Below are positions 1-64,000 of a DNA stretch of 64,000 nucleotides, in pieces. The translations under genes and the position numbers were made by a program. Each line of letters begins with the position of its first letter. The first letter of the stretch is position 1. Source of the stretch: Bacteroidota bacterium (GTDB lineage: Bacteria > Bacteroidota > Bacteroidia > B-17B0 > Aurantibacillaceae). Location: positions 62,001 to 126,000 of the forward strand of contig JACPOC010000041.1 of assembly GCA_016185125.1 (NCBI GenBank). The letters are read 5' to 3'. Below the pieces are notes generated by a model. That model ran no database searches and was not told where the DNA came from. It saw only the letters and a program-made list of their open reading frames with translations.

Positions 1-347
1 AGTTTATAATACAACTTGTAAGAAGCAACATAATCATCCAGCAACAGCACAAAAAACAGAACCGTAACGCCCAATACAGAGGTTATAAAAACCTGAACAA
101 ATTCATTGATGCGTGATTTGCGCAATACGTTATTATACGAACCCGATAAGTAATAAACAAGCACCCAAATTATTGGAAGCGCAATAACGCTGATAATGAA
201 ACTTGTATCAAATAACTGAAGGGTAAAATCGCCGGTTTTTAAGGGATCTATCTGCGTTTTACGGTATAGATTAAATAAGGTCCAGGCAATTACGGCGGCC
301 AGATAATCAGAAAGTAAATAATATATGGTTCTTAAGCGGCGCTTCAC
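1..347 (-). CDS. polyprenyl-phosphate sugar transferase, N-terminal part (runs off the left edge)
   Basis: This minus-strand frame stays open for 115 codons to the window edge. It opens with a GTG (345-347) that overlaps the TGA stop of the upstream lipoprotein gene by four bases. The visible protein starts KRRLRTIYYLLSDYLAAVIA and has alternating hydrophobic segments with short basic loops. This looks like the membrane-spanning N-terminal half of Bacteroidota initiating sugar transferases, which move a sugar phosphate onto undecaprenyl phosphate. The catalytic C-terminal domain is outside the window, so the assignment rests on the N-terminal pattern only. The four-base overlap suggests translational coupling with the lipoprotein gene. 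Confidence 0.68.
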   Translation of the reverse strand, partial: MKRRLRTIYYLLSDYLAAVIAWTLFNLYRKTQIDPLKTGDFTLQLFDTSFIISVIALPIIWVLVYYLSGSYNNVLRKSRINEFVQVFITSVLGVTVLFFVLLLDDYVASYKLYYK

Positions 348-1192
348 AAATAAACAAGCTTAATGTTATCTAACCATACGTGAGCCGCATCGGTACCGTT
401 GGGTTTAATTAATCTGAAATATATTTTATAGGAGTTAGATACCGGCGAATCGTTAATTCGGCCTGCAAGCTGAATATAGATCTTGTTCCAATTGGCTTGA
501 GGCTTAACAATAACAGCGCCTTTTAGGTTAACGCCATCGGTTACTCCTACTTCAAAATCTTCGGTGCATTTATAATCCAGCTCTAAATAAACATTTGAGT
601 TGCCTTTTGGTAAGGTATAAGATACCGCCGATTCGAGCCTGGCTTCGCGGTAAGATGTACCGGTAAGACCCAACTCTGCCGACTTTCCTTCAAAACTATC
701 GGCCGCAGAGGCTATTTTAAAAGTAGTGTCGGAATTGTTAGCCGATTTAATAAGGCTAAAACCTATGGGATTGTCGAAATTTTCTTGCCAAACAAAGGTT
801 ACATTAGGGTTGTATTTAAAGGTAAAGGGTCTGGAAATAGTACTTCCGCTTGTAAGCAGAGTATCAAACGTAATTTTATCGTAAAGAATCCAGGAAATGG
901 TAAGATCTTTTATGCCATTGTTTTTAATTCCTGCAAATACATCAATGCGTGCGTTGCTGTTTTTGTTTACAATTGGCATTAGGTGGCCAACGGGGTAAGC
1001 TCCCTGAAATTTACCGTTTACGTATAAAAAAAGATCGGTTATTTTATTGCTGCCCGAACCCTGAGTAGTGGCAGTGGTTACCGCAACCTTAGAGGAGCTT
1101 ATAAAAAAAGCTTCAGGGGCAGGCTTGTACTTCTTGCAGGAAACAAATAAAATGCAGTAACCAAAAAATATAAATACTAAAAAATACCTCAT
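344..1192 (-). CDS. putative lipoprotein with C-terminal beta-sandwich-like region
   Basis: This 282-residue protein starts with a hydrophobic signal segment ending FVSC, so Cys19 is the probable lipidated residue, followed by KK. The rest is rich in short beta-type segments. It ends AAHVWLDNIKLVYL, an ending seen in jelly-roll or carbohydrate-binding-like modules, so a beta-sandwich in the last 150 residues is plausible. I recognise no enzyme motif. It is probably anchored in the outer or inner membrane facing the periplasm. Its stop overlaps the start of the sugar transferase gene, so the two are probably co-transcribed and may both serve envelope glycan synthesis. The function is unknown. 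Confidence 0.75.
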   Translation of the reverse strand: MRYFLVFIFFGYCILFVSCKKYKPAPEAFFISSSKVAVTTATTQGSGSNKITDLFLYVNGKFQGAYPVGHLMPIVNKNSNARIDVFAGIKNNGIKDLTISWILYDKITFDTLLTSGSTISRPFTFKYNPNVTFVWQENFDNPIGFSLIKSANNSDTTFKIASAADSFEGKSAELGLTGTSYREARLESAVSYTLPKGNSNVYLELDYKCTEDFEVGVTDGVNLKGAVIVKPQANWNKIYIQLAGRINDSPVSNSYKIYFRLIKPNGTDAAHVWLDNIKLVYL

Positions 1193-1251
1193 ACAATAAC
1201 GCGTTCTTGCCTCAAAATTATAAAATAATTGATACCCGGGGCAACAAATCT

Positions 1252-2217
1252 TTAGCTTGTAATTTTAGATTCAATTTCAAAGGCCAGTTCCATTACCTTA
1301 ATTGAATCTTCAATACTCACTTTACTGGGTTTGTTGTTGGTAATACTATAATAGAACGCATTCAGCTCTTCATTTATTGCGTTTGTTGGTAAAATAATTG
1401 GGTGTTCAAACACAATTTCTTTTTTAGGCATGCCTTTTACAGGTTCTACCAGCATATTGGTAGAGTTGGGAGAGGCATTTTTTAAACGGATAACCTCAGT
1501 AATTTTATCTAAAAGATTAATGCTGACAAAATTTTTATCGGTAAAAACCCTGAATTTTCGCGAATTTTTTAAAGCCATACGATTGGTGGTAATGTTGGCC
1601 ACACAGCCGTTATCAAACTCCACCCGGGCACTTATAATATCGGGCGATGCGCTTACCAAGGCCATTCCGCTGGCACTTATTTTTTTTACATTGCCTTTAA
1701 CAATACTCAAAACCAGATCCAGATCGTGCATCATCAAATCTAAAACCACCGAAACATCCGTGCCCCTCGCATTATATTGCGCCAAACGGTGAATTTCAAT
1801 AAACATGGGGTTGTTAAGATAGGGTAAAGCAGCTATAAAAGCGGGGTTAAAACGCTCAACATGACCCACTTGCAGGCAAATTCCGGCTTCATTTTTAAGT
1901 AATTGAAGCTGCCGGGCTTCCTTTAATAGAGAGGTAACCGGCTTCTCAATAAAAACATGCTTTCCGTGCATAATGGCCTCTTTTGCAATCTCAAAATGGG
2001 TATTGCTGGGGGTAACAATATCAAGCACCGCGCAATTTACAATGGCTTCCGGTAACGAATTAAAAGCTTTTACCTGATATTGCATAGCTAAATCCTCGGT
2101 CAATTGCTTATCAATATCGTACACTCCCACCAAATGCCAGTGGGGGTTTTCGTGTAAAAGCTTCAGGTGTATTTTGCCCAGGTAACCTAAACCAACTAAT
2201 GCAATACTGTTTGTCAT
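1252..2217 (-). CDS. Gfo/Idh/MocA-family NAD(P)-dependent oxidoreductase
   Basis: The protein (321 residues) has an N-terminal Rossmann fold with the dinucleotide-binding run GLGYLG at about 9-14. The family EKP motif is at 91-93 (Lys92 is the usual catalytic lysine), GHVERFNP follows at about 118-125, and DLMMHDLDL with the conserved His lies near 164. The length is typical of the family. Members oxidise or reduce sugars, inositols and related polyols, but the substrate cannot be read from sequence. The gene stands alone on the minus strand, 59 bases upstream of the lipoprotein gene and divergent from the methyltransferase remnant at 2279. Confidence 0.9.
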   Translation of the reverse strand: MTNSIALVGLGYLGKIHLKLLHENPHWHLVGVYDIDKQLTEDLAMQYQVKAFNSLPEAIVNCAVLDIVTPSNTHFEIAKEAIMHGKHVFIEKPVTSLLKEARQLQLLKNEAGICLQVGHVERFNPAFIAALPYLNNPMFIEIHRLAQYNARGTDVSVVLDLMMHDLDLVLSIVKGNVKKISASGMALVSASPDIISARVEFDNGCVANITTNRMALKNSRKFRVFTDKNFVSINLLDKITEVIRLKNASPNSTNMLVEPVKGMPKKEIVFEHPIILPTNAINEELNAFYYSITNNKPSKVSIEDSIKVMELAFEIESKITS

Positions 2218-2278
2218 ACTAACTTCAAAACTAAGCGTTTTAAAAAAGGGAGTGTTAGTAATTAAAATTAAATATTAA

Positions 2279-2994
2279 ATGACTGTTGTTTATTACTCAA
2301 TAGCTTTACATGTGTTTTACATTGTATCTAAAGAGGATGAATATTTGTTTAAAGGCAAGCGCAAACGTTTGGTTGAACAATTAAAGGAAAAGGAATTAAA
2401 AGCTCGCAGGTGCTGGCCGCCATAGAAAAAGTGCCCCGCCATTTGTTTTTTGATAACACTACCAACCGACCCGCTTTATTAGATCATGCGTACAGCGATA
2501 AGGCATTGCCAATAGGAGCGGGGCAAACCATTTCTCACCCTTACACGGTAGCTTTTCAAACAGAGCAATTAGAAATAAAAAGCGGCGATAAAATTCTTGA
2601 AATTGGCACAGGATGCGGCTATCAAACAGCGGTGCTTTTAGAAATGGGGGCAAAGGTGTACAGCATTGAACGGCAAAAAACCTTGTTTGATAAAACTAAA
2701 ATTTTTCTTCCTTATATAGGATACGGCGGAGCTAAATTAATTTACGGCGATGGTTATAAAGGATTGCCTCAATTTGCCCCTTTTGATAAAATAATTGTTA
2801 CCGCCGGCGCTCCTTACATTCCAAACGACTTATTAGAGCAGTTAAAAGTGGGCGGCTTAATTTTAATTCCGCTTGGCGAAGGCGAAAATCAGGAAATGAT
2901 TTGGCTTAAAAAGAAAAGCATGAGCGATTTTGACCGAAAAACCCTGGGAAGCTTTAAGTTTGTGCCCTTATTACAGAATAAATCGGGTAATTAG
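2279..2994 (+). pseudogene. pcm: protein-L-isoaspartate O-methyltransferase with a frameshift near codon 38
   Basis: The family repairs isoaspartyl residues using S-adenosylmethionine. The reading frame from ATG 2279 gives a normal family N-terminus (KGKRKRLVEQLKEK) but then runs into a stop near 2426. The rest, from SSQVLAAIEKVPRHLFFDN to the stop at 2992-2994, is in the frame one base earlier. It carries the SAM motif LEIGTGCGYQ, the DKIIVTAGAP segment and GGLILIPLGEG. Joining the two frames at the purine-rich stretch around 2384-2397 restores the family sequence LKEKGI, so one base appears to be missing there. This could be a real inactivating deletion or a sequencing error in an A/G run. 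The residues before KEDEYLF do not look like the family, so the true start is uncertain. Confidence 0.8.
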
Positions 2995-2996
2995 TG

Positions 2997-3404
2997 GCTT
3001 AAATGTTTAATATTACTCATCAAATGTTCAATATTACTCGTTAAATGTTCAATATTACTCGTTAAATGTTCAATAGTTGTCGTTAAATGTTCAATAGTTG
3101 GCGTTAAATGTTCAATAGTTGTCGTTAAATGTTCAATAGTTGGCGTTAAATGTTCAATAGTTGGCATTAAATCTTCAATAGTTGGCTTTAAATGTTCAAT
3201 AGTTGGCGTTAAATGTTCAATAGTTGGCGTTAAATATTCAATAGTTGGTGTTAAATGTTAAATAGTTGGCGTTAACTGTTCAATATTCCTCGTTAAATGT
3301 TTAACATTACTCGTTAAATATTCAATATTCCTCGTTAAATGTTTAACATTACTCGTTAAATATTCAATATTCCTCGTTAAATATTCATTATTACTCGTTA
3401 AATG
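2997..3404. repeat. 21-bp tandem array, 19 full copies plus a partial copy
   Basis: Uninterrupted 21-base units share the core CGTTAAATGTTCAAT followed by a variable six-base tail. Three tail classes come in blocks: ATTACT in units 1-3, AGTTGG or AGTTGT in units 4-13, and ATTCCT alternating with ATTACT in units 14-19. The final block has a 42-base higher-order period. The array fills the gap between two convergent genes. It also supplies the last codons and the TAA stop (3391-3393) of the PspC gene. There are no spacers between units, so this is a minisatellite and not a CRISPR array. Confidence 0.95.
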
Positions 3405-5208
3405 TGTTTTCCTTAGTATTGATTTGAATGCCCTGTTCGTTAATGTTTACGTTGCCCTCTTTTGATTGTATTTTTATTCCGTCTTTATCAATTTTTATAT
3501 CGGCATCTTTAGTGTTAACCGAACTATTTATGGGAGGTACGGGTGGGGCAGGAGGCGGCTCTGTAAGATCATCTTCGTTTTGCGTGATGCCCTCGCAATC
3601 AATGCAGGTTAATCCTTCTTTATTCATTATCCATCGGCGGTTAATCATATCTCCGTCAAAGGTATTGGTTACATTTTCTATATCCGAAATAAAATGTTCA
3701 AGGTTTTTATCAAGATGAATAACTTTGCCGCGCGGCACTTTTAAAAGAATATGAACTTCCTGTAATCTGAATTTTTCGTTTTCAGCTACAGTAAACAGAT
3801 CATCAAAAGAAATAGTATTGCCTTGCTGAATTGTTTTATAGTCTATCTTTTTTGCTCTTTCGGTTGCTGAACGTTTATCTTCTCCGCGCGCTTCTTTGAT
3901 GATGTATAACTCAAAATCAGAGGTTAAAGAGGGAACAATATTTAAACTGCTGCGGCCGGCAATAAATTTTGAATTTCCGTTAAGGCCAATCATGTAATCA
4001 CTCCGGCGGTTGTTAATGCGAATGCGCCCGCGGTTAGTGTGATATTCATCATCCTGTATGTTTAATTTATTCATTAATTCTTTATTGTTATTTAAGGTAA
4101 GATATAAAGTATCGTGTTGAATGAGTTGTACCTGTTCTTTTATTTTACCGCCGTTGCCAAAATCTTTTCCGGTTGTAATTCCTATGAATAAAGCAATAAC
4201 AAAGCCACTAAGCCACACCAATCCTGCGCTGAGGTTTAACCAACGATTGGTATAATGTATTTTGAATAACAGTTTTACTCCGCCGTAAATCATCATTAAA
4301 ATGGGTACGCCAAAAAATAAGGTGATGCCAATGATGCCAACGGTGTAATGACTTCTTTCAAGGAAAAATAAATTTATCCAATCGTTAAATTCGGTGTTGG
4401 CGCCAATAATTGAGAACCCGAAAATAGTGGATAACAACACCAGCATAAACATGACGCCAAAGATGAGCAGTATAAGGCCGATGAGGCGCGCAAATAATTT
4501 TCCGAGGAGGATAAAGAAGTTGCGGATAAAGTTGGCTATTTTTTCAATGGCGTTGCGTGGCTGGCTGAAGTCGCGGTTTTTAAAATCGTTGCCGTATTTT
4601 TCAATTCTTTTTTTTACCTGTTCGGCCTCGTCCATTACTGTTTTGCTTATGTTATTGATGTCTATTTTTTCGCCGCGCATGGCTAATTTATCGGCCGTTG
4701 TTTTAGCTTCGGGAATTACGATCCATAAAATGATGTACACCCATATACTAACGCCGGCAAAAAATATAAGTAAGAACATGGCAAGGCGTATCCAAACAAC
4801 ATCTACATCAAAATAAGCGGCAATACCCGAACACACGCCCGCTACCGCTTTGTGATCGGGGTCGCGGAAGATTCTTTTTTTAGCGGAATTGTTTGCCTGA
4901 TGAGTATGAGTTTGCTGTTGCTGATAGGTATTATCCTGCTGCTGATCACCGGCAAATTCTTCCGGCCTTCCCATGGTTTCAATAACCGAATCCACATCGC
5001 CCATTAATACAACTTGTTTAACGGCACTTGTTTTGGTTTGAAGCATTTCGGCAATGCGCGCTTCAATATCGCCCATAATTTCGTTTCCGCCATCGGTGTT
5101 GCTGAAATAACCTTTAATAGTATTTAAATATTTGCTTAGTTTTTCAAAAGCTTCTTCTTCAATATGAAAAATGATGCCGCTGATATTTATTGTAACTGTT
5201 TTATTCAT
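3391..5208 (-). CDS. PspC-domain membrane protein
   Basis: This 605-residue protein has four parts. An N-terminal cytoplasmic region (about 1-90) is followed by a Gln/His-rich linker and then by a PspC domain at about 111-170 (KRIFRDPDHKAVAGVCSGIA, then a transmembrane segment ending LWIVIPEAKT). Further membrane segments lie at roughly 230-350, and a long hydrophilic C-terminal part ends in INEQGIQINTKENTFNE. PspC proteins act in membrane-stress sensing. Large PspC fusions directly downstream of a PadR regulator are common in Bacteroidota. The start ATG lies 48 bases after the PadR gene. The last codons come from the 21-bp tandem array, so the C-terminus could vary with array length. Confidence 0.88.
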   Translation of the reverse strand: MNKTVTINISGIIFHIEEEAFEKLSKYLNTIKGYFSNTDGGNEIMGDIEARIAEMLQTKTSAVKQVVLMGDVDSVIETMGRPEEFAGDQQQDNTYQQQQTHTHQANNSAKKRIFRDPDHKAVAGVCSGIAAYFDVDVVWIRLAMFLLIFFAGVSIWVYIILWIVIPEAKTTADKLAMRGEKIDINNISKTVMDEAEQVKKRIEKYGNDFKNRDFSQPRNAIEKIANFIRNFFILLGKLFARLIGLILLIFGVMFMLVLLSTIFGFSIIGANTEFNDWINLFFLERSHYTVGIIGITLFFGVPILMMIYGGVKLLFKIHYTNRWLNLSAGLVWLSGFVIALFIGITTGKDFGNGGKIKEQVQLIQHDTLYLTLNNNKELMNKLNIQDDEYHTNRGRIRINNRRSDYMIGLNGNSKFIAGRSSLNIVPSLTSDFELYIIKEARGEDKRSATERAKKIDYKTIQQGNTISFDDLFTVAENEKFRLQEVHILLKVPRGKVIHLDKNLEHFISDIENVTNTFDGDMINRRWIMNKEGLTCIDCEGITQNEDDLTEPPPAPPVPPINSSVNTKDADIKIDKDGIKIQSKEGNVNINEQGIQINTKENTFNE

Positions 5209-5229
5209 GATTTAAATTTTTATTGTTGC

Positions 5230-5247
5230 TCATGTATGCATACATGA
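5230..5247. promoter_or_regulatory. 18-bp perfect palindrome between the padR-like gene and the PspC gene
   Basis: The sequence TCATGTATGCATACATGA is a perfect dyad 22 bases upstream of the PspC start codon, in the short gap after the PadR gene. It contains ATGT and ACAT half sites, which are the ends of the classical PadR recognition pattern, although the spacing is six rather than eight bases. It could be a second PadR operator or an RNA element affecting PspC translation. The palindrome is seen directly; the role is inferred. Confidence 0.45.
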
Positions 5248-5256
5248 TAATTTTTT

Positions 5257-5628
5257 TTAGTTATTGTTTGAAATTGTTTTGTTTACAGCTTCAACAAGTT
5301 CTGTCCAACTGGTTTGAAGTTCTTTTAAATACTGTTCGCCAATTTGTGTGAGCTTATAATATTTTCGGGGCGGCCCGCTGGTGCTTTCTTCCCAACGGTA
5401 AGCCAGGAGCCCTGTATTTTTGAGTCGTGTAAGCAAAGGATAAAGTGTGCCTTCAACTACCACTAACTTAGTACCTTTTAAGTTTTCGATTATTTGCGTT
5501 GGATACGCATCGCCTTTAGATAAGATAGAAAGTACGCATAGTTCAAGAACACCTTTTCGCATTTGGGTTTGCGCGCCTGCTTTTTCGGCGCCTCCCTGCG
5601 TGTTGGATGTATTCTCTGAGTTTATCAT
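5257..5628 (-). CDS. PadR-family transcriptional regulator
   Basis: This protein (123 residues) has the PadR winged-helix domain over most of its length. It starts GVLELCVLSILSKGDAYPTQ and continues with the recognition region VVEGTLYPLLTRLKNTGLL and the wing with GPPRKYYKLTQIGEQYL. It lacks the long C-terminal dimerisation helices of larger PadR proteins, as usual for the short subfamily-2 type. It lies between a small exported protein gene (22 bases upstream) and the PspC gene (48 bases downstream), all in one direction. It probably represses its own operon through the palindrome at 6037-6067. Confidence 0.93.
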   Translation of the reverse strand: MINSENTSNTQGGAEKAGAQTQMRKGVLELCVLSILSKGDAYPTQIIENLKGTKLVVVEGTLYPLLTRLKNTGLLAYRWEESTSGPPRKYYKLTQIGEQYLKELQTSWTELVEAVNKTISNNN

Positions 5629-5650
5629 TTTATTAATGAAATTTATTTTT

Positions 5651-5986
5651 TTAAATGGTTTTAAAATTCACCACCACGCTGTTTATCATTTCGGGTTTAA
5701 GATCTGAGAAGTGCTTGGTATGAAGTTGTTTTTCTATTTCTTTTTTAAGAAGTTGATTAGTTGTTTTAGCGAGCGCGAAATTTACTTTTCCTTTATCATC
5801 GGCAGAAAATAAAATTTCAATTTTTTGATTTATGATACATAAAGTTGAGGGAACTTTAAGAGTGCTATGAATGGTTCTTCGGGAATTGGTTTTATAAATT
5901 GTTTCCGGAAAAGTTGTAGCATTAGCCATTGAGGAGAAAAATGTAAATCCCGAGGCTATAATAATGGTTGTAAGAAAAGTTTTCAT
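5651..5986 (-). CDS. small exported protein of unknown function, first gene of the PadR-PspC operon
   Basis: This 111-residue protein has an N-terminal signal peptide (a hydrophobic stretch to about residue 23, with a likely cleavage after SSMANA). I recognise no domain. The segment CIINQKIEILFSADDKGKVN followed by LKKEIEKQLHTKHFSDLKPE suggests a small alpha/beta fold that would act in the periplasm. It is the promoter-proximal gene of an apparent three-gene operon with the PadR regulator and the PspC protein, so it may take part in the same envelope response. Confidence 0.7.
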   Translation of the reverse strand: MKTFLTTIIIASGFTFFSSMANATTFPETIYKTNSRRTIHSTLKVPSTLCIINQKIEILFSADDKGKVNFALAKTTNQLLKKEIEKQLHTKHFSDLKPEMINSVVVNFKTI

Positions 5987-6020
5987 GTTAGTAGTAGGTT
6001 ATAGTTGCTATTATGCGGTA

Positions 6021-6067
6021 CAAACATACATAAATATTTTAGTACTATGCAACACATAGTACTAAAA
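6021..6067 (-). promoter_or_regulatory. promoter with overlapping PadR-type operator for the PadR-PspC operon
   Basis: Read on the minus strand, 6028-6021 is TATGTTTG, matching the Bacteroidota -7 box TAnnTTTG. A TTG at 6052-6050, 21 bases upstream, fits the -33 box. That TTG lies in the five-base centre of a perfect inverted repeat with 13-base arms, TTTTAGTACTATG (6037-6049) and CATAGTACTAAAA (6055-6067). A dimer bound there would cover the -33 box, so repression is the simplest reading. The start codon at 5986 is about 35 bases from the -7 box. Confidence 0.7.
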
Positions 6068-6137
6068 AGATCGCTAAATTTTTATATCTATCTGATTATC
6101 AAGTAATATAATTTTAAAGTTTACTGTAAAAAATTGG

Positions 6138-6145
6138 TATATTTG
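6138..6145 (+). promoter_or_regulatory. candidate -7 promoter box for the terC-like gene
   Basis: TATATTTG matches the Bacteroidota -7 consensus TAnnTTTG and lies 17 bases before the ATG of the TerC-family gene. No clear -33 TTTG is visible at the usual distance, so the call is tentative. Confidence 0.4.
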
Positions 6146-6162
6146 CATGAAATTCTTTTACA

Positions 6163-6960
6163 ATGCATGATTGGTCGGCCGATATTGCGGCACTTTTTTC
6201 ATTTCACGGACTTGTTGCATTAATAACCCTTTCTTTTTTGGAAGTTATTTTAGGAATAGACAATATTATTTTCATATCCATTGCTGTTAACAAATTACCG
6301 CATCATCAGCAAAAAAGCGCCCGCACAATGGGCTTATTACTGGCTTTATTGGTAAGATCGGTACTTTTATTTTTTATCGGATGGATAGCTTCTTTAAAAG
6401 CCGCCTTATTTTACTTGGGCGATTACGGGGTTAGCGGCAAGGCACTTATATTATTTGGTGGGGGAGTGTTTTTGATTATTAAAACCTGGCAGGAAATTCA
6501 GGAAAAAATTCAAACCGATGAGGATGAAATAGAAAGTAAATCGAAAGGTAAGAACACGTTTGGAGCTATTATTATGCAGATTGTAATTATTGATTTTGTG
6601 TTTAGTTTTGATAGTATATTAGCGGCGGTAGGAGTTTGCGGGGTGGTTTTGGTAATGATAGGGGGAGTAATCATCAGCATGGTGTTGATGATTTTATTTA
6701 GCGGTTATGTAGCTGATTTTATTAATAAAAATCAGGGGATAAAAATGATAGCCATGGTTTTTTTATTAGTAATTGGGGGGATTTTAATTGCCGATGCAGT
6801 AATTGATGCCTACAATTTTAGTGTGGAAGAAGAAGATCATGTAGAGTTAAATAAAAACTTCGCTTACATTGCCATGGCCTTTGCTTTAACAATAGAGATG
6901 TTTAACATGAAGGAAAGAAAAGTGAAGAGAAGAAGAGATTTGGGACAGAAAGAGGAGTAG
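6163..6960 (+). CDS. TerC-family integral membrane protein
   Basis: This protein (265 residues) has about seven hydrophobic segments. The family hallmarks are LSFLEVILGIDNIIFISIAV near the N-terminus, LLLALLVRSVLLF, and IVIIDFVFSFDSILAAVG in the second half, with acidic residues inside membrane helices (EVILGIDN and DFVFSFDS). TerC/Alx-type proteins act in metal-ion handling, notably manganese export that protects exported metalloproteins, and some are linked to tellurite resistance. The C-terminus is charged (MKERKVKRRRDLGQKEE). It is a single gene that converges with the polysaccharide locus; the two stops are two bases apart. Confidence 0.92.
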   Translation: MHDWSADIAALFSFHGLVALITLSFLEVILGIDNIIFISIAVNKLPHHQQKSARTMGLLLALLVRSVLLFFIGWIASLKAALFYLGDYGVSGKALILFGGGVFLIIKTWQEIQEKIQTDEDEIESKSKGKNTFGAIIMQIVIIDFVFSFDSILAAVGVCGVVLVMIGGVIISMVLMILFSGYVADFINKNQGIKMIAMVFLLVIGGILIADAVIDAYNFSVEEEDHVELNKNFAYIAMAFALTIEMFNMKERKVKRRRDLGQKEE

Positions 6961-6962
6961 AT

Positions 6963-8267
6963 TTACTCGAGGGCGGTTGCAGGAAGCAATCCGTTATTTT
7001 CAATATGCTCTTTATAAGCTATAGAATTAAAGTAATAAAGCAGTAGAAAAAATGGAAAGCCATTTAAAAAATAATGCCCTTGTCGGAATAAATTAAGAAG
7101 TATCATTACTAAGATGGCGTTACTAATAAGCCAATGGTTTGTAGGATAAGATTCGTTACGCCTTACATAACATTTAAATATAATATAAAAGAAAATAGAA
7201 ACGCCAAACAAACCTGTTTCGGAAATAAGCCGCAATAACATAGAGTTGGCATCGGCGGAATTTAAATTAAAACCGTACACCTTAATCTCTTTAGCAAGCG
7301 AAAATCTTTCAAAGGCAACAGGGTGGGAGCCAACTCCGGTTCCAAATAAAAAGTTAGTTTTTACATTTTCCATAGCAACGTGGTAATTGTTGAATAGGAT
7401 AAATGAAGAGCCATGCGTTTTCCCGAGTTCAAATTTTCCGTTAGAAAACAGGCTTATTAAACTGTCAAATCGATCTCTGAACTCCGTGATATTGTTATGC
7501 ATAAAATTAAAGATCATGATGCCTAAAGGAATAGTAAGAAACAAATAGCGAATTAATCCGAAATTTATTGCCAGAAATAATAGCGAGAAAAGTACGCCGG
7601 TTTGAGCCAAACCCGAAAAGGATAGTATATAAATAACAATGATTACCATTCCCTGAAATTTTGTAAGATAATAAGGTTCTTTTCTGAAAAGATTATACAA
7701 TGCCACAAAAAAGGCGGCTGAAAGCACGGCTCCCAAGTGCGTAGGCTCTCCAAATATTGAATTAACGCGAATGCCAAAATTTCCTCCAGCTGTTACACCC
7801 CATTTGTTTAAGATCCATTTATAATTATAACCTGCAACAAACCCTATTTGGTAGGAAACGAACTGAAAAACTCCTATTAAAGCGGCAATGTAACATCCTT
7901 TTAAATACCATTTAAAAAGCTGATCTACATTAAAGTCGAACTCTACTATTACATAGTAATAAAAAAAATAAGCAAGGGTTAGGCCGGTAATAACTTTAAA
8001 AAATTGGGCGGCGGTATTGTTGCCCATCATAATATTAAAGAACCCGGTTAAAAAAAGAGTAACGAAAATGAAAATCAGATGTCTGTTAAAGCCATAACGC
8101 AAAATAAAACCGGGCAATAACACAACGTAAATCAAATACCCGAAATAAAATTCAAAAGGTTCCTTAAAAAAAACATAGGAGTTAATGAATACCGAAATAT
8201 ATATAAACACAATTATCAGTAAATTGTGTTTATGTTCGTCTATTCTGTCTTCCGCGGTAATTACCAT
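6963..8267 (-). CDS. O-antigen ligase/polymerase-like (Wzy/WaaL) membrane protein
   Basis: This 434-residue protein is almost wholly hydrophobic, with about ten to twelve membrane segments. It has a larger external loop around 270-330 containing FGTGVGSHPVAFERF, the kind of loop motif found in O-antigen ligases and polymerases, and FGEPTHLGAVLSAAFF earlier. It is the last gene of the long minus-strand polysaccharide locus. Because the locus carries an ABC-2 exporter and no visible Wzx flippase, the ligase role is at least as likely as polymerisation. Its ATG overlaps the stop of the gene before it by one base. Confidence 0.75.
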   Translation of the reverse strand: MVITAEDRIDEHKHNLLIIVFIYISVFINSYVFFKEPFEFYFGYLIYVVLLPGFILRYGFNRHLIFIFVTLFLTGFFNIMMGNNTAAQFFKVITGLTLAYFFYYYVIVEFDFNVDQLFKWYLKGCYIAALIGVFQFVSYQIGFVAGYNYKWILNKWGVTAGGNFGIRVNSIFGEPTHLGAVLSAAFFVALYNLFRKEPYYLTKFQGMVIIVIYILSFSGLAQTGVLFSLLFLAINFGLIRYLFLTIPLGIMIFNFMHNNITEFRDRFDSLISLFSNGKFELGKTHGSSFILFNNYHVAMENVKTNFLFGTGVGSHPVAFERFSLAKEIKVYGFNLNSADANSMLLRLISETGLFGVSIFFYIIFKCYVRRNESYPTNHWLISNAILVMILLNLFRQGHYFLNGFPFFLLLYYFNSIAYKEHIENNGLLPATALE

Positions 8268-9280
8268 TAAATCGTCGTGTGTTTGCTAACAAGAGGTTCA
8301 ACTTCTTTAATCAGCTGATAAATGATCAAAGGAATTAAAATGTAAAAATACCTTCCGGTATTATTACCAAAAACAGCAGCAAAACTAATTACATTAATCT
8401 GTACAAATAATAATAGAAGTTTAACTAATTCAAAATTATCAGCCTTCATCTTAATCATCTTTTTGTAAAATACAATAAAAAGATAAAGGATAAATATATT
8501 TAAGGTCATTACCGTTTGTTTTATATAAGAGCCTAATGGAAATTTTAAATGAACAAGGGAGTTAAGAAAATAGCCCGGTGATGCCTGGTGATCGTATGTT
8601 GGAGTGTAAAACAAGGTTTTTCTTAAAAGATAATAAATACCAAAGCATCCGATTGCAGCCAGAAGTATATGTAAAAAGTATTTTCTACGGTATTTCCAAT
8701 AATCAAGTAAACAAATTAAGCCAAGAGCCAGAAACACATATTCGCGCTGAAATATTAATAATACAAGATAAAAAATAATGGTATATTTTTCCGCTAAATA
8801 ACTATTAAGTACTAAGGCAAACAATAAAATAGATAAGGCATCGGTTATTGGCATGTATTCAAAAAAAATAGTGCCAAAGCCTAGTAAGTATAGAAGCCCT
8901 CCAATAAAAGATAGAAGCACATTGCCGAATTGCTTATAGCAGGTGTGAAAAATTACTACACAGGTGGCAATGATGCACAGGAAGTTGAACAGGATAGCAT
9001 TAAAAAATACCTGCTGATCATATCCGGCTTTAATAAAAGAAATATGGGTATGATAATTAAAGCCTAGTTTATTAAAAAGAAAAACAAAAAAAGAACTCAA
9101 TAAGCGCATGTTGAATGGAGCGTCAACATTGGCAATATCCCAATTGCTGTAAAGTTTGTAATAATCGTAAAAATCTTTTAACCCAAGATCGGGTGTGCCA
9201 TATTTATAAACAAAATAAAACATGGGAAAAGCCAAAAGGGCATAGGCAACCCAAGCTTTAAAAAATGATTTAAATGCCAT
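8267..9280 (-). CDS. polytopic membrane protein of unknown function
   Basis: This 337-residue protein has about nine membrane segments and no motif I can assign. A short aromatic region near the N-terminus (DFYDYYKLYSNWDIANVDAP) probably lies outside the membrane, followed by FNMRLLSSFFVFLFNKLG. That layout is common among proteins processing lipid-linked sugars or acting as glycan polymerases, but no catalytic residue can be named. It is packed between the ligase/polymerase-like gene and a polyprenyl-phosphate-glycosyltransferase-like gene with one-base overlaps. A role in lipid-linked sugar transfer is likely from context only. Confidence 0.7.
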   Translation of the reverse strand: MAFKSFFKAWVAYALLAFPMFYFVYKYGTPDLGLKDFYDYYKLYSNWDIANVDAPFNMRLLSSFFVFLFNKLGFNYHTHISFIKAGYDQQVFFNAILFNFLCIIATCVVIFHTCYKQFGNVLLSFIGGLLYLLGFGTIFFEYMPITDALSILLFALVLNSYLAEKYTIIFYLVLLIFQREYVFLALGLICLLDYWKYRRKYFLHILLAAIGCFGIYYLLRKTLFYTPTYDHQASPGYFLNSLVHLKFPLGSYIKQTVMTLNIFILYLFIVFYKKMIKMKADNFELVKLLLLFVQINVISFAAVFGNNTGRYFYILIPLIIYQLIKEVEPLVSKHTTI

Positions 9281-10008
9281 TAATTATATTTTTTTCGTAT
9301 AGACCAAAGTTCAAGTGGAACTTTTATCATGTCTTTTAACTTTAATTTACTCCCGCCTTTTTCAATCCACGCATTTACGGGAACTTCTACAATATCGTTG
9401 AGTGCGCCCTGAATTCCAAATTTATTCCGGTACCTTGCTATTAATTCTACATCAAATAGCCAACTGGTAATAAATTTTTCTTCAAATAAGAACACTAGAT
9501 CCGCCCTGAATAATTTTGCGCCACATTGTGTATCATACACCGGTAATTTTAAAATTATACTTGAAAAGGTAGAAAAGATCCTCCCCAATAAATGCCTTGA
9601 TGTTTTTCTTTCCACCACAGCACCCAACCGTTTCATACGGCTTCCAATGGCTATTTTTTTTGAATGATCTTTTATTTGATTTAAAAATATTGGTATTTCA
9701 TTTAAAGGTGTTGCTAAATCGGCATCCCAAAATCCAATAAATTGATAACTCTTATTTTTGCAGGCTTCTAATACGGCGCACCTAACTGCTTCCGCTTTGC
9801 CGCCATTAACAGGCATGTTATATAATTGCACGCGGCTGCCGTGTTTTGTTTGAAAATTTTCAATTAATTTGGCTGTATTATCAGTACTTCCGTCGTTTGA
9901 AAACAAAAGGTCAATAGTGCTTTCTGATTTTAAAAAAACATCAAAAGCATTAAAATCCAAACGTTTAGATTCGTTAAAGCATGGAATTACAATGCACGCT
10001 TTTTGCAT
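9280..10008 (-). CDS. family 2 glycosyltransferase, dolichyl-phosphate beta-glucosyltransferase-like
   Basis: This protein (242 residues) has a GT-A fold. The N-terminal strand is ACIVIPCFNES, the nucleotide site FSNDGSTDNT lies near 37-46, and the DxD metal site is in FWDADLATP near 94-102. TQCGAKLF and WLFDVELIARY follow, a set typical of enzymes loading a sugar onto dolichyl or undecaprenyl phosphate. No membrane segment is evident, so it would act at the cytoplasmic face. It overlaps the upstream methyltransferase gene by 22 bases. The downstream polytopic protein could be the partner that uses the lipid-phosphate sugar. Confidence 0.88.
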   Translation of the reverse strand: MQKACIVIPCFNESKRLDFNAFDVFLKSESTIDLLFSNDGSTDNTAKLIENFQTKHGSRVQLYNMPVNGGKAEAVRCAVLEACKNKSYQFIGFWDADLATPLNEIPIFLNQIKDHSKKIAIGSRMKRLGAVVERKTSRHLLGRIFSTFSSIILKLPVYDTQCGAKLFRADLVFLFEEKFITSWLFDVELIARYRNKFGIQGALNDIVEVPVNAWIEKGGSKLKLKDMIKVPLELWSIRKKYN

Positions 10009-10784
10009 AAAATATAATTAGAAAGACCGGGCAATTTTAAACCGGTAATCGAGTTAATAAATTTATATATTTTATAATCAAACAGTAAAACACCTTTTAC
10101 AAAATTTGTAATTCCTGCTCCTTTGTTCCATTCTACCAGGCCGGTGGTTTGCTTGTGTAGGTCAGGTTTTATTAATTTTTCTTTTAGTACCTGAATGATC
10201 CTTGGGCCAATGAGCGAAGAGAAAAAGTAGCCTAATTTTACTTTTTCAAAACCACTGTCGTTAATTGTATTTAGTAAGGAAACATTGGTGTAACGACGGT
10301 AATGGCCTAAAAAATGATCATGCGAGCAAAAAAGGCCTTGATAGGCAGGTACAGTAATCATTATTCGTGTAACATCAGTTATGGCTTTGTTATCGTAAAG
10401 AGATTTCAAAAAAAGTTTATCATGCTCAATATGCTCCACAACATCCAGTAACAAAACAAGGTCTGCCGGTTTGGTCAGGTGAAAGTTTGCTTCGTCTAAA
10501 GTTTTATATAAAAAAATATTTTTTCCTTTGGCTTGTTCTTTCAATTTTAAGATAATCTCATCGGTAAAGGCAATGTCAATAGCGTAAAAATTTGCTTTTG
10601 GATAAAGGTCGCATAGCTTTGAGATAAAAAAAATATCACCACAGCCAATATCAAGAATATTGTATCCCGGTTCATTCTTAATTATATCCTTTAGTAAAGA
10701 ATTAACTATTTCAAATCGGGCAAGTTCCCATGGATGCCTGGCAATATTATTGTCTTTTCTTTTGGATACTTCTAATAGGTCCAT
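9987..10784 (-). CDS. SAM-dependent class I methyltransferase
   Basis: This 265-residue protein has motif I at about 46-52 (ILDIGCGD), an acidic residue after ANFYAIDIAF that would bind the SAM ribose, and LVLLLDVVEHIEHDKLFLKS as motif IV. Its C-terminal half is basic and aromatic. Such enzymes methylate sugars or lipid-linked intermediates in surface-glycan loci. It overlaps the next gene by 22 bases and is separated from the enoyl-CoA hydratase gene by 76 bases, one of the larger gaps in the locus. The substrate is unknown. Confidence 0.82.
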   Translation of the reverse strand: MDLLEVSKRKDNNIARHPWELARFEIVNSLLKDIIKNEPGYNILDIGCGDIFFISKLCDLYPKANFYAIDIAFTDEIILKLKEQAKGKNIFLYKTLDEANFHLTKPADLVLLLDVVEHIEHDKLFLKSLYDNKAITDVTRIMITVPAYQGLFCSHDHFLGHYRRYTNVSLLNTINDSGFEKVKLGYFFSSLIGPRIIQVLKEKLIKPDLHKQTTGLVEWNKGAGITNFVKGVLLFDYKIYKFINSITGLKLPGLSNYILCKKRAL

Positions 10785-10860
10785 TTAATTGTTTTAAATT
10801 ATTTAATTGAAACGTAGGCTTATATCTTAAAAGTTGTTTTTATTTTTTTCTCGAAATTAT

Positions 10861-11637
10861 TTATTCACCTTTAAAATCAGGTTTTCGTTTATCTAAAAAG
10901 GCCTGTATACCTTCTACTGAATCTTTGGTTAAAAAACATTTTCCAAATTCATTTATTTCGTTCTCAAAGCCTGATTCGTTTGCATCATAAAAGGAATTTA
11001 CGCTTTTTATAATACCTTCAATGGACTTTGATGAATTTATAATAATTTCTTTTAAAAGACTTTTACTTTCATTCATTAATTGGTCGTGTGGCACCACATA
11101 ATTTACCAATCCCAGATTTAAAGCGGTCTGTGCATCAATACTTTTACCGGATAGATGTAATTCCATCGCCTTTGTTTTGCCTATATATTGAATTAGTCTT
11201 TGAGTTCCCCCGTATCCGGCTATAATGCCAAGTTTAACTTCGGGCTGTCCGAAAACAGCTTTTTCACTTGCTATTCGTAAGTGGCAAGCCATTGCTAATT
11301 CACAGCCTCCGCCCAATGCATAGCCATTAATAGCGGCTAATACCGGTTTTTTAGAGTTTTCTATGGATTTAAAAGCGGCCTGCCCAAATAAGGCCAATGC
11401 TTTCCCTTCTTCTAAAGTTAAGCCAACAAATTCTTTAATATCTGCTCCGGAAGCAAAAGACTTTCCAATTCCGGTTATTAAAATGGCCTTAATCTGATTA
11501 TTTACCTGTGCCTCTGCAATTGCGGTGGTTATTTCACTTACACTTTCTTTATTTAAAGCATTAAAGCAATATTCTCTAGTAATAGTAATTTCCAGAATAT
11601 TATTTTCTACTGTTAGTTTAAGATTCTTTTGTGACAT
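10861..11637 (-). CDS. enoyl-CoA hydratase/isomerase (crotonase) family enzyme
   Basis: This protein (258 residues) has the crotonase fold with the oxyanion-hole segment FASGADIKEF at 61-70 and the second segment INGYALGGGCELA. Both hydratase glutamates are present, Glu113 in GCELAMA and Glu133 in GQPEVKLG, with the 20-residue spacing of classical enoyl-CoA hydratases. It should therefore be a true hydratase making 3-hydroxyacyl-CoA. It is unusual in a polysaccharide locus, but it is co-directional and seven bases from the acyltransferase gene. A role in supplying 3-hydroxyacyl groups for sugar acylation is an inference. Confidence 0.9.
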   Translation of the reverse strand: MSQKNLKLTVENNILEITITREYCFNALNKESVSEITTAIAEAQVNNQIKAILITGIGKSFASGADIKEFVGLTLEEGKALALFGQAAFKSIENSKKPVLAAINGYALGGGCELAMACHLRIASEKAVFGQPEVKLGIIAGYGGTQRLIQYIGKTKAMELHLSGKSIDAQTALNLGLVNYVVPHDQLMNESKSLLKEIIINSSKSIEGIIKSVNSFYDANESGFENEINEFGKCFLTKDSVEGIQAFLDKRKPDFKGE

Positions 11638-11643
11638 ATTTTT

Positions 11644-12711
11644 TTATGCAATTTTATCAGGATAATATTTATCACGTAATATCAGAAATTTTTTCTCTAC
11701 TAACTGATACAATAGATAACTTGAAATTATCGAAATTATAAATCCACCTATACCTATTAAAACATAATTGTGAGTTATACGCGATAGTAAAAATGCTACC
11801 AACATTAATGATAAACCATGAAAAAGGTATAAGGCATAGGAGAGTTTGCTTCCTAAAATAATTATTTTGTTTAAAGGTTTTAATATTAATGATTTAAAAG
11901 GCATTACTGAATTTTCTAAGTACGGTAATGTACTTGCTATTAATATGGCGAAAAGACTAAATTCTACAATTTTTAATATATGATAGCTATCCATTCTGTC
12001 TATTGGGTAGCGAATCTCCTTTAGTATAAATGTATGAATAATTATAAGAAAACACGCTGAAAAGAAAACAGTTTTGTTATTTAAAAAATTGAATGTTTTT
12101 GGAAGTTGAATTTTTATAAACGCAAGTATAACGCCAATTAATAAGGTGTCTTGATGCAAAACAATATTTCCACCTAAACCGGCGAAAGGAATATTTGTTT
12201 TGTAAATCCAAAAAGCTCTTAATAAATTGATTACAATAATAATTACTGAAAGATAAATTAAAATATATATTTTTTTATTGCTGATAAAGCGCATAAAAAC
12301 ATACAAAATAATAGGTGTGCCTAAGTAAAACCATTCATCTATTACCAGTGACCAGGTTTCAGGAAAAAAATCAATTCCATAAAAATGATTTTGCAAAAAA
12401 AAGATATAATATAAAAGATTCCAGCCAATTTGGGGATGAACCATAAATTTAATGAATATAGCAACATAATATAATGGCAGAATTCTGAACCATCGCCTAA
12501 GCATAAATCGTTTTACAGAAGATATTTCAACAGTTTCTGTAGAGTAAAAATTTGTAAGTAAAATTTGTCCTATCAAATAGCCACTTATTACAAATAAAAA
12601 TTCAATGGCATAAACTCCGTAGTTAAACCCGGGTAAAAATTGATAATGTCGGAGCATTACTATAAGTATTCCCAACGCTCTCGCAAGATCTATTCCAAAA
12701 CTTCTATTCAA
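11644..12711 (-). CDS. acyltransferase family 3 (OafA-like) membrane protein
   Basis: This 355-residue protein has about ten membrane segments. It starts FGIDLARALGILIVMLRHYQ, which contains the catalytic Arg and His of the family, followed by IEFLFVISGYLIGQ and later ETWSLVIDEWFYL. Such enzymes O-acylate (commonly acetylate) exported or lipid-linked glycans. It is clearly paralogous to the acyltransferase at 20393-21475, with similar N-terminal 50 residues. The active site lies at the N-terminus, and no extra C-terminal SGNH domain is attached. Confidence 0.9.
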   Translation of the reverse strand: MNRSFGIDLARALGILIVMLRHYQFLPGFNYGVYAIEFLFVISGYLIGQILLTNFYSTETVEISSVKRFMLRRWFRILPLYYVAIFIKFMVHPQIGWNLLYYIFFLQNHFYGIDFFPETWSLVIDEWFYLGTPIILYVFMRFISNKKIYILIYLSVIIIVINLLRAFWIYKTNIPFAGLGGNIVLHQDTLLIGVILAFIKIQLPKTFNFLNNKTVFFSACFLIIIHTFILKEIRYPIDRMDSYHILKIVEFSLFAILIASTLPYLENSVMPFKSLILKPLNKIIILGSKLSYALYLFHGLSLMLVAFLLSRITHNYVLIGIGGFIISIISSYLLYQLVEKKFLILRDKYYPDKIA

Positions 12712-12742
12712 TTAGGTAAATTGTTTTGCTAAAATAAATTTA

Positions 12743-13381
12743 TTATTTTTCACAGTGTAAAGCTACTGCATCATTAAACCTCTCATAATCTTCCACCATT
12801 TTAAACTCTTCTATTACGCTATCATTAAATGCTGCGCGTCGAATATTTTTAAAGCCCGCTTTTTTTAACTCCGCACTCAGCGAATAATGATCCCACATCC
12901 ATAAATGATGGGCATTGCCTAAGTAAGAGGTCATCAAGCCCTTTAATCCTTTTTTTCTGTCAACAACCCCCATCAGCGAACCATTTCCGCAAAAATTAAT
13001 ACTGGCCATCTCACTCTTTTCAGAGACAGCGTTTACATAACGCTTGGCAATAATTTCCAGATCAGGAACTACACATCTAAAACTTCCGCCGGGTTTTAAT
13101 ATTTTGTAAGTATTAGCAAGCGCTGTTCTAAAATCATTAAGTGCCAAGTGTTCTAACACATGCGAGCAGTATACCGCATCGCATGAATTATTTTTAACCG
13201 GCAATCCTTTTACTATATCGCCATAACGCACCCGATCCGGAAAAACAGCATTCAATTTACTTTTAAGTAGGCTGCCAATTACAGGCGTTTTCTGTATTCT
13301 TAGGGTTGGCGAAGTATCAAAGTTCTCCCATTGTTCAGGAGCAGATAAACCGCAGCCATATTGCACGCAAAGTTTTGACAT
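12743..13381 (-). CDS. SAM-dependent methyltransferase (Methyltransf_11 type)
   Basis: This protein (212 residues) carries the C-terminal half of the class I methyltransferase signature very clearly, with VKNNSCDAVYCSHVLEHL followed by LKPGGSFRCVVPDLE. The N-terminal part (VQYGCGLSAPEQWENFDTSP) has a divergent glycine motif and is typical of a subfamily found among glycosyltransferases. It probably methylates or otherwise modifies the polysaccharide. It lies six bases from the glycosyltransferase gene at 13388, so the two may be co-translated. Confidence 0.82.
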   Translation of the reverse strand: MSKLCVQYGCGLSAPEQWENFDTSPTLRIQKTPVIGSLLKSKLNAVFPDRVRYGDIVKGLPVKNNSCDAVYCSHVLEHLALNDFRTALANTYKILKPGGSFRCVVPDLEIIAKRYVNAVSEKSEMASINFCGNGSLMGVVDRKKGLKGLMTSYLGNAHHLWMWDHYSLSAELKKAGFKNIRRAAFNDSVIEEFKMVEDYERFNDAVALHCEK

Positions 13382-13387
13382 TAATTA

Positions 13388-14509
13388 TTAATTAAAATGG
13401 TTTAGTAATTGTTTATAAGAAGCCTCATGGGCCTTTTTTGTAAAATTAAGTAAGGCAAGTGTACGAATGGTTAGTTTTTGCGTCAACGTTGGTTTTTCAG
13501 TTGGCTTATAGTTGGTATAAATGTAACCACAGTTATGTTGAAGTACAAATTCAGTATAATCGCCTAAGTTTTGTGAGATGATCACCTTTAAACCACACGC
13601 CAGGTATTCGGCAAATTTTACGGGAGATGCTACTTTATTGGTAACGCTTTCTTCTCTTATCAATAATCCATAGTCGGATGCGGCCAGATAAAAAGGAACC
13701 TCCGCCGGATTAAGTTTTTTGCAAATCACTTGTCCCGGAAAATCTTTTTCTAATTTTAAAATGTTTTCATCTTTATCGCATAAAAATAAAATTTTATTCT
13801 GTTTGGAGGAAATCAATACAGGTTTTATAAAATCATGTAAAAGGTTAAACGATTGCCATCCCGCGAGTGAACCTGAGTAAACATAAATAACTGCTGTATT
13901 ATTAACTCCTATTTTTTCGCGTGTAATATTTATAGTCCCTTGAGTTAAATGAAGGCTTTCAAAAACTTTATTGAGCGTGCAGGGAATAATTACATGACTG
14001 TTTAATTGATACCCGAATTGTTCTTTCCAATGTTGAATAAGCTGATGTGAAACCCCAATTCGATAACTGGATGTGTTTACAGCCTCGTTTTCCAGAGCTG
14101 CAATTTCGCTGAGTAATTGCACATTATTTACCACTTTATATTCATTCCACTCTGCGGTAATGGCGCCGCGCCCATCGTAAACAATTTTTTTAACCGAGGT
14201 TTGAAGTGCTAAGGAAGTTGCAATAACGCTTCTGCCAATTATCATGGAAGGATGTTTTAGCTTGCAGAGAAGCTTCAAGGTAAAAAGATTATATCTCCAG
14301 CGATGTACTCCCGGGAACATAGGAATAACAATTGATCCAGGCAATTCACTTAAAATTTTTTGTTTGTTGCTTTTAAAATTTCTAAAGGAAATAAACGCAA
14401 CGAGTTTAACGGATTGCCTTAATTCAGTAGAAATATATTTCACAACGTGCAACACCTGGCTGGAGTATATACCTGATGGCAAATCGTTATACGTTAGATA
14501 AAAAATCAC
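13388..14509 (-). CDS. GT-B glycosyltransferase
   Basis: This 373-residue protein ends with a GT4-like C-terminal domain: AVIYVYSGSLAGWQSFNLLH, then NPAEVPFYLAASDYGLLIRE, then SPVKFAEYLACGLKVIIS, which is the nucleotide-sugar phosphate-binding region. The N-terminal acceptor domain is divergent, with DYGRG replaced by KKIVYDGRGAITAEWNEY. The donor and acceptor cannot be predicted. Its start overlaps the stop of the WecB gene by four bases, suggesting coupling. Confidence 0.84.
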   Translation of the reverse strand: MIFYLTYNDLPSGIYSSQVLHVVKYISTELRQSVKLVAFISFRNFKSNKQKILSELPGSIVIPMFPGVHRWRYNLFTLKLLCKLKHPSMIIGRSVIATSLALQTSVKKIVYDGRGAITAEWNEYKVVNNVQLLSEIAALENEAVNTSSYRIGVSHQLIQHWKEQFGYQLNSHVIIPCTLNKVFESLHLTQGTINITREKIGVNNTAVIYVYSGSLAGWQSFNLLHDFIKPVLISSKQNKILFLCDKDENILKLEKDFPGQVICKKLNPAEVPFYLAASDYGLLIREESVTNKVASPVKFAEYLACGLKVIISQNLGDYTEFVLQHNCGYIYTNYKPTEKPTLTQKLTIRTLALLNFTKKAHEASYKQLLNHFN

Positions 14510-15594
14510 CTTCTATTTAAAATTTCAAGAATTCTTTCAGTGGCTTTACCATCCCATTTTTCAGGAATGCTTCCTTTTTTATAATCGCCGTTCTCAATCA
14601 TTTGAATATGAGCTTTTACTTCAGCCAAATCAAAAGTTAAAAGTGTATTGGTTCCTTCATCCACGGTAATGGGACGTTCGGTATTGGGTCTTAATGTTAA
14701 ACAAGGCTTTTGCCTGAAAGTGGATTCCTCCTGTATGCCACCGCTATCAGTTAAGATAAATGCACACTCTTTAATTAATTTCTGAAAGGCAAAGTAATCC
14801 AATGGTTCGGTGCAAATAAGATTTTTATTATTACTAATTTGATCATACAATCCAAATTCTTTTGCATTTTTTATAGTTCTTGGATGTATAGGAAAAATTA
14901 CTTTATATTTTTTAGTAACATAGTTTATTAAATCAATTAATTTTCCTAATTCTTTTTGGTTGTCTACTGTAGCAGGCCGGTGCATTGTCATTAACACAAA
15001 TTTTCCTGATTCTATTTGTAGATTTTTAAGAACAAGTGATTCATCTATTTCTGTATTATAAGCTACCATTGTATCTATCATGGTGTTGCCTACAAAATGT
15101 ACAGCCTGCTCGCTGCGTTTTTCATCTTTTAAATGTTTAGCTCCGCTGCTTTCGGTTACAAAAAAAAGATCGCTTAATTCATCTGTTATAATTCTGTTAA
15201 GCTCTTCAGGCATAGTCCGGTCAAAGCTTCTTAACCCTGCTTCAATATGACCGAGTTTAATGCCTGCTTTGTTAGCAAACAGTGCGCCCGCCAATGATGA
15301 ATTAACGTCACCCGGAACTAGCAGAATATCCGGCTTTCCTATTTCGACAATAAGATCCTCCAACTTCATCATTATTTCTGCAATTTGTTTGTTGGGTGAT
15401 GCAGGAGAAATATTAAGGTAATAATCGGGTGTTAACTTAAACTGACGAAAAAAAACATCGGCCATTTTTTCATCGTAGTGTTGGCCGGTATGAACTATTG
15501 AAATAATCATATCCGGAAATTTTTCTGCACATTTTTTAAATTGCGTTACCTTAATAAAATTTGGACGTGTGCCTATTAGAATGAGGATTTTCAT
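14506..15594 (-). CDS. wecB: UDP-N-acetylglucosamine 2-epimerase (non-hydrolysing)
   Basis: This protein (362 residues) begins KILILIGTRPNFIKVTQF and contains HTGQHYDEKMADVFF, PDILLVPGDVNSSLAGALFA, GHIEAGLRSFDRTMPEE, and near the end ILTDSGGIQEESTFRQKPCL. These are the family blocks for interconverting UDP-GlcNAc and UDP-ManNAc in the cytoplasm. The length is normal. It sits one base after an LpxD-like acyltransferase gene and four bases into a glycosyltransferase gene, so a ManNAc-type or related 2-epimer is probably one building block of the polymer. A related activity on a modified UDP-sugar cannot be excluded. Confidence 0.93.
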   Translation of the reverse strand: MKILILIGTRPNFIKVTQFKKCAEKFPDMIISIVHTGQHYDEKMADVFFRQFKLTPDYYLNISPASPNKQIAEIMMKLEDLIVEIGKPDILLVPGDVNSSLAGALFANKAGIKLGHIEAGLRSFDRTMPEELNRIITDELSDLFFVTESSGAKHLKDEKRSEQAVHFVGNTMIDTMVAYNTEIDESLVLKNLQIESGKFVLMTMHRPATVDNQKELGKLIDLINYVTKKYKVIFPIHPRTIKNAKEFGLYDQISNNKNLICTEPLDYFAFQKLIKECAFILTDSGGIQEESTFRQKPCLTLRPNTERPITVDEGTNTLLTFDLAEVKAHIQMIENGDYKKGSIPEKWDGKATERILEILNRR

Positions 15595-15595
15595 T

Positions 15596-16492
15596 TTATT
15601 TTTTAGGTAATGGCTTTGCAGGATTTCCTACAACTATTTCATTCTCATTAACATTCTTAACTACTACAGCTCCCAACCCAATTGTTGCATTATCAGAAAT
15701 ATGAATTGCGTTTATTATTGATGAGTTAGGAGCCACCCAAACATTTTTTCCAATCACGGTACTGCCTCCTATCATAGCGTGTGCAATTATTAGGGAGTTC
15801 TCCCCAATTACCACTCCGTGGGCGATGTGAACCAGGTTGTCTACTTTACAATTTTTTTTGAGTATTGTACTTCCTAAAACAGCACGGTCTATACAAGTAT
15901 TATTTCCTATTTCACAATTTTCTTCAATAATTACATTTCCAATATGTGGTATCATTTTGTATGTTCCATCTTCATCTTTTTCATACCCAAAGCCAATACC
16001 GCCAATGGTGTTATTAGAACCGATTTGAACATTTTCTTTTATGATTGTGTTTGAGAGAATAGTATTGTTGTGATATATTATTGTAGCATCTCCTATTTGA
16101 ACGTTATCCTCAATAATTGTATTATGTCCAATGTAAACATTCATGCCGATTGTTACGTTATTGCCAATATTAGCCGAGGGAGAAATAAAAGCATCCGGTT
16201 TTTTTTGTACAAAAAAGTGTTCTAATAACTCTCTGAATGCTTTGCGCGGATTTTGAAAAAAAAGATAAGTGCAATTGGGTGAAAGCTTTTGTTCCTCTAT
16301 TGTGGAAGGGCAAATGAAAATGCCTGCTTTTACTTTATATAGTTTTTCTTTATTTTTTTCGTTGATCCATGCGATGTTATCATTGCTTGTGTTTAATTCA
16401 TCAAAACGTATTACCTTATTAACAGTAGTATTGGTATCACCTATTATTTTTACAGGTTTTAATTTATTAATAATATCTGCGAGTTTAATCAT
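15596..16492 (-). CDS. LpxD-like hexapeptide N-acyltransferase for a nucleotide sugar
   Basis: This 298-residue protein starts with a region like the uridine-binding domain of LpxD (about 1-95, with IAWINEKNKEKLYKVKAGIF). A long left-handed beta-helix of hexapeptide repeats follows (IGNNVTIGMNVYIGHNTIIE onward), with NLVHIAHGVVIG holding the likely catalytic His. It is shorter than standard LpxD and lies among polysaccharide genes rather than lipid A genes. A specialised N-acyltransferase of an amino sugar is therefore more likely than lipid A synthesis. The adjacent PIG-L deacetylase could expose the amine that it acylates. Confidence 0.82.
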   Translation of the reverse strand: MIKLADIINKLKPVKIIGDTNTTVNKVIRFDELNTSNDNIAWINEKNKEKLYKVKAGIFICPSTIEEQKLSPNCTYLFFQNPRKAFRELLEHFFVQKKPDAFISPSANIGNNVTIGMNVYIGHNTIIEDNVQIGDATIIYHNNTILSNTIIKENVQIGSNNTIGGIGFGYEKDEDGTYKMIPHIGNVIIEENCEIGNNTCIDRAVLGSTILKKNCKVDNLVHIAHGVVIGENSLIIAHAMIGGSTVIGKNVWVAPNSSIINAIHISDNATIGLGAVVVKNVNENEIVVGNPAKPLPKK

Positions 16493-16495
16493 TTT

Positions 16496-17134
16496 TTAAA
16501 ATTTAAGTCGTATTAGTTCAAAACATTCGGCATAGCTTTCATTTATTTGGGTACCTCTTACTCGGGCAAGTGACCGTATAAATTCTTCATTAGCATAATT
16601 GCGATGCGCCTGCGATTTGTATTTGGTTATGGCATTTATTTTTTTCTTTAAATGTGTTTCAGTAACAACACTAAATGAAGAAGATGCGAATTGAAGATTA
16701 TTCCAGGGAAGTTCATAGCTGAATATTGTACAGAACTTAAATGCCCGCAACCCTTCTTGCGCTATTGTTAAATGATCCTGATGCAGGTCGTGCATAGTTG
16801 GCATAAAAATAACAGAAGGCTCAATGTCCGACCTTAATTTTAAAAGGTCTTCCAGAATTTCCTGACGTTTGTAGTTAAATGTTCTTACAGCATAATCAAG
16901 CAGAATTAGGTTTTCTTTTTTAATTCCAAGTTCAACAGATGCTTCTTTCACTTCCGTTATCAAAATATCGGATGGAAATTGTTTTAATACTGATTGCTGA
17001 CAAGCTGAGAAAGCTACACTATAGACTTCACTACCTTGTTCAATTAATTTTGAAATTGTAGCCCCACATCCAAATTCGGCATCATCTGTGTGTGGCGCCA
17101 ATATTAACACGCGCTTATCTTTTAAGTTTAACAT
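16496..17134 (-). CDS. PIG-L family N-deacetylase
   Basis: This protein (212 residues) has the zinc-binding motif LAPHTDDAEFGCG with His15, Asp17 and Asp18, and the second motif HDLHQDH at about 115-121. PIG-L/LmbE proteins remove acetyl from N-acetylated sugars. It lies three bases from the LpxD-like gene, making a deacetylate-then-reacylate pair a reasonable inference. No signal peptide is visible, so it should act on a cytoplasmic nucleotide sugar or a lipid-linked precursor at the inner face. Confidence 0.9.
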   Translation of the reverse strand: MLNLKDKRVLILAPHTDDAEFGCGATISKLIEQGSEVYSVAFSACQQSVLKQFPSDILITEVKEASVELGIKKENLILLDYAVRTFNYKRQEILEDLLKLRSDIEPSVIFMPTMHDLHQDHLTIAQEGLRAFKFCTIFSYELPWNNLQFASSSFSVVTETHLKKKINAITKYKSQAHRNYANEEFIRSLARVRGTQINESYAECFELIRLKF

Positions 17135-17148
17135 ATAAAGTATATTTA

Positions 17149-18399
17149 TTAATCAGTAATAACAGGGTAAGACGATTCCAAGATCTTTGAAATTTTTTTT
17201 GCCACCTCTTTTATTTCATATTGACTTATATTGTAAGATGAATTTAATTTGAAATCTCCTTTGTTATATAATTCAAGCATCTTAGAATCAAAAGAATTTT
17301 CCTCCACATGAATCCCTAACATATTATTCTCTAAAAACTGAGAGGCTACTCCTTTTTCCGAGAAGAGGATGATGGGTGTTTTGCTATATAGGATCTCGTA
17401 AAATTTAGTTGAAATATTATTTTTACCATACTCCGGGGTAAGAATGAGTACATAATCGTATTCATTAAATTTCTTAAATAATTCACTTACCGTTAACTGC
17501 GGCAGTGTTCGTACGTTGGTGGCCTCATATTTGTCAAAATACGGCTGATGATTACTTTTGTCAGTGTATATATCAAATGTGAACTTGTCTTTATGTTGTG
17601 ATAGAAATCTGGCGGTAATGTCCAAAAGCTTTTCGATATTCTGATAAATATTGCCATAGTACATCAATCGCACTTTATTTGACTTTATTTTAAGCGGAGC
17701 TGATAATTCGGCAGCATCATAAAAATGAGGTATTTCAATAATTTTGTCTTTGTATTCAGGGTAATTAGTTTGTAAATATTTTATCATTTCAGAATTAGGC
17801 GCTGTAATTACATCCGAATTTTTTATGGTATTTCTTTCCAGTTCCTTTTCATAAGCCATTCGTTTTTTATCAAGCTGAGGATATCCCCAATTAGGGCCCC
17901 AGGTCCATGGGTCGCGAAAATCATTAATAAGGAATAAATTCTTAAATCTTTTTTTTAATAAGGTGGAATAATACATTACACCAAATGGCCCACCGGTACA
18001 TATTACATGTTTGATATTGTACCTTAAAATTATTTCCGACGCTTTATTAAGCATTGGCTTTTTCCAAAATTTAGTACGATCATAAATAGAACCCTTTATA
18101 AAAAAAGGCAAAAGAAATGCGAACATTCTGTATTGAACTTTCTGAAATATAGTATGATCATAATCAACAAACACTTTGGGATAAAATGCATTTAGCGTAT
18201 ACCTAACAATATGTTTATTATTTTTAATCGTTTCATACCAAAGCGATACTTTCTTAAAAGGATTTTTAGCGCATATAACGTGAACGGTATATCCTAACTT
18301 TGTTAATTCATCGGCATGGCGTGCCCAACGACGCCCGCCAATTCCATAATAAGGAGGGAAAACATATGAAATGAGAAGAATATGAATTCGTTGATCCAT
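17149..18399 (-). CDS. GT4-like glycosyltransferase
   Basis: This 416-residue protein opens with ILLISYVFPPYYGIGGRRWA, a start typical of GT4 enzymes of the Bacteroidota. It contains VICTGGPFGVMYY, ENDVITAPNSEM-like residues near 190-200, and a C-terminal donor site with KFNEYDYVLILTPEYGKNNI and TKFYEILYSKTPIILFSEKG. It resembles the enzyme encoded at 22689-23951 over its whole length, including FPP, GGRRWA and CTGGPFG/VTGGPFH. The two look like paralogues with different acceptors. The gene abuts the stop of the fused GT-amidotransferase gene. Confidence 0.85.
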   Translation of the reverse strand: MDQRIHILLISYVFPPYYGIGGRRWARHADELTKLGYTVHVICAKNPFKKVSLWYETIKNNKHIVRYTLNAFYPKVFVDYDHTIFQKVQYRMFAFLLPFFIKGSIYDRTKFWKKPMLNKASEIILRYNIKHVICTGGPFGVMYYSTLLKKRFKNLFLINDFRDPWTWGPNWGYPQLDKKRMAYEKELERNTIKNSDVITAPNSEMIKYLQTNYPEYKDKIIEIPHFYDAAELSAPLKIKSNKVRLMYYGNIYQNIEKLLDITARFLSQHKDKFTFDIYTDKSNHQPYFDKYEATNVRTLPQLTVSELFKKFNEYDYVLILTPEYGKNNISTKFYEILYSKTPIILFSEKGVASQFLENNMLGIHVEENSFDSKMLELYNKGDFKLNSSYNISQYEIKEVAKKISKILESSYPVITD

Positions 18400-20403
18400 C
18401 TACTTAAACCGTAGTTTCAATATATTAAGCAAATTAAAATATTTTCCCCACAATTTCTTTTCTGTTTTAAATTCGTCATGAGTTCGCTTCGGCAGTTTCA
18501 TTATCTTATCAAATTCCTCTTCTTTCAACTCCCACTTTTTTAAGACATATTCTTTTTCCACGCGAAACTCCTGTTCATTATATAAGGGCTTTTGTAATTC
18601 ATTCAAAGCTTCTTTTTTAGAAATTTGTTTGCTGCAGATAAGATTAGACAAATGTGCTTTACGTTTATCCACACCAAACCTCACCGGTAAAATGTAAGCC
18701 TGATAAAATTTGGTAAATACCGATTCGTAATGCTTTCCTCCATAATCACGCCAGGAAAGCTTTTCACTGATCAGTTTTTTGGCTTCCTCTTTGTTATATT
18801 CAATATAATTTAAAACTTGTATTGATTCCAGTTTAAGAAACCAGTAATAAATTAATTTTTGTTTAAACGTTAAATGAGGAAAAGTATTAATTTTTTTTCC
18901 TTTGCCAAATTTTTTATAAATATCACGGATGTTTTCCCAATCACTTTTATCAAAAACCCAGCTTTTGGGCATTATTGCTTCCGTGGCAAAGTTAAATCCG
19001 TTAAGCGTAAATCTGATTTTATGTTTAGCTGCTATTTCGTAGATAGTGGCCATAATCGCATGATCAGTTAGAGCTTCCATATCTATTACTCCCGCGCGTA
19101 AATAAGCAAGCTGAAGCTCCTTAAACTCTTCCCAGTTAATAACATGGGTGTTTAAGGCAAGGCCAAGTTTTTCGCAGATGTTTCGGATATTGGCAGTTGC
19201 AAGTTCGCTGTTCCATCCGTTATCGAAATGCACCACTAACGGTCTCAGTCCATTCTCTTTTGCCCAGTAAGAAAGAAATGTGCTATCAACGCCTCCGCTG
19301 ACACCGAGTATACAATCGAATTCTTTTCCATGACCTTCCTTTTTTATTTCGGCTATTTTAGCAGTAATCCACTTGGTTCTTTCAGCAACCGTGCCAAGGT
19401 TGGACGTAACGCTCTCGTAATAGTTACAATAACTGCATAACCCGGCAATATCAAAAGTAATTACCGATGTATCTAGTGTAGTTAGTAAGCACCGTGTACA
19501 TTCCTGATATTCTGTCGGTATTTTAACTACCTCACTTCTTACTGAAATCCCACCTTTATAAATATTATGCCTAATTAACCTATCCCTTATAAACTTTACT
19601 CTATTGAAGAGCCAATACAATGCAGGTCTTTTGGGTCGGTGAGCCTCGAAAACATCATGTACTTTTTTTATCCCATCAAACCCAAAAAAGGAAGAATGCA
19701 AAGAAATCCAGGGTCCATAACTATTTAAATAAGCTAAATGGTTGTTCCAATTTATATGATCATTATTATCCAATCCACTGCTGGTGATAGAATACGGACT
19801 CAGAATTCTGTAATAAAGCGGAGTAAGTTTTGGACTTTTGAATACTTTTTTATCTGCATAATAACTGTGCCAAAAAGCGTCGTGATCCTGGAGAAATAAA
19901 ACTTCGTTGTGAGGTCCACAGGGCTTAATGGCATGCACGTATTTATGAATAGCTGTGTTTGCGATCCAAGCATTTTTTCGGTAAGAGATCTTTAGATAAA
20001 CAGGATCGATACAGACATGAAATTCATCGTAATACAGATCATATCTTTCCGATAAATTTTCTATCTTGCTTAAATACTGCGGACATATAATATCATCCGC
20101 ATCAAGCCGAATTATATATTCAGGAGTCAGTTCAGGGTGAGATGATATGTAATCCAGAGCTATTTTAAGTTTATCTGTTTTAGGGAGATCGTCTGCCTCA
20201 ACATATACCAAGTGTTCGTTTTCTATATCCGAAACTTTTATTTTTTCGCCTAAAATAATAGCTCGCCAGTTTTTACATTTTTGGTTTAACAGAGATTGTA
20301 TCGTGTTGTGATATAATGCTTCTCTTAAAGAATTGCGCAAACGCACAGGCATACGCGGCACTATGAAGAGAAAAGTGTTTTTTATCTCGCCCTTATTTTG
20401 CAT
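18400..20403 (-). CDS. fusion of a glycosyltransferase domain with an N-acetyl-sugar amidotransferase
   Basis: This protein is 667 residues. Residues 1-285 form a GT-A-like domain with the acceptor/donor site IIRLDADDIICPQY at 98-110 (Asp101, Asp103, Asp104) and DHDAFWHSYY later. Residues 300-640 are an N-acetyl-sugar amidotransferase of the WbpG/PseA type. That part has four zinc-ligand-like cysteines (302, 305, 323, 326), the ATP-pyrophosphatase loop SGGVDS at 369-374, and the family stretch GGKHYESVFTKFYQAYILP. It would turn an N-acetyl group into an acetamidino group using ammonia from HisH/HisF. The fusion to a transferase is unusual and suggests that amidination and transfer of the same residue are coupled. 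Confidence 0.85.
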   Translation of the reverse strand: MQNKGEIKNTFLFIVPRMPVRLRNSLREALYHNTIQSLLNQKCKNWRAIILGEKIKVSDIENEHLVYVEADDLPKTDKLKIALDYISSHPELTPEYIIRLDADDIICPQYLSKIENLSERYDLYYDEFHVCIDPVYLKISYRKNAWIANTAIHKYVHAIKPCGPHNEVLFLQDHDAFWHSYYADKKVFKSPKLTPLYYRILSPYSITSSGLDNNDHINWNNHLAYLNSYGPWISLHSSFFGFDGIKKVHDVFEAHRPKRPALYWLFNRVKFIRDRLIRHNIYKGGISVRSEVVKIPTEYQECTRCLLTTLDTSVITFDIAGLCSYCNYYESVTSNLGTVAERTKWITAKIAEIKKEGHGKEFDCILGVSGGVDSTFLSYWAKENGLRPLVVHFDNGWNSELATANIRNICEKLGLALNTHVINWEEFKELQLAYLRAGVIDMEALTDHAIMATIYEIAAKHKIRFTLNGFNFATEAIMPKSWVFDKSDWENIRDIYKKFGKGKKINTFPHLTFKQKLIYYWFLKLESIQVLNYIEYNKEEAKKLISEKLSWRDYGGKHYESVFTKFYQAYILPVRFGVDKRKAHLSNLICSKQISKKEALNELQKPLYNEQEFRVEKEYVLKKWELKEEEFDKIMKLPKRTHDEFKTEKKLWGKYFNLLNILKLRFK

Positions 20404-21475
20404 ATGCAGGAAATAATTTTCTTATAAAAGTCTTTCTATAATCCATTGCTGGTTTTTCTATGAAAAGATGAAGTAAAAGTGAAATTGCGATAATTATAAA
20501 TAATGCCATAAATGTTTGACCTGCCCAAGACAAGGTTAGTGGGGGTGAGCTTACCATGAATTTAAAAATATCATAATGGATAAGGTAGATGCCATACGTT
20601 AGAACAGATAATAAAGTAATTGTTTTAACAATGAAGCTTTTCTTATTAAGCAGGTTAATCTTGCATTGCTCTAACCAAATGATGATAAATCCAAAGGCGA
20701 AACTGAAAAATGTAAAACTTATGGATTGAAAAACATTTTTTATTAATCCTTCTGCAACAGAAGCTTCTAATAGAACATATTTTCTATATATGATTAAAGC
20801 TATTGAAAATAAGATTATTGAGAATATAAAAGACCAAAGTCCTGCGAGCTTAATATACAAAGCATTATAATGCACTTTGAAAACACTGAATAAAACCCCT
20901 GTTAATAAAGCATCAAAACGCAGTGGTATGGATTTCCTCACATTCAGGTCAAAATTTAATGTATAATTGGAAATATAATAATAGCGAGCCGTTAGAATTA
21001 TAATTATTAATAAGGCGATGAAAAAAACCGATTTTAAATGTAACCAGCGAATATTAACGATAAAAACTAATGGAATCAAAATATAAAACCATTCTTCAAT
21101 GGCAAGGCTCCACGATACAGTAAAAAATGTAAGGTCAGAATTCTGCTGAATAAAAAGATAATGTTTTGGATGGAACGAGCGGGAAATAAAAAAATCTTTT
21201 GTAATAAGTACTAAATAATAAAGAGGAAATGTTCTTAGCCATCGGTTAATATAAAATTCGCCGCAACTTTGTAGTGTAATCTTTGTTTGAAATTCTTTTA
21301 AAATGATTTGCCCAATTAAAAAGCCACTCAAAACAAAAAAAATTTCAACCCCTAAAAAACCAAGATTAATCCCAAACACAAATATAATTCCGGAGTGCGC
21401 GAGTAAAACCAATAAAATTGCCACACTCCTGGCAATGTCTAATCCGAAATTTCTGTTATAATAAGTAGCTAACAT
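20393..21475 (-). CDS. acyltransferase family 3 (OafA-like) membrane protein
   Basis: This 360-residue protein has about ten membrane segments and the family start FGLDIARSVAILLVLLAHSG, with the conserved Arg and His, then VEIFFVLSGFLIGQIIL and later VSWSLAIEEWFYILIPLVF. It is paralogous to the acyltransferase at 11644-12711. It should O-acylate a surface glycan at the cytoplasmic membrane. Its stop region overlaps the fused GT-amidotransferase gene by 11 bases, and its start overlaps the glycosyltransferase gene at 21475 by one base, so all are probably co-translated. Confidence 0.9.
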   Translation of the reverse strand: MLATYYNRNFGLDIARSVAILLVLLAHSGIIFVFGINLGFLGVEIFFVLSGFLIGQIILKEFQTKITLQSCGEFYINRWLRTFPLYYLVLITKDFFISRSFHPKHYLFIQQNSDLTFFTVSWSLAIEEWFYILIPLVFIVNIRWLHLKSVFFIALLIIIILTARYYYISNYTLNFDLNVRKSIPLRFDALLTGVLFSVFKVHYNALYIKLAGLWSFIFSIILFSIALIIYRKYVLLEASVAEGLIKNVFQSISFTFFSFAFGFIIIWLEQCKINLLNKKSFIVKTITLLSVLTYGIYLIHYDIFKFMVSSPPLTLSWAGQTFMALFIIIAISLLLHLFIEKPAMDYRKTFIRKLFPAYAK

Positions 21476-22689
21476 TAATGATGTAATAATTCATCTTGAA
21501 TAAAACGGGGATAAACCGCCCCTGCAAAAAAATTTAATTTCCAAAAGTTTTTTATTCCTTCACGAAATGTGTGCTCTTTAAAATGATATTGTTTATAATC
21601 ATTAAAATATTTAGAAACCTCTTCAGGCCTGAAGTCTATTGGCAAAAGTACTCCTGTTTCTTTTTTTACTATCTCCGCCGTTCCTCCGGCCTCAGTAGCA
21701 ATAATTGGAATGCCAAAACTGCAAGCTTCAATAATTGTAAATGGTAATCCCTCAGAGTCTGATACATTTATGAAAAAATCAACCGGCTGACTTACGTAAA
21801 AGTCAAACAATTCACTCTGTGTTACTTTGCCTTTAAAATCGTAGGTTATATTTTCAGGTAACCTTAATGCGTATTTTTTTATGATGTCCTTTAAATAACC
21901 ATCTCCAAAGTGTATCCATTTCACCTTAACAGTTACATTTTTTAAAATGTCAATTATTAGGTTCAAACGTTTTAATGGTATGATGTTAGAGCAAGACACC
22001 AGCGTTATAAGTTCTTCATTTGGGAGGTGAGGGTTTGTGCCATGCTCAGCGGATCCTAAATAAGAAGTTGCGGCTTTATGTGACGTGGTATATGTTTTCT
22101 TAAAGTAGTCAAGACTTTTTTTTGAAACCGTTAAAATTTTGTCAGCATATTTATGGCACGTGTGTTGAAACGCAATGTAATGGTGCGGCCAGCGTTCCAA
22201 TATTAAATCATATCCGTGTACTCGAAAAAGAAAGCCGTTAATTTTGTTTTGCTTCTTGAGCACGCTTAATGTCAATGCGTGATTATTTAACCAAAATGAG
22301 TAAAAAACAGCATCGCGTTTAAATTCAGGGAGCTTCGAAATTACATCCGCGCAAATAAATGAATTAAGCAGTAAACTGTTGTATGCGCGTAAATTCGAAA
22401 GAAAAAATTTGCCGGAAGAACAACGCTTGAATTCACTTGCCAGAATACTGCTAATTGAAATAAGATGTTTTAGAAAATATGATCTTTTATTTTTTCCTTT
22501 CAGCAAGTCATCCAGAGAATATAATAAAACATGAGCAGGAAGACCGGTAGGTTTCTTACCGTTGGCACTGCTAATAATAACAATCTTTCCGAACGCCTCG
22601 CTAAGATATGGAAATTCATTTTGAATAAATGTTTCTCCATCCTCATGCGGAAAAGCAATTGTAAATAAAAAAAGAGTTTTAGGAGGCAC
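21475..22689 (-). CDS. GT4 glycosyltransferase
   Basis: This protein (404 residues) starts LFLFTIAFPHEDGETFIQNE and has the GT4 C-terminal domain with SCSNIIPLKRLNLIIDIL, WIHFGDGYL, FKGKVTQSELFDFY, and the donor site VSDSEGLPFTIIEACSFGIP. FRVHGYDLILERWPHHYIAF lies in the acceptor half. It is paralogous to the protein at 27076-28335 (TINFPLGKEEVFLYDE, WLHFGDGELK, SSTEGIPVSIMEAISFGIPA). The retaining GT4 fold is clear, but the linkage is not. Confidence 0.9.
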   Translation of the reverse strand: MPPKTLFLFTIAFPHEDGETFIQNEFPYLSEAFGKIVIISSANGKKPTGLPAHVLLYSLDDLLKGKNKRSYFLKHLISISSILASEFKRCSSGKFFLSNLRAYNSLLLNSFICADVISKLPEFKRDAVFYSFWLNNHALTLSVLKKQNKINGFLFRVHGYDLILERWPHHYIAFQHTCHKYADKILTVSKKSLDYFKKTYTTSHKAATSYLGSAEHGTNPHLPNEELITLVSCSNIIPLKRLNLIIDILKNVTVKVKWIHFGDGYLKDIIKKYALRLPENITYDFKGKVTQSELFDFYVSQPVDFFINVSDSEGLPFTIIEACSFGIPIIATEAGGTAEIVKKETGVLLPIDFRPEEVSKYFNDYKQYHFKEHTFREGIKNFWKLNFFAGAVYPRFIQDELLHH

Positions 22690-23951
22690 TAAAGATATTT
22701 TTCAAGCTCTTGTGTAACACTTTTATATTCGTATCTTTCAATTTCAAATGTTGTGTCGGGAATATCTTTTTTTAGCTTATTCTGAACTAATTTATCTGCT
22801 AATTCCAACAAAGGAATATTAGCTGAATACCCTAATCTGTTTTTTGATAAGAATTCCGATACATCTCCTTCGAGTCCAAAATAAACAACGGGTCTTCTCA
22901 TAGCAATCAATTCATAAAACTTAGTGCTTTTAAAGTGTTGTTCATGTGATTCTCCGGCTCGTAATTGTAAGAGATAATCCGTACTCTGAAAAAGGCTGAA
23001 TAATTTTTCAGGTGAAACAGTTTGGTGATAGTGTACTACATTTTCTAGACCTGCCTTAAAGAATAAATTAGAATACGTTTTATCAAAAGTGTATAGGTCA
23101 ACTTTTACCTTTTTGCCTTTACTAATTAAACACTGAAGTAGCTCAATCAATCGGGTAATAGCAGGCTCCATATTTGAATATAAAATGCCACCATAGGCAA
23201 AAGTTAACGTGTCGGTTTCACTTTTGTTAGGCGCTTTAATAAATGGCATTTCTGAATTATCAAAAGCATGCGGCAATACTTTAATTTTATGGCTCAACGA
23301 AGGATATTTTTGCTTTAGAAAGTCAGAAATCCTATCGGCTGGTGTAAATACATGGTTTGCCATAGAAATACACAAGAATTCTTTTTTATCTTCCCTGCTT
23401 TTTTCAGCAGAAGTCATTTGGTTATAAGCTTCACCGCCCGTCCAAAAGTCTCGCAGATCAAGCAAGAAATTAAGGATAGTAAATTTGTTCTTTAGCTGCA
23501 TGGCACTGTAACACCAATGAAACGGGCCTCCTGTAACAATTATGGTTTCTATTTTAAATTCATGAATTAATTGTTCTGCTTTTTTTAGCAACACGTCTTC
23601 GTATTTTTCTGATATATCTTGTGTTGATTTTTGGGGAATTAATTTAGCACCGTACCAGCTTAAGCGATATTTAATTTTACCGGTGATCGTATCCGGACTT
23701 TTATTTACCTGATAAAAAGGGCGGTGTTCAATATAAGGTAATCGGAAAATGTTGGATTGGTACTTAAGTGTATCTTTTTCCCAGGGACAATTACCTTTAA
23801 AGGGAATATTTACCGAAAGAACATGAACATTGTAATTAATCAAGGATAAGTAATGACCGAATTTTGCCCATCTTCTTCCTCCAACTTTATTGCAAGGAGG
23901 AAAAAAATAAGAAAGAATAAGGATGTTTTTTTTATTTGAAGAACTCATCAA
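22689..23951 (-). CDS. GT4-like glycosyltransferase
   Basis: This 420-residue protein begins NILILSYFFPPCNKVGGRRW and includes IIVTGGPFHWCY, FTPADRISDFLKQKYPS and the donor-domain end YLLQLRAGESHEQHFKSTKF followed by YELIAMRRPVVYFG. It is related over its length to the enzyme at 17149-18399. It lies six bases from an N-acetyl-sugar amidotransferase gene, and the paralogous enzyme is also beside an amidotransferase gene. Each pair may therefore handle the same amidinated residue; this is an inference from context. Confidence 0.85.
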   Translation of the reverse strand: MMSSSNKKNILILSYFFPPCNKVGGRRWAKFGHYLSLINYNVHVLSVNIPFKGNCPWEKDTLKYQSNIFRLPYIEHRPFYQVNKSPDTITGKIKYRLSWYGAKLIPQKSTQDISEKYEDVLLKKAEQLIHEFKIETIIVTGGPFHWCYSAMQLKNKFTILNFLLDLRDFWTGGEAYNQMTSAEKSREDKKEFLCISMANHVFTPADRISDFLKQKYPSLSHKIKVLPHAFDNSEMPFIKAPNKSETDTLTFAYGGILYSNMEPAITRLIELLQCLISKGKKVKVDLYTFDKTYSNLFFKAGLENVVHYHQTVSPEKLFSLFQSTDYLLQLRAGESHEQHFKSTKFYELIAMRRPVVYFGLEGDVSEFLSKNRLGYSANIPLLELADKLVQNKLKKDIPDTTFEIERYEYKSVTQELEKYL

Positions 23952-23957
23952 TAATTA

Positions 23958-25121
23958 TCACCATCTTCCTGTTGCGGCAATATGTCTTAATTTTAACCTC
24001 ACCTTTACAGGTAATTTCATCAGGCGCAAATACGTTCTCCACATTAAGTCATTGGGGTTTTCTGTTGCGTAAAACTCATGCGGAACCGGAGCTGCAGAAA
24101 GTATTTCTTTAAATTCTTCCATTGAAAAATCTAATTTTTTAGCCACATAGTCCAAATCCTGTTGTTGCAATTCAATAGGATAGGGCTCCTTAGCGAGATC
24201 CTCTAACGCTTCCTGTTTTGTTGCCTGGCCACTGCAGATCAATGCGCTCCAGTGCGCTTTACGTTTATCTATTTTAAATTTTTTAGGCAATACATACCCT
24301 TGGTAAAATCTTGTAAAAATACTTTCATAATGTTTACCTCCGTAATCCTGCCAATTAAGTTCTTTTGCTATAAAAGCTTTTACGTCTTTTTTTATGTAAG
24401 TGATGTAATTGAGCAATGGGGCTGTTTCAATGCCGGCAATTTTTTCGTAATAAAATATTTCTTTTCGGCCAAAGGTTGGAAAATCTTTTAATTTAAGTTT
24501 ACCAAATCGTGAATATATGTCTTTAAGGTTTTTATTATCAAATTTATTCGTCATGTTCCAACCTTTTGGCATGCCGAATTCTGTTGCGTAATTGTAACCA
24601 CTTAAAATGTACTTTATTCCTTTTTTAACAGCAATTTTATTAAGCACTGCAAAGATCAAATAATCTGTTGGCACCTCAATATCAACCACTCCGGATTTAA
24701 AATATGCTCTTTGAAGATCTTTGAATTCTTCCCAGTTAAAAACAAATGTTTCAAGATCGTAGTTTAATTTATTTACAATATTTTCAATATTTTTTACGGC
24801 CTGTTCACTGTTCCAGCCATTATCGAAATGCACAATTAAAGGACGAAGGCCTAAATCTTTCGCGAGCCACGCGAGATAAGAACTATCTACCCCGCCGCTT
24901 AGTCCAAGTATACAATCATACTTATTGTTTTTGCCTAATCGCTTGATTTTTGAAACAATGGTATTCAATTGTTTTCTTTTTTCCTCCTCCGGTATATTAA
25001 TGTGCTTTGCCGCAAGCTTATCGTACTTCTGGCAATAGCTGCAAAGACCTGCATCATTAAAAGTTATTCCTGAAATTTCAGAATCATAAACGCAGCGGGT
25101 ACACATTTGGTAAGAACTCAT
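23958..25121 (-). CDS. N-acetyl-sugar amidotransferase (WbpG/PseA type)
   Basis: This protein (387 residues) has the N-terminal cysteine pairs CTRC (7, 10) and CSYC (27, 30). The ATP-pyrophosphatase loop SGGVDS is at 75-80, with IVHFDNGWNS after it, and the family stretch GGKHYESIFTRFYQGYVLP is near 270. The family converts acetamido to acetamidino sugars. It needs ATP and ammonia from a HisH/HisF-type pair. It is closer to the amidotransferases at 31975 and 18400 (SGGVDS, FDNGWNSE) than to the one at 37276 (SGGKDS). It overlaps the AsnB-type gene by four bases. Confidence 0.88.
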   Translation of the reverse strand: MSSYQMCTRCVYDSEISGITFNDAGLCSYCQKYDKLAAKHINIPEEEKRKQLNTIVSKIKRLGKNNKYDCILGLSGGVDSSYLAWLAKDLGLRPLIVHFDNGWNSEQAVKNIENIVNKLNYDLETFVFNWEEFKDLQRAYFKSGVVDIEVPTDYLIFAVLNKIAVKKGIKYILSGYNYATEFGMPKGWNMTNKFDNKNLKDIYSRFGKLKLKDFPTFGRKEIFYYEKIAGIETAPLLNYITYIKKDVKAFIAKELNWQDYGGKHYESIFTRFYQGYVLPKKFKIDKRKAHWSALICSGQATKQEALEDLAKEPYPIELQQQDLDYVAKKLDFSMEEFKEILSAAPVPHEFYATENPNDLMWRTYLRLMKLPVKVRLKLRHIAATGRW

Positions 25122-27088
25122 GATAATATTAGGTGTGCATTTAAAACATTCCAGAACTGTTGGGCATCAGCGGGCTGCCAGTTTTTAGTTTGACATTTTT
25201 GTTCCGCAAACTTTTTCAACTCAGAACCGTTCCACAAATTATTCTGCAAAAATTTTTGTGAACTAACAGTATCCATCAAATATTGGTTCAGTTGATGATT
25301 GAACCAATCATGAATCGGCGCGCCCATTCCTATCTTTAATTTTCTTTTGCTTATTTTTTCGGGTAGAATTGTTTTCAGGGCATCCCTCATTATTCTTTTG
25401 GAATAGCCATGTCCAACTTTATATTCCATTGGCAGACTGAAAACAAAATTAACCAGATTATAATCCATAAAGGGCATTCTTATTTCAATACCGTGTTGCA
25501 TCGCAGCCCGGTCAAAGTCCCTCATATTGTATGGAATATTTCTATAATAAAAATCAATGGCCAGTTCTTTTTCAGCTATGTTATAAAAATTGAGATCAAT
25601 CGGTTTATCACTAAGTTGTTTAAGTTTTGCAACAGATGTTTTGCTGAGCGAAGAAAGTGAAAGATGATCTGATAATTGAAAAGTTTCAGAACCTTTTGTA
25701 AATACTTTTTTAATATGTTGTTTGAAGGAATATTTTATTTTTCCTAAGTGCGAATTTATAGAAAGAAGATCTTTTAATTGTACATACCTGTTATTTAATT
25801 TTACCATTTCCTCCTGCCTGAATTCAGAATGGAACATGTCAAGATATGTTTGTGAAAGGTCCTTTTCATAATCTTTATCCAATGACACAATGGCCTGCGT
25901 AATTGCCATTCCCACCAAAGACCGATAACCATACAGCATTTCATCCACTCCATGTCCGTCAAGACTCACAAGATATTTGTTATGTCTCATGCTTTTATAC
26001 ACATCACCCAGCACATTAATTGGCGTAGCGGTAATATCATTAAATAGGCGTGTTGAAGATTCTATGTTTCTTATAATGGAATCAAAATCTGTTTTTATAA
26101 ATTCTGCTTCGCCATTACAAAATTCCACTACTGCTTTAGCGTAATCTGTTTCATCCTGTTGAGTTCCTTCAAACGTGGCAACGAATCCTTTTATGTTTGT
26201 GTAGTCAACGCGCTCAGAGTTTAAATTTTGTTTCTTCAAATAATGAAGCATGGCATATACCGAACTGCTGTCAAGTCCGCCGCTTAAAGCTGTGGCAATA
26301 GGTACATCACTCCGGAGCCTGAGTTTTACCGCTTCTCTTGATAGTTTAAAAAACTCTTCTTTCGCTTCATCATAAGAGATTGAAATTGTTTTTTTAGGTA
26401 TTTCAAACCAGCGTTTTTGTTGAATGCTAGTAGTTTTATTTGTTATTTCTATAAAATGCCCGCCTAAAATCTGGTGCACCCCTTGCCAGATAGTGTGACC
26501 TGTGCCCTCGATTAACACCGGGTTATCGATCGCTCTTGATATCAAGTCTTCATCCTGTACCAGTTTAAAATCCTCAAGGTATTTAAATGCAACTGTTTCT
26601 GAAGCAAAGGCAAAGATATCATTCGGTTTAAAAATATAATATAATGGTTTTACGCCAAACCTGTCACGACATAGTAACAACTCTTTTGTATCGCAATTAT
26701 ATAATGCAATGGCCCACATTCCGTTAAATTTGTGAAAGCAGTCGCGCCCCCATTTTTGATAAGCGGCTAATATCACCTCCGTGTCTGTTTCAGTTTGAAA
26801 TCTAAAACCTTCTTTTTCCAGTTCTTTTCTGAGTTCAATAAAATTATATATTTCACCATTATAGGTTATTGCCAATCGCTTATCTGAACTGAACATGGGT
26901 TGCTTGCCGGCTACGCTGAGATCAAGAATAGAAAGCCTTCGATGTCCGAAAGCAACCGTATCATTATTAAGTAACTCATACCCCGAGCCGTCAGGCCCTC
27001 TATGATTAAGAGCATCTGTAAACTTTTGCAATTCTATCAGACTAATACCGGTCCCGTTTAAACTAACTATTCCTGCTATTCCGCACAT
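25118..27088 (-). CDS. asnB: asparagine synthase (glutamine-hydrolysing)-type amidotransferase
   Basis: This 656-residue protein has an N-terminal glutaminase domain with Cys2 as nucleophile (MCGIAGIVSL), then RGPDGSGYE and YNGEIYNF. A synthetase domain follows with the ATP loop SGGLDSS at 269-275 and a final part with KIGMGAPIHDWFNH. Both active sites are intact. Within surface-glycan loci this family amidates sugar carboxyl groups or other polymer acids, and a specialised role of this kind is inferred here. It overlaps its neighbours by four and 13 bases. Confidence 0.9.
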   Translation of the reverse strand: MCGIAGIVSLNGTGISLIELQKFTDALNHRGPDGSGYELLNNDTVAFGHRRLSILDLSVAGKQPMFSSDKRLAITYNGEIYNFIELRKELEKEGFRFQTETDTEVILAAYQKWGRDCFHKFNGMWAIALYNCDTKELLLCRDRFGVKPLYYIFKPNDIFAFASETVAFKYLEDFKLVQDEDLISRAIDNPVLIEGTGHTIWQGVHQILGGHFIEITNKTTSIQQKRWFEIPKKTISISYDEAKEEFFKLSREAVKLRLRSDVPIATALSGGLDSSSVYAMLHYLKKQNLNSERVDYTNIKGFVATFEGTQQDETDYAKAVVEFCNGEAEFIKTDFDSIIRNIESSTRLFNDITATPINVLGDVYKSMRHNKYLVSLDGHGVDEMLYGYRSLVGMAITQAIVSLDKDYEKDLSQTYLDMFHSEFRQEEMVKLNNRYVQLKDLLSINSHLGKIKYSFKQHIKKVFTKGSETFQLSDHLSLSSLSKTSVAKLKQLSDKPIDLNFYNIAEKELAIDFYYRNIPYNMRDFDRAAMQHGIEIRMPFMDYNLVNFVFSLPMEYKVGHGYSKRIMRDALKTILPEKISKRKLKIGMGAPIHDWFNHQLNQYLMDTVSSQKFLQNNLWNGSELKKFAEQKCQTKNWQPADAQQFWNVLNAHLILS

Positions 27089-28335
27089 TCACTTTTTAAT
27101 ATTTTAGCCAATTGGCTGTAATTTTTTTCAGCTGAATAATTATCAAGATAATATTTTCTTGCTTGTTGCCTCTTGATCATTTTAGCATCATTACTTAATT
27201 TATGGTGCGATTCAATTAGGTCAGCCACATTTTTAGGGTCAAAATCCTTTTCGATTAAATATCCGGTTTCCTTATTTACTATTTCAGAAACTCCGCCAAC
27301 ACTTGGCGCAATAGCCGGTATTCCAAAGCTGATGGCTTCCATGATCGATACGGGTATTCCTTCAGTGGAACTTGTATTAATGAACAAGTCTACTTGATGT
27401 GTTTGATAATAAGTAATTATATCTTTATTATTTTTATGACCCATCCAATTGAAGGTCACATTTGCAGGTAAATTTTCTGCAGACTTAAGTATAGATTCTT
27501 TTAATTCTCCGTCACCAAAATGCAGCCATTCAACTTGCAAGTGCGTATGTTTTAATATATCAATGATCAGATGCACCCTTTTATATGTTTGAAAGGCAGA
27601 GCATGAAACCAGCCTAAAAAAAGGTAATTGTTCCTCTTTGTTCAAGCCATTATCAATAACTCCGAGACGACAAACTGTAACTTTTGACGTATCAATTTTA
27701 TTTGCATTAAGTAAATGGTTCATCCCGTTCGTGGAAATTGCCAGTACTTTATTTATCTGCTTTAATTGGAACCTTCTGAACTGAAAGAAAAAATCGGGCT
27801 CTGTATGTTGCTCTTCATACACATCCATGCCATGAATCCTGGTATATAAATTTATTTGTCCGCGCTTCTTTTTAACCAGACTAAGTGTGAGTGTCCATTG
27901 ATTAAACCAATAAGAGTAACAGATGAGTTTTTCTGTACTTATTTTGTTCAGTTCATTTACTAAAGCCTGCCCGGATGAAATTTTATGGGTGATATTATTG
28001 AGAGTATTAAAAAACTGACTGAGATACTTAACCCTGTTTTCAGAAAATAGCAATTCCAAAAAATAAATACCTCCTATTAACGGAAACTTTGACATTAGAA
28101 TTTTGATGCGATTATACGGCTTAAAAATATTACAACGTATTATTTTCACATTTGAGGGAAGAATGAATTGCGGTTCTGAATCCAGATTCTGCATTGGAAA
28201 AAGGGAAATACAACTAAATTTTTCAGAAAGACGCATTACTTCATCATATAAAAACACTTCTTCTTTACCTAAAGGAAAATTGATCGTAAAAATGCAAAGA
28301 TGGTCTTTAGCAATCTCCATTGTAAATAAACTCAA
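27076..28335 (-). CDS. GT4 glycosyltransferase
   Basis: The protein has 419 residues from the first Met. A second Met five codons later (start at 28320) fits better, because LCIFTINFPLGKEEVFLYDE then begins at the usual distance and the overlap with the upstream gene falls from 29 to 14 bases. GT4 features include RIHGMDVYEEQ, SCSAFQTYKRVHLIIDIL, WLHFGDGELK and the donor site SSTEGIPVSIMEAISFGIPA. It is paralogous to 21475-22689. The substrate is unknown. Confidence 0.88.
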   Translation of the reverse strand: MSLFTMEIAKDHLCIFTINFPLGKEEVFLYDEVMRLSEKFSCISLFPMQNLDSEPQFILPSNVKIIRCNIFKPYNRIKILMSKFPLIGGIYFLELLFSENRVKYLSQFFNTLNNITHKISSGQALVNELNKISTEKLICYSYWFNQWTLTLSLVKKKRGQINLYTRIHGMDVYEEQHTEPDFFFQFRRFQLKQINKVLAISTNGMNHLLNANKIDTSKVTVCRLGVIDNGLNKEEQLPFFRLVSCSAFQTYKRVHLIIDILKHTHLQVEWLHFGDGELKESILKSAENLPANVTFNWMGHKNNKDIITYYQTHQVDLFINTSSTEGIPVSIMEAISFGIPAIAPSVGGVSEIVNKETGYLIEKDFDPKNVADLIESHHKLSNDAKMIKRQQARKYYLDNYSAEKNYSQLAKILKSECAE

Positions 28336-29824
28336 TTTTGAATCCTGAAGAAGAGGTCAACCCTTTTGGGAACTTCTTATCTATGATACAATAGTTAGAT
28401 ACCGTATTATTAGTCATCAGAGTGAAAAACAAATATTCTTGGATATTATTGAAGCAAAGTAAATGACCCGGATTTAATTTTTTTGCTTCATTAATTAAAT
28501 ATTTTTTTATAGTCGGCAGATCTGAAACATATAATTCCTTATTAAATTCCGGAGCCGAAAGGGTTACATTTATCTCTTTGGCCGAATAGCGATTATAAGT
28601 TCCAAGAGTTGATATACATATTATTGCAAAATAAATAGACAAAAAAACGCAGTGAGCATTTTTCTTAAAATCAATCTGCGTTACTAACAGGTAAAAACAG
28701 GGTACCGAAAATAAAGTATACCTCAAATCCAATGAGGTAAAATGTTTAGACATCACCATCATTGCCAAAGCACTTATATTGGAACATATAACCAAAAGCC
28801 ACAAAAGCAAATATCTTTCCTCTTTTAAAATTTTTCTATACTGTATGAAAAACAAAATAACAGGAAACAAAAACAATACATAGAAAAGGGAGAAAGGGAT
28901 AATTTTAAGGCCCATGCCATTGGCAAAGCCTACCATTGAAAAGATCCCCGCGTAAAAGGTAAATACATATTTTGACACTGAAAGTATAATGTTTTTACCG
29001 TTAAAACTGTTTTCTAAATCTGCCACAGAATTTACAGAACTCTGAATTCCTGAATTTCCTTTTTGCATATTTGATATGCCGTTTTTATTAAGATACAAAA
29101 GAACGATACTTACCAAGCCAAAAATCAGGAAGGTTAAAAAAATAGTTTTAAAAAAAACGGAGTGTTCTTTTCTTTTTAATAAAGCAAAAATAAAGAACGC
29201 GAAGAAAATATAATAAGTTAAAAAATGACTAAAAAAGGCGGCAATACACAAAAATAGTATGACTATATAATATTTTCTATTAAATGGATTTTGATATGCT
29301 TTTATAAAATAGTAAATAGTAATCAGGATTAAAAGAGTAGTAAAACCATAAGTCCGGATGAAACCTCCACCATACATTAAGAAAACCGGGCTAATACATA
29401 ATAATGCGCAGGACAACAGTGCGGATGTTTTATTGAGTTGGAGACGCTGACCTATGGCAAACAACACAAGGATACTCAAGCAATCGCATAAGGAGGTGAA
29501 AAACCGGAAAGAAAAATCGCCCGGGCCAAACACATCTACCCAAAAGGAAAGGACAAGATTAAAAAAATAACTGTTTCCATTATCTCCGCTATTTGCACAT
29601 TGCCATAAACGTTCCTCTATCCCCCTACCTGTTAAATCTTTTGTTGTAAAGGTTTCATTGATTGGCATGTTTCCATAAACAGGCAAACCAACGGTCGTAC
29701 TCACGCTAATCAGTTCATCGCAATTATTAAAATAAGAGCGTGTCTGAGCATAAAAGAGGCGGAGTAGCATCGCGAAAACGATTATGACAATTAAAACAAT
29801 TTTATGAGTAGCCGGAATTTTCAA
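28307..29824 (-). CDS. GT-C type glycosyltransferase-like membrane protein (ArnT/PMT-like)
   Basis: This 505-residue protein has about ten to eleven membrane segments. An extracytoplasmic loop near the N-terminus contains RSYFNNCDELISVSTTVGLP, where the acidic pair after NNC is in the position of the GT-C catalytic Asp/Glu. Hydrophobic segments rich in Phe and Tyr follow, and the C-terminus is a short soluble tail. Such enzymes use polyprenyl-phosphate sugars on the periplasmic side, so it could use the product of the GT2 enzyme at 9280. The assignment rests on topology and the loop. Confidence 0.72.
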   Translation of the reverse strand: MKIPATHKIVLIVIIVFAMLLRLFYAQTRSYFNNCDELISVSTTVGLPVYGNMPINETFTTKDLTGRGIEERLWQCANSGDNGNSYFFNLVLSFWVDVFGPGDFSFRFFTSLCDCLSILVLFAIGQRLQLNKTSALLSCALLCISPVFLMYGGGFIRTYGFTTLLILITIYYFIKAYQNPFNRKYYIVILFLCIAAFFSHFLTYYIFFAFFIFALLKRKEHSVFFKTIFLTFLIFGLVSIVLLYLNKNGISNMQKGNSGIQSSVNSVADLENSFNGKNIILSVSKYVFTFYAGIFSMVGFANGMGLKIIPFSLFYVLFLFPVILFFIQYRKILKEERYLLLWLLVICSNISALAMMVMSKHFTSLDLRYTLFSVPCFYLLVTQIDFKKNAHCVFLSIYFAIICISTLGTYNRYSAKEINVTLSAPEFNKELYVSDLPTIKKYLINEAKKLNPGHLLCFNNIQEYLFFTLMTNNTVSNYCIIDKKFPKGLTSSSGFKIEFIYNGDC

Positions 29825-30744
29825 CTAAAATTTAAAGATTGATTAACGCCGCCTGATCTGTTTTTTAGATAAAATAACCATAATTTAAATCCTGTAAAGA
29901 AGTCCGGGGATATTTTTAAAATATCAATCATTGACAATTTTTGATGTTTTGAAATTTTATCTGATATATAAAAACGAACCATCATTTCATCAACCTTATT
30001 GAATCTTTTCAATTGAATATCGTCCTGTCTGCCATTCATTCGCTCTTTCATATAATAAACGATCACATCAAATCCTGCCACTGATCTGAAGGATCTATTC
30101 TGATTGGAAACGGAATTCATGTTTTGTCTGTAGTAATAGAGTCGTTCAGAAACATTGGCCACCTTATATTTTAATACTATCAGACTGTACCAATAAAAAT
30201 CTTCCCATCCTATACGATCAAAATATTCATTATAATATCCTATCCTTTTAAGAATTTCCTGCCTGAACATTAAAGCGGATCCTACTATTGGTGTTCGATA
30301 ATTACTGAAATGCTCAATGATCTTTTCATGGTTCAGTGGAAAATCAAAGGTTGAAACTTCATTACCATTTTCATCAATAGTGATAACGTTCGATCCTACC
30401 GCTGATATTTCCGGATTATTTTTAAGATACTCCGTTAGCACTTTAAAGCGATTAGGAGAAGCGAGATCGTCCGCATCCTGAAATACAATAAACTCACCTT
30501 TTGCTTTCTTTAGTAAAAGATTAGAGGCTTTTAAATAGCCCTGGTTAACAGTGTTATGATAGGTAATAATGCGGGGATCTTTAAAGGAATCAATAATGGA
30601 TTTGGTTTTGTCTGTTGAACAATCATCCGCTATCAATAATTCAAATGAATTTTCCTCTTGGCTTAAAACACTTTCTATAGCCTGCTTTACATAAAGTTCA
30701 CAATTATAAGCCGGCATTATTACAGATATCAAAGGGTTCATCAT
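29821..30744 (-). CDS. family 2 glycosyltransferase
   Basis: This protein (307 residues) has the GT-A features ISVIMPAYNCELYVKQAIES, LLIADDCSTDKTK and the DxD site FQDADDLASPNRF near 90. The acceptor half has MFRQEILKRIGYYNEYFDRI and DFYWYSLIVLKY. It overlaps the downstream GT-C gene by four bases and follows the GT4 gene at 30749 by four bases. It probably adds one residue to the repeat unit at the inner membrane face. Donor and linkage are unknown. Confidence 0.92.
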   Translation of the reverse strand: MMNPLISVIMPAYNCELYVKQAIESVLSQEENSFELLIADDCSTDKTKSIIDSFKDPRIITYHNTVNQGYLKASNLLLKKAKGEFIVFQDADDLASPNRFKVLTEYLKNNPEISAVGSNVITIDENGNEVSTFDFPLNHEKIIEHFSNYRTPIVGSALMFRQEILKRIGYYNEYFDRIGWEDFYWYSLIVLKYKVANVSERLYYYRQNMNSVSNQNRSFRSVAGFDVIVYYMKERMNGRQDDIQLKRFNKVDEMMVRFYISDKISKHQKLSMIDILKISPDFFTGFKLWLFYLKNRSGGVNQSLNFS

Positions 30745-30748
30745 TATT

Positions 30749-31975
30749 TTATTTTACCGAATCCCAGAAATCATCTGTTTGCTTAATAAAATTATCAGAG
30801 TTATGCTCTTCTTTAAGAATCGATATGCCTGCTCTGCCCATTCGAAGAATTTCTTCATTGTTAAGATGCAGCATTTTTATGATGCAATCTGCCAGTCCCT
30901 TTGGAGTATCAGTTTGTGATAAAAAACCATTTACGCCGTCACGAACAAAATAGTAGGTCTGCCCTACATTTCTGGAGATGATCATATTTCCATTAGCCAT
31001 GGCTTCTGCCATTGCCAGTGAAGGAAAATTTTCGAATTCTTGCGTAGAAATATAACATTTTGAATCAGCGAAAACCGACGTGAGATCTGAAGTAAATGAT
31101 AATGAGACCAACTCAGTCAACTGATGCTCTTTAATAAACCTTATTATTTCACCTTCCAGTTCTCCTTTTCCATACATCTCCACCTTCCAGTTCCTTAGTC
31201 CCGGTATTTCTTTTGCAACAAGGTTAATGGCTTCTAAAAAGAATAGAGGATTTTTTTGAATGTCTAGTCTCCCGGCAAAAACAATACTGTTTTTTTTATT
31301 CAATAATTGCTGGTCGCTGATTAATTTTGCACTTGTAAATCTCGATTTTATAACCGTTACAGGGGGCTGTGATTTAACTATGTTATTCTTGGAAGTAAAC
31401 TCCTTAAATGCTTCGTACCATGAATACACAGCGTCAATTTTAATAGTATTAAAAAGCCTGGAATAGTTTTTGGCGCTCGCGTACGAATACTCGGGTTCAT
31501 TTTTGAAATAGTAATACGGAATTCGGCAATCCACAATATTCAATACCAGTTTAGGTCTGAAAAACGGAAATGAATCAATAAGTTTAAACAGGTAATAGTC
31601 TTTGTCTTCATATAAAGGAATATGCAGGATCTTGATATTTTGTTTTCTTAAAATATTTATAATTGAAAGACATAAGGGCAGTTCATTCAGAAATAAAAAT
31701 GCATTCTTTAATGAAGGGTAGCGCCACTGCATATCGGTTAATTGGTTTTTTCTATTTACACGTAAAGAAAATATGCTCGAAACGTGTTTTTTAAACTTTC
31801 CAATTTTAGTAAGATTACTTGTATCGTCCGTTAAAAAGATAAGTTTTCTTTTGGGTGATTGCTGATCATTATAAATTTCGAAAAAGTCGGCAAAAAAACG
31901 TTCGGCTCCACCACTGCCTGAAAGATCAGGAATGCCAATTATTAAAAATGCAACTCCTTCATGCTTCGGTGTCAT
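30749..31975 (-). CDS. GT4 glycosyltransferase
   Basis: This 408-residue protein has an N-terminal GSGGAERFFADFFEIYN glycine-rich loop typical of GT4 enzymes. Its C-terminal domain carries IVFAGRLDIQKNPLFFLEAI, WKVEMYGKGELEGEI, VSLSFTSDLTSVFADS and the donor site EFENFPSLAMAEAMANGNMI. It probably transfers a sugar to the lipid-linked precursor. Its start overlaps the stop of the amidotransferase gene at 31975 by one base, consistent with co-translation. Confidence 0.92.
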   Translation of the reverse strand: MTPKHEGVAFLIIGIPDLSGSGGAERFFADFFEIYNDQQSPKRKLIFLTDDTSNLTKIGKFKKHVSSIFSLRVNRKNQLTDMQWRYPSLKNAFLFLNELPLCLSIINILRKQNIKILHIPLYEDKDYYLFKLIDSFPFFRPKLVLNIVDCRIPYYYFKNEPEYSYASAKNYSRLFNTIKIDAVYSWYEAFKEFTSKNNIVKSQPPVTVIKSRFTSAKLISDQQLLNKKNSIVFAGRLDIQKNPLFFLEAINLVAKEIPGLRNWKVEMYGKGELEGEIIRFIKEHQLTELVSLSFTSDLTSVFADSKCYISTQEFENFPSLAMAEAMANGNMIISRNVGQTYYFVRDGVNGFLSQTDTPKGLADCIIKMLHLNNEEILRMGRAGISILKEEHNSDNFIKQTDDFWDSVK

Positions 31976-33162
31976 TATTTAGCAAGCCCCAGAGGTTTTA
32001 AAATCTTGAACTTCCAGATCATCTTTAAGCGGTATTTAAAATCATACTTGGCTCTTTCTGAATACTCATCACCATACACGGAATGCGGCACTGGTTTTTC
32101 CTTCATTATTTTATCAAATTGTTCCGGACTAAGGTCAAACTTTTTGAGTGCATAGTCCAGATCTTTCTGTTGCTCATCAAGATCATATGTTGGTTTCTTT
32201 AATTCAGCCAGTGCATCCTCCCTTGAAATATTACCTGAATTGATCAATGAAGATAAATGAGCTTTTCTCTTATCTACATTAAATTTCCGAGGTAAAATAT
32301 AGCCCTGGTAAAACCTGGTAAAAATTGATTCATGGTGTTTACCCGGAAAAGGCTTAAAACCGGTGTCTTTTATTAAGCGCTCCGTTACCTCTTTTAAATC
32401 AAAATCAACTTTATCTAAAATAGAAACGAGTTTAAATCCTTGCTTTTTATAGCGGGCTTTGTCACCCAATCTTAACCGCGGAAAATTCTTAAGGTCATTC
32501 TTTCCGAATTTTTTATTGATGTTGTATAAATTAATAAAATCAAGTTTATTTTCGTAGCACCAGTCCGCTGGTAATATTCCTTCGGTTCTGATATTATTTC
32601 CACTTAAAATCGATTTAATATTTTTTTCTTTTGCTATTTTAAAAAGCGATGCGAAAATAAGCTGGTCGGTAGGAACTTCAATATCTAACACAGATGCTTT
32701 AATATATGCCATTTGAAGATCTTTGAATTCATTCCAGTCAATTACATATGTAAACAGATCGAAGTCACAATAGCGCAGCACGCCTTCTATATTTCGATTA
32801 GCTATTTCACTGTTCCAGCCATTGTCAAAATGAACCACCAAAGGTTTTAGCCCATGGTCTTTTGCAACCAATGCCATATAAGAACTGTCCACGCCCCCGC
32901 TTAATCCAAGAAGACAATCATACTGTTGTGTTTTACCTTCTTCCTTCAGGATAGTCACCACATCTTCCAATTCTTTGTAACGAATTCCTCTTGGTCTGTC
33001 AACAGTCTCTTTAGCCAATTGTTCGTACTCGTGGCAGAAATTACAAACGCCGTTTTCATCAAAAGAGATAAGTGCCGTGGTTGTATCCATAACACATTTA
33101 GTGCATTGTTGGTAGGATTTGGAATTCAATTGTAGTCTTTTTTTTATCCGATCATATCCCAA
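31975..33162 (-). CDS. N-acetyl-sugar amidotransferase (WbpG/PseA type)
   Basis: This protein (395 residues) has cysteine pairs CTKC (20, 23) and CNFC (40, 43), the ATP loop SGGVDS at 88-93, VVHFDNGWNSE, and GKHHESIFTRFYQGYILP. It belongs to the same subgroup as the domains at 23958 and 18400. It should form an acetamidino group from an N-acetyl group with ammonia from a partner glutaminase. Its start overlaps the pseI stop by 19 bases, so its substrate could be the nonulosonic acid or a precursor, as with Campylobacter PseA. That link is an inference from position. Confidence 0.87.
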   Translation of the reverse strand: MGYDRIKKRLQLNSKSYQQCTKCVMDTTTALISFDENGVCNFCHEYEQLAKETVDRPRGIRYKELEDVVTILKEEGKTQQYDCLLGLSGGVDSSYMALVAKDHGLKPLVVHFDNGWNSEIANRNIEGVLRYCDFDLFTYVIDWNEFKDLQMAYIKASVLDIEVPTDQLIFASLFKIAKEKNIKSILSGNNIRTEGILPADWCYENKLDFINLYNINKKFGKNDLKNFPRLRLGDKARYKKQGFKLVSILDKVDFDLKEVTERLIKDTGFKPFPGKHHESIFTRFYQGYILPRKFNVDKRKAHLSSLINSGNISREDALAELKKPTYDLDEQQKDLDYALKKFDLSPEQFDKIMKEKPVPHSVYGDEYSERAKYDFKYRLKMIWKFKILKPLGLAK

Positions 33163-34187
33163 GTAAATGGCGAGCCGGCAGCAATATTTTTATTAACTTT
33201 TTTTCCTAATATTTTACTATAATATTTGGGTTCAAGTCCATTGCCCGGCCGGATGATTCTGGTATTAGATTCTGTAATAACATCACCGGCTGTCATTGAA
33301 TGAGAAACATACACCGACCGTTTAAAAAATTTAGTTTTTTCTTCGGCCTGTTGCACTCCATACTGTATTTCGCCAAGGGCCAGAAACGCTCTTTCAGTTT
33401 CGTTTACAAGGGCTTTTAACTCATGTGGTTCTAAAGAAAATGCGGAATCAACGCCTCCGTCTGCTCTGCTTAAAGTAAAATGTTTTTCAATAACCCTGGC
33501 TCCCAGCGCTATTGCAGCCACTGAAACTCCTATTCCCATTGTATGATCAGATAGACCCACAATGCATTTATGAAGATTTGCTAAATGAGGAATAGTATTT
33601 AAATTAGTATTCTCAGGTGAAGCCGGGTAGGTGCTGGTACATTTTAAAAGAATAAGATCTTTACAACCTGCATTTCTTAATACTTTCACACTTTCATCAA
33701 TATCTGCAATAGATGATACTCCTGTTGACATAATTACCGGCTTGCCTGTTCTTGCAACTTTTTCCAGTAAGGGATGATGAGTGTTTTCAAAAGATGCTAT
33801 TTTATATAGCGGAACATGGAGGTCTTCTAAAAAATCAACGGCAGTTTCATCAAAAGGTGAGCTGAAAGCAACCATTCCTTTTTCTTTAGCGCGTTCAAAT
33901 ATTCTTTTATGCCATTCCCAGGGGGTATAAGCTTCCTGATAGAGATTATAAAGTTCTTTGCCATTCCATAATGAGCCCGAATCATTGATCGTATAAGCAC
34001 CTTTCATGGTGATGGTATCGGCAGTATAGGTCTGCAGCTTAAGAGCGTGCGCGCCCGATGCGGCGGCCTGGTCAACAATTTCCAAAGCTCTGTCAATGGA
34101 TTGATTGTGGTTGCCGCTCATTTCAGCAATAATAAAAGGTTTTTGATTTAAACCAATTGTGGTGTGACCAATTTTAAAATCTCTCAT
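33144..34187 (-). CDS. pseI: pseudaminic acid synthase
   Basis: This 347-residue protein begins FKIGHTTIGLNQKPFIIAEM and has SGNHNQSIDRALEIVDQAA, then HALKLQTYTADT, DDSVKVLRN-like helices, GLSDHTMGIGVSVAAIALGA, and IEKHFTLSRADGGVDSAFSL. A C-terminal antifreeze/SAF-like domain (about 285-345) contains RSVYVSHSMTAGDVI. These are the hallmarks of the NeuB/PseI family, which condenses a 6-deoxy amino sugar with phosphoenolpyruvate. The PseB, PseC and PseF genes in the same operon favour pseudaminic over sialic or legionaminic acid. Confidence 0.92.
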   Translation of the reverse strand: MRDFKIGHTTIGLNQKPFIIAEMSGNHNQSIDRALEIVDQAAASGAHALKLQTYTADTITMKGAYTINDSGSLWNGKELYNLYQEAYTPWEWHKRIFERAKEKGMVAFSSPFDETAVDFLEDLHVPLYKIASFENTHHPLLEKVARTGKPVIMSTGVSSIADIDESVKVLRNAGCKDLILLKCTSTYPASPENTNLNTIPHLANLHKCIVGLSDHTMGIGVSVAAIALGARVIEKHFTLSRADGGVDSAFSLEPHELKALVNETERAFLALGEIQYGVQQAEEKTKFFKRSVYVSHSMTAGDVITESNTRIIRPGNGLEPKYYSKILGKKVNKNIAAGSPFTWDMIG

Positions 34188-35214
34188 TTTTTAAGATTAT
34201 CTTAATGCTATTTATACCATTTATATTTAGGGGTTCTTCATGAGAAAATCCTGCCTTTTTAAAAATGTTGATGGAAGCAATGTTGTCTGCCTTAATATAT
34301 GCAGTAATTTGATTAGTGGGATGGAGGGCAAAATAGGTTGTACAAGCTAAAACCAACATTTTTGCACCATATCCAAGGCCTCTGTATTCCGATGCAATTG
34401 AAATGCCTACTATAGTTTCATCAGAATTCTTGTTTATTCTCACTTGCCCTATTTTTTGTTTTTTTTTATTCTCAAATAAATAAAATTTAAAACTGGGATC
34501 ATTAATTTTAGATTTAAACCAATCAACATGATTGTCGTAGCTAATTGGATTCTGTTGAAAAGAGAATTTTCGGACATTGGGATCATTGGCCCAGTTATAA
34601 TAAAGATCAACGTCACTTAGTATTGCTTCTGTAATAGTTAATCGATCAAAATATGCAGTGTGTATTACAACGTCCTTTAATTCATTATTTATTGTAATGT
34701 GATTTTTAATTCTTTTTGTTTCCTCAAAACCGCTTTTTTCAAGTGCGATATATAGATGTGGTCTTATATCATAAGCATAGGTAAAAATAGAATCGAAATT
34801 TAAATACACATCCGCTATTTGCTTAATTAAAGATAAATAATTAACCCAATCTGAAATGAAAATCTCTTTGTTATGATTGCGTGAAGTTTCAGTTAAAAAA
34901 GAAATCTCGGCGGCCTTTTTTTCCCAATCAATATGTACTAAACCACCGTAGCCTATCATGTTGTCATTTTCGAAGAAGCTAAAAAGCAATTGGCTTGGGT
35001 TTTCTTGGTCAAAAAGTTTTTCAACTACATTTTTAAAATATAATTCTTGTTGCTCTTTAGTTAGCAGATTATTTTGTCTTAAAATATCTATTTGTGCGTT
35101 ACGCCACTGCATAATGATAAATTTATCTTCATCGCGAATGGGAATTAACTTATAATTTCCTTTTTCAAGGGAATTGAAACTAAGAGGTTTGTAGTTTCTA
35201 AATTTAGTTTCCAA
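34174..35214 (-). CDS. tandem GNAT acetyltransferase, PseH-like C-terminal half
   Basis: This protein (346 residues) appears to hold two GNAT domains. The first (about 15-175) contains MQWRNAQ, the central strand MIGYGGLVHIDWEKKAAEIS and LEKSGFEET. The second (about 185-340) contains YYNWANDPNVRKFSF, IGQVRI, EYRGLGYGAKMLVLA (the acetyl-CoA loop) and NIASINIFKKAGF. The second half is like the acetyltransferase domain found after PseG in fused proteins and should do the PseH step (N4-acetylation of the 4-amino altrosamine). The role of the first half is unknown. The loop for CoA binding is poor there, so it may be inactive. Confidence 0.75.
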   Translation of the reverse strand: METKFRNYKPLSFNSLEKGNYKLIPIRDEDKFIIMQWRNAQIDILRQNNLLTKEQQELYFKNVVEKLFDQENPSQLLFSFFENDNMIGYGGLVHIDWEKKAAEISFLTETSRNHNKEIFISDWVNYLSLIKQIADVYLNFDSIFTYAYDIRPHLYIALEKSGFEETKRIKNHITINNELKDVVIHTAYFDRLTITEAILSDVDLYYNWANDPNVRKFSFQQNPISYDNHVDWFKSKINDPSFKFYLFENKKKQKIGQVRINKNSDETIVGISIASEYRGLGYGAKMLVLACTTYFALHPTNQITAYIKADNIASINIFKKAGFSHEEPLNINGINSIKIILKNERF

Positions 35215-35905
35215 GACGTTCTTTATTTAGAAATTTATATTTTATTTCAGCCATAGTCCAGTCTTCAGGATTGTCAATATCTTGAGCCTCATATGCAGAC
35301 AGAAGAAGATGGCCAGTATTAGATGTAAATAATTGTTTTTGAAGTTTAAATTTTTCAACATTAAAAAAATAAAATTGCCCTGCATCGTAATAAATCGGCT
35401 CCAAGTCTTGTGAGCGTGTATTTTTATTTTCCGGCCACAACATATGAAGAGTTCCATTTTCATTTCTTAAGCCTCTTTGAATAGGGTACCCAAATTTTAA
35501 AGTGGAAATTAAGGTGTCATATTTATTTGATATAAATTTTATTTTAGCATTAACTAAATGATTTGAATTTATTAATACTGCAGTAGGATATAAACAACAG
35601 ATATATTCATAGTTATTGCCATTACTTTCAAGTTTAGAAACAACTTCTGTTAGAACTTCAGCAGTTGTGGCAAAATCATCTGATGTTTCTTCGGATCTTA
35701 GAAACGGCACTTTTGCACCATATTTTATTGCAATATTTGCAATTTCATTTGAATTTGTAGAGACAATTACCTCATCAAATATTTCAGAATTTAATGCGGT
35801 TTCGATAGCATAAGCGATAATTGGCTTTCCTAAGAATTCTTTTATATTTTTATTAGGTATTCTTTTACTACCCGCTCTTGCCGGAATTATTGCAATAGTT
35901 TTCAT
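35204..35905 (-). CDS. pseF: pseudaminic acid cytidylyltransferase
   Basis: This 233-residue protein begins TIAIIPARAGSKRIPNKNIK and has FLGKPIIAYAIETAL, DEVIVSTNSNEIANIAIKYG and RSEETSDDFATTAEVL. This is the CMP-nonulosonate synthetase family pattern, which activates the acid with CTP. The length is the short single-domain type usual for PseF and NeuA. It precedes the tandem GNAT gene with an 11-base overlap. The activated sugar would be the donor for a transferase in the locus, possibly the protein at 41278-43107. Confidence 0.9.
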   Translation of the reverse strand: MKTIAIIPARAGSKRIPNKNIKEFLGKPIIAYAIETALNSEIFDEVIVSTNSNEIANIAIKYGAKVPFLRSEETSDDFATTAEVLTEVVSKLESNGNNYEYICCLYPTAVLINSNHLVNAKIKFISNKYDTLISTLKFGYPIQRGLRNENGTLHMLWPENKNTRSQDLEPIYYDAGQFYFFNVEKFKLQKQLFTSNTGHLLLSAYEAQDIDNPEDWTMAEIKYKFLNKERLGN

Positions 35906-35930
35906 TTCAATTAAAGCCTTTAACCCTGTA

Positions 35931-36677
35931 TTAAATCCTCACTGGTTTATGAATTTTTTTTAACTCCATTTTAACGTCAAGAGGTGTGAATTGAGTAAAG
36001 TGAAATATACTTGCTGAACCCACGGCCTCAATTGTTGTCTGCGAAAATAATTCGTTGTAATGATCCATATTTCCTCCTCCACCTACTGCAATAATTGGCC
36101 TTTGTGTTAATGTAGCGACTTCGTTGATTAAAGGTATGTCAAAACCTTCCATTAAGCCGTCGTTATCTACACTCGTCACTACATATTCTCCAACACCACA
36201 CTCTTCCATTTTCCCAATAAAAGACTCTAACGAAATATCAAGGCTCAGCTTATTAAAAATTTTAAATCCACCCTCAGCTTTAATTGCATCAAGGGCTATG
36301 CTAATGCATTGTGCGCCGAAAAAATCTACGGCCTGCAAAATAAAATCTTTATCAGTAAGTGCTTTTGTTTTTATGATTACTTTATCAGCACCAATTTTCA
36401 GTAAACTATTGATGTCTGCCAACGAAGCAATTCCACCTCCAATGGCAACAGGCATGTAGCATTCTTTTATAACATCAGCAACAAGTTTTAAATTAATTTT
36501 TCGATGTTGTTCTGATGCCGAAATGTCAAGGAACACTAATTCGTCAACACCCCTACTGTTGTATACGCGAGCCGCTTGTACCGGGTTTCCAATCATTCGG
36601 GGATCAGAAAATTTTTTTGTTTTTACAAGGCCGAAGCCGTTAAAAGTTAAAATGGGTATGATTCTTGTTTTAAGCAC
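35931..36677 (-). CDS. hisF1: HisF-like ammonia-channel subunit for sugar amidotransfer (first copy)
   Basis: This protein (248 residues) is a HisF-type barrel with GNPVQAARVYNSRGVDELVF, the FLDISAS segment, and VAIGGGIAS and VGGGGNMDHYNE loops. Residue 11 is Thr in IIPILTFNG, where true HisF has the catalytic Asp of CLDV, so histidine-pathway cyclase activity is unlikely. It starts with GTG at 36677 and overlaps the hisH1 stop by eight bases, so the two are surely co-translated. It probably channels ammonia from HisH1 to an amidotransferase, most likely the one at 37276. Confidence 0.85.
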   Translation of the reverse strand: MLKTRIIPILTFNGFGLVKTKKFSDPRMIGNPVQAARVYNSRGVDELVFLDISASEQHRKINLKLVADVIKECYMPVAIGGGIASLADINSLLKIGADKVIIKTKALTDKDFILQAVDFFGAQCISIALDAIKAEGGFKIFNKLSLDISLESFIGKMEECGVGEYVVTSVDNDGLMEGFDIPLINEVATLTQRPIIAVGGGGNMDHYNELFSQTTIEAVGSASIFHFTQFTPLDVKMELKKIHKPVRI

Positions 36678-37275
36678 CGTGTAGGAAAAACGATTTTAAA
36701 ACATTTAGTCCGGCAGCTTGACTTTTTTCAGGGTGAAACTGGGTAGTAAAAATATTTCTGTAATTAATACTTGCTACAAAATCAAGCCCATAAAATGCTG
36801 TGGCCGCAATCACCTCTTTGTTTTCAGGAACTACGTAATAACTATGAATAAAATAAAAATCTTTAGGATCATTCTGATTATAAAATTCATTGTTGACGAT
36901 GTTGATATCGTTCCAGCCCATGTGAGGAATGCGCAAATGATTTCCCTCAAACTTAACCACAGAACCTTTTATCCAGCCCAAACCACTACAGCGCATGGGC
37001 TCATTTCCGTTTTCCATTATCAATTGCATCCCAAGACATATTCCTAAAAATTTTTTTTTATTTATCATTACTTCCTCAGTAAGGATTTCATCCAGACCCC
37101 TCTCTGATAAGTTTTTCATACCCTGCATAAAAGAACCTACGCCGGGCAAAATAAGGGAGTGAGCATTTTTTATTTCTTCATGATTGGAAGTAATCTTATT
37201 TTCGATCTTCAGAAAGTTGAGCGCTTTTTGCACCGAAGCCACATTACCCATGCCATAATCAATAATAGCAACCAT
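36670..37275 (-). CDS. hisH1: HisH-like glutaminase for sugar amidotransfer (first copy)
   Basis: This 201-residue protein has the class I glutaminase triad, with Cys80 in GICLGMQL and His181 and Glu183 in QFHPEKS. The substrate-contact segment PHMGWNDI is present, and the start VAIIDYGMGNVASVQKAL is typical of HisH. It should release ammonia from glutamine and pass it through its HisF-like partner. The gene follows the amidotransferase gene at 37276 with no gap and precedes hisF1 with an eight-base overlap, giving an amidotransferase-HisH-HisF cassette like that of bacterial acetamidino-sugar pathways. Confidence 0.9.
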   Translation of the reverse strand: MVAIIDYGMGNVASVQKALNFLKIENKITSNHEEIKNAHSLILPGVGSFMQGMKNLSERGLDEILTEEVMINKKKFLGICLGMQLIMENGNEPMRCSGLGWIKGSVVKFEGNHLRIPHMGWNDINIVNNEFYNQNDPKDFYFIHSYYVVPENKEVIAATAFYGLDFVASINYRNIFTTQFHPEKSQAAGLNVLKSFFLHGA

Positions 37276-38427
37276 TTATTCTACTTCAAAATTTCTTAAA
37301 AGATTTCCGGAATTATCCCTTTTAAATTTACCCGTGTCATCCTGCTGAAAAAGAATGGGATTTGTAAAAGAGTTAATAACCTCATCAACTTCATCTTTAC
37401 TCATCTCTGAATATTTAACAAATTCAGTAACCCCATAGTGAGGATATTTTCCGTCAAACTCCTTTATTAGTTTTAACCCTTCAGCTCGCGTGATGCGTTT
37501 GTTTCGGATGTCTATGCAGGCATGATCAGTGGCTCTGCCGAAACCGTACTTTACATATTTTAAATAATCGTGCAGACTAACCAGCTTCTCATCTATATTT
37601 TCATAGTTTGTATAGGTTCCTTCTGTGGGTCCATCCTCTTTAACTTTAAAGCCATACTTTTCTACAATTTCTAATTGTTTCCTGGCGTCCCAGAAAAAAT
37701 AATGACCCAAAAAAATTCCTGTTACTCCAACGCGCTCAATATCTTCATCACTTGGATAAAAGTACGGAGTTAATTCCTTTTCGGTTATCCCGTCCACTCC
37801 TACCATATCCTGAATTCGGTTGCCCAGTAGACCACCAAATTCTTCCAGCCATTTACGATTTAAAACTCTGTTTTTAACGGAGTCTAAATTCGGCCCGCCA
37901 TATTCCTGCTGTGGATTCTCTCCCCATATAATGAGTGGAATATTGAATTTTACGGCTATCATTACGGGAATTGTGAAAATACCTATATGATTTGGCCACA
38001 TTTCATCACCCACTCTTTTGAAACTTTCAACAACCATTTTTTTATAGGCAACATAATTCTTTTTGAAGTGAATTACATCAATTCCCATTTTTGAAATATT
38101 GTCAAGATTGCGTTGACCTAATTCGGTTACTGCTGTTGTCTCAAAACAAACGCATAATGGATTAAGGCCACAAACCTCTTTCATAAAATAAGCCTGGTAA
38201 GTACTATCCTTTCCTCCACTTACAGGAATTAAACAATCGTACCCAACAGCGGTTGACTTCTTAAAATGGCTGATAACTTCGTGAAAATCTTTTTCCCTTT
38301 TTTTCCAGTCTATTCCTTTATTTTTTTCTTCAGCCGCTTTACAGGCACTGCAAATTCCCAGATCATTGAAAGTTAGATCAGGTTTGGTTTCAGGGTAAAG
38401 ACAATTTGTACAATATCTTATCTTCAT
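37276..38427 (-). CDS. N-acetyl-sugar amidotransferase (WbpG/PseA canonical type)
   Basis: This protein (383 residues) has cysteine pairs CTNC (6, 9) and CSAC (26, 29) and the ATP loop SGGKDS at 70-75. It continues with ETTAVTELGQRNLDN, IIWGENPQQEYGG and TEGTYTNYENID. This is the common form found next to HisH and HisF in O-antigen and flagellin-glycan loci, where it makes acetamidino sugars. It is flanked by the Pse-associated methylase gene and hisH1 with no gaps. Campylobacter PseA is a member of this family acting on pseudaminic acid, so pseudaminate is a plausible substrate. Confidence 0.9.
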   Translation of the reverse strand: MKIRYCTNCLYPETKPDLTFNDLGICSACKAAEEKNKGIDWKKREKDFHEVISHFKKSTAVGYDCLIPVSGGKDSTYQAYFMKEVCGLNPLCVCFETTAVTELGQRNLDNISKMGIDVIHFKKNYVAYKKMVVESFKRVGDEMWPNHIGIFTIPVMIAVKFNIPLIIWGENPQQEYGGPNLDSVKNRVLNRKWLEEFGGLLGNRIQDMVGVDGITEKELTPYFYPSDEDIERVGVTGIFLGHYFFWDARKQLEIVEKYGFKVKEDGPTEGTYTNYENIDEKLVSLHDYLKYVKYGFGRATDHACIDIRNKRITRAEGLKLIKEFDGKYPHYGVTEFVKYSEMSKDEVDEVINSFTNPILFQQDDTGKFKRDNSGNLLRNFEVE

Positions 38428-39066
38428 TTATGATAATTTTTCTAACAAATACATATAATCTACATTGTCATTATTAATGTATTTAAAGTATTCACGTTTA
38501 ACTTCCTTTAATTCAGGATTGCCTGCGCTGAAAATTTTTGAAAAATCAGCTTTCCATAAAAAACCCTTGTTATCCCTGTATATAATATCTGTTATTTCCT
38601 CAGCAAAATACTCAAAGCCCCAAATGTATTTTTTACTGCAACGCACCATTTCAGACATTATTTTCCCGTGATTTTCAGGCGCAATATGAATTAGAACTCC
38701 TGCTGTAAAAACCAAATCAAAATAACCATCTTTAAAGGGAATATCATAACCTGACCCCTGAATAATATTAATTCCTTTGGTTTGTTGTTTTGATTTTTCA
38801 ACGGCGTCCTGTTGCAATTCAATCCCGTACAAATTAGTAAATCCCATTTTTTGAAGCCCCCTTAATTGCATACCAATGTTAGCTCCAACTTCCAATATTT
38901 TTATATCTTTAGGAAGATGCCCAATGAAACGGGTATTCATTTCAATTTTGGTAACCCCCCAGTTTTGAAGGTAAAAATCATCCCATTCCTTTTCATTAAA
39001 TGAATTGCGAATATTGTATTCTTTGCCAAATTCACCGCTCCAAAAATCTGATTGTTTGTTTTTCAT
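38428..39066 (-). CDS. pseudaminic acid biosynthesis-associated methylase
   Basis: This 212-residue protein opens KNKQSDFWSGEFGKEYNIRN, a start seen in methylases that sit inside pseudaminic acid gene clusters. It has the SAM motif ILEVGANIGMQ near 56-66, YGIELQQDAVEKS, and FDLVFTAGVLIHIAPEN. It lies between the PseC gene and the amidotransferase gene with zero or one base of spacing. The likely role is methylation of an intermediate or of the finished nonulosonic acid, but the exact position is not known for this family. Confidence 0.85.
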   Translation of the reverse strand: MKNKQSDFWSGEFGKEYNIRNSFNEKEWDDFYLQNWGVTKIEMNTRFIGHLPKDIKILEVGANIGMQLRGLQKMGFTNLYGIELQQDAVEKSKQQTKGINIIQGSGYDIPFKDGYFDLVFTAGVLIHIAPENHGKIMSEMVRCSKKYIWGFEYFAEEITDIIYRDNKGFLWKADFSKIFSAGNPELKEVKREYFKYINNDNVDYMYLLEKLS

Positions 39067-39067
39067 A

Positions 39068-40225
39068 TTATCTATTTGTAAAGTCTTTAACTTGATTAAT
39101 AACGAATTCTTGTTCTTGTGATGTTAATGTGGGGTACATCGGTAAACTTAAGCATTCATCATAGTATGCCTCTGCCAATGGAAAATCTCCATTTTTACAT
39201 CCCAAAGTTTGATAATATGGCATAGTGTGTACAGGAATGTAGTGTACTTGGGCGAAAATGTTACTTTGCTTTAAATGGTTGTATAAACCTAACCTGTCTT
39301 TAACTTGAATTATGTATAGGTGAAAAGCATGACCTTCCTGAATTGAAGGGTTTTGTATTTTAATATTCTTATTATCCCGAAAGGCAGAATTATATTTTTC
39401 AGCAATTTGTTTTCTTTTCGCTAAGAGTTGATCAGCGCGTTTTAATTGTGAAAGCCCTAAAGCGCATAGCAGATCTGAGATCCTGTAATTATAACCAAGT
39501 TCTTGCATTTCATAATACCAGCCCCCGTGATTTTCATTCATTAATTCAGGTTGCTTGGTTATGCCATGCGTACGAAGAAGCAAAAGTTTATCATATAACT
39601 CCTTACTATTAGTAGTTATCATACCTCCTTCACCGGTTGCTATGTGTTTAACAGGATGAAATGAAAAAATTGCAAGGTCGGCAAACACACCGTTTCCACA
39701 GTTTTGCTTTGTTCCTTTCAAATCTGTAAAAAATCCGCCAGGTGCATGACAAGCATCTTCGATGATCCACAAATTATTTTGTAAAGCAATCTCCTTTATC
39801 TTTTCCAGATTAGCTGGCAGACCTGCAAAATCTACTGGGATAATTCCGCTAAAAAATCCTTTGGGTTTTGAATTAATAAGCTCGACCACTTTTTTTTCAT
39901 CTATTAAAAATGTTTCCGGATCAATATCTGCAAAATAAATATTTCCACCGCAATACCGAACGCAATTTGCACTCGCTACAAATGTTATGGGCGAGGTAAT
40001 TACATTAATGCCTTCCTTTACATTCAATGCCATTGCACATAGATGCAGAGCTGCTGTGCCATTGGTAACCGCAACTGCATAAGAGCAACCAATATATTCC
40101 GCAAAAGCGGATTCAAACTCAGCAACTTTCGGGCCCTGGGTTAAAAAGTCAGACGTTAGCGTTTGGACAACTGCTTCTATATCTTCTTTGCTAATGGATT
40201 GTTTCCCGTATGGAATGCTTTTCAT
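39068..40225 (-). CDS. pseC: UDP-4-amino-4,6-dideoxy-N-acetyl-beta-L-altrosamine transaminase
   Basis: This protein (385 residues) is a DegT/DnrJ/EryC1 aminotransferase. Features include MKSIPYGKQSISKEDIEAVV, VTNGTAALHLCAMAL, IIEDACHAPGG, and the pyridoxal-phosphate lysine Lys193 in FSFHPVKHIATGEGG. Residues 255-335 (NYRISDLLCALGLSQLKR and HLYIIQVKDR) match PseC. It aminates the product of PseB at C4. It follows the pseB gene by three bases. Confidence 0.93.
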   Translation of the reverse strand: MKSIPYGKQSISKEDIEAVVQTLTSDFLTQGPKVAEFESAFAEYIGCSYAVAVTNGTAALHLCAMALNVKEGINVITSPITFVASANCVRYCGGNIYFADIDPETFLIDEKKVVELINSKPKGFFSGIIPVDFAGLPANLEKIKEIALQNNLWIIEDACHAPGGFFTDLKGTKQNCGNGVFADLAIFSFHPVKHIATGEGGMITTNSKELYDKLLLLRTHGITKQPELMNENHGGWYYEMQELGYNYRISDLLCALGLSQLKRADQLLAKRKQIAEKYNSAFRDNKNIKIQNPSIQEGHAFHLYIIQVKDRLGLYNHLKQSNIFAQVHYIPVHTMPYYQTLGCKNGDFPLAEAYYDECLSLPMYPTLTSQEQEFVINQVKDFTNR

Positions 40226-40228
40226 ATA

Positions 40229-41245
40229 TTAAACCGAAAAATTTGAGTCGACATTCTCTTTTATAAGTTTTCTTAGTTCCTCAACACCAACCCACTCAGT
40301 ATTATCACCCGAATTGTATTGGAAGCCAATTTCCACAGGCTTAGCATTAAAGTGCTTTTTATAATCAACAATACTCCAATTTGTCACTTGTGGAAGAATA
40401 GCGTAATATTTACCTAAGTCATAAGTTGAAAATGAATCAGATGAAGTAATCATTTCTTCATGCACTTTTTCGCCCGGTCTTATTCCCACTATCTTATGTT
40501 CGCATTCAGGCCCAATTGCCTTAGCCACATCCAGAATTTTGTAGGATGGTATTTTAGGCACAAAAATTTCGCCCCCCCATGCAGTTTCCATGGCATGTAA
40601 AACCATGTCGGCTCCTTCCTGAAGCGAAATATTAAAACGGGTCATTTTGGAATCTGTTATAGGCAAAACTCCGTCTTTTTTTTTGTTTAAAAAGAAGGGT
40701 ATTACAGATCCATTAGATCCCATAACATTGCCATATCTAACCACAGAAAATTTTATCTTGTTCCATCCTTTAATATTGTTTGCGGCAACAAATAGTTTAT
40801 CAGAACAAAGCTTAGTGGCTCCATATAAATTTATTGGAGCAGCCGCTTTATCTGTCGACAGGGCAACAACATTTTCCACACCGGTTTCCAATGCAGCATT
40901 GATAACATTTTCTGCCCCTAATACATTTGTTTTAACACATTCCATTGGATTATACTCGGCAATGTGCACATGTTTCATGGCAGCTGCATGTATGATGTAA
41001 TTAATGCCTTTAAAAGCTGTTTTTAATCTTTCAAAATCACGAATGTCTCCAATAAAGTAACGGAGGGCTGTGTATTTTGTGTCAGGAAACTCCTGATTCA
41101 TTTGAAATTGCTTTTGCTCATCACGCGATAGAATCACTAGGCGCTTTACTTCTGGCCAGCGTGTAAGGATGGTCTTAGTCAACTGCTTGCCCAACGAACC
41201 GGTTCCTCCGGTAATTAAAATTGATTTACCATTTAAGTCTAACAT
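40229..41245 (-). CDS. pseB: UDP-N-acetylglucosamine 4,6-dehydratase (inverting)
   Basis: This 338-residue protein is a short-chain dehydrogenase-type enzyme with the nucleotide loop TGGTGSLGKQ, HAAAMKHVHIAEYNPMECVK, ALSTDKAAAPINLYGATK (Tyr and Lys of the catalytic pair) and RYGNVMGSNGSVIP. It inverts C5 and dehydrates UDP-GlcNAc, the first step of pseudaminic acid synthesis. It starts the Pse block of the operon. Confidence 0.94.
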   Translation of the reverse strand: MLDLNGKSILITGGTGSLGKQLTKTILTRWPEVKRLVILSRDEQKQFQMNQEFPDTKYTALRYFIGDIRDFERLKTAFKGINYIIHAAAMKHVHIAEYNPMECVKTNVLGAENVINAALETGVENVVALSTDKAAAPINLYGATKLCSDKLFVAANNIKGWNKIKFSVVRYGNVMGSNGSVIPFFLNKKKDGVLPITDSKMTRFNISLQEGADMVLHAMETAWGGEIFVPKIPSYKILDVAKAIGPECEHKIVGIRPGEKVHEEMITSSDSFSTYDLGKYYAILPQVTNWSIVDYKKHFNAKPVEIGFQYNSGDNTEWVGVEELRKLIKENVDSNFSV

Positions 41246-41277
41246 AATTTGGTGTTTAATTGCGTTTGTTTTTTAAT

Positions 41278-43107
41278 CTACTTCAGTAAGGACAGCCACT
41301 TTTCTGAGGAGAGGTGCAAAATTTTTGAATAATCTTTTTTTTCATATTTTTTTGTCATAAATGAATTAAACGCATTTTGTAGATCTGTTTTACTTTTAAT
41401 ATTTTCCATCTCATTTTGGCCAAGGTCCCCCATAAAATAATCGTCATTTACTAGATTAAAAATTGGTTTTCCCACTACCATTGCGTCAAGAAATATTGTA
41501 GATCCGGAAGTAGACAAAACAATATTACAGTTCTGCATTTCATCAAAAATGGAACTCGTTTCAGAAAAAAAAAAACTCGCCTTATGTTCCTCGCTAATCA
41601 AATCATTATATATAAAATTCTTTAAATCTACCAGTGGATGACATCTTGCAATAATTTGTACGGATGGATTATCGTTTAAAAATTGTTTTAATAATTTTTT
41701 ATATTGGTTGACGGTGTCAACTTGTAATGTGGTACACCAAAGCATTTTAATTTTATCGGTTGGCTTATTTGCAATTAATGTTTCAACTTTATTTGTATGA
41801 ATTTTTATGTATTTAATATTGCCAGCTTCAACTACAAAATTTTTGTTTAGGGAGTTAAATTTTAGAAAATGATTTTTAAAATAATTTCCCCAAACAATAA
41901 AACTATCGGGGAATGGATAACCATTTTTTCTATTTCTTGTAGCTCCAATTTCATCGTTGGTAATAGAATAAACCGTATGAGCTTCGTAGAAAATGCCATG
42001 CTGCACGCCGTAAGTTGAAATTTTTTTATTTGAAGAGTTTTTCACAGCTGAAGAAATAATTCTTCCGGGAATGTAAAATTCATCCTGATAAAACACTTTA
42101 ACTTTGTTCTCGATGGTTTTGAAATATAGTTTCAACCAGGCATAATTAAAAAGATACTCCATGTTGCTTTGAAGTACTTCATATAATTCATGTTTAATGC
42201 TTGTATTATCCACAAATGAATCTTCACCAAAATTAAAATTTATTTTTTTTATATCGTTGTGTAATTTCAGCAATTTAGTACAGAAGATGAAAGTATGAAT
42301 ACGATTCGGAAAAGCAGAAAAAATTTGTTGATCCCATTTTTTATATTTTAGTTCAGATGAAATTAAACTATAATCGAAAAAGTAAGGTATGTATTTTGTT
42401 TTTTTATTTAAAATTTCACTATAATGTTCAATCCCATTTAATATTTTATCTCCATTATTATCCCCTTTCCAGGTTTGCGGAAAGTAAGTGAAGATCAGGT
42501 TATCGCTTTTAATGTTTTCTGATACAATGTTTTTTTTTGCTTCCTGTCTTACAACATATATACGGGAATAAAAATGCCTTAAATGGCTGATATATGAGCG
42601 TGTATTATAATTAAATGTCGCTGCTCTGTTAAATGTAATATTTTTTGGTTTAAATCCTTTTTTAATAAGATAAGTTTGTAAACTATTGCTGAAGTGAAGG
42701 CCGGTAGAAGGGAGAATAATAGTTATATTTTCTGCAGGTTTTAGTTTATCAGATAAGTGTTTAAAATAAAATACGTTTTTCAGAACACAGTTTTGAGGAT
42801 GTTTTTCAGAAAAGGCTGTTAACCAATATAAAGATAAACCGTCATAATTAAGACTTCTTATGTCTTTTTGAGATCTGCCAATGTGTTTTGCTAAACTTGT
42901 TTTTCCCATTTCATGAACATAATCATTCAAAGCAATTTTATGTATTTCATTATCCTTATCCAAATCGCTAGGATAGATTACTGAATTAAATTTATCTTTA
43001 GAAATAGTAGATGCAAAATCCAGAATAAATGATTTCTCTTTCAAAGGATGAATATCTACAAACTTTTCAAAGTCATTTATATTATAGCTGAAATTGATAA
43101 GTAGCAT
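41278..43107 (-). CDS. putative GT-B transferase, candidate nonulosonic acid transferase
   Basis: This protein (609 residues) has no motif that I can assign with confidence. The C-terminal 300 residues have a capsule-type GT-B look, with STYGVQHGIFYEAHTVYSIT, SFIVWGNYFKNHFL, KMLWCTTLQVDTVNQYK, VQIIARCHPLVDLKNF and NIVLSTSGSTIFLDAMVVGK. KpsS-like and related transferases carry similar HP and SGS motifs. The N-terminal half is lysine- and asparagine-rich with LNYDGLSLYWLTAFSEKHPQ. It lies between the Wzt gene and pseB. A role in transferring the nonulosonic acid is a guess from context; an O-antigen chain-end enzyme is another. Confidence 0.55.
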   Translation of the reverse strand: MLLINFSYNINDFEKFVDIHPLKEKSFILDFASTISKDKFNSVIYPSDLDKDNEIHKIALNDYVHEMGKTSLAKHIGRSQKDIRSLNYDGLSLYWLTAFSEKHPQNCVLKNVFYFKHLSDKLKPAENITIILPSTGLHFSNSLQTYLIKKGFKPKNITFNRAATFNYNTRSYISHLRHFYSRIYVVRQEAKKNIVSENIKSDNLIFTYFPQTWKGDNNGDKILNGIEHYSEILNKKTKYIPYFFDYSLISSELKYKKWDQQIFSAFPNRIHTFIFCTKLLKLHNDIKKINFNFGEDSFVDNTSIKHELYEVLQSNMEYLFNYAWLKLYFKTIENKVKVFYQDEFYIPGRIISSAVKNSSNKKISTYGVQHGIFYEAHTVYSITNDEIGATRNRKNGYPFPDSFIVWGNYFKNHFLKFNSLNKNFVVEAGNIKYIKIHTNKVETLIANKPTDKIKMLWCTTLQVDTVNQYKKLLKQFLNDNPSVQIIARCHPLVDLKNFIYNDLISEEHKASFFFSETSSIFDEMQNCNIVLSTSGSTIFLDAMVVGKPIFNLVNDDYFMGDLGQNEMENIKSKTDLQNAFNSFMTKKYEKKDYSKILHLSSEKWLSLLK

Positions 43108-43108
43108 A

Positions 43109-44404
43109 TTAAACTTCTTCCAAAAAAGAGGTTTCCCATTTTAAACTTGCGAACATGATTCCGGGTCTGTTAGCCGAATAGGATTTAAAGGTAGGGTCAA
43201 AAGAATTTTCTTCAACAAAAAAATTAAAAATGTTATCATGCGAATCTATTCCCCCGACATTAGTTATTCCAATGCCAATACTTGAAATGGTATAGGTTCC
43301 GGACTTCAAAGGGTGCGGCAATTGAACAATTGTTTTATACACACCTTTTTTTCGCAAAGCCAAACGTTCAGGATTTTCGTCAGTATCGCTCGAGCAAGCC
43401 AGAATTTCCCCACCACGATCAATGTTAAGCCCTACACCCAAACCAGAGATATCTTCGTTAAGCACATAATAAATTTCAATAAATATTTTTTCAAAAACAT
43501 CGAAATTTAATTTTTGTTCCTGGTTAACATCATATATTTTAACGTCAAGTATCTGCGCTCGTTTATTATCTTTTGGAGTAAATGTTACATTTGTTGGTGC
43601 TGATCCCATGGAAGTAAAACTGCGTAAATAATAATTAACAGCCTCGTTGGCAGAGCCACTATATTGAATGGTGCCGTTATGTAAAAGTAAACCTTTTGTG
43701 CATAGTGATTTAATGGTGCCTAGCTGATGACTTACAAAGAGAACTGTTCTTCCTTCTCCACTAACCGCTTTCATTTTGCCCATGCATTTTTTTTGAAACT
43801 CCGCATCACCAACGGCGAGTACTTCATCAACAATTAAAATTTCAGGCTCCAGATGTGCAGCTACTGCAAATGCCAAACGGACATACATGCCACTACTGTA
43901 TCTTTTTACGGGTGTATCAATATATCTTTCAACGCCGCTGAAAGCTACAATCTCATCAAATTTTAAAGCAATTTCTTTTTTGGTCATTCCCAAAATGGCC
44001 CCATTCAAAAACACATTTTCTCTTCCGGTTAGATCCGGATGGAAACCTGTTCCAACCTCCAGTAAGCTTGCTATTCGTCCTTTAACTTTATAAGTTCCGA
44101 AAGTGGGTGAGGTTGTGCGGGAAAGAATTTTAAGTAGGGTTGATTTACCTGCTCCGTTTCTTCCAATGATTCCTAAAACATCGCCTTGAGTAACACTGAA
44201 ATTAATATCTTTTAAGGCCCATACTATATCACTATTTCCTTTTTTTGTTCGATCATTTTCCTCACCTAAGTCCAAAGGCTGCTCTTTTTTCCCCTGGAGT
44301 CTACGCGCGAATTTTTTAAGATCGGCTCCAAAAGTGGCGCTCCCTACCTGCCCAAGACGGTATTGCTTACCTAGTCCTTCAACTTTTATAACAGTATTGC
44401 CCAT
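43109..44404 (-). CDS. wzt: ABC transporter ATP-binding protein with C-terminal glycan-recognition domain (Wzt)
   Basis: This 431-residue protein has Walker A GRNGAGKST at 81-89, the signature YSSGM at 169-173 and Walker B ILIVDE at 189-194. After about residue 265 a beta-sandwich domain of the Wzt-C type runs to the end (FEKIFIEIYYVLNEDISGLG, DRGGEILACSSD and LPHPLKSGTYTISSIGIGIT). That domain recognises the finished chain end in known O-antigen exporters. It pairs with the permease gene nine bases upstream and exports the polymer to the periplasm. Confidence 0.93.
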   Translation of the reverse strand: MGNTVIKVEGLGKQYRLGQVGSATFGADLKKFARRLQGKKEQPLDLGEENDRTKKGNSDIVWALKDINFSVTQGDVLGIIGRNGAGKSTLLKILSRTTSPTFGTYKVKGRIASLLEVGTGFHPDLTGRENVFLNGAILGMTKKEIALKFDEIVAFSGVERYIDTPVKRYSSGMYVRLAFAVAAHLEPEILIVDEVLAVGDAEFQKKCMGKMKAVSGEGRTVLFVSHQLGTIKSLCTKGLLLHNGTIQYSGSANEAVNYYLRSFTSMGSAPTNVTFTPKDNKRAQILDVKIYDVNQEQKLNFDVFEKIFIEIYYVLNEDISGLGVGLNIDRGGEILACSSDTDENPERLALRKKGVYKTIVQLPHPLKSGTYTISSIGIGITNVGGIDSHDNIFNFFVEENSFDPTFKSYSANRPGIMFASLKWETSFLEEV

Positions 44405-44413
44405 CTGTATATT

Positions 44414-45277
44414 TTAAACCGAATCCATGAAAGTTTTTTCAACCCGATTAAAAATCAGAACTGAAGTTGAAAGTATAATTAGCATGAAGATAAAACTATA
44501 AATAAGCGCGCCCCCGCTAAAATAACCTGACCCTAAAAACACGTATTTAAAAGTTTCAATAATTGAGGAAATAGGATTTAACATCAGCCAAAATTTCATT
44601 TTAGGAGAAAGCGCAGAAATAGGATAAACTATAGGGCTGGCATACATAAGTAATTGCACACCAAAACCCACCAAAAAAGTAAGATCCCGATACTTAGTGG
44701 TAAGAGACGAAATAAGGATGCCAAATCCTAAACCCAAACCCGCCATAATAATTATTAAAAACGGGAAAAGCCAGAGTAAAGTCCAATTAGGAGAAACAGC
44801 TTTTGAAATATTTAAATAGTATACCCAAATGGCAATAAACAAAACTAATTGAATGCCAAGTTTCCACAAGTTAGAGATCAACACTGAAAGCGGGACAATT
44901 AAGCGAGGAAAATAAACCTTGCCAAATACAGCTGCATTAGCAATAAATGTGTTTGAGGTTTTGGTGAGGCAATCGGCAAAATAAGCCCAAAGCGTAATGC
45001 CGGAAATATAAAAAAGTGTAGGCGGTATACCATCAGTGCTAATACTGGCGAGGTTACCAAAAATAACGGTAAAAATAACGGTTGTAATTACAGGCTGAAT
45101 GATAAACCAGAAAGGACCCAGCAATGTTTGTTTATATACCGAAACAAAATCTCTCTTTACAAGTAACATTAACAGATCACGGTATTTCCAAATGGAAACT
45201 AAATCAACACTTAACCAACTGCTTTGGGGTTTAATAATTAAATCCCATTTTTCTATTTTATTATTTGCATTCTCCAT
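44414..45277 (-). CDS. wzm: ABC-2 type polysaccharide export permease (Wzm)
   Basis: This protein (287 residues) has six membrane segments and the family segment RDLLMLLVKRDFVSVYKQTL after the N-terminal amphipathic region (WDLIIKPQSSWLSVDLVSIW). It also has FGNLASISTDGIPPTLFYIS and the C-terminal MLNPISSIIETFKYVFLG. It forms the channel of the ABC exporter with the adjacent Wzt protein. The presence of this pair means that export does not need Wzx, and no Wzx gene is seen here. Confidence 0.93.
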   Translation of the reverse strand: MENANNKIEKWDLIIKPQSSWLSVDLVSIWKYRDLLMLLVKRDFVSVYKQTLLGPFWFIIQPVITTVIFTVIFGNLASISTDGIPPTLFYISGITLWAYFADCLTKTSNTFIANAAVFGKVYFPRLIVPLSVLISNLWKLGIQLVLFIAIWVYYLNISKAVSPNWTLLWLFPFLIIIMAGLGLGFGILISSLTTKYRDLTFLVGFGVQLLMYASPIVYPISALSPKMKFWLMLNPISSIIETFKYVFLGSGYFSGGALIYSFIFMLIILSTSVLIFNRVEKTFMDSV

Positions 45278-45291
45278 TAAAAAATTTTCTT

Positions 45292-46047
45292 TTATTCTTT
45301 AATTACATTTTCTCTATTTGGAAAATTTATTAATACACCCATTCCTTTTTTGCTGTAAACGGCCATACTTCCTATAGCGGCAGCCTGAGCATTTGTTTGA
45401 TATAAAACATATTTAAGGTGTTCAATACTGCCGCAACCCCCGCAGGCAATAACAGGAATGTCAACCGAATTAAGAATTTGCGCCGTAACCTCGTAATCGT
45501 ATCCTTCCCAGGTACCATCATTATCAATGCTTTGCAGCATAAGCTCTCCAATCCCTAACTCTTTTCCAAGGTAGTTGGCATACTCTGTTAATGTAAATTT
45601 TATTTTATTGCCAATATAGGAAGCGGGTGACTTTATTCCAAACATGGGTTTTTTAAAATCAATACACGCCACCACGGCTTGCGCACCGTAATCAGCCACA
45701 ACCCTTTTAATTACTTCCGGGTTTTCCTGTATCAAGGAATTAACAATAACTTTTTCCACGCCAATTTTATACAGTTTTGCAAAGTCGTCATAGGTCTTTA
45801 CGCCCCCGCCATATGCGAATGGCATAAAGGCTTCACTTGCCATGTCCGCGATTTTATCAAAATTAGGTTTCCGTTTTTGTTTCGAAGCATTGATGTCAAT
45901 AAGGATCAACTCATCTACCTCCTTATCATTATAGATCTTGATGGCGTTAATAGGATCACCAACATAAGACGGATTTTTAAACTTAATGGTTTTCACCAGT
46001 CCGCTTCCGTCGTACAATAAACAAGGTATGATGCGTTTGAGAGCCAA
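45292..46047 (-). CDS. hisF2: HisF-like ammonia-channel subunit for sugar amidotransfer (second copy)
   Basis: This 251-residue protein has GDPINAIKIYNDKEVDELIL, FAYGGGVKTYDD and ACGGCGSIEHLKY, as in HisF. Residue 11 is Leu in IIPCLLYDG, where HisF has the catalytic Asp, so it is probably an ammonia-channelling subunit and not a histidine enzyme. The start is TTG at 46045-46047. A TAA lies immediately upstream in frame, and no other start precedes the conserved KRIIP, so TTG is taken as the start. It is separated from intact hisH2 by two inserted genes, a hisH fragment and a repeat unit. Confidence 0.82.
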   Translation of the reverse strand: MALKRIIPCLLYDGSGLVKTIKFKNPSYVGDPINAIKIYNDKEVDELILIDINASKQKRKPNFDKIADMASEAFMPFAYGGGVKTYDDFAKLYKIGVEKVIVNSLIQENPEVIKRVVADYGAQAVVACIDFKKPMFGIKSPASYIGNKIKFTLTEYANYLGKELGIGELMLQSIDNDGTWEGYDYEVTAQILNSVDIPVIACGGCGSIEHLKYVLYQTNAQAAAIGSMAVYSKKGMGVLINFPNRENVIKE

Positions 46048-46080
46048 TTAGTATAAATTTTAATTACCTGGATAATAAAT

Positions 46081-46302
46081 TAACCACATAAGGGACATAG
46101 AAAAAATTAAGAAACACATAGATTGTCGCTTCGCTCCAATGCATTTAAATACATAGGAATATGAAAATAACTTAAAACACATAGTGACATAGAGTACATA
46201 AATTGGATGCATCTTCTTCCTATGTGATCTGTGCGGTTCATGCTTCTCCTTTCTATAGGTTCAGTATTGCAAATCGCTTTTCTATGTGATCTATGTGGTT
46301 CA
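46081..46302. mobile_element. gene-less, MITE-like inverted-repeat unit
   Basis: The ends are inverted relatives of the repeats that bracket the GxxExxY gene at 51252. The left end reads TAACCACATAAGGGACATAG and the right end, on the other strand, reads AACCACATAGATCACATAGA. Weaker inner copies occur near 46112, 46173 and 46219. No open reading frame of interest lies inside. The unit fills the 255 bases between the hisH fragment and hisF2. That it moved as a unit is inferred from the paired ends only. Confidence 0.5.
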
Positions 46303-46423
46303 TTATAGCCGCGCAAAATTCTCAAACACCTTCATCCCAAACTTCAAACTTTTTTCAGGATGGAATTGCGCACCGAAAATATTATCTTTATTCACCATAC
46401 AGGTAAAATCAATATCGAAATTA
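46303..46423 (-). pseudogene. 3' fragment of a hisH gene
   Basis: Codons for [19 protein letters not shown], then [20 protein letters not shown] and a TAA stop match residues 166-203 of the intact HisH2 at 48935-49546. In the 111 bases that align without gaps (46313-46423 against 48945-49055) five differ, and all five are synonymous. The fragment lacks the nucleophile Cys and begins eight bases or fewer from the stop of the SGNH gene at 46429. It marks a recombination joint. Confidence 0.9.
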
Positions 46424-46428
46424 AGTAT

Positions 46429-47400
46429 TCAAAGCTTATTAAATAAAGTTTCCGCAAGTTTTAACGAAAGATAACTTGTACCCTTGGCATTTAAGTGTGT
46501 TCCATCATTAAAAAAGCTACTGTCGTTACACATTTCATCTTCACCATAATTATAATACCCACAATTAAATTTTTCACAAATATTCTTTATTCTATTGGTA
46601 AAAATTTTATGATTACTGTACCTGGATTTTACATCCTTATAAAGTGGTGCGGTGTACACTGTAACAAGTGAGCCGTTTTTTTTTGCCAAATCAATAATTT
46701 TATCTGCATACGAAGCCGTAACGCTATCACAGTTATAAACAATTGTATCCAGGCGTTTAGAATGGAGTGTTCTAAAAATATCTGTTCTTTCAGAAGATAC
46801 CCTTACAGCAGGTTTTTCAAAACCCTTGTGAATAATTGTTGCCTCATCCGAATTATAACAATGACCACTTAGAACCCGTGTAAAGGAGTATCTTGTATTA
46901 AATTCTGCATACTTTGCAAAAGGCAGATACTTCCATAAGAAATATCTATAAGTTGGCTTAAACTGACGCATGACCTCTTCCACATCATTATCACTTAAAT
47001 CTGAAAGAAATTCGTATTCATGAAAGGGATAAGAATAAGCTAATGTTGGCGTAATTAGAGTAAACAGATCTAACTGAAGGTATATCTTTTGAAATTTGCA
47101 TCCGTTGCCGTAAAGTTTTTTAAGTATCAAATATTGCTCCTGCAGTGATGTGCCTGAAAAGCCAAGGTTTATAGCAGAATATTTTGAAGTCTTTTCAATA
47201 GTATCCGCGTCCAGCATATTTAATACTCTTGAGCTGCCTAAAAACCCAACGTCATACTTTTCGTTTTTTTTTGAAAAGACCCAGTCATATTTATTGCAGA
47301 TTGTTTCAGGTAGTTTATTTTGGTAAAGTTGTTCCAATACAAATCCCATAAAATATGTTATTAATAAAAAAACAGAAAGTTTTACTGCAAAAACTTTCAT
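46429..47400 (-). CDS. SGNH/DltD-like protein, partner of an MBOAT acyltransferase
   Basis: This protein (323 residues) has one N-terminal membrane anchor. The SGNH block I is GFLGSSRVLN near 52-61, the oxyanion region includes AINLGFSGTSLQEQY, and the last block is FNDGTHLNAKG with the Asp-His pair. Proteins of this kind (AlgJ/AlgX and DltD types) accept an acyl group moved across the membrane by an MBOAT protein and put it on a polymer in the periplasm. Its start codon overlaps the MBOAT stop by one base. It sits next to the hisH fragment, at the end of the inserted segment. Confidence 0.8.
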   Translation of the reverse strand: MKVFAVKLSVFLLITYFMGFVLEQLYQNKLPETICNKYDWVFSKKNEKYDVGFLGSSRVLNMLDADTIEKTSKYSAINLGFSGTSLQEQYLILKKLYGNGCKFQKIYLQLDLFTLITPTLAYSYPFHEYEFLSDLSDNDVEEVMRQFKPTYRYFLWKYLPFAKYAEFNTRYSFTRVLSGHCYNSDEATIIHKGFEKPAVRVSSERTDIFRTLHSKRLDTIVYNCDSVTASYADKIIDLAKKNGSLVTVYTAPLYKDVKSRYSNHKIFTNRIKNICEKFNCGYYNYGEDEMCNDSSFFNDGTHLNAKGTSYLSLKLAETLFNKL

Positions 47401-48902
47401 TAAAATTGAAAATAAATAAACTCTTGACTATTGTGAAAGGAGCCAAAAAAAAGAATATAAAAAAGAAGTAAAAAATAAAAACCCCATCGCAGAGGAAGTT
47501 TTTTAATTGTAAAAGCTCTGGTAAAAATTCCGCGGTTGCGGTATAAAACTATATCAAAATTTAAAAGAATTAATATTGAAAATAAGATTGGCCAAATGTG
47601 AGTCAAGTTACGGTGCAGTATAAGAGGATCAATGGTTTTTAAAAGGGCTAAACCCTTATTATGTTCAGCTGCTTTAAGAATGCCAGAAAAATAATCGTAA
47701 TACCCTGTGGAACACTGACTAATAAATTTAAGAGCCGAACCTAAATCGCTAGCACGGAAAAATATCCAGGCGAATGAAACAAGTAAGAACGTGGTAACAA
47801 TTTGAATGGCTTTATATAGTTTGGGCTTGCGAACATCACCGGCTTTATTTAAATTAAAATAATTGTTTACAATAATTAATGCGAAGATCGTATAAAAAGC
47901 ATGTAAGGCACCCCAGATTACAAAATTCCAACTTGCCCCATGCCATAAGCCGCTAATTAAAAAAATAACAATTAAATTGCGATATAGCTTTGTTTTAGAG
48001 GTGCGGTTACCCCCTAGAGGAATATATACATAATCTTTAAACCAGGTAGAAAGAGAGATGTGCCATCTTGACCAAAACTCTGATACGGAGCGTGAAAAAT
48101 AAGGCGTATTAAAATTTTCCATTAATGTTATGCCCATAACCCGGGATGCTCCTAATGCAATGTCAGAATACCCCGAAAAATCACAATAAATCTGGAATGC
48201 AAATAAGATGGCGGCCACAACACAACTAATTCCAAGATAAGATTCCGGATTACCAAAAACCGGGTTGACCATATTTGCGATCCCATCGGCGATAACCATT
48301 TTTTTAAACATTCCCCAAAGCATACGCTTCAGGCCTTCTACGATATTAACATAGGTAGGACTTATTTTTGTGTGAAACTGATGAAGAATATTCTGCGGCC
48401 TTTCAATTGGACCAGCCACCAGCTGCGGGTAATACATAACATATAAAGCATAAATTCCAAAATGGCGTTCTGCCTTTTGGTTACCCCTGTACACCTCAAT
48501 AGTATAGCTCATTGCCTGAAAAGTATGGAATGAAAGCCCTATCGGTAAAATGATCCTGAGATTTTCTATCGGATAATTCCACCCTATTCTTTCGGCCACC
48601 ACGGCGAGGTTAGTATTAAAAAAATTAAAATATTTGAAAATAAATAGGATTCCAATATTCGCAATAAGACTCAATATTAATATTTGACGTTTCTTTCCAG
48701 GAGCTTTTTCCATTTGCAGACCTACCCAGTAATCCAGCACAATTGTAAACAGCAAAACAAGAATAAATGCCGGAATAAAGTACATATAGAAGAAACAGCT
48801 GGCGAACAGGAGTATCGCCCATCTGTACTTATGCGGTAGGATATAATATAAAAGAGTAACAATCGGAAAAAACAATAAAAAAGAAAAGGAATTAAATAAC
48901 AT
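47400..48902 (-). CDS. MBOAT-family O-acyltransferase (AlgI-like)
   Basis: This 500-residue protein has about twelve membrane segments and the family sequence FPIVTLLYYILPHKYRWAIL, SYTIEVYRG, GPIERPQNILHQF and the active site SGLWHGASWNFVIWGALHA with the catalytic His. It passes acyl groups, usually acetyl, across the cytoplasmic membrane for the SGNH-like partner downstream. Its ATG lies 32 bases after the hisH2 stop. Both genes together form the cassette between hisH2 and the hisH fragment. Confidence 0.93.
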   Translation of the reverse strand: MLFNSFSFLLFFPIVTLLYYILPHKYRWAILLFASCFFYMYFIPAFILVLLFTIVLDYWVGLQMEKAPGKKRQILILSLIANIGILFIFKYFNFFNTNLAVVAERIGWNYPIENLRIILPIGLSFHTFQAMSYTIEVYRGNQKAERHFGIYALYVMYYPQLVAGPIERPQNILHQFHTKISPTYVNIVEGLKRMLWGMFKKMVIADGIANMVNPVFGNPESYLGISCVVAAILFAFQIYCDFSGYSDIALGASRVMGITLMENFNTPYFSRSVSEFWSRWHISLSTWFKDYVYIPLGGNRTSKTKLYRNLIVIFLISGLWHGASWNFVIWGALHAFYTIFALIIVNNYFNLNKAGDVRKPKLYKAIQIVTTFLLVSFAWIFFRASDLGSALKFISQCSTGYYDYFSGILKAAEHNKGLALLKTIDPLILHRNLTHIWPILFSILILLNFDIVLYRNRGIFTRAFTIKKLPLRWGFYFLLLFYILFFGSFHNSQEFIYFQF

Positions 48903-48934
48903 TTTTAATAAACCGTTTAAAAAACATCTTAATT

Positions 48935-49546
48935 TTATAATTTAGCAAAATTCTCAAACACCTTCATTCCAAACTTTAAACTTTTTTCAGGATGAAATTG
49001 CGCACCGAAAATATTATCCTTATTAACCATACAGGTAAAATCAATATCGAAATTACTGGTGGCTAAAGATTGGGATTCATCAAAACATTTCACATAATAG
49101 GAGTGCACAAAATAAAACCGATTTTTAGATTGCGAATCTATCAATGGGTTTTGGCGTTTTACCTGAATGTAATTCCAACCCATGTGGGGCACTTTTAGTT
49201 TTAATGAGGGGTCAGGATTAAATTTTACCGTTTCCGCGTCAATCCATCCTAGTCCGGCATTTTTTCCTTCTTCACTTCTTTTTGTAAGCAACTGCATTCC
49301 CAGGCAGATGCCGAGTATAGGCACCTTCTCTTGCAATACTTTTTGATTTAAGAGTGGAATTAATCCCGATTGCGTAAGGTTATTCATTCCTGCGTCAAAA
49401 GCCCCAACGCCGGGTAGCAAAAGTTTGGTTGCTTTTGAGATAATTTCCTTATTTCCTGATACTGTAACGTCTTTAACTCCAATTTTTTTAAACATATTTA
49501 AAACGGAAGCCAGGTTACCAAGCCCGTAATCTATTATAACAATCAT
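48935..49546 (-). CDS. hisH2: HisH-like glutaminase for sugar amidotransfer (second copy)
   Basis: This protein (203 residues) has Cys81 in GICLGMQL, His185 and Glu187 in QFHPEKS, and PHMGWNYI, so the glutaminase site is complete. The start VIIDYGLGNLASVLNMFKK matches HisH. In the expected cassette it would lie directly before a HisF gene, but here MBOAT and SGNH genes follow and hisF2 comes later. It probably still pairs with HisF2 in the cell. The ATG overlaps the epimerase stop by one base. Confidence 0.9.
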   Translation of the reverse strand: MIVIIDYGLGNLASVLNMFKKIGVKDVTVSGNKEIISKATKLLLPGVGAFDAGMNNLTQSGLIPLLNQKVLQEKVPILGICLGMQLLTKRSEEGKNAGLGWIDAETVKFNPDPSLKLKVPHMGWNYIQVKRQNPLIDSQSKNRFYFVHSYYVKCFDESQSLATSNFDIDFTCMVNKDNIFGAQFHPEKSLKFGMKVFENFAKL

Positions 49547-50520
49547 TATTTGAAACTATTACTTTTATACCAGTCAATAGTTAATTCAATTCCCTTATTT
49601 AGATTAACTAAAGGGCGGTAATTTAAAAGATCTTTGGCTTTTTCAACAGAAGCGAAACTGTCTTTTATTTCTCCTTTACGGGATGGTAAATATTCAGGAG
49701 TGTCCGCGCTTCCGATCCCCATTTTAATGTGTTCAAATAAGCTGTTTACGCTTTGGGTATCTCCATAAGCTATGTTAAATACCTGATTAAATGCCTTTGC
49801 ATTTTTTGTGGATGCGGCAAGAATATTGGCTTCCACCACATTGTCAATGTAAGTGAAATCCCTCCTGTTGTTTCCGTCACCATATATATAACATTTTTTT
49901 TTGTTCAGTAGGTTATTTATAAAAATGGGAATCACGGCGGCGTAAGGTCCCTTGGGATTTTGTTTAGGTCCAAAAACATTAAAATAGCGTAAACCAATGA
50001 TCTCCATTTTATACACCGAAGCAAAAACCTTGGCGTATAACTCATTTGTTTTTTTACTCACTGCATACGGCGATAAGGGTTCACCGACAACATCTTCTAT
50101 CTTTGGCATTGAGGGATCGTTTCCATATACCGAGGATGATGATGCATAAACAAAGCGGCTAATTTTATTTTGTCTGGAAGCCTCCAACATATTAACAAAT
50201 CCGGTAACATTTGCTGCGTGTGTGGCTAAGGGATCTTGTATGCTTCTGGGCACGCTGCCTAAAGCTGCCTGATGAAGAACTATATCAATATTCAGGGTGG
50301 CTTTTAAGCAATCTTCAATATTTGTAATATCCCCTTTAATAAAATCGATTTTGCGATTAGCTATATGTTCTTCTATATTGTTTAATGATCCGGTAGCAAG
50401 ATTATCAAGCACCGTTATTTTCTGATAACCTTCTTTTACAAGATGGTCAACAATATTACTGCCAATAAAGCCTGCGCCCCCGGAAATAAGAATTGATTTA
50501 TTTTTGAGATTGTTGATCAC
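49546..50520 (-). CDS. NAD-dependent UDP-sugar 4-epimerase, WbpP-like
   Basis: This 324-residue protein has the Rossmann loop GGAGFIGSN near 14-22, the WbpP-type segment HQAALGSVPRSIQDPLATHA, ASSSSVYG and LSPYAVSK with the catalytic Tyr and Lys, and RYFNVFGPKQNPKG. Enzymes of this group interconvert UDP-GlcNAc and UDP-GalNAc or the matching uronates. It is the first biosynthetic enzyme of the locus, directly after the antiterminator gene. The exact substrate is open. Confidence 0.9.
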   Translation of the reverse strand: MINNLKNKSILISGGAGFIGSNIVDHLVKEGYQKITVLDNLATGSLNNIEEHIANRKIDFIKGDITNIEDCLKATLNIDIVLHQAALGSVPRSIQDPLATHAANVTGFVNMLEASRQNKISRFVYASSSSVYGNDPSMPKIEDVVGEPLSPYAVSKKTNELYAKVFASVYKMEIIGLRYFNVFGPKQNPKGPYAAVIPIFINNLLNKKKCYIYGDGNNRRDFTYIDNVVEANILAASTKNAKAFNQVFNIAYGDTQSVNSLFEHIKMGIGSADTPEYLPSRKGEIKDSFASVEKAKDLLNYRPLVNLNKGIELTIDWYKSNSFK

Positions 50521-50640
50521 CGGAATTTAAGCCACAGATTACACAAATTACACAGAGTATGAATTATTTTGAGCTCGTTGATCATCGGAAATTAAGCCGC
50601 AGGTTCCACAAAGTCGGTTGATCAATTTGTTTAAAAAAAT
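50521..50640. repeat. short leader between the antiterminator and epimerase genes, with diverged repeats
   Basis: The 124-base gap holds two partial copies of one phrase, AAGCCACAGATTACACAAA at about 50527 and AAGCCGCAGGTTCCACAAA at about 50593, each preceded by GGAATTTAAG or GGAAATTAAG. They also share TTGATCA. The spacing of about 66 bases suggests a degenerate duplication. The gap could hold the antiterminator target, but I cannot show one. Confidence 0.45.
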
Positions 50641-50644
50641 CGGG

Positions 50645-51139
50645 TCATTCTTTACTACTTAAAACTTCGCCCGGTAAATTTACGCGAAGAGAATACCCGA
50701 TACTTTCAAGGTGAATAGTATAAACGTCATTGTCGTTAACCCTGTCCACCACACCACTCATACCTTTAAAAGGACCATGTTGTATTTTCGCGCGATCGCC
50801 TTCTGATAATTTTTCAAGAGGTCCGGCTTCAACATAATATCCTTTATGCTCCATACTTTTTAAAACAGTAATTTCTTCTTCGCGAATAATAGCGTCCCCA
50901 CTATTAAAACGAACATATTGAATAACGCCATGCGCTTTAAAAACCAATTCACGTTGCTGCTCATTCAGTTTTACAAAAACATAACCGTTAATAAGCGGAC
51001 TAATCACTGTTTTCTTTCGGTCGCTCCACTGTTTCATTTCACTTTTTAGCGGAACATAAGCTTCGATGCCTAATTCGCTTAAGCGTTGAGCTACTTTTTT
51101 TTCGCTGCGGGAGGCTACGTATAGGGCTTTCCAAAGCAT
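50645..51139 (-). CDS. NusG-like transcription antiterminator (RfaH/UpxY type)
   Basis: This protein (164 residues) has an N-terminal NGN domain (WKALYVASRSEKKVAQRLSE, then EAYVPLKSEMKQWSDRKK and GYVFVKLNEQQRELVF). A C-terminal KOW domain from about 115 has GDRAKIQHGPFKGMSGVVDR. Specialised NusG paralogues at the head of long polysaccharide operons keep RNA polymerase going through them. It is the first gene of the roughly 44-kb minus-strand run and very probably controls it. Confidence 0.93.
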   Translation of the reverse strand: MLWKALYVASRSEKKVAQRLSELGIEAYVPLKSEMKQWSDRKKTVISPLINGYVFVKLNEQQRELVFKAHGVIQYVRFNSGDAIIREEEITVLKSMEHKGYYVEAGPLEKLSEGDRAKIQHGPFKGMSGVVDRVNDNDVYTIHLESIGYSLRVNLPGEVLSSKE

Positions 51140-51151
51140 GCTAAGAATACT

Positions 51152-51172
51152 TTAAACCACATAGGCACATAG
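51152..51172. repeat. left inverted repeat of the GxxExxY unit
   Basis: This 21-base sequence has the core ACCACATAGGCACATAG. The reverse complement of 51708-51728 matches it with two differences. It lies 13 bases upstream of the antiterminator start codon. Confidence 0.75.
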
Positions 51173-51251
51173 AACCTCTACATGATTTGATAAGAACTGT
51201 AAACAATAAAATTAAAATAAAAAAAAACATAGAGCGTTTAAAGAAGGAATA

Positions 51252-51698
51252 TTATTTAAGATCTCTGAAGTATTCATTAACCAAAGTTTTTTGTCCATTG
51301 GAAAAAATATTAGAACAATTAAAGTTTAAAAGTAGGCCTTTAGGGGCTTTGAGTAATTTCATATAAGTAAGAAGCTGCGCGTCGAAAAGAGTATTCATTT
51401 CATTAACAGCTTTTAGTTCCACTACAAGGCAGTTCTCTACAAACAAATCGCATCTAAATTCCATATTTAATATTCTTGTTTTATAGAGAACTGGAATTTT
51501 TATTTCAGTGGAAAAATTCATTTTTCTGCCGCTAAGTTCCTCGATCATGCATTGATGATAAATGCTTTCAAGTAAACCGGGTCCCATAGTTTTGTGAACT
51601 TCAATAGCAGCTCCTATAACTTCATACGTAACATCATCAAGAAATTGTTTGTTAAGGACTTTTTCTATTTCTATGTTCTCTTTTTGACTCATTAGCAT
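51252..51698 (-). CDS. GxxExxY-family protein, PD-(D/E)XK nuclease-like fold
   Basis: This 148-residue protein carries the naming motif GPGLLESIY near 40-48, with EVIGAAIEVHKTMG before it. Residues 80-100 have MEFRCDLFVENCLVVELKA, a D...E-x-K pattern like the nuclease-fold core. The function of the family is not established; it is usually short, and found in many scattered copies in Bacteroidota genomes. The gene has its own inverted-repeat borders (51152-51172 and 51708-51728) and interrupts the region just upstream of the antiterminator. It may be the coding part of a mobile unit. Confidence 0.85.
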   Translation of the reverse strand: MLMSQKENIEIEKVLNKQFLDDVTYEVIGAAIEVHKTMGPGLLESIYHQCMIEELSGRKMNFSTEIKIPVLYKTRILNMEFRCDLFVENCLVVELKAVNEMNTLFDAQLLTYMKLLKAPKGLLLNFNCSNIFSNGQKTLVNEYFRDLK

Positions 51699-51707
51699 CT
51701 CTATAAA

Positions 51708-51728
51708 CTATGTGACTATGTGGTTTTA
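51708..51728. repeat. right inverted repeat of the GxxExxY unit
   Basis: The plus strand reads CTATGTGACTATGTGG and then TTTTA. It is the inverted partner of 51152-51172 with 19 of 21 bases matching. It lies ten bases upstream of the GxxExxY start codon, so the gene and its borders span about 577 bases. Confidence 0.75.
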
Positions 51729-51776
51729 TTTTACTGAAAATTTCACAGCTTCGCCACCTCAGTCACAACCGAGTTT

Positions 51777-51833
51777 TAGTTATTAGTTTTAAGTGTTTAA
51801 TAGCGAAGTATTAATAACTAAACATTAAACACT
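51777..51833. other. two interleaved inverted repeats (pseudoknot-like order)
   Basis: TAGTTATTA (51777-51785) can pair with TAATAACTA (51812-51820), and AGTGTTTAAT (51792-51801) with ATTAAACACT (51824-51833), giving the order A-B-A'-B'. It lies directly after the stop of the winged-helix gene at 51839. It may end that transcript, or it may be a low-complexity relic. All arms are perfect but AT-rich. Confidence 0.35.
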
Positions 51834-51838
51834 CAACA

Positions 51839-52396
51839 CTATTTACTACTCCAGATAAGCAATGGATGCAAACCCGGCTCCTGTATTTTTTCCAGATCAA
51901 ACTCATCAGGCAAATAATTGATGAATTTAATTTTTTTATTTATCTTTTTCTCCGCCTTACCAATCAATTCTACGAGGTAGGGTTTGTTAATATCTCCAAC
52001 CAAAACCAAGTCAATTACATCGGTATCCATTCCCTTTGATAAATTGCCTATCAAATAAACTTTTTCCAGTTTTCCTATGCGCTGAAGAATATAATCAATT
52101 ATGTGATCAATACCCGTTAGCTTTAATACAATGCTATTAATATCTTTGAATAAGGGATGAGACGTATTTGCCTGAAAAACTTTTTTATTACCTTCATTAG
52201 AAGATTTAAGAAATCCGGCATTCTCAAATCTATTCAGTTCTAATCGAATGGAGTTAGTAGATTCATTAAATTCCTCTTCTAAACCCCGCAAGTAGGAGGT
52301 CGTATTGCTGTTTAAGAAAAACTTGTAAAGAAGTTTAATCCGGGTTTTTGAAGATATAAGTGCGCCTAACATGGATTGAGTAGTAAAATTACTCAA
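51839..52396 (-). CDS. winged-helix DNA-binding protein with nucleotidyltransferase-like C-terminal domain
   Basis: This protein (185 residues) has an N-terminal winged helix (SSKTRIKLLYKFFLNSNTTS, then EEFNESTNSIRLELNRFENA). A C-terminal half has KVYLIGNLSKGMDTDVIDLV, which resembles the strand-helix-strand core of small nucleotidyltransferases with the GxxSxG region altered. Proteins of this kind often lie at the upstream edge of polysaccharide loci in Bacteroidota. It could regulate the locus, but no target site is visible. It reads in the same direction as the locus. Confidence 0.75.
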   Translation of the reverse strand: MSNFTTQSMLGALISSKTRIKLLYKFFLNSNTTSYLRGLEEEFNESTNSIRLELNRFENAGFLKSSNEGNKKVFQANTSHPLFKDINSIVLKLTGIDHIIDYILQRIGKLEKVYLIGNLSKGMDTDVIDLVLVGDINKPYLVELIGKAEKKINKKIKFINYLPDEFDLEKIQEPGLHPLLIWSSK

Positions 52397-52449
52397 TATT
52401 CAGCAATTCTCCAAATCCTTTTTTATATTATCCCCGCTCTAGAGAAACT

Positions 52450-52537
52450 TGTCCTTTCGAGTAGATTTTTACTCGCTAAGAGTAAAATCGTATCGAGAAA
52501 GGGCATACCACACAGCTCTCGATACAATTTTACGCTC
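52450..52537. repeat. S unit, first copy, with three mutually pairing arms
   Basis: Arm 1 is 52453-52474 (from CCTTTCGAGTAG to TTTACTC), arm 2 is 52480-52502 (from GAGTAAAATCG to GAAAGG), and arm 3 is 52516-52537 (from CTCTCGATAC to ACGCTC). Arm 2 can form a hairpin with arm 1 or with arm 3 but not both. The second S unit keeps the same three arms, and its two changes lie in arm 3. Confidence 0.7.
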
Positions 52538-52546
52538 CACTTCAAA

Positions 52547-52736
52547 TTTACTCTACCTGACAAACGGCATTTAATAGCATTATTAATCATTTAAATCATA
52601 TCTATCGGCGTTATCTGCGTTCTGTTCCGCTATCGCTTCAATTTACTCTACCTGACAAACGGCATTTAATAGCATTATTAATCATTTAAATCATATCTAT
52701 CGGCGTTATCTGCGTTCTGTTACGCTATCGCTTCAA
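52547..52736. repeat. two direct 95-bp R units
   Basis: Units at 52547-52641 and 52642-52736 differ at only one place in the shared part (TTCCGC against TTACGC). Each runs from TTTACTC and the ACCTGACAAACGGC segment to CGCTATCGCTTCAA. Two more units follow at 52983 and 53078 with TATACTCGAG at the head. Confidence 0.9.
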
Positions 52737-52767
52737 TTTACTCGAGCTGACAAACGAATTTAGTACT

Positions 52768-52850
52768 AAGATCGCTTCGGGAGAAAATTCCCTCGCGATG
52801 ACGGTGATAAAAAACGTCATTGCGAACGACGTAAGGAGTGAAGCAATCTT
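52768..52850. repeat. interspersed palindromic element of the TCATTGCGA type
   Basis: Two 36-base arms (52768-52803 and 52815-52850) share outer ends in inverted order: AAGATCGCTTC ... CGCGATGACG and, on the other strand, AAGATTGCTTC ... CGCAATGACG. The central 15 bases of each arm differ. Sequences containing CGTCATTGCGA and GAAGCAATC are widespread interspersed repeats in bacterial genomes. Confidence 0.7.
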
Positions 52851-52885
52851 TAACAATGGAAAGCAACAAGCATGGCTTCGAAGCA

Positions 52886-52973
52886 TGTCCTTTCGAGTAG
52901 ATTTTTACTCGCTAAGAGTAAAATCGTATCGAGAAAGGGCATACCACACAGCCCTCGATACAATTTTGCGCTC
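52886..52973. repeat. S unit, second copy
   Basis: This copy matches 52450-52537 at 86 of 88 positions (a C for a T and a G for an A near its end). It is followed by R units at 52983 and 53078, as the first copy is. Confidence 0.85.
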
Positions 52974-53302
52974 TGCTACAAATATACTCGAGCTGACAAA
53001 CGGCATTTAATAGCATTATTAATCATTTAAATCATATCTATCTTGTTATCTGCGTTCTGTTCCGCTATCGCTTCAAATATACTCGAGCTCACAAACGGCA
53101 TTTAATAGCATTATAAATCATTTAAATCATATCTATCGGCGTTATCTGCGTTCTGTTATCGCTATCGCTCCCAAAAAAAGATACTCGCCCGTTTCAGGGT
53201 CAATCCGTTTAGCGAGTCGCTTACCGCAACATTTGTGCTATAATTTCTCAAGACTCAAAAAAATTATAACAACAAATCAAGGAAGACTTGGCAGTCTGAA
53301 TT

Positions 53303-53338
53303 TTTTCTTTCTTTTTCATCAAGGAAAAAGAAAGAAAA
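53303..53338. terminator. perfect 15-bp A/T-rich hairpin, possible terminator
   Basis: The arms TTTTCTTTCTTTTTC (53303-53317) and GAAAAAGAAAGAAAA (53324-53338) pair perfectly around the loop ATCAAG. The stem is purine on one side and pyrimidine on the other. No gene ends nearby on either strand, so it could be an interspersed repeat and not a terminator. The 200 bases to its right, up to the hydrolase gene, show nothing else. Confidence 0.4.
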
Positions 53339-53528
53339 TACTTTTATAATGAATGATTTACAAAATACGTCAATGATAGGCTACTGCGAAAAATCACACG
53401 GTCAAAGCGAGCACTTTACCGAATGATATTCCTTTTATTATTTTATGGATAGGAATGCCTGTTTTTTTTGTAGCCCAATAAAAATTATCTATAAAAACTT
53501 TATTATTTAAATTTGGCTAAAAACGTAT

Positions 53529-53536
53529 TATATTTG
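53529..53536 (+). promoter_or_regulatory. candidate -7 promoter box of the hydrolase gene
   Basis: TATATTTG matches the TAnnTTTG consensus and ends four bases before the ATG at 53541. If it is used, the transcript would have almost no leader. No good -33 box is seen at the normal distance; TTTG at 53512-53515 is too close. Confidence 0.35.
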
Positions 53537-53540
53537 AAAT

Positions 53541-54326
53541 ATGCTATATCATACTTCAAAAGGTTCAGGCTCAAAGGTTATTATTTTTATCCATGGAAAT
53601 TCCTCCGACCATACTTCTTGGCAAGAGGTGCTTAAATATATGCCGGAAAATGAGTACACATTTTTAGCCGTAGATTTACCCGGCCACGGAAAGTCATTTC
53701 GTAGTAAGGATCCTGCTGGTGATTATTCCTTGGGAGGAATGGTAAAACATGTAAAGGAATTTATTAAATCCAATAGTGTTAAACCATATATTCTGGTTGC
53801 CAATTCCCTGGGGGCTAACATTGTTGGAGAGATAGCACCTGATCTTCCTAACTGTAAGGGCATCATGTTGCTTGGCTCCACAGCTGTTGGCAAAGGGCTT
53901 ACTATAAACGAAGCTATATTGCCCAATCCAAATGTTGGAATATGTTTTTCTGAAACTTTTACTGATGAGCAACTCAATAATTTAATAGGCGACGCTGCTT
54001 TTTCGCTTTCTGAACCCCTAAAAGAAACTGTGCGAAAGGCTTTTTATGCAACCGACCCAAAAGTAAGAAGTGCCTTAGGATTTTCTATTATGAACAATGA
54101 ATATACCGATGAACTTGCAAATATCGAAAAAACAAAACTTCCTCTAGCCCTTGTTTACGGGGAACAGGAAAAGCTGTGCAAGATTGATGCGATAAATGTT
54201 TGCGGATTGAAATCATGGAGAAACAATCCCATTACTATTTATAACAGTTCACATTTCTCTCAATTAGATCAGCCGGAAAGTTTTGCAAAGTTGGTGGGGG
54301 AGTTTGCACAAGATTGTTTTAAATAA
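53541..54326 (+). CDS. alpha/beta-hydrolase fold protein
   Basis: This protein (261 residues) has the oxyanion loop FIHGNSSDHTSW at 16-27, the strand-turn FLAVDLPGHGKS, the nucleophile elbow VANSLGAN with Ser89 (GxSxG with the first Gly replaced by Ala), and a terminal His238 in YNSSHFSQLDQPE. The acid could be Asp216 or Glu210, after the LALVYGEQE strand. It is probably a cytoplasmic esterase or thioesterase-like enzyme of unknown substrate. It converges with the LuxR-type gene, and the 3' ends overlap by eight bases. Confidence 0.9.
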   Translation: MLYHTSKGSGSKVIIFIHGNSSDHTSWQEVLKYMPENEYTFLAVDLPGHGKSFRSKDPAGDYSLGGMVKHVKEFIKSNSVKPYILVANSLGANIVGEIAPDLPNCKGIMLLGSTAVGKGLTINEAILPNPNVGICFSETFTDEQLNNLIGDAAFSLSEPLKETVRKAFYATDPKVRSALGFSIMNNEYTDELANIEKTKLPLALVYGEQEKLCKIDAINVCGLKSWRNNPITIYNSSHFSQLDQPESFAKLVGEFAQDCFK

Positions 54327-55131
54327 TTTTATTTTTTACCGCATACACAATCAATTGTGCTACATTACTTGCGCCGGTTTTCACAAGAATATTTTGCCTG
54401 TGATTATTAACAGTATTAACGCTGATATGCAGTTTTTCGGAAATGAGTTTACTGCTTAATCCATCCGCCAGACAAAGCAGAATTATTCGTTCTTGTTTGG
54501 TTAACACTGTGTTTTCTTCGCCCGAAAAAAAGTAGTTTTTAACCAGCACTTCATTTACCTGCTTGCCATCTATTAAATTTGACTTTTCAATTATATGCGA
54601 AACAAGATTTTCTTTAGTAAATACATCCGTAATATCTGTGATGCTTCCAATGCTGTATTTTGGCAAGCCCGTTTTGTCATCCGTAATATAAAAGCCTTTC
54701 TGCAAAAGATTTATCATTTTTTTATTACGTGACCGGAGCCGGAAATTATAGGTAAACGAAAGATCTTTATGCTCTTTTTGAGGAATCATTTTTAAGGTGG
54801 AAAGATTGTGTTGGAATATTTTTTGATTATAAAGCTTAAAATCTTCCTTGTGAAAAATATCCAGCGTTTTCTGTACGCCGTTTTCCATAAAATCCATAGC
54901 ATCATATTGTAGAACAGCCTTAACTCCTTCCGACATAAAAGCGTAGGAGTTTTGGGCATAATCGATGATGAAAAAAAGAGGTAAGGCCGCACTCTTAAAA
55001 GAAGAAATTTTCTTGAATATTTTAGTCAATTCAAAAACAATTTCATCATCCGATGAGGAAGATTGATTGATGCTGTCGCGCAAGTATTTTATATAAGTAA
55101 ACTTTTGAGAGTCCATGAAAATAATAGCCAA
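54319..55131 (-). CDS. LuxR-family transcriptional regulator with PAS-like sensor region
   Basis: This 270-residue protein ends with a LuxR helix-turn-helix (about 205-265): VLTKQERIILLCLADGLSSK, then ISEKLHISVNTVNNHRQNIL and VKTGASNVAQLIVYAV. The N-terminal 180 residues have a PAS-like layout with FFIIDYAQNSYAFMSEGVKA and FTYNFRLRSRNKKMINLLQK, so a small ligand or protein signal may be sensed. No receiver Asp domain is present. A palindrome at 55178-55195 in the divergent gap to the next gene may be its site. Confidence 0.88.
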   Translation of the reverse strand: MAIIFMDSQKFTYIKYLRDSINQSSSSDDEIVFELTKIFKKISSFKSAALPLFFIIDYAQNSYAFMSEGVKAVLQYDAMDFMENGVQKTLDIFHKEDFKLYNQKIFQHNLSTLKMIPQKEHKDLSFTYNFRLRSRNKKMINLLQKGFYITDDKTGLPKYSIGSITDITDVFTKENLVSHIIEKSNLIDGKQVNEVLVKNYFFSGEENTVLTKQERIILLCLADGLSSKLISEKLHISVNTVNNHRQNILVKTGASNVAQLIVYAVKNKII

Positions 55132-55177
55132 GTAAAGTTATTAATTTAATTCGGCTTTCAAAACGTTCATCCTTGTT

Positions 55178-55195
55178 ATAGTTATAAATAACTAT
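55178..55195. promoter_or_regulatory. 18-bp perfect palindrome between divergent genes
   Basis: ATAGTTATAAATAACTAT is a perfect dyad (two-base centre) in the 156-base region between the LuxR-type gene (start 55131, minus) and the lipoprotein gene (start 55288, plus). It is a candidate operator for the LuxR-type protein. It is AT-rich, so chance cannot be excluded. Confidence 0.4.
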
Positions 55196-55287
55196 TTCCC
55201 ACCTTTCTTTCTTTATATAGTTTTACCAACAAAACAGGTATTGTATTTAGTAAACTTATATAAATTTTTTTCTTAAATCCTGCTATT

Positions 55288-56142
55288 ATGACCGGAAAAC
55301 TTTTACTTTTTTTAACTTCCTTTGGAGCCGTTTTTTTTACCCTCTCCTGTGCCGAAAACAAAGAGGCTGATGAGTTTTCTCATGAAGATACACTAACCCT
55401 TGTGCAGGATACTACTAAGGTAACAGTGTCAGATAGCACAAAATTTAAGTTTGACTTTGCTCTGGCTAACATTCCCTCGCCGGCAAACAGCATGCAGGAA
55501 CTCCGCAAATGGAATACGCCGTATCTGGGTAACGTTCTAAATGATCCAAAAAAAGCTCCAAATTATACCAGAGAGTTTGAACGCGCGGTAAATATTGGTA
55601 TTTATAACATTGATATGTCTTACGCCATTGCACATGATAAGGCAGACGATGTGTTAAAGTATATGAAGTGTATAGCCGGGCTTACTCATGCCTTAGGCTT
55701 AGACGGTGCCGTAAATAAAATGGTTGGCAAAAGAACCGAAAATAATATTGGCAACAAAGATTCTCTTTTTAAAATACTTGATGATATTTTCGTTAAAAGC
55801 GATGATTATCTAAGAACCAATGACCGTTTGTTTACCGCGGCGGTAATTTTTACCGGAGGCTGGCTCGAAAGTCTTTATATAACCTGCGAAACAGGCAAAG
55901 AAGTAGATGAAACGGTGAAGCCAAGAGTAAGAACACTTTTGTGGGAACAACGCTTTCACTTAGGCAATATTATTAATCTGCTAAATGACTATAAAGATAA
56001 AAAGGAAGGCATGCAACTTTATGCAGATTTAAAACCAATACATACAGAAATTTCAGCTGTTAAAGTCGGGGAAATGGATGAGGCTGAATTTAATTCTATT
56101 TCAACAAAAATTATTGCGCTGCGCAACAAGCTTACGCGGTAG
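55288..56142 (+). CDS. lipoprotein of unknown function
   Basis: This 284-residue protein has a signal peptide with the lipobox LSCAEN (Cys21) followed by an acidic linker to about residue 50. The rest is largely helical, with LRKWNTPYLGNVLNDPKKAP, FERAVNIGIYNIDMSYAIAH and VIFTGGWLESLYITCETGKE, and no enzyme motif that I recognise. The conserved-looking GGWLESLY core and the even spacing of helices suggest a helical bundle. It is placed downstream of the palindrome that may be read by the LuxR-type regulator. Confidence 0.75.
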   Translation: MTGKLLLFLTSFGAVFFTLSCAENKEADEFSHEDTLTLVQDTTKVTVSDSTKFKFDFALANIPSPANSMQELRKWNTPYLGNVLNDPKKAPNYTREFERAVNIGIYNIDMSYAIAHDKADDVLKYMKCIAGLTHALGLDGAVNKMVGKRTENNIGNKDSLFKILDDIFVKSDDYLRTNDRLFTAAVIFTGGWLESLYITCETGKEVDETVKPRVRTLLWEQRFHLGNIINLLNDYKDKKEGMQLYADLKPIHTEISAVKVGEMDEAEFNSISTKIIALRNKLTR

Positions 56143-56324
56143 TTATAGGCAAGTTAAAAAAACGACATAGTGGACACGAACAGCCAAGAGAACCGATATA
56201 AATTCTGCGTGACAGTTCGCAACGGACCATAAATAAATTTGTAAATAGTGGAGTCCGGCGACCACTCTAAAAACGGGGCGATACCGAAAAGCCATATGAA
56301 TGGGAGAAAAATTTAATAAAAAAT

Positions 56325-56888
56325 ATGAAAAAAATAATTTTAACATTATTCACAGGCTCGATCTTACTTGGGAATGCGTTTGCTCAAAAAGCTGACTGTA
56401 AATATCAAACAGACGAAACAGACAAATTCACAAAAAAGAAAATTCTTTGGACAAAGTGGGATAATTTCACCAAATTTTTAGGGCCATCTGCTCTTGTATG
56501 TGGAATTGCTGAAGGAGATAAAAAATATCACGATTTAAATAATTCATTAGTCGTTCCTTCAGGATCTAAAATAATGATATTATTGGGAGACCAAAGTACC
56601 GTAGAACTTAAGACAGGCCAAGAAACCAAAGGAAGTTCATCCTATGAAGCGCCTGGCTCAGGTAACAACAACACCGATAAATATTTCGTTTCTACAACTA
56701 CTACTATAAAATATATTTTAGATGACAGTGCTATAAAAACATTAATCACCAAAAACCCTACAAGTGTTAGAGTAGAAACTGCCAACGGAAATTATGACTA
56801 CGAATTTGGAAAAAAAGATTTTGAAGACGCAATAAATTGTATTATAAAAATGGGCAGTAGACACCATATAAACGCTTTTACTAATTAG
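56325..56888 (+). CDS. secreted protein of unknown function
   Basis: This protein (187 residues) has a clear signal peptide (KKIILTLFTGSILLGNAFAQ, cleaved after AFA). The mature part is hydrophilic, with a beta-rich look in the middle (VVPSGSKIMILLGDQSTVEL). No domain or C-terminal sorting signal is seen, so it is probably periplasmic. The 182 bases before it carry no gene and are richer in G+C than their surroundings, with no repeat that I can recognise. Confidence 0.72.
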   Translation: MKKIILTLFTGSILLGNAFAQKADCKYQTDETDKFTKKKILWTKWDNFTKFLGPSALVCGIAEGDKKYHDLNNSLVVPSGSKIMILLGDQSTVELKTGQETKGSSSYEAPGSGNNNTDKYFVSTTTTIKYILDDSAIKTLITKNPTSVRVETANGNYDYEFGKKDFEDAINCIIKMGSRHHINAFTN

Positions 56889-56944
56889 AAATACCTATTT
56901 TTTACTCTTCTAACTTAAATAAATTTACAAAAAACCTTTTACTT

Positions 56945-57898
56945 ATGATTAACATTTTAAAAATTCTTCGTTTACCGGTTAGAAATCTGTTATTTCTTTC
57001 ACTCTTAATTCTTAACTCGTCATTCTTAATTTCCCAGAATTTTCCTTACGGATTTAATTACCAGGCCGTAGTAAGAGATGCCAATGGAAGCGCCAAAACC
57101 AATACCACAGTTGGTTTAAGATTAACAATTTTAAAAAGTAATTCAACCGGCACAGTTACTTACCAGGAAACGCAAACTGCCATTACAAATAGTATGGGCC
57201 AGTTTAATGTAACGGTAGGAGGTGGCTCATTTGTGTCAGGAACGGTAAATACTTTTAGTTTAATTAATTGGGCTAATGACATTTATTTTTTAAAAAGTGA
57301 GATACAAACAGGTTCCAGTACTTTTAGTATTATAGGCACCCAGCAATTAATGAGCGTGCCCTATGCTTTGGCAGCCCCTGACCCAACACCTCCGGGCATT
57401 ATACAGGCTTATGGTGCCAGCATTGCGCCTGCCGGATATTTATTATGTGATGGAAGCGCGGTAAGCCGCACTGTTTATAGTAAATTATTTAATGTAATGG
57501 GTACAGCCTATGGCGCAGGCGATGGAAGCACAACCTTTAATTTACCGGATCTGCGCGGGCAGTTTTTGCGTGGTGTAGATGGAAGCGCGGGAAATGATCC
57601 TGATAAGTTAACCCGCACGGCAAGCGCTCCGGGCGGAAATGTGGGAAATATTGTTGGGAGTAGGGAAGCTGATGCATTTCAAGGCCATGGTCATAGTTTA
57701 ATTAGGCCTTCTGATGGGGGAATAGTTGGTACAGCGCCCGGAACACTTGGGACTTCTCCTGGAAGTGCTTGTCAGCCTAGCGGACCAGATGTTGTTATCG
57801 CATCTAACCCATTAACATTAAGCGCGTATGGAACGGCAAAAATTTCGATTGAATCGCGCCCTAAAAATATTTATGTGAATTTTATTGTTAAATATTAA
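56945..57898 (+). CDS. secreted surface protein with a phage-tail-collar-type domain
   Basis: This 317-residue protein has a signal peptide ending NSSFLISQ. The Bacteroidota surface-protein module FNYQAVVRDANGSAKTNTTV follows (about 35-140). The second part is a collar domain (about 148-240) with GIIQAYGASIAPAGYLLCDG, VSRTVYSKLFNVMGTAYGAG and TTFNLPDLRGQFLRGVD. Collar domains are known from phage tail fibres and microcystin-dependent proteins. In this setting it is most likely a cell-surface adhesin or fibre component rather than prophage. No T9SS domain is visible at its C-terminus. Confidence 0.88.
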   Translation: MINILKILRLPVRNLLFLSLLILNSSFLISQNFPYGFNYQAVVRDANGSAKTNTTVGLRLTILKSNSTGTVTYQETQTAITNSMGQFNVTVGGGSFVSGTVNTFSLINWANDIYFLKSEIQTGSSTFSIIGTQQLMSVPYALAAPDPTPPGIIQAYGASIAPAGYLLCDGSAVSRTVYSKLFNVMGTAYGAGDGSTTFNLPDLRGQFLRGVDGSAGNDPDKLTRTASAPGGNVGNIVGSREADAFQGHGHSLIRPSDGGIVGTAPGTLGTSPGSACQPSGPDVVIASNPLTLSAYGTAKISIESRPKNIYVNFIVKY

Positions 57899-57910
57899 TT
57901 AAAAAAAATC

Positions 57911-58954
57911 ATGAAATCAACGCTTCGTTTTTCAAAAATGTTAACTGTAGCATTTTTAATTTTTAATTCTTCATTCTTAATTTCCCAAACTTTTCCTTAC
58001 GGTATCAACTATCAATCCGTGGTAAGAGATGCTAACGGAAATGCAAAAACAAACCAACAGGTGCCTGTTCAGTTTACCATTTATCAAACGACATCATCAG
58101 GTACTATGGTTTGGCAAGAAAGACAATTGCGAACCACAAACAGCATGGGGCAGTTTAACGCGGTTATAGGAACAGGAACTCCGGTAACTCCGTTTACTGC
58201 GGCAAGCTTCAGCCAAATAAACTGGGGTAACGACAGTACCTTTTTTAAAGTAGAAATAAATAGTAATATCAGCTTTACGGGTGTTTTTAGTCAAATAGGA
58301 AACACCACTAAGTTTCAAGCGGTGCCATATGCGCTTAACGCAAAAACTAAAGCGCCAACTGTACAGAAGTTTTTATCGGGTTCAGGAAATTATTCAACAC
58401 CGGCTAATGTATTATATATAAAAGTAAGAATGGTTGGTGGAGGCGGCGGTGGCGCAGGCGGTGGTACCGGAGGAGGATCTGGTGGTATAGGAGGAAACAC
58501 AACTTTTGGCACTCTCACTGCAAACGGAGGTTCTGGTGGCACTCAAAACAACTCACCTATTGGTGCTGGCGGAACTGCTGCTGGTGGAACCATAGCAAAT
58601 ATCAGGGGTGGCAATGGTACAGGAGGAACTGCCCAGGTAGCTAATCTTGCAACTAGTCCAGCTGGCGGAAGTGGTGGATCAACACCCTTTGGCGGAGCAG
58701 GTGGCGGATCAGGTGCAACTAATTCCGGAGCCGGTGGTGGCGGAGGTTCAGGTAATGGAGCAACTTCATCAAATCAAAGTGCAGGAGCAGGTGGCGGTGG
58801 CGGTGGTTATATTGAAACTTTTATAACTCCAACGCCACTCCAAATATTTTCATATGGAATTGGTACAGCAGGTACCGCAGGATCGGCCGGTAGCGTGGGG
58901 TCAGCAGGTAATGCTGGCGGATCTGGTATGGTCATCGTTGAAGAATACTATTAA
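57911..58954 (+). CDS. secreted glycine-rich surface protein
   Basis: This protein (347 residues) shares its first 150 residues with the collar-domain protein 12 bases upstream: signal peptide NSSFLISQ, then INYQSVVRDANGNAKTNQQV and NSMGQFNAVIGTG. The C-terminal 180 residues are a repeat-poor but very glycine-rich domain (VRMVGGGGGGAGGGTGGG near 178 onward) ending YGIGTAGTAGSAGSVGSAGN, the type found in bacterial glycine-rich domain proteins. It is probably a surface or matrix protein. Gene duplication with a swapped C-terminal domain explains the pair. Confidence 0.85.
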   Translation: MKSTLRFSKMLTVAFLIFNSSFLISQTFPYGINYQSVVRDANGNAKTNQQVPVQFTIYQTTSSGTMVWQERQLRTTNSMGQFNAVIGTGTPVTPFTAASFSQINWGNDSTFFKVEINSNISFTGVFSQIGNTTKFQAVPYALNAKTKAPTVQKFLSGSGNYSTPANVLYIKVRMVGGGGGGAGGGTGGGSGGIGGNTTFGTLTANGGSGGTQNNSPIGAGGTAAGGTIANIRGGNGTGGTAQVANLATSPAGGSGGSTPFGGAGGGSGATNSGAGGGGGSGNGATSSNQSAGAGGGGGGYIETFITPTPLQIFSYGIGTAGTAGSAGSVGSAGNAGGSGMVIVEEYY

Positions 58955-59009
58955 TAATTGGCCTACAAGACAAAGTAAATCAAAAAGATATTTATAAGAA
59001 AATAATTAA

Positions 59010-60380
59010 ATGAAAGAACAATTTAAAGCCAAAATGAAAGTAAATATTTATTTGTTTACATTTTTAATTACTCTTAATTGGTCTGTTAATGCGCAAAACA
59101 CTTTCTCCCCATACATGGTCAATGTTGCGGGTGGCGGTGGTAATGTGGGCGGCATTCATTATGATTACACTATCGGCGAACCCATTACCACTTTTGGAGG
59201 CACTTCCTGTGATAGTATCTTCGCGGGATTTCAGCACATGGCCATTGATACGCCGCGTGTAAAAAAAATAATAGTGTCTGCAAGTGGCCCGCTATCCTTT
59301 TGCTTGGGGCAAAGTGTGGTGCTTGGTAATCCTTCCGCTTCAGGATATGTATGGAATAACGGGGCTACCACGCAAAGCATCAATGTAACTGTCAGCGGTG
59401 TGTATTCCTCAACCATCACCAACAGTTGCGGCAATACGCTAAGTTCACTTCCGGTTACAGTTACTGTAATTTCTCCTCCGAGTCCTAGTATCTGTCTGGT
59501 TACGGTTGACAGCCTTGGGCAGAACAATGAAATTTATTGGGAGAAAACACAATATCCCCAGGCAGATACATTTATAGTTTATAGAGAAACAAATGCATTA
59601 CTTTATACGCCTATTGGACGAATCAGTAAAAATCTCTTTAGTAGTTATGTAGATACAAATAGGAGCATTGGGCCTTATACCGGCGATCCTAATTTCTCCT
59701 CTTATAAATATAAACTTCAGATGCGCGATAATTGTGGCAATTTGAGTCTTTTATCAGGCAGCCCTTATCATCAATCCATTAATGTACAGGATGCCCAAAC
59801 CGGTCAATTTAATTGGAATTATTATTTTATTGAAGGAATTGGTATTTTGCCCAGTGCCAGTTATACTTTGTGGCGTCAAAATATATTAACAGGTGTTTCA
59901 ACAACGGTGGGCGCAACTTCCGCGAATTTCGCAAATGATAACCAGTATAATTCTCTTGCGCAGGGAGGTAATGTAAAATGGTTTGTAAGTACCAGCGGGT
60001 TTGTTTGTAATCCAACCTTAAAACAAATTGGAGGCAGTAGTAATGTTTTAGTTGCCAAAACAAGAACAAAGAGTAATCAAACCAATGAAAGACAGTTCCC
60101 TCAGGGACTGAAGGATATTTTAATTAGTAGTAAGGATGTGGCGGTCTATCCAAATCCTGCGAAAAACAGTTTAAGTGTTAAATGCAATGTTTTAACAAGT
60201 GAAGATCATGAAATTGAAATACTCAATATGCTTGGGCAGTTAATGACCTTGAAGTCTATTAAGGCAAACAGCAGTGATGCTCAGGTTTTGGATGTAAGCT
60301 CATTTGTAAAAGGCATTTATACGTTAAGCATAAAATATAATGGTAAAATTATGTGTGTTAAAAAAATAATCATCGAATAA
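59010..60380 (+). CDS. secreted protein with a T9SS type A C-terminal sorting domain
   Basis: This 456-residue protein has a signal peptide (ending SVNAQ), a middle part with PKD/Ig-like look (LSFCLGQSVVLGNPSASGYV and WNNGATTQSINVTVSGVYSS), and two fibronectin-like stretches. The C-terminus from about 375 has VAVYPNPAKNSLSVKC and then GIYTLSIKYNGKIMCVKKII, the standard sorting signal for transport by the type IX system and attachment to the cell surface. It shares the linker TKTRTKSNQTNERQF-type sequence with the next protein. The operon-like position is 11 bases from that gene. Confidence 0.9.
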   Translation: MKEQFKAKMKVNIYLFTFLITLNWSVNAQNTFSPYMVNVAGGGGNVGGIHYDYTIGEPITTFGGTSCDSIFAGFQHMAIDTPRVKKIIVSASGPLSFCLGQSVVLGNPSASGYVWNNGATTQSINVTVSGVYSSTITNSCGNTLSSLPVTVTVISPPSPSICLVTVDSLGQNNEIYWEKTQYPQADTFIVYRETNALLYTPIGRISKNLFSSYVDTNRSIGPYTGDPNFSSYKYKLQMRDNCGNLSLLSGSPYHQSINVQDAQTGQFNWNYYFIEGIGILPSASYTLWRQNILTGVSTTVGATSANFANDNQYNSLAQGGNVKWFVSTSGFVCNPTLKQIGGSSNVLVAKTRTKSNQTNERQFPQGLKDILISSKDVAVYPNPAKNSLSVKCNVLTSEDHEIEILNMLGQLMTLKSIKANSSDAQVLDVSSFVKGIYTLSIKYNGKIMCVKKIIIE

Positions 60381-60391
60381 ATATAATTTCC

Positions 60392-62710
60392 ATGTATAGA
60401 AAAATCATTTTAGCTATAAGTGTTACGGCTATATTTAGTCCTTTTATTTATTTTTCTCAAAACTACAAATGGGTTAAAGGTTACGGTGGTGCGGGAGCAG
60501 ATGTATTTAATGCCATTGCGAGTGATGACCAAAAGAATTCGATTAGTGTTGGGTCTGCAAGTTCAGCATTTGTTATTGGAACAAATACAGTAACCACAAA
60601 TGGCAGCACAGATATATTAGTGGCAAAACATGATTTTAATGGAAATCTTAGCTGGATACTTTCCTTTGGGTCTTCCGGTGCAGATTTTGCTAACGGAGTA
60701 GCTACCGACATCAACAATAATATTTATGTATGTGGAGCTTACAGTGGCTCAATGGTTGTTGGTACTACTACCCTGTCAAGTAACGGAGGTTTGGATATGA
60801 TGATAATAAAATTATCTCCAACAGGTGTTGTTTTAAATGCCCTTAGTTATGGAGGAATCGGTAACGATGCTTTTAATTCTATCGCTGTTAACTCTGCAGG
60901 TGACATCTTTGCAGGAGGCTCTTTTAATAATTCTGTTACATTTGGTTCTACCACTGTAAGCAGTGCCGGAGGTAAAGATTTAATAATAACTAAATTTAAT
61001 TCCTCGTTTGTAAACCAATGGGTAAAAAAAACAGGAGCCTCTGCTGATGATGAAGTAACGGCCTTATCAACCGATTTAGCAGGTAATGTATTTGTTACAG
61101 GTAAATTTCAAAATGTGGTGGTAATTTTTCCACCGTCTGTAACTCAGGTTCCTTTTCCTACAACCACAAACCCAGGTAATGTATTAAATGGCGGCAACAG
61201 CGGCGCAGATGTATTTGTGTTAAAAGAATCAGCGGCTACCGGTGATTTTATTTGGGCTATATCCATTTGGAGTGGTAATACCGAAGCCAGTTCCGGGATT
61301 TGCAGTGACAATGCCGGAAACAATTGCTACGTAAGCGGAGATTTTAATAACAATTCTAATTTTGGCTCAACCTCAATCAATTCAAATGGCGGAGCGGATG
61401 GTTTTTTAGCAAAGTTTAGTGGTTCTAATGGATCAACAATTTTTGTAAAGCCAATTGGAGGCACAGCAAATGAAACGGCTAAAAGAGTAGCCTATTCAAA
61501 GAATGGTATAGCTATTAGCGGAAATTACGGTTCAGTCGTATCTTTTGGAAACGGAAGTAACTTAGCCCCAATAGGAGGCGTATGGGATGGCTATATTGCC
61601 TTTTATGATAGTTTAGGAACTTGTCGGTGGGCAAAAAAAGCAGGCGGTTCGGGTGCTGATTTTGTTAATGGGGTTTCTATTAGTAATAATAAACATTTGT
61701 TTTTTGCGGGTAATCATGCCTCTCCAAACTTTCAGGCTATTCCGTTGCCTGCTATAGCAACATCCGGCAACGACGATGCTTTCGCCGGAAGAATAGATCT
61801 GCTGCCCGATTCAGTTGTCATGTGCATGGTGAGTGTTGATACAACCAGTACCCATAATGTAGTTTACTGGGATAAGTCCGCGGTTGACACAAGTGTTATT
61901 GATAGTTTTATCATTTACCGTGCCTCACCCACTTTTATTCAAGTAGGCAGCAAAAGTAAAAATGATTCGAGTTTATTTCGCGATCTTATTTTTCCAACTA
62001 ATCAAAACCCAAATAATATTGCTCATGCTTATAAACTCGGCACAAAAGATGCGTTTAATAATTATAGTCCAATAAACTACCAATTATATCATAAAACGTG
62101 TTTTTTAACGGCACAAAACACAGGTACTGTAACCACATTAAGCTGGAATAATTATTCAGATAATAACAACCCGGGATATGTTACCTCCTATAATGTTTTT
62201 AAAAAACCAAACGGCGTGGGTACATGGTCTCTGCTGGCATCCAATATTCCTGCCACTGGAAATTCAATTACCTATAATGATCCCTCACCCACTTCCAACA
62301 CCAATACAGCATATTACATTGATATGAATCTTGCCTCGCCCTGTTTTTACGGTGCTAAAAATAGCTCATCGGAAACTTTTGTGACAAAGACACGCACAAA
62401 AAGTAATCAAACCAATGAAAGACAATTTGTTACAGGTTTAAGGGTTCTTGTTTTAAACAGCAGCGATATCGATTTATATCCTAATCCGGCTACGGATGTT
62501 TTAAATTTTCGGTTTGCAGTTTTAACTGGGGAAGAGATGGAGATTGAAGTTCGGAACCTGCTTGGACAAATTGTAATTTCAAAATGGATAATTTCAAATG
62601 TTAAGAAGGAACATAAAATTGAAATTGGAAATCTTTCCACAGGGGTTTACATTACTTCTGTAAAATACCTTAATAAAACCATTTCTGTTAAAAAGCTGAT
62701 AAAAGAATAA
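60392..62710 (+). CDS. secreted SBBP-repeat protein with a T9SS type A C-terminal sorting domain
   Basis: This protein (772 residues) has a signal peptide, then about seven beta-propeller-type repeats to about residue 470. They are of the form GSSGADFANGVATDINNNIY and YGGIGNDAFNSIAVNSAGDI, each followed by VGTTTLSSNGGLDMMIIKL-like strands (SBBP repeats). A middle region follows with fibronectin-like YNVFKKPNGVGTWSL. The C-terminal sorting domain from about 690 has IDLYPNPATDVLNFRF and ends YLNKTISVKKLIKE. It is a T9SS cargo and is probably surface-bound. It is followed by a strong terminator. Confidence 0.9.
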   Translation: MYRKIILAISVTAIFSPFIYFSQNYKWVKGYGGAGADVFNAIASDDQKNSISVGSASSAFVIGTNTVTTNGSTDILVAKHDFNGNLSWILSFGSSGADFANGVATDINNNIYVCGAYSGSMVVGTTTLSSNGGLDMMIIKLSPTGVVLNALSYGGIGNDAFNSIAVNSAGDIFAGGSFNNSVTFGSTTVSSAGGKDLIITKFNSSFVNQWVKKTGASADDEVTALSTDLAGNVFVTGKFQNVVVIFPPSVTQVPFPTTTNPGNVLNGGNSGADVFVLKESAATGDFIWAISIWSGNTEASSGICSDNAGNNCYVSGDFNNNSNFGSTSINSNGGADGFLAKFSGSNGSTIFVKPIGGTANETAKRVAYSKNGIAISGNYGSVVSFGNGSNLAPIGGVWDGYIAFYDSLGTCRWAKKAGGSGADFVNGVSISNNKHLFFAGNHASPNFQAIPLPAIATSGNDDAFAGRIDLLPDSVVMCMVSVDTTSTHNVVYWDKSAVDTSVIDSFIIYRASPTFIQVGSKSKNDSSLFRDLIFPTNQNPNNIAHAYKLGTKDAFNNYSPINYQLYHKTCFLTAQNTGTVTTLSWNNYSDNNNPGYVTSYNVFKKPNGVGTWSLLASNIPATGNSITYNDPSPTSNTNTAYYIDMNLASPCFYGAKNSSSETFVTKTRTKSNQTNERQFVTGLRVLVLNSSDIDLYPNPATDVLNFRFAVLTGEEMEIEVRNLLGQIVISKWIISNVKKEHKIEIGNLSTGVYITSVKYLNKTISVKKLIKE

Positions 62711-62728
62711 GTACTCATATCTTGTAAT

Positions 62729-62760
62729 AAAAAAAGCGCTTTTTTTAAGGCGCTTTTTTT
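62729..62760 (+). terminator. rho-independent-type terminator, bidirectional form
   Basis: The arms AAAAAAAGCGC (62729-62739) and GCGCTTTTTTT (62750-62760) pair perfectly around a ten-base loop (TTTTTTTAAG), and the T tract of the right arm serves as the terminator tail. It lies 19 bases after the stop of the SBBP-repeat gene and closes the run of surface-protein genes. Confidence 0.85.
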
Positions 62761-62773
62761 ATTTTGTACTCTA

Positions 62774-64000
62774 ATGGATTTAAAAATTAATTTTAAATAT
62801 TATTTTGTTTTTTTGTTTAGTCTCTATTGGTTTTATGATAGAGCGCAAACAGGTGAGTACTTTATTCAAAATTATCTGCCTAAAGACTATTCAGGCACAC
62901 CCAATAATAACGGCGTGGCTCAGGACAAAGATGGGCTTATTTATGTTGCCAATGCCAGCGGAGTTTTAGTGTATGATGGCTTTAACTGGCAACTCATAAA
63001 ATTACTTGATGAAATTGCTGTTTACAGTATTGTAAATGATGCCGAGGGAAAAATTTATGTAGGCTATGAGGATGGAAATTTTGGAACCATTGAAAAAACA
63101 CGAATAGGAAGTTTTTATTTCACCTCGTTAAAAGATCAGTTGTCTGAAGGAGATCAGCCACAAGAAACTATTCGTCAAATTCTATCAATAGGAAAATCGG
63201 TTTATTTTTTGTCAGCTGATCGTTTAATTGAATTGAAGACTGAGAGTTTAAAAGCATTTAAGCCAATTTCAGCATTCCATACCAGAGCTTTTGGTATGGG
63301 AAAGCATTTGTTTGTGTTGGATGTTCAAAATACTATTTGGGTTTTGGATAACGGAATATTAAATCCGGTAAAACAAACCGAAGAACTTTCAAAACTCAAA
63401 TTGTTTTTTAATTATAAATTAAACAATACTGTGTATGCCTTAGGTTTTAGAAATGCCGGCATTTACAAAGCTTTTTACGACTCCTTAAAGCCAATGTTAA
63501 CGCGATTTGAAAATGTAGAGTGCGCGGCAAATGAAAAAATAATGGATTCTGAAATTAATAATGGAACACTTCTTAGAAATGGAAATTTTATTGTAACTAG
63601 TAATAAGAAAGGTGCTTTTTTATTAAATAAAAAATTAGAGGTTATTAAGGAGTTTAATTATAAAAACGGCATTTATGATAATAACGTTAAATCATGCTAT
63701 CAGGATGCCAATGGTAATTTATGGTTTTCACTCTTTTATGGTCTTTCTTATGTGGAGCTTAATTCTCAACTTTTTAAATATAACCGTGATAATGGCATTT
63801 CAGGAGTTGTCCAAAGCGCCGTTTATTTTCAAAACAAACTTTATATTGCTAATGATAAAGCGGTTCAGGTTTTTAACCCTGTGGAAAATAAGTTTATCGA
63901 TCTTGACAATTTTCAAAAGCAAACCTGGTATCTTCTCACTTACAGTAATAAATTATTTATAGCAACCGCAAAAGGTATATTTATCTATAACGGGAAAACA
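62774..64000 (+). CDS. beta-propeller sensor protein, N-terminal part (runs off the right edge)
   Basis: The frame from ATG 62774 is open for 409 codons to the window end. After a signal or anchor segment (KYYFVFLFSLYWFYDRAQ) it reads FIQNYLPKDYSGTPNNNGVA, then QDKDGLIYVANASGVLVYDG. This is the propeller-repeat start of Bacteroidota ligand-binding sensors with a later triple-tyrosine domain and usually a histidine kinase or helix-turn-helix part. Further repeats are near 320 (SCYQDANGNLWFSLFYGLSY). The C-terminal half is outside the window, so its output domain is unknown. Confidence 0.8.
   Translation, partial: MDLKINFKYYFVFLFSLYWFYDRAQTGEYFIQNYLPKDYSGTPNNNGVAQDKDGLIYVANASGVLVYDGFNWQLIKLLDEIAVYSIVNDAEGKIYVGYEDGNFGTIEKTRIGSFYFTSLKDQLSEGDQPQETIRQILSIGKSVYFLSADRLIELKTESLKAFKPISAFHTRAFGMGKHLFVLDVQNTIWVLDNGILNPVKQTEELSKLKLFFNYKLNNTVYALGFRNAGIYKAFYDSLKPMLTRFENVECAANEKIMDSEINNGTLLRNGNFIVTSNKKGAFLLNKKLEVIKEFNYKNGIYDNNVKSCYQDANGNLWFSLFYGLSYVELNSQLFKYNRDNGISGVVQSAVYFQNKLYIANDKAVQVFNPVENKFIDLDNFQKQTWYLLTYSNKLFIATAKGIFIYNGKT

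Follow-up and report, generated by a model that had tools for sequence, protein, structure and literature searches.

The GxxExxY gene at positions 51252 to 51698 (minus strand) of the window, by which we mean the whole 64,000-nucleotide stretch of DNA analysed, lies between two short inverted arms, and similar arms bracket GxxExxY genes in many phyla. Recurring brackets, presence or absence in sister species, and scattered gene-less copies together look like a small nuclease-repeat element of the RAYT/REPIN kind. We lean somewhat toward the view that this is such an element, working as RAYT/REPIN systems do but with an unrelated enzyme.

The whole element is 573 bp long (51154 to 51726, no strand assigned) and has a conserved leader block on one side and the UpxY antiterminator gene on the other. 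Its site is intergenic, in the space from a 185-aa gene to UpxY, and not within rRNA. The two arms (AAACCACATAGnCACATAG; 51154–51172 and 51708–51726) are inverted and complementary at 18 of 19 positions, with 535 nt between them. The 3′ (downstream) arm, AAACCACATAGGCACATAG on the plus strand, holds CACATAG units at 51158–51164 and 51166–51172. The 5′ (upstream) arm is inverted and reads AAACCACATAGTCACATAG on the minus strand, with units at 51716–51722 and 51708–51714. Each arm consists of two direct copies of the unit with a one-base spacer. Taken as 21-base border repeats, the arms match at 19 of 21 positions in inverted order, as the initial annotation had claimed, and the coordinates bear out its placement of the left repeat 79 bases beyond the stop codon; the right arm starts 9 bases from the start codon. 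With up to three mismatches allowed, the 19-base arm sequence has 3 matches in the window against 0.07 expected, and the only two occurrences of the 16-base pattern CCACANAGNCACANAG in the 3.34 Mb genome are the two arms. These counts, together with the excess of arms over control ORFs given below, ruled out a chance repeat.

Between the arms, no ORF other than the GxxExxY gene reaches 80 aa. A transposase of any known class (DDE, HUH, or Ser/Tyr), the hallmark of an insertion sequence, was not found there. Searches of the region for known RNA families gave only sub-threshold matches. No defence or phage family was matched, and PADLOC returned no hit to a known defence protein model.

Profile searches, a structural model, and conserved residues all point to a minimal PD-(D/E)XK nuclease fold for the 148-aa product. 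It scored 133 bits against TIGR04256 (curated cut-off 35) and 129.2 bits against PF13366 PDDEXK_3 (cut-off 22), which places it in the GxxExxY family by both profiles. AlphaFold2 predicted a PD-(D/E)XK core with a pLDDT of 94.5. The top solved match to this model in Foldseek was SSO0001 (4ic1), with lambda exonuclease and RecBCD among the weaker hits; by sequence, the nearest PDB chain gave no significant match. In the family alignment, E44, D84, and K96 never vary, and E94, Q108, and Y112 seldom do, giving a layout (D84, E94-x-K96, Q108-xxx-Y112) that we take to be of the RecB/Cas4 type. The GxxExxY protein resembles Cas4, RecB, and lambda exonuclease in its fold and in the layout of its active site (D, ExK, QxxxY), but it stands alone and has only ~140 aa. 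The predicted alpha-beta core and the conserved D and (D/E)xK, by which the PD-(D/E)XK superfamily is recognized, make it a member. The nuclease-like core ascribed to GxxExxY proteins in the initial annotation agrees with PF13366, the AlphaFold2 core, and the conserved catalytic residues. GxxExxY genes scoring above the family cut-off were present in 48 of 60 sampled genomes. A separate scan of genome contigs used the closer alignment set (A2), the larger one (A1) being too diverse for it.

Inverted arms were far more frequent around GxxExxY genes than around control ORFs. The arm score was that of the best inverted repeat between the 500 bp upstream and the 500 bp downstream of a gene, with a threshold of at least 14. 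By this measure, arms flanked 58 of the 81 GxxExxY genes sampled within the genus and class, as against none of 115 control ORFs at the same loci. A broader sample of 80 further loci, with 77 GxxExxY genes counted, covered Bacteroidota, Ignavibacteria/Chlorobi, Planctomycetota, Verrucomicrobiota, Acidobacteria, Proteobacteria, Chloroflexi, Treponema, Hydrogenedentota, and others. There the threshold was reached by 54 of the 77 genes and by 13 of 258 control ORFs, several of the top-scoring controls being further elements of the same sort. About 30% of GxxExxY genes have no arms at this score. The initial annotation would have given up a link between repeats and gene had such repeats been equally common elsewhere; the excess at GxxExxY genes is large and extends across many phyla.

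In most arms, a 7-bp unit, C(A/G)CNNA(G/T), is repeated in tandem with a period of 8–10 bp. Its variants include CACATAG, CACTAAG, CACAGAG, CACAAAG, CGCAAAG, and CACAGAT, among others, and ACGAAT, CATATAAG, or ACAGGAT takes its place in divergent GxxExxY lineages. Both flanks of one gene carry the same unit, which varies from gene to gene: 3.5 of the 4 variable positions match within a gene versus 2.3 of 4 between genes. Identity between arms is 90% in unit columns versus 64% in spacers, a comparison that somewhat favours the unit columns since the unit pattern also served to locate them. The conservation of the unit and its homogeneity within a gene fit recognition of the unit by a protein, and not pairing alone. 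At one locus in G009 (L334, contig C73, ~1267–2367), the arms of the GxxExxY element have grown into CACATAG arrays of 17 and 14 units.

The type of repeat unit follows the lineage of the GxxExxY protein. Placing the unit labels on a tree of 158 GxxExxY proteins takes 38 changes versus 69 for shuffled labels, and none of 200 shuffles gave a number as low. CACATAG, CACTAAT, and ACGAAT are each confined to one side of a branch, and several GxxExxY genes that differ in their units can coexist in one genome, as with CACATAG and CGCTGAT in G018. Because shared descent alone can yield clustering of this kind, it shows linkage, not recognition. We infer that the GxxExxY protein itself recognizes, binds, cuts, or moves the repeats.

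The upstream arm is usually close to the start codon, at a median distance of 21.5 bp. This would suit an element that acts only on its own gene and has no mobility, with the protein binding the arrays as an operator or attenuator or with the arms pairing in the mRNA, and so would the perfect conservation of the arms in three species at the fad-oxidase/tatD site described below. We consider autoregulation of this type improbable, as an operator needs neither an inverted downstream copy nor gene-less copies elsewhere, and the presence or absence of whole units, their nesting, and their turnover would be left unexplained.

Orthologous sites within the genus carry both filled and empty alleles, as expected of a mobile element. 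Each relative compared represents a species, and many of the assemblies are drafts, so that gene presence and absence may include assembly gaps, while empty sites were read as continuous sequence. At the window locus, 24 genomes of the genus have the 185-aa gene, the conserved leader block, and UpxY side by side with no GxxExxY gene there, and in 23 of these 24 UpxY follows 76–314 bp after the stop. The site is occupied in G000, G029, and G009, where the element lies in between, and probably in G016. G003, the sister of G029 within a supported clade that includes G000, has an empty site. The leader block itself (GTGACTGAGGTGGCGAAGCTGTG, of GTGACTGAGGTGGCGAAGCTGTGAAA type; 51741–51766 in the window, minus strand) is conserved in its place before UpxY, next to the 185-aa gene, in almost every genome of the genus that was examined, and is possibly a leader RNA or a loading site for UpxY.

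A second locus, between a fad-oxidase gene and tatD, shows the same polymorphism. The intergenic region is 65–116 bp long and empty in 23 genomes, and measures 564–653 bp with a complete element in G018, G006, G025, G061, and G035. G034 has an element remnant there with a nested CACTAAG-type hairpin. Further copies lie between a histidine kinase gene and its LytTR regulator gene, and at a fourth shared site G061 retains only an internal-deletion derivative with arms. Flanking sequences of the elements are TTAA/TTTAAA-like and palindromic and merge with the arm extension; there was no unambiguous target-site duplication.

The empty sites and insertion polymorphism that the initial annotation had called for were therefore found at both loci. 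Its proposal of a possible mobile unit holds as far as presence and absence among close relatives goes; single copies are long-term residents at orthologous sites. GxxExxY orthologues at fixed sites have a dN/dS of ~0.06–0.14, and at the fad-oxidase/tatD site neither arm differs between G018, G006, and G025 even though gene dS is ~1, which indicates that gene and arms are maintained together. Such resident copies under purifying selection are nearer to RAYT genes than to actively hopping IS elements.

Patchy presence at fixed orthologous sites is also what a homing-type, free-standing nuclease would produce if it cut the empty allele and was copied in by homologous repair, with the arms as its recognition sites. 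PD-(D/E)XK homing enzymes are known, which lends this explanation some precedent. The arms, however, accompany the element, and the empty sites examined lack them; nor does homing account for gene-less hairpins at many unrelated sites. We regard it as very unlikely.

Such gene-less copies are present in the window at 46083–46300 (no strand assigned), where a CACATAG hairpin (AACACATAGTGACATAG ... CTATGTGATCTATGTGGTT, 46174–46301) has a degenerate copy alongside. This hairpin folds only weakly better than its shuffles. Dispersed through genomes are CACATAG arrays in inverted pairs ~85–170 bp apart, most with a central hairpin; G018 has up to 86 arrays. Six gene-less copies folded as DNA formed hairpins with z-scores of −3.2 to −8.4. 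Three neighbouring intergenic sites in G018 and its relatives (L128, sites 1–3), compared across eight sister species, were either empty or held a CACATAG hairpin or a hairpin of another unit. One copy, at L315, is an internal-deletion derivative of a gene-bearing element. With that exception, alignment of interiors against shuffles did not support the idea that most gene-less hairpins are plain internal-deletion derivatives, and descent of their interiors from the gene was not detectable.

At least three CACATAG arrays were found in 18 of 19 genomes with a gene of the CACATAG lineage versus 3 of 21 without one (Fisher p = 2 × 10⁻⁷), an association that is not significant with phylogenetic correction, which leaves only two supported independent pairs, both in the same direction. 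The exceptions are G012, G020, and G028, which have arrays but no gene, and G033, which has the gene but in which the exact pattern finds no arrays.

Genes for the TIGR02436 four-helix-bundle (S23/IVS) protein in the same genomes also have tandem-unit inverted arms, reaching the score of 14 in 15 of 30 cases. Their units, such as TTAGGT, GTTTCAGG, and AGTAGAAA (loci L095–L124), are different ones, and these elements are an apparent parallel system. Since these genes are bracketed alike with other units, the architecture does not depend on a nuclease, and the mover may be a third factor. In the window, an imperfect inverted repeat of TTAGTTATTAGTTTTAAGTG-like units at 51777–51848 resembles the arms of four-helix-bundle elements.

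The shared architecture leads to the alternative that a repeat or MITE-like family is mobilized by a host or unlinked factor, with the GxxExxY and four-helix-bundle genes as captured cargo or accessories and neither acting on the repeats. The arrays without a gene in the three genomes named above and the persistence of most GxxExxY copies at orthologous sites are also compatible with cargo. Against it, the unit tracks the GxxExxY lineage, the class of unit differs between the two protein families, and the GxxExxY gene is under purifying selection with its active site conserved. We rate the cargo explanation as unlikely, though worth keeping in mind, and prefer the RAYT/REPIN-like element.

RAYTs are Y1 HUH transposase-like proteins, each flanked by its own flavour of REP, with inverted doublets dispersed in the genome (Bertels & Rainey 2011, PMC3116915). 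The two systems are alike in that the gene is flanked by lineage-specific short repeats, gene-less inverted hairpin doublets are dispersed, and the gene is mostly vertically inherited (PMC3116915). The flanking repeats of GxxExxY genes match dispersed inverted doublets in the genome, with G012, G020, G028, and G033 as exceptions, and their flavour is specific to the gene lineage. Instead of Y1 HUH, fold and profiles indicate a PD-(D/E)XK nuclease here; single short palindromes there contrast with inverted arrays of a 7-bp unit here; and in our case the brackets enclose the gene as one unit, for which empty sites exist. Having an enzyme of another superfamily and a unit-array repeat, the element falls outside the RAYTs, though it probably works like one.

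Two other known systems are more distant. The 23S rRNA IVS with its S23 protein (TIGR02436), as in Coxiella (PMC4990558), likewise is ~0.4–0.6 kb long with one small ORF between inverted repeats. It lies in rRNA and encodes the S23 four-helix bundle, whereas the GxxExxY protein is unrelated, its repeat units are others, and its elements are intergenic. MITEs and non-autonomous IS derivatives share the inverted ends, small size, dispersed copies, and internal-deletion derivative (L315); they differ in that here no transposase of a known class lies between the arms, copy interiors share little sequence, and the arms are tandem arrays.

A RAYT/REPIN-like mechanism would begin with the nuclease recognizing arrays of its own unit, probably as hairpins in single-stranded DNA, and nicking or processing them. 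The bracketed segment, mostly a gene-less hairpin and rarely a gene-bearing one, would then be copied or moved to TTAA-like intergenic sites, a step that would draw on host replication and repair enzymes. More tentatively, and with rather more doubt than confidence, GxxExxY could be a new class of mobilizing enzyme: a stand-alone, ~140-aa, Cas4-like PD-(D/E)XK nuclease that recognizes arrays of its own 7-bp unit and moves its own gene and gene-less hairpins without any known transposase or recombinase, with the four-helix-bundle (S23/IVS) elements as a parallel. Among open PMC papers, we found no description of this element and none of its repeat strings in print; the name GxxExxY appears incidentally in two of them. 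Lineage-specific arrays give GxxExxY a concrete, testable function, with the 7-bp unit array as its probable substrate. If this is correct, it would account for the repeats of CACAGAG, CACAAAG, and CGCAAAG type that surround these genes in many environmental genomes, and a second, unrelated nuclease would join the REP-RAYT style of partnership between repeat and nuclease.

Two further repeat regions lie in the window. A degenerate array of CACAGAT-type units (CCACAGATTACACAAATTACACAGAG) without a GxxExxY gene adjoins an epimerase gene at 50528–50620, and intergenic direct repeats of gtcctttcgagtagatttttactcgctaagagtaaaatcgtatcgagaaagggcatacca and a second unit occupy 52440–52960.
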